Shown here piece by piece: positions 1 through 11,748 of a stretch of DNA of 11,748 nt. The stretch covers positions 1 through 11,748 of the forward strand of contig JAHFQD010000024.1 in assembly GCA_023266455.1 (NCBI GenBank), given 5' to 3'. The stretch comes from Candidatus Muproteobacteria bacterium (GTDB taxonomy: Bacteria; Pseudomonadota; Gammaproteobacteria; Acidiferrobacterales; Sulfurifustaceae). Numbering within the stretch: position 1 is the first letter of the stretch; the number at the start of each line of letters is the position of its first letter. The position numbers and the translations under genes were made by a program. The notes beneath the pieces were generated by a model, which was given only the letters and a program-made list of their open reading frames with translations, made no database searches and was not told the DNA's origin.

Positions 1-354
1 GGTAGCGAAAGCGTTGATTTCGGGCGCGTCGTAAATCGCGACTTCCGGCATGCCGATGCCGGCTTGTTTGGCGTGTTGGCGAACGGTATCGAACAACCAT
101 TGCTCAGTATTGTCGCGCGGACTGTCGATGATGCGCGCTCCGGTCGCCATCTTCGCCATCCACTTGGACAACGCCAGCGAAATGAACGACCCGCCGAAAC
201 CGAGAATCGCCGCGAACACCAACAACGACGGCATGCTGATCCCCATGCGTTCCGAATCGAGCCCGAACAAGGGCATGATGATTTGCACCGCGACGCTCAA
301 CACCGCGAGCACGGCGAGATTAGTGGCGATAAACAGCAGGACGCGTTTGAACAT
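1..354 (-). CDS. htpX: Protease HtpX, N-terminal part (cut by window edge)
   Basis: Membrane-bound zinc metalloprotease of family M48, which degrades misfolded inner-membrane proteins alongside FtsH. Only the first 118 residues of a usual ~290 are present; the rest lies left of base 1, so the HExxH zinc site cannot be checked. The visible part has two hydrophobic segments (about residues 4-30 and 43-63), then [16 protein letters not shown] and [20 protein letters not shown]. These match E. coli HtpX almost block by block, the last being the conserved stretch just before the catalytic domain. The ATG at 354 is preceded by GGAG at a rather long 12-base spacing. It is divergent from the unknown gene at 515. 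A heat-shock-type promoter is a possible regulator and is listed separately. Identity is secure; activity cannot be judged from this fragment. Confidence 0.93.
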
Positions 355-400
355 GGTTATCCGAATCTCCGTACACCGATCATTTTATGGGCACCGCTAT

Positions 401-429
401 GCATGGCGGCGGCGCACCCCTGATTCAAC
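401..429 (-). promoter_or_regulatory. Candidate sigma-32-like promoter for htpX
   Basis: Read on the minus strand, GTTGAAT (423-429) resembles the sigma-32 -35 element CTTGAAA. CGCCATGC (401-408) resembles the -10 element CCCCATNT at six of eight positions, after a 14-base spacer. Transcription would start about 40 bases before the htpX ATG. htpX is a heat-shock gene in E. coli, so the match is sensible. It was found by eye, both boxes are imperfect, and chance is a real alternative. Confidence 0.3.
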
Positions 430-482
430 CCGTCAGATTAGCGCATTCCAGCTCGATAGCCGTCAAGTAGTACGGCCGACGA

Positions 483-491
483 TGCTATATT
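483..491 (+). promoter_or_regulatory. Candidate extended -10 promoter for the 395-residue gene
   Basis: TGCTATATT fits the extended -10 pattern TGnTATAAT with one mismatch. No convincing -35 box lies 16-18 bases upstream, which is tolerated by extended -10 promoters. The inferred start near 498 would leave a short leader of roughly 17 bases containing the GGAAG ribosome binding site. Confidence 0.4.
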
Positions 492-514
492 TTCACGTAC
501 TGGAAGAATGACGC

Positions 515-1702
515 ATGAGCCCATCTGACCCTATCAATCCAATTAGCATTAAAAAGACCGATCCTTCCCATCGGGAAGCGCTGGTCTCGCTGACGGCACT
601 GCTGTTCATCGAAGAGCATCATCTCCTTCCCAAGGAGAAGCTTGTCGACGCGAAAAACAGCCTACAAGCGTTATTCCTCCGCACCAGCGGCGAAGAAACG
701 CTGCTACGCAAACTCATCGATATTTTGAAAACGACGCAAGGCATCAGCCGCTCGTTCGCACAGATCGCCAACATTCTCGACGCCATCCGCGGCAGTGGTA
801 TCGCGGTGGAAAATAAAATCGCGGCGTTGCGCGTGATGCTCGAAATGTCGCCGCCCAGTCCCGACGAAAACGAAGCCGCCATCGGACCCTTTATCTCGTT
901 CTCGCAATCCTTCAGCGACAAAATCGTGCAGTACTCGCGCGAACTGGAAATGTATTTGCAGATGAAAGAGAACGAAGCGCGCCACGCCAACGTCTATCGC
1001 ATCGCGCGTGACGCGCGCGATCGTTTGAAACAGCGATTGACCGGCGGACTCGCGAACGATACCCAGGGCGAAGTCGAATCGCGCATCAAGCAAGAAGTAA
1101 TTTCTTCCTTCGATTTCACCGAAGCGGAAGCGCACTTGCGCAACGCCATGCGCGAGGCACGCGCCAAAGAAGAAGAAATTAAAACCCTGCTCGCTGATCT
1201 GAAAGCCATGTGTCAGATGGCGATGAATCCGGCGATGCGCGAGAAGGACGGCGACACCGCCAAGAGCGCCGCCGCGTATCACGACGTATTCACCGGTTTC
1301 GCGAAAGGGTTGAAAAAATTTCCGCGGCTGTTAGAAATCAAAGACCACGTGTTGGAGCTGTTCAAAATGTACCAACACGCCTACGGCATGTTCAGCCTCG
1401 ATTTCCAGAATCTGAACCGTTCGCTAACGACGATGCTAGAAAACCCCGGCGCCTATTTCGAATCTAAGGATGAAGACCGCGACATGCGCGCCAAACGCGA
1501 GCGCTTACGGCGCATCGAGGGGCTCATTCCTTTTCTCGAACGCACAGCCGAGGCACTGGCTGATAAAGAACTCGACAGCTACCCCAAATTTTCACGCCAT
1601 GTGTCCGACATCATTTCCCAAGGCAACGCCTGGGAACATATCTACGAAGACCTGCTACGCGCCAAGATTCACGCCGAAGCGGATATCAGCACCCGCATAT
1701 AA
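515..1702 (+). CDS. Unrecognised helical, coiled-coil-rich protein (395 aa)
   Basis: I do not recognise this protein. The start is the ATG at 515, with GGAAG (502-506) eight bases upstream; another ATG at 508 reads out of frame to an early stop. The sequence is charged, almost free of proline and glycine after the first 20 residues, and predicted mostly helical by eye. There is no signal peptide or membrane segment, so it is probably cytoplasmic. Long charged helices lie at about residues 135-175 and 200-235 (ending in a run like AREARAKEEEIKTLLADLKAM), with another near 320-350; these could form coiled coils. No nucleotide-binding motif, metal-ligand cluster or known enzyme signature is visible. 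It is divergent from htpX and ends five bases from the convergent dodecin gene, so it is probably monocistronic. The clean SD and uninterrupted frame make it a real gene of unknown role. Confidence 0.85.
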   Translation: MSPSDPINPISIKKTDPSHREALVSLTALLFIEEHHLLPKEKLVDAKNSLQALFLRTSGEETLLRKLIDILKTTQGISRSFAQIANILDAIRGSGIAVENKIAALRVMLEMSPPSPDENEAAIGPFISFSQSFSDKIVQYSRELEMYLQMKENEARHANVYRIARDARDRLKQRLTGGLANDTQGEVESRIKQEVISSFDFTEAEAHLRNAMREARAKEEEIKTLLADLKAMCQMAMNPAMREKDGDTAKSAAAYHDVFTGFAKGLKKFPRLLEIKDHVLELFKMYQHAYGMFSLDFQNLNRSLTTMLENPGAYFESKDEDRDMRAKRERLRRIEGLIPFLERTAEALADKELDSYPKFSRHVSDIISQGNAWEHIYEDLLRAKIHAEADISTRI

Positions 1703-1707
1703 CGTCG

Positions 1708-1917
1708 CTATTCTTCCAGCCGGAAACCGACTTTCAATATCACCTGCGTATGGGCGACTTTGCCGTCTTCGATGTGGCCGCGGATTTCCTTGACCTCGAA
1801 CCAGTCGAGACGCCGCATGGTCTTGGAAGCGCGCGTGATAGCGTTGGAAATGGCTTGATCCACACCACGCGGGGACGTTCCGACCAATTCGATTACTTTA
1901 TAAACATGCTCGCTCAC
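1708..1917 (-). CDS. Dodecin family flavin-binding protein
   Basis: Dodecins are 65-75 residue proteins that assemble into hollow dodecamers and bind flavins, with flavin storage or buffering the usual proposal. This 69-residue protein has the family layout: beta strand HVYKVIELVGTS, one amphipathic helix (about 18-34), then two strands ending GKVAHTQVILKVGFRLEE. Trp39 (in LDWFEV) and Gln58 match the tryptophan that stacks on the isoalloxazine ring and the glutamine that contacts it in characterised dodecins. The start is GTG, chosen because AAGGAGG lies seven bases upstream. It is convergent with the unknown gene at 515 and divergent from the HD-GYP gene, so it probably has its own promoter in the 1918-2089 gap; I see no strong sigma-70 match there. 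Length and pattern are fully typical. The ligand is inferred. Confidence 0.93.
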   Translation of the reverse strand: MSEHVYKVIELVGTSPRGVDQAISNAITRASKTMRRLDWFEVKEIRGHIEDGKVAHTQVILKVGFRLEE

Positions 1918-2089
1918 GGCAGGTCCTCCTTGATAGGGCTAAGATTCGCATACCATTGTTTCTACATTTTAAGTTTTCGTCCCCCCAAACGCTGTTCCCC
2001 AAGATTCCCGCCGTGGCTATACTCGTTGAGCTGATACGAGGGAGCGTCCCGAAGTCAGGGCGCCCATACGAAGGAACGCAACGCGCCCG
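1918..2089. other. Divergent intergenic region, dodecin / HD-GYP
   Basis: These 172 bases must hold the promoters of two divergent genes. TATACT at 2018-2023 is a possible -10 box for the HD-GYP gene, without a good -35. An imperfect direct repeat (ATACGAGGGAGCG at 2034-2046, ATACGAAGGAACG at 2066-2078, 11 of 13 bases identical) flanks the palindrome GGGCGCCC. The second copy includes the AAGGAA that is the only SD-like sequence for the ATG at 2090. No small ORF or RNA gene is evident. Confidence 0.4.
1925..1931 (-). promoter_or_regulatory. Strong ribosome binding site, decides dodecin GTG start
   Basis: The minus strand reads AAGGAGG seven bases before the GTG at 1917. This is a near-perfect anti-16S match and fixes a non-ATG start for the dodecin gene. 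Confidence 0.85.
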
Positions 2090-3373
2090 ATGCACAAGCG
2101 AATCACCGTTGAGGAACTGAAACTGGGTATGTACGTGGTCGAACTGGACCGACCATGGCGTGATACGCCGTTCATGTTCCAAGGTTTCGAAATCCGCACG
2201 GATGAAGAGATCGTCGCGCTACAGCGCCATTGTCAGTATGTTCACATTGTTCTCCCCGAAAGTTACAACGAACCTCGTGCACGTCACCATGCGGTCGAGT
2301 CGGTCGAAATTCCGCGTCCGGGGAGTTCATCTGCGACGGCGGAACATTTCGACGATCGTGCCTTGCTCCGACGAGTTTCCTCGCCGCGTTTCCCGGCTAC
2401 CTATAGCGATCGTTCTTTGCTCGAAGAAGAGATGGTCGAGGTTCGCTACGCGCACGCGGAAGCAAAAGCCATTATGCAGACGGCGATGGAAGACGTACGG
2501 CTTGGCAAAGGCATCGACGGCGATGGCGCCAAAAAAATCGTCGGCGATCTAGTAGACAGCACATTACGCAATCCCGACGCGCTGACCTGCTTCACACAAC
2601 TGAAGAATAAAGACGAATACACCGCCACGCACAGCCTACGCGTGTGCATCCTCGCGCTCGCCTTCGGCCGTCACTTAGGTTTACCGCTTAGCGCGTTGCA
2701 CATGCTCGGTGTCGGCGCTTTGTTGCACGATCTCGGCAAGATGAAAATACCGAACGACATTCTGAACAAGCCCGGCGAATTAACCGAAGGCGAATTCGAA
2801 ATCATGAAGACGCATGTTCCGTGCGGCGTCGACATTCTAGAAAACACACCGGCCATTCCGCAGGCGGCGATCGACGTCGCGCGCTGCCATCATGAGCGTT
2901 ACAGCGGCACCGGTTACGCCAACGGATTCAAGGGCGACGAAATCGGGTTGTTCGGCATGATCGGCGGCATCGTCGACTGCTACGACGCCGTGAGTTCGGA
3001 CCGCGCGTATCACAAAGGGCTGTCCTCACATGCCACGCTCAAACTCATGTACGAGTGGCGCGGGCGCGAATTCCACGCCGGGCTGGTCGAGCAATTCATT
3101 CAGTGTATGGGGATTTATCCGATCGGCAGCGTCGTGGCGCTCAATACCGGCGACGTCGGCGTCGTGATTACCATGAACCGCACACGCCGGTTGAAGCCGC
3201 GCGTGGCGCTGGTGCGCAAGGCCGACGGCACGCGTTACGAATCGACGTCGATCATCGATCTCACCTCGTGCGTCACGCGCGACGGCAAGCCGTGTGAAAT
3301 CGAGCGAGTGCTGGAACCCTCGCTCTACGGCATCAACCCCGTGGATTACCTACCAATTCCGATCGCCGCGTAA
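2090..3373 (+). CDS. DUF3391 / HD-GYP domain protein, probable c-di-GMP phosphodiesterase
   Basis: HD-GYP proteins are HD-superfamily metal phosphodiesterases that break c-di-GMP to pGpG or GMP. Residues 1-55 (ITVEELKLGMYVVELDRPW, then TPFMFQGFEI) are a typical DUF3391 N-terminus, which supports the ATG at 2090. A variable linker (about 60-110) precedes the HD-GYP domain (about 165-345). Candidate metal ligands are present: His181 (TATHSLRV), HDLGK at 213-217, His242, the His267-His268 pair in CHHER and Asp296/Asp299 in DCYDA. The signature usually written HHExxDGxGYP is here HHERYSGTGYANG: Asp becomes Ser272 and the GYP proline becomes Ala277. These changes are in the loop rather than the ligands, so activity is possible but not assured. 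A C-terminal tail (about 345-427) is usual for this subfamily. It is soluble, with no receiver domain. It meets marC tail to tail three bases away. The SD is weak and distant (AAGGAA, 13 bases). Confidence 0.92.
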   Translation: MHKRITVEELKLGMYVVELDRPWRDTPFMFQGFEIRTDEEIVALQRHCQYVHIVLPESYNEPRARHHAVESVEIPRPGSSSATAEHFDDRALLRRVSSPRFPATYSDRSLLEEEMVEVRYAHAEAKAIMQTAMEDVRLGKGIDGDGAKKIVGDLVDSTLRNPDALTCFTQLKNKDEYTATHSLRVCILALAFGRHLGLPLSALHMLGVGALLHDLGKMKIPNDILNKPGELTEGEFEIMKTHVPCGVDILENTPAIPQAAIDVARCHHERYSGTGYANGFKGDEIGLFGMIGGIVDCYDAVSSDRAYHKGLSSHATLKLMYEWRGREFHAGLVEQFIQCMGIYPIGSVVALNTGDVGVVITMNRTRRLKPRVALVRKADGTRYESTSIIDLTSCVTRDGKPCEIERVLEPSLYGINPVDYLPIPIAA

Positions 3374-3376
3374 CGG

Positions 3377-4033
3377 CTAGATCGTAATAACCTCGGCCGA
3401 TTCTTCGCTCTGCGGCACCGATGCGGCGATCCATCCGTCTAACACGAATTGCACCGCTAAAGCCGCGAGTACGATGCCGAGCAAACGGCTGACGACGTTG
3501 GCGCCGGTCCTACCGAGCACCTTCATGATGTAAGGTGCAAACCATAAGGCGATCAGCGTCAGCAACAACACCACCGCTAACACTGACAAGACCGTTCCGA
3601 TCACGAGTGGTTCGCTGCCTTGATCACCCACCATCAATAACACCGTCGTCAACGCGCCTGGCCCGGCGATTAATGGAATCGCTAACGGAAACACGGCGAT
3701 GTCTTTTTTGTGTTCCGCTTCTTTTTGTTCCGCGATGGTCGTCGACCGCAACCCGGAGTGACGCGCGAACACCATGTCGACGGCCAGCAGGAACAACAAC
3801 AACCCGCCGGAAATCTGAAACGCCGGCATGCTGATCCCAAGCACATGCAGCAATGAATCGCCGCCGAGCGTGAATGCGACCAACACCACCGCGGCAATCA
3901 AGATGCCGCGCGCGGCGACGACGCGCCGATGACGCGGCGTTTCGTCGTGCGCCAACGCGGCGAACATCGCCGCCACGCCGATCGGATCCACGACGATGAA
4001 CAACACCACGAAGTAATCTAAGAAGAGTTGCAA
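3377..4033 (-). CDS. MarC family integral membrane protein
   Basis: MarC/UPF0056 proteins are six-helix inner-membrane proteins of unsettled function; the early link of E. coli marC to antibiotic resistance was not upheld. This one has 218 residues, the usual size. Six hydrophobic segments lie near 4-26, 41-57, 69-90, 113-135, 142-165 and 178-200. Family motifs are the Asp-Pro-Ile-Gly of VVDPIGV in helix 1, PAFQISGGLLLFLLAVDM in helix 3 and FPLAIPLIAGPGALTT in helix 4. The start is TTG, supported by AAGGAAGG five bases upstream; no in-frame ATG would preserve helix 1. It lies 60 bases downstream of the radical SAM gene in the same direction with no clear terminator between, so it could be the last gene of that run. 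Confidence 0.92.
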   Translation of the reverse strand: MQLFLDYFVVLFIVVDPIGVAAMFAALAHDETPRHRRVVAARGILIAAVVLVAFTLGGDSLLHVLGISMPAFQISGGLLLFLLAVDMVFARHSGLRSTTIAEQKEAEHKKDIAVFPLAIPLIAGPGALTTVLLMVGDQGSEPLVIGTVLSVLAVVLLLTLIALWFAPYIMKVLGRTGANVVSRLLGIVLAALAVQFVLDGWIAASVPQSEESAEVITI

Positions 4034-4038
4034 CGCTG

Positions 4039-4046
4039 CCTTCCTT
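4039..4046 (-). promoter_or_regulatory. Ribosome binding site, decides marC-family TTG start
   Basis: The minus strand reads AAGGAAGG five bases before TTG at 4033. It is the only good SD near the N-terminus, and the TTG start keeps the first membrane helix intact. Confidence 0.75.
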
Positions 4047-4093
4047 CTACGGACGAAACGCGTACTTTACCTGCGCATTAATCGGGCGTCACG

Positions 4094-5170
4094 TCACCAA
4101 AGACTCAGCTGCGGGGTATCGGCCTTGGGAGGATGAAAAAGCGTTGTGTCCAGCGAAACCGAACGTCCATTCAACTTTAGCCGTCGGCACGCCAGCTGGA
4201 ACCGGTGACGCAACAACGTCGCGTATTCGCCCTGACCGCGCATACGCGTGCCAAAATTCGGGTCGTTCTCACGCCCACCGCGGGTGTCGCGCACCAGGTT
4301 CATAACGTGCGCCGCGCGATTGGGGAAATGCTCGTCGAGCCACTCCTTAAATAAATCCTTTACCTCGTGCGGCAATCGCAACAAGGTGTAACCAGCCGCG
4401 TCGGCGCCGGCTTGCGCACAGTGTTCGAGAATCGATTCGAGTTCATGATCCGTCAGCACCGGAATCATCGGCGCCGCCAACACGCCGACCTGTGCGAGCG
4501 CGCGAATGACGTCGAGTCGACGTTGCGGTGCGGCCGCGCGCGGTTCGAGCGAACGTGCGAGCTTGCGATCGAGCGTAGTGACGCTGACGAACACGCGCAC
4601 CAGATTTTTCTGCGCCATCGGCGCCAACAAATCCAGATCGCGCTCGATCAGTGCCGATTTGGTGACGATGCTCAATGGGTGGTCGTATTGCGCCAGCACT
4701 TCGATAATCGATCGCATGATCCGCATCCGTCGCTCGATAGGCTGATACGGATCGGTATTCGTGCCTAAAGCGATCGGGCTCACGCGATAATTCGGGCGAC
4801 GTAATTCTTCGATCAGCAGCTTGGCGGCGTCGGGCTTGGCGAATAACTTGGTTTCAAAATCGAGACCGGGCGACAAGCCGAGATAGCTATGACTCGGTCG
4901 TGCATAACAATAAATGCAGCCGTGCTCGCAGCCGCGATAGGGATTAATCGATTGCTCGAACATGATGTCCGGCGAGCGCTGCTGCACGATGATGCTGCGT
5001 GCGCGTTCTATCCGTACCGTGGTTTTGATTTCCGGCAAAGGCTCATCGGCGCTGCCCCAGCCGTCGTCCACGGCTTCGTGTTCGAGCGACTCGAAACGAC
5101 CGTCCATGTTACTAAGCGCGCCGCGGCCGCGGCGGATTGGACGAGAAGAATTGGAATCGGACGTCGACAC
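4094..5170 (-). CDS. PA0069 family radical SAM protein
   Basis: Radical SAM protein related by motif to the PA0069/Rv2578c group (SplB-like fold); the reaction is not known. The cluster motif is CEHGCIYCYAR, with cysteines 81, 85 and 88 in the CxxxCxxC spacing that binds the SAM [4Fe-4S] cluster. Before it come RRGRGALSN and FEQSINPYRGCEHG, both family hallmarks. After it come the SHSYLGLSPGLDFETKLFAK and LGTNTDPYQPIE stretches that define this group. The C-terminal part carries RGGRENDPNFGTRMRGQGEYA. I chose GTG at 5170 (358 residues) because AAGAGG lies six bases upstream. A GTG at 5194 would add eight residues but has only GAGG 13 bases away. It lies about 80 bases downstream of nfi. Family is secure; substrate is unknown and the name of a DNA-repair lyase should not be transferred. 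Confidence 0.92.
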   Translation of the reverse strand: MSTSDSNSSRPIRRGRGALSNMDGRFESLEHEAVDDGWGSADEPLPEIKTTVRIERARSIIVQQRSPDIMFEQSINPYRGCEHGCIYCYARPSHSYLGLSPGLDFETKLFAKPDAAKLLIEELRRPNYRVSPIALGTNTDPYQPIERRMRIMRSIIEVLAQYDHPLSIVTKSALIERDLDLLAPMAQKNLVRVFVSVTTLDRKLARSLEPRAAAPQRRLDVIRALAQVGVLAAPMIPVLTDHELESILEHCAQAGADAAGYTLLRLPHEVKDLFKEWLDEHFPNRAAHVMNLVRDTRGGRENDPNFGTRMRGQGEYATLLRHRFQLACRRLKLNGRSVSLDTTLFHPPKADTPQLSLW

Positions 5171-5176
5171 GGCGAA

Positions 5177-5182
5177 CCTCTT
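5177..5182 (-). promoter_or_regulatory. Ribosome binding site favouring GTG at 5170
   Basis: The minus strand reads AAGAGG six bases before GTG at 5170. This places the radical SAM start eight codons inside the longest open frame, which would begin at GTG 5194 without a well-placed SD. Confidence 0.6.
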
Positions 5183-5252
5183 TGCGGCGACCACGGCGGT
5201 TATTATGCCTCATCGCCGCCGGCAACGTTTACGACGCCTAAAAGCCGCGCCG

Positions 5253-5984
5253 CTATTCGGGAAAAGTCAGTTGCGCTTCTTCAAGTTCGGCGACTTTTGT
5301 CGATGCGAGCCGGTGCGCGGCGCGCGTGGTTTCGGGCAAGCGATACTTGGTAGTGCAGCGCATCACCAAATCGATCGCGGTTTCCAAACTCACTCGATGG
5401 CCCGGCGAGATAAATAACGGAAGCGTATTGACGCGCGTACGCAACACGGCGCCGATAATTTCATCACCATCGCGCAACGGCGCATGCGCACCTTTCTCCT
5501 GCGCTAACGCACCGAACGTGCCGATCAAACGCGACTTCGCCACACCGACGGTCGGCAGATCGGTTAAAACACCGAGATGACTGGCGATACCGAGGCGACG
5601 TGGATGCGCGATACCCTGTCCATCGCAAAGCAACACATCGGGTTCGACACGCAATTGCGCTAAGGCGTCCAACACCACGGGAATTTCGCGAAACGATAGA
5701 AACCCGGGCACATACGGAAACGTTACCGCGCGCCGCGCGATGGCATGCGTACGTGGCGTCAGCGCCGGAAAATCGAGCACCGCCACCGCGGCACGCGCGA
5801 CAGTGCCGGCGTTTTCAAAACCGACATCGACGCCGGCGACATATTTAATTTCACGGAAACGGTCGCGCGTCACGACTTGCGCGCGCAGTTGTTGCTGCAG
5901 CGCGCGGGCTTCGGCAATCGTTTGCGGCCAGGGGTGACTCGGTTTTTGCGATGACATCAACTTGTCCGGCGGAGACTCGGACAT
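5253..5984 (-). CDS. nfi: Endonuclease V (deoxyinosine 3' endonuclease)
   Basis: Endonuclease V nicks DNA at the second phosphodiester bond 3' of deoxyinosine, starting repair of deaminated adenine; it can also act on inosine in RNA. The acidic metal site is intact: Asp53 in AGVDVGF, Glu100 in PYVPGFLSFRE and Asp121 in LLCDGQGIAHPRR. The lesion-recognition wedge corresponds to PYVPGFLSF. Other matches to the E. coli enzyme are RRLGIASHLGVL, PTVGVAKSRLIG, FISPGHRVSLETA and YRLPETTRAAH. Length is 243 residues against 223 in E. coli, the excess being at the N-terminus. Two starts are possible, ATG 5984 and ATG 5957; neither has a good SD, so the first nine residues are uncertain. It lies 20 bases downstream of the GGDEF/EAL gene in the same direction, so translation and transcription may be linked to it. 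Confidence 0.95.
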   Translation of the reverse strand: MSESPPDKLMSSQKPSHPWPQTIAEARALQQQLRAQVVTRDRFREIKYVAGVDVGFENAGTVARAAVAVLDFPALTPRTHAIARRAVTFPYVPGFLSFREIPVVLDALAQLRVEPDVLLCDGQGIAHPRRLGIASHLGVLTDLPTVGVAKSRLIGTFGALAQEKGAHAPLRDGDEIIGAVLRTRVNTLPLFISPGHRVSLETAIDLVMRCTTKYRLPETTRAAHRLASTKVAELEEAQLTFPE

Positions 5985-6004
5985 AGTGTAACGCGAAAGA
6001 AAAA

Positions 6005-8008
6005 TCAGTTCGGTAGCGCGGGACGCGCGATTTGAAATCCTTGCGCGAAATCAATACCGAGTTCGCGCGCGGCAGCGAGCGTTTCCGGGTTTTCCACCGA
6101 TTCGGCGATGGTGTATCGGCCAAGTGCGTGCGCCAGCTGCACGATCGACCCCACGATAGCTTGGTCGACCGGGCTGGCGGAAAGGTCGTGCATATAACGT
6201 AAATCGATCTTCACACCGTCCACCGGGAGATGACGCAAATAGAACGGCGACGACAGGCCCACACCAACATTATCGAGCAAGGTGCGACAACCGATGCCGC
6301 GCAACTTCGTCAGAAACGCCTCGGCCATGCCGATATCGGCAACGATCGCCGACTCGGTGACTTCGAAACCGAGCAGCGCCGGATCGACGCCAGTCACGCG
6401 CAAGCGCGTCGCGATGAGATCGCAGATATCGGGTTGCGACAAACTCTGACGCGACAGATTGACGTTGCAACGCATCGACGCTTGACCGCGTTGCTGGGCC
6501 AGTAACTGAATCGTATGCAGGATCACCCAACGATCGACATCGGCCGCGAGGCCGAGACGCTCCGCTATCGGTAGAAAATCGTCCGGCGCCAACACGCTCT
6601 CGCCTTGATCGCACAAACGTAAAAGTATTTCTTGGCTATCGACTTCGCCGGAACGGGCGTTAACGATCGGCTGCGTCGCCAACACGAAACGGTTGTTTTC
6701 CATGGCGTCGCGCAACCGGCGCGTCCACGCGGCGTCGGACGTCGTTTCATCGGATTTATTTTGTTCCGCCACGAGATGGATACGCGTGCGATTACGCCCG
6801 CCGCGCTTCGCGAGGCGGCACGCCGTCTCCGCTTGCGCCAACACGATCGCGGACGACTCTGCGTCTTTACCGATCGGCGCAACGCCGATCGAGCAAGCGA
6901 CATACACGCGCTGCGTTTGATGGCGAAACGGATATTCCGACAACAGTGCGCGAAACGAATCTGCCGCAACCGCGGCCTGGGCCGTATCGACATCGTACAC
7001 CAGCAACGCGAACTCGTCGCCACCGAGACGCGCCAATAGGTCGCCTTTGCGCGCGCGCTTGAACAATACGCCGCCAACTTCCGTCAGCAACCGATCGCCG
7101 GCGGCGGGACCGAGTTTATCGTTCACGTTTTTGAAATTATCGAGATCGATGTAAAGCAGCGCGCAATGTTGCGTCACACGCTGGGCGCGTTCGACCACGC
7201 GCTCCAACTCTTCTTGGAAATAACTGCGATTGTGCAAACCGGTGACGGGATCGCGTTCGGCCACGCGTTTCAAATTCTCCATCACGGCGTGACGCTCGCC
7301 GACTTCGCGCAGGAACACGACGTAACGGGTCTCGCCTTCGGCCGTGAGCGCGCTGGTTTTCATCGCCAGTGAAAAATGACCGCCGCCTTTGCGGCAACCG
7401 TTCGCTTCGCGTTCTTGTCCGACCCAATCGGATATCCGATTCATATCGACGTTAGCGGATCGGCGCGCGATCAGTAGCTCGATGCGCTTACCGATCAACT
7501 CACGCACTTCGTAGCCGAATAATTTTTCGGTGGCGCGATTGACGGCGAGAATGACGCCCTGTTTGTCGATCGTCACGACGCTTTCGGACGTGTTGTCCAA
7601 AACGTTTTGCAGTCGATAGCGATGCGCGGTAGCTTCGAGACGTATGTGATCGAAAGAGTCGACCAAGCTGCGCATCTCGTCGGAGAATTCGCTTTGGAGC
7701 GTCTTGCCACCACCGGCGTTCTCAGCCTTAAGCGCCTCGGTCAGACGTTGTAACGGACGACGCACGACATGGTCGACGGTGAGATAACCGCCGACGAGCA
7801 AAATGACGCTGATGAAGGCGACGGTCACCGGCGCGAAATCGGCGACCCACGCCGCCGCGACCATCACGGAAGAGATAACAACGCCGACGCCGAGATAGCG
7901 CGCGGCCAAACTTGCGCTGGAATGACTGCGAACGAGTACCGGCGCGGCCTTCTGCGCCCGGTCTTTTTGGATTGGTGGCCCCACCGCCACCGTTCCTTTC
8001 ACTGGCAT
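6005..8008 (-). CDS. Membrane-bound PAS-GGDEF-EAL protein with degenerate EAL motif
   Basis: Cyclic di-GMP signalling protein (667 residues from ATG 8008). Order: basic N-terminus; two membrane helices (about 36-56 and 59-78) with almost no periplasmic loop; a linker; a PAS domain (about 132-238, with LDNTSESVVTIDKQG and LFGYEVRELIGK); GGDEF (about 250-415); EAL (about 425-665). The cyclase half looks functional: RDPVTGLHNR, YIDLDNFKNVNDKLG, LARLGGDEF at 326-334, and an I-site RKGD at 320-323 exactly five residues before GGDEF. The EAL half is altered: QEILLRL gives EIL at 460-462, and the usual DDFG is DNVG, so the second metal-binding Asp is Asn580. NVNLS, EVTES, VKID and IAESVE are kept. 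It may be mainly a cyclase, or a c-di-GMP sensor. GTG 8113 would add 35 residues but has no SD and covers palindromic leader DNA. ATG 8008 has only a weak G-rich sequence upstream, so the start is moderate. Confidence 0.9.
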   Translation of the reverse strand: MPVKGTVAVGPPIQKDRAQKAAPVLVRSHSSASLAARYLGVGVVISSVMVAAAWVADFAPVTVAFISVILLVGGYLTVDHVVRRPLQRLTEALKAENAGGGKTLQSEFSDEMRSLVDSFDHIRLEATAHRYRLQNVLDNTSESVVTIDKQGVILAVNRATEKLFGYEVRELIGKRIELLIARRSANVDMNRISDWVGQEREANGCRKGGGHFSLAMKTSALTAEGETRYVVFLREVGERHAVMENLKRVAERDPVTGLHNRSYFQEELERVVERAQRVTQHCALLYIDLDNFKNVNDKLGPAAGDRLLTEVGGVLFKRARKGDLLARLGGDEFALLVYDVDTAQAAVAADSFRALLSEYPFRHQTQRVYVACSIGVAPIGKDAESSAIVLAQAETACRLAKRGGRNRTRIHLVAEQNKSDETTSDAAWTRRLRDAMENNRFVLATQPIVNARSGEVDSQEILLRLCDQGESVLAPDDFLPIAERLGLAADVDRWVILHTIQLLAQQRGQASMRCNVNLSRQSLSQPDICDLIATRLRVTGVDPALLGFEVTESAIVADIGMAEAFLTKLRGIGCRTLLDNVGVGLSSPFYLRHLPVDGVKIDLRYMHDLSASPVDQAIVGSIVQLAHALGRYTIAESVENPETLAAARELGIDFAQGFQIARPALPN

Positions 8009-8087
8009 TTTCGCCCCGCCCCGTTTGACAGCTTGTGCCGGCCGTCCCTGGCAAGACAATGTCGTTATCGTGTAGCCGGTCCCTTGT

Positions 8088-8106
8088 CCCGATCGGGAAA
8101 TTCCCG
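8088..8106. promoter_or_regulatory. Overlapping inverted repeats, possible operator
   Basis: CCCGATCGGG (8088-8097) is a perfect 10-base palindrome. It overlaps CGGGAAATTCCCG (8094-8106), a 6-base inverted repeat around a central A. Both lie 80-100 bases upstream of the preferred ATG of the GGDEF/EAL gene. The position suits a regulator site, but no binding family is recognised. If the GTG at 8113 is the true start they would be coding. Confidence 0.3.
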
Positions 8107-8127
8107 GGTTCACACATGATTAATGTG

Positions 8128-8159
8128 CAATAAATATTCCCCGCCGATAGACGGCGGGG
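8128..8159 (-). terminator. Hairpin terminator of the arginase-OAT gene
   Basis: CCCCGCCG (8139-8146) and CGGCGGGG (8152-8159) form a perfect eight-pair GC stem with a five-base loop. On the minus strand it is followed by AATATTTATTG, a broken T-rich tract. It sits 35 bases past the stop at 8195 and before the GGDEF/EAL gene. In the plus direction the stem is followed by G residues, so it should act only for minus-strand transcription. The imperfect T-tract suggests moderate strength. Confidence 0.75.
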
Positions 8160-8194
8160 GGGGTGGGATACAAACCCTTGATTTTGCTGCGGAG

Positions 8195-10333
8195 CTAAAA
8201 ACCCGCGGCGGTGCCGGATCGGGGGGTGATCTCGGTATCGTCAAACCCGCGGGCGATACGTTTGACGGCCTCATCCAGTTGCGCACGCGTAATGGTCAGC
8301 GGCGGCACGAAACGTAGCACGGTTTGATGCGTGTCCTTCGTCAGTACGCCATGGCGCAGCAGCGTTTTGCACAGCTCGCGCGCATGCACCATGTCGACGT
8401 CGACCTCTAGACCGACGAACAAACCACGACCACGCACCTGACGCACGAACGGGTGCGGCAACGCGCGCAGCTTACGAATAAAATATTCTCCAAGTTCGGC
8501 CGCGCGCTCCACCAAACGGTCCTCGACCAATAAATTCAACGCTTCCAGCGCCACGGCGCAAGCCAATGGATTCCCGCCGAAGGTCGAACCATGATCGCCG
8601 GGTTTGAACACCCGCATCACTTCCTCGCGCGCCAAGAATGCCGAGATCGGCAGCAACCCGCCGCCGAGGGCTTTGCCGAGCAGCACTGCATCCGGAATCA
8701 CGCCGTCGTGTTCGGCCGCGAGCAACTTGCCGGTACGTCCAAGACCGGTTTGCACTTCGTCGCAGATCAGCAGCACATTGCGACGCCGACAGATGTCGGC
8801 GCAGGCTTTTAAATAACCGGGTGGCGGCACGATGATGCCGCCCTCGCCTTGCACCGGTTCGACGATGAACGCCGCCGTGTGCGGCGTAATCGCCGCTTCC
8901 AAGGCCGCGGCATTACCGTAGGGAATTTGCACGAAGCCGGACGGGAACGGTCCGAAGCCATCGCGGTACTGCGGCTCGCTCGACATAGCGAGGGCGCCGA
9001 GCGTGCGGCCGTGAAAATTTCCACTGCAGCAAATAATCTCCGCGCGTCCGTCGATGACGCCTTTTACTTTATAAGCCCACTTGCGCGCCGCCTTAATCGC
9101 GGTTTCGACCGCTTCGGCGCCGGTGTTCATTGGTAAGAACCGATCCTGCTTCGTGAGCGCGCAGACGCGCTGCGCCAACGGACCGAGGCGATCCGTGTAA
9201 TACGCGCGCGACACCATCGACAAGCGTTTCGCTTGCGTCGACAGCGCGCGCGTCAATCGCGGATGCGCATGACCGAAGCTGACAGCGGAGTACGCCGCCA
9301 TCATATCGAGATAACGTTGGCCTTTGAGGTCCCACACGTAAACGCCTTTGGCGCGCGTCAGTACGACCGGCAAGGGCTCGTAGTTACGCGCGCAGTAGCG
9401 GCGTTCGAGATCGACGCTGGCGTCGAGCGGTTGCGCCGCGGCCACCGCGTCGATCATCTGTTCCATCAAAGCCGCCGTGCGTCCATCGCGATCACCATCG
9501 GGATTGAACTCGGCGATTTCTAAACCGAGGAAACGCGGGTTATCGACGGTAGCGCGCAATGCCGCCACCACATCGCCGCCGCTTAAACCTTCCGCTACCG
9601 GCGTTGTGACCGCCGGCGCGTCGCGCGGATCGATCGCGTCGAGATCAATCGAAACGCCAAAACCGCTAGTGCCGCTTTGCACATGCGCCACCGCTTCTTC
9701 CATCACCATCGCCATACCGCGGGCGCGCACATCCTCCATGGAGTAAACCCGCACGCCGAGACGCTTGAGCAACTCCGCTTCCGCCGGTTCGAAACTGCGC
9801 GCGCCGATCAAGCACAGGTGTTGCGGCAACAGCGCTGGGCCGCGGCCAAAGCCGAGACGCGTCAGACTGGCGTCGCCGAAACCCAGCAACGCGGCAAGCG
9901 GCATACCGTGCAGTCGTCCGCTGGGACTGGTTTGTGGCGTGTGCGCGTCCATATGCGCGTCGATCCAGATCAAACCGAGCGCGCCGCGTTTCTTCATGCC
10001 GGCGCGCGCGCCGTTCCAGGTACCGACGGCGGAGGAATGATCGCCGCCGACAACAATGAACCGCGCGCCACGCGCGACGCTGGAACGCACCGTGCGCGCG
10101 AGCTGGCGCGCGAATGGCACCAGTGTACGCGGCGCAACTTTCTTCGATTCTTTCTTAGCGATACGCGCGGTGATCGTCTTGAGCCATATCAACGAACCGC
10201 GTAATTTGCCGCGCGCCATCAAACGCGCGCGCAGACGTTTGGGTCCGTCGGCGCAACGCGCATCCGGCGACCCGACACCGCAGGCGGCGCCGATCAAGTG
10301 AACCGCAGAGGCACCCATCGTCTTTCCACGCAT
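8195..10333 (-). CDS. Fused arginase - ornithine aminotransferase
   Basis: One open frame of 712 residues joins two enzymes. Residues 1-300 are an arginase (arginine to ornithine plus urea): GGDHS with His99, DAHMDAH (Asp125, His127, Asp129), SIDLDAIDP (Asp230, Asp232), His142 in RLHGMP and Glu275 in AEFNP, covering the binuclear Mn site. Residues 305-700 are a class III PLP aminotransferase of ornithine type (ornithine to glutamate 5-semialdehyde): NYEPLPV with Tyr318, AAYSAVSFGHAHP, GNFHGRTLGA with Arg443, VEPVQGEGGI, ICDEVQTGLGRTG with Asp525, and LLGKALGGG with PLP-lysine Lys554. The linker is only about 10 residues (near AAQPLDASVDLE), so both domains are essentially full length. The start is ATG 10333, with GAGGA seven bases upstream; the frame stays open to 10645 but the extra part lacks SD and homology. 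It is cytoplasmic, has its own terminator and is divergent from a semialdehyde dehydrogenase gene. In the arginase half the residue matching human Asn139 is Arg140. Confidence 0.93.
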   Translation of the reverse strand: MRGKTMGASAVHLIGAACGVGSPDARCADGPKRLRARLMARGKLRGSLIWLKTITARIAKKESKKVAPRTLVPFARQLARTVRSSVARGARFIVVGGDHSSAVGTWNGARAGMKKRGALGLIWIDAHMDAHTPQTSPSGRLHGMPLAALLGFGDASLTRLGFGRGPALLPQHLCLIGARSFEPAEAELLKRLGVRVYSMEDVRARGMAMVMEEAVAHVQSGTSGFGVSIDLDAIDPRDAPAVTTPVAEGLSGGDVVAALRATVDNPRFLGLEIAEFNPDGDRDGRTAALMEQMIDAVAAAQPLDASVDLERRYCARNYEPLPVVLTRAKGVYVWDLKGQRYLDMMAAYSAVSFGHAHPRLTRALSTQAKRLSMVSRAYYTDRLGPLAQRVCALTKQDRFLPMNTGAEAVETAIKAARKWAYKVKGVIDGRAEIICCSGNFHGRTLGALAMSSEPQYRDGFGPFPSGFVQIPYGNAAALEAAITPHTAAFIVEPVQGEGGIIVPPPGYLKACADICRRRNVLLICDEVQTGLGRTGKLLAAEHDGVIPDAVLLGKALGGGLLPISAFLAREEVMRVFKPGDHGSTFGGNPLACAVALEALNLLVEDRLVERAAELGEYFIRKLRALPHPFVRQVRGRGLFVGLEVDVDMVHARELCKTLLRHGVLTKDTHQTVLRFVPPLTITRAQLDEAVKRIARGFDDTEITPRSGTAAGF

Positions 10334-10456
10334 TTCGAAATCCTCATGAATCCTTTGCATCGATTTCGGCGTCGACGTGGCGAGCGCGTCGATTGCCGAT
10401 GCCCTACTCTTACCTTTAGATTTTAGAATGTGTATTGATTTTCGCCGGAGACCCGC
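10334..10456. promoter_or_regulatory. Divergent promoter region, arginase-OAT / aldehyde dehydrogenase
   Basis: An AT-rich patch (10411-10440) stands out from GC-rich surroundings and is the likely site of promoters both ways. On the plus strand, TTGCCG (10392-10397) and TAGATT (10416-10421) with an 18-base spacer give a weak sigma-70 promoter. The dehydrogenase ATG then follows with GGAG six bases upstream. On the minus strand TAAAAT (10419-10424) is a possible -10 for the fusion gene without a good -35. The short shared region suggests joint control by one regulator, but I see no clear operator. Confidence 0.4.
10341..10345 (-). promoter_or_regulatory. Ribosome binding site, decides arginase-OAT start at 10333
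   Basis: The minus strand reads GAGGA seven bases before ATG 10333. The next upstream ATG (10360) and the longest frame (from 10645, inside the divergent gene) have no SD. The arginase fold normally begins a few residues before the VHLIGAACGVG strand, which agrees with this start. Confidence 0.75.
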
Positions 10457-11748
10457 ATGGATGTGTTGAAACGACTTGGCATCGAGCCCGTAAACGCCGG
10501 TGTTTGCCTGGACGCCGACAACTGGGCCGGTAAATCCGACGCGCGCACGATCGATTCCGTCAATCCGGCCAACGGCAATCTCCTGGCGCGCGTGCGCGTC
10601 GCCACGGCTGACGATTACGAAGCGGTCATAAAAAGCTCGCAGCAAGCGTTTTCACAATGGCGTTCGGTACCGTCGCCACAACGCGGCGAGGCCGTGCGCC
10701 GGATCGCGGAATTATTGCGCACCAACAAAGACGCGCTCGGCACGCTGATCGCGCTCGAAAACGGCAAGATTAAAACCGAAGGCGATGGCGAAGTGCAGGA
10801 AATGATCGACATCGCCGACTTCGCCGTCGGCCAGTCGCGCATGCTGTACGGCCTGAGCATGCATTCCGAACGCCTCGATCATCGCATGATGGAGCAATGG
10901 CATCCGCTCGGTCCGATCGGCGTCATCACCGCGTTTAATTTTCCGACAGCGGTATGGGCGTGGAACGCGTTCATCGCCGCGATTTGCGGAGACTCGGTGG
11001 TGTGGAAACCGTCGCCGAAAACACCGCTGTGCGCCATCGCCGTACAGCGACTGTGTAATCAGGTCATGCGCGCCATGAATCTCCCGGCGATCTTTTCGTT
11101 GTTTATCAGCGGCGATAATTCGTTAGCAGAACATTTTGTTCGAGATAAACGCCTGCCGCTGATTTCGTTCACCGGCTCAAGCGCCATCGGGCGCAGGGTG
11201 GGCACCTGGGTCGCGGAGCGTATGGGCCGCAGTCTGTTGGAGTTAGGCGGCAACAACGCCATCATCATCGATGAAACCGCGGATCTCGGACTCGCGATCC
11301 CGGCGACGGTTTTCGGCGCGGTCGGTACCGCCGGACAACGTTGCACCACCACCCGCCGTTTGCTCGTACACGAATCGCGCGCCGACGACGTCGTGGCGCG
11401 TTTGATCGGCGCCTACAAACAAGTGCGCATCGGCGATCCGCTCGATCCTACGACCCTCATGGGCCCATTAATCGATGCCGCGGCGGTGCAGGCTTACCGC
11501 GCGGCGATCGAAGAAATAAAGAAAACCGGCGGCTCGATTATTTACGGCGGCCGCGTTTTGGATCGTGCGGGAAACTTTGTGGAACCCACGCTGGTGCGCG
11601 CGCATCACGATTTACCGATTCTGCAACGGGAAACGTTCGCGCCGATCTTATATATCGTGACCTACCGAACGCTCGACGACGCCATCGCCATGCACAACGA
11701 CGTGCCGCAAGGATTGTCGTCGTCCCTCTTCACGCTCGACTTGCGAAA
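10457..11748 (+). CDS. ALDH7-type semialdehyde dehydrogenase (C-terminus beyond window)
   Basis: NAD-dependent aldehyde dehydrogenase of the ALDH7/AmaB group (alpha-aminoadipic semialdehyde, or piperideine-6-carboxylate, dehydrogenase). There are 430 codons before the edge, of about 500 usual. Group marks are EVQEMIDIADFAVGQSR, MMEQWHPLGPIGVITAFNFP, GDSVVWKPSPKTPL, SFTGSSAIGRRVG and LPILQRETFAPILY. Catalytic residues are present: Asn161 in AFNFP, Glu262 in LELGGNN and nucleophile Cys296 in TAGQRCTTTRR. The LELGGNNAI and GTAGQRCTT forms favour ALDH7 over other families. The start ATG 10457 has GGAG six bases upstream. Known bacterial relatives act in lysine breakdown. Next to an arginase-ornithine aminotransferase it may instead, or also, oxidise glutamate 5-semialdehyde to glutamate. 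That is inference from position: the family is secure, the substrate is not. Confidence 0.93.
   Translation, partial: MDVLKRLGIEPVNAGVCLDADNWAGKSDARTIDSVNPANGNLLARVRVATADDYEAVIKSSQQAFSQWRSVPSPQRGEAVRRIAELLRTNKDALGTLIALENGKIKTEGDGEVQEMIDIADFAVGQSRMLYGLSMHSERLDHRMMEQWHPLGPIGVITAFNFPTAVWAWNAFIAAICGDSVVWKPSPKTPLCAIAVQRLCNQVMRAMNLPAIFSLFISGDNSLAEHFVRDKRLPLISFTGSSAIGRRVGTWVAERMGRSLLELGGNNAIIIDETADLGLAIPATVFGAVGTAGQRCTTTRRLLVHESRADDVVARLIGAYKQVRIGDPLDPTTLMGPLIDAAAVQAYRAAIEEIKKTGGSIIYGGRVLDRAGNFVEPTLVRAHHDLPILQRETFAPILYIVTYRTLDDAIAMHNDVPQGLSSSLFTLDLR

Follow-up and report, generated by a model that had tools for sequence, protein, structure and literature searches.

In Bacillus, arginase (RocF) and ornithine aminotransferase (RocD, OAT) are separate enzymes, whereas the gene described here, located in an 11,748-nt stretch of DNA (hereafter the window), encodes both in one chain that is expected to carry out the same two consecutive reactions. 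Its predicted folds match Bacillus arginase and RocD structures, but its arginase half differs from RocF in that two of its substrate positions are occupied by His and Glu and its score lies below the cut-off of the RocF equivalog model. Fused arginine-catabolic steps are already known. The cyanobacterial AgrE, described as a bifunctional arginine dihydrolase/ornithine cyclodeaminase, likewise acts as a single protein on arginine via ornithine towards proline and glutamate (PMC8262935), but it uses other enzymes and releases CO2, ammonium, and proline. Oda, the ODC/arginase of Fusobacteriaceae (PDB 8d27), resembles the window's protein in combining an arginase domain with an ornithine-consuming PLP enzyme, but has the reverse domain order (N-terminal decarboxylase, C-terminal arginase), and the window's protein does not classify as Oda-type. 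In plants, BIO3-BIO1 (dethiobiotin synthetase-diaminopelargonate aminotransferase) also joins an aminotransferase to an enzyme acting at an adjacent step (PMC9309667, where arginase appears in the reference list only). BIO3-BIO1 differs in serving biotin synthesis and in having an unrelated partner domain. Evidence for substrate channelling is reportedly announced in the title of a paper on BIO3-BIO1. PutA, which adjoins the fusion at two loci (L002 and L003), similarly unites consecutive steps of the same catabolic branch, but with unrelated domains and at later steps. Against this background, the arginase-OAT fusion is itself a new variant. The initial annotation knew of no characterised enzyme with the order arginase then OAT, and we found no paper on such a fusion among the matches listed in the open-access literature either.

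Translation of the window's gene (Table 1) gave 712 residues without an internal stop, and a GAGG stretch upstream of the coding sequence ends 8 nt before the ATG. Pfam recognized both halves far above cut-off, Arginase (PF00491) with 180.4 bits versus 22 and Aminotran_3 (PF00202) with 431.5 bits versus 30.5. Thus, arginase and aminotransferase domains do share one polypeptide, as had been proposed, and the architecture bears out the idea that two putative consecutive steps of arginine catabolism are carried by one chain. The predicted structure has a pLDDT of 90.3 for the whole fusion and 92.8 for the arginase domain alone, and both modelled folds match known arginase and OAT structures. In this model the last arginase helix extends to residue 299 and residue 305 opens the first OAT helix, which leaves a linker of about five residues, shorter than the roughly 10 originally estimated. 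A stop or frameshift near 9415-9440, which would have separated the two halves, was found in none of the 119 other relatives in the matches listed.

Table 1. Features of the fusion gene and its divergent neighbour in the window
Feature	Position	Strand	Basis
Fusion CDS, arginase-like + ornithine aminotransferase, 712 aa	8195..10333	-	Translation, Pfam; likely start ATG at 10333
Arginase/ureohydrolase domain, residues 10-296	9446..10306	-	Pfam PF00491
Linker, residues 300-304, last arginase helix to first OAT helix	9422..9436	-	Secondary structure of model
Ornithine aminotransferase domain, residues 313-695	8249..9397	-	Pfam PF00202
His131 codon, replaces human Asn130 (substrate alpha-carboxylate position)	9941..9943	-	Alignment; PMC9224512
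Glu182 codon, replaces human Asp183 (substrate alpha-amino position)	9788..9790	-	Alignment; PMC5648838
Lys554 codon, PLP lysine (human OAT Lys292)	8672..8674	-	Lys in 80/80 fused rows; PMC13327489
Region between fusion gene and divergent ALDH7 gene, 123 bp	10334..10456	.	Coordinates
ALDH7-type aldehyde dehydrogenase of the piperideine-6-carboxylate dehydrogenase family, truncated at the contig end	10457..11748	+	NF050084

We consider it likely that the fusion is a bifunctional arginine-catabolic enzyme that would convert arginine to urea and glutamate semialdehyde and that arose from tandem genes. The N-terminal binuclear-metal domain would convert L-arginine to L-ornithine and urea, and the C-terminal PLP domain would use 2-oxoglutarate as acceptor for the delta-amino group of ornithine, producing glutamate semialdehyde and glutamate. 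The last step to glutamate may be carried out by the adjacent ALDH7 or, in loci that have it, by PutA, and the fusion itself would have formed by loss of the stop between the two tandem genes. We infer the arginine substrate, both activities, and the direction of flux. Given the tight linkage of the arginase-like half to OAT and the ornithine-specific residues of the latter, ornithine appears to be its most plausible product. This assignment is supported by intact metal and PLP residues, the tandem pattern, the frequency of OAT linkage (25 of 29 subfamily loci versus 2 of 13 ordinary arginases), and the PutA and ALDH7 neighbours. Counting against it are the replacement of Asn130 by His and of Asp183 by Glu, scores below the TIGR01229 cut-off, Asn at the His141 position in some relatives, and the lack of a detectable proline dehydrogenase or urease in the incomplete window genome.

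To place the arginase-like half, human residue numbers were mapped onto both domains by motif and spacing, and 240 nearest relatives were aligned, 120 of them fused (window included) and 120 'solo' arginases, so that the figures describe a His/Glu subfamily rather than arginases at large. At least three 'solo' rows (P0130, P0189, and P0190) carry an aminotransferase piece and are probably fusion fragments, and P0122 bears the name 'partial'. All six metal-ligand positions are kept in each of the 240 rows and likewise in all 49 genome loci, the window included, in agreement with the initial annotation, which had noted every expected arginase metal ligand; the Glu277 position is likewise kept in all 240 rows. 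Human Asn130 lies at the substrate alpha-carboxylate (PMC9224512) and Asp183 at the alpha-amino group (PMC5648838), and throughout the 240 rows and 49 loci these are His and Glu, respectively. According to two reports, Asn130 is a determinant of arginase specificity: the N130D enzyme acts on agmatine as well, and efficiency drops in N130A and N130Y (PMC9224512, PMC8125230). All five solved bacterial arginase chains compared have Asn and Asp at these positions; among 13 ordinary arginases of the window's class, the pattern recovered Asn in 12 and Asp in 11 and gave no reading for the rest. The arginase equivalog model TIGR01229 (RocF; cut-off 227.6) gave 183.3 for the window and 164.6-203.8 for five subfamily members including it, compared with 281 for an ordinary arginase (L085). 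A more distant locus with an adjacent OAT gene, L156, has Asn at 130 and Glu at 183; this exception to the strict His/Glu rule may be an intermediate that could reveal the order of the two changes. On account of the Asn130 and Asp183 replacements and the sub-threshold TIGR01229 score, we file this half by its sequence features as a member of the ureohydrolase superfamily and as a candidate, rather than proven, arginase. The rocF-type identity first proposed thus stands as regards the superfamily and the metal ligands, but not as regards the two substrate positions or the equivalog score.

These same features could be read differently. The domain may act on an arginine derivative, for example one substituted at the omega nitrogen, and still yield ornithine, with His and Glu reshaping the substrate pocket. 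This would accord with the occurrence of His130 and Glu183 in every near row, with the variable Asn139 position, and with a subfamily score below the arginase cut-off, but Ser137 is kept in 217 of the 240 rows (Thr in 22, Asn in one), and His and Glu, which by inference can still bind a carboxylate and an amino group, are conservative replacements at these positions. We therefore regard a derivative substrate as unlikely. Loss of activity, leaving a dead or purely structural domain, has a published precedent in a fusion, since the arginase domain of Oda from F. nucleatum, an oral Fusobacterium, is held to be dead after losing two metal-binding Asp residues (PMC12826042, PMC8503589). At the His141 position the window keeps His, whereas Asn occurs in a minority of relatives (five of 120 fused rows and two of 29 paired loci). 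The metal ligands lost from the F. nucleatum protein are, by contrast, intact in the window's fusion and the six-ligand set is complete in every row and locus, making a dead domain very unlikely.

The preferred reading, a bifunctional enzyme passing from arginine to glutamate semialdehyde, draws further support from the aminotransferase half. This half passed the OAT model TIGR01885 (516.8 bits versus a cut-off of 378.4), and it did not reach the cut-off of the RocD subfamily model NF003145 (543 versus 656 bits). Equivalents of human OAT residues Y55, Y85, R180, E235, K292, and R413, whose roles are described in PMC13327489, are present in all of the fused rows checked (80 of 120, with the window among them) and in every one of the 49 loci. 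The description of a full class III aminotransferase with a PLP lysine and ornithine-type motifs was therefore accurate, both K554 and the specificity residues being intact.

Upstream of the fusion lies a divergent ALDH7-type gene, and the intervening 123 bp probably contain both promoters, judging from the layout. The truncated ALDH7 protein of the window scored 590.8 bits with its best model, NF050084, below the cut-off of 730, while five intact relatives beside a fusion or pair scored 735.8-802.3 bits and all passed. ALDH7-type neighbours occur in six of 27 loci (L002, L003, L015, L024, L049, and L076), whose flanks are often short; the model test covered all of the six except L015. Three of the six, L002, L003, and L049, also have PutA, which oxidises glutamate semialdehyde. 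In the window, L101, L108, L127, and L002, the ALDH7 gene is oriented divergently to the fusion or pair. Both this arrangement and the passing of NF050084 by neighbours in five loci would be accounted for by a pathway one carbon longer, from homoarginine via lysine to aminoadipate semialdehyde, with piperideine-6-carboxylate dehydrogenase next door. Yet the OAT residues are all of the ornithine type, PutA accompanies half of the ALDH7 loci, and ALDH7 is found in only six of 27 loci with often short flanks, so that we give the longer pathway only a slim chance.

Other genes relevant to the proposed arginine route were sought at the genome level. Urease alpha turned up in five of 16 genomes with the fusion and in five of eight with pairs (10 of 24 overall). 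The window's own genome, about 77% complete and in 474 contigs, yielded neither proline dehydrogenase nor urease, and no other close OAT, its remaining matches being at most 40% identical. Elsewhere in the window, genes for a DUF3391-HD protein (2090-3373) and a PAS-GGDEF-EAL protein (6005-8113), both possibly related to cyclic-di-GMP, flank Endonuclease V, radical-SAM, and MarC genes.

The initial annotation had described the two steps as normally encoded by separate genes (rocF and rocD), but the fusion proved common in public data. About 5.8 billion proteins were searched, with 8000 candidates scored and 120 listed, among them the window's own; all 119 other relatives in this list hold both domains, at 56-72% identity. 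Where they are named, they are called only ornithine--oxo-acid transaminase, and the named sources include Betaproteobacteria, Burkholderiales, Pelomicrobium, Methylocaldum, Methylococcaceae, and others. A scan of species genomes found 433 relatives, from which 80 loci were kept: judged by open frame, 19 are fused (L006 included), eight are tandem separate genes, and in the other 53 the match is OAT alone or incomplete. We give practically no credence to an artefact, whether of assembly or by frameshift, that joined two genes: although the window's genome is incomplete and fragmented and the domain is missing at E <=1e-50 from 19 of 19 same-family genomes, all 119 other listed relatives are fused, and some fused loci, Azoarcus (L013) and Aromatoleum (L020) among them, come from records whose titles do not call them MAGs. 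We conclude that the fusion is real and widespread, and it appears to be uncharacterised. One incomplete fused gene, L023, sits on a 4.5-kb contig titled Candidatus Eisenbacteria; its arginase motif is nearly identical to that of the betaproteobacterial L004, and it may be taxonomically misassigned. The fusion is not always alone in its genome. Of 16 fusion genomes searched, comprising the window's own and the genomes behind 15 of the 19 fused loci, eight held a further arginase-family gene, while in the other eight, the window's included, the fusion was the sole such match. Four of the further genes (L093, L094, L095, and L096) are solo members of the His-type subfamily with no OAT within the fetched stretch, and two, by their motif, are presumably formimidoylglutamases; G069 and G073 also hold further arginase-family matches.

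How the fusion may have arisen is suggested by the tandem loci, in which OAT directly follows the arginase-like gene, with 4-nt overlaps in L018 and L035, for example. Across 57 genomes searched from the window's order, the fusion occurs only in the window's genome, and two others (G034 and G038) hold the arginase-like gene at E <=1e-50, both as tandem pairs. The genes of these two pairs are separated by 2 nt in L101 and overlap by 4 nt in L108, and since both share the window's layout with a divergent ALDH7 gene, the sequences indicate that the fusion is derived from a tandem gene pair. In an even draw of 369 genomes from the class (E <=1e-50), the subfamily was present in 39, the window's included, with a long fused frame in two (the window's and G144). 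From the other 38 genomes, 29 loci were fetched: one is fused, in 24 the next gene, on the same strand, is OAT, and four (L119, L123, L129, and L136) have no OAT in a fetched flank of about 1.5 kb, so that 25 of the 29 are fused or adjacent to OAT. Some of these loci repeat those of the species scan (L118 and L026, for example). Computed gaps between the two genes in the 24 adjacent loci range from -302 to +176 nt, and the two overlaps near 300 nt are probably artefacts of over-long start calls. A control search of this draw with the ordinary arginase L085 matched 22 genomes; 13 held ordinary arginases, with OAT adjacent in two, and the other nine were again of the His/Glu kind.

A concatenated tree, built from 20 fused and 29 paired genome loci (49 in all; rows L026 and L118 are identical), requires a minimum of two changes between fused and paired states. 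It leaves out L023, the class-draw adjacent pairs L114, L124, L125, L127, and L130, the four loci without OAT in their flank, and the methanotroph fusions, which are available as proteins only. The window is sister to L002 (support 100), the fused G144 locus is placed among pairs, and one large fused group has a support of 53. Given this weak value, and given that well-supported branches force only one change, a single fusion origin is still compatible with the tree. We did not rely on a 94-row tree of the arginase domain, built mostly from database proteins (at least 12 fused/solo changes, eight of them forced by well-supported branches), because several of its solo rows come from short contigs and could be fragments. 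The arginase-like domain was detected at E <=1e-50 in none of 19 same-family genomes, so horizontal gain or differential loss may have shaped its presence in the window's family. Mis-binning of the whole contig seems unlikely, since relatives of the window's radical-SAM gene, at 63-68% identity, occur in eight of the 12 same-family genomes searched.

Beyond the bifunctional enzyme that we favour, a more speculative and rather doubtful extension is that the His130/Glu183 ureohydrolases form a distinct, uncharacterised subfamily that co-evolved with a near-obligate OAT partner, first paired and then fused more than once, in an assembly of mixed symmetry in which OAT dimers would bridge arginase trimers and through which ornithine, or whatever a substituted arginine yields, would be passed directly to the aminotransferase. 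Given that the listed fused relatives, where named, are annotated as ornithine--oxo-acid transaminase alone, their arginase domain is easily overlooked, as is the urea-forming arginine route that may go with it. The His/Glu subfamily amounts to a natural experiment on a residue that published mutagenesis ties to arginase specificity, and the existence of the same enzymes in fused and paired forms offers a clean test of the effect of fusion.
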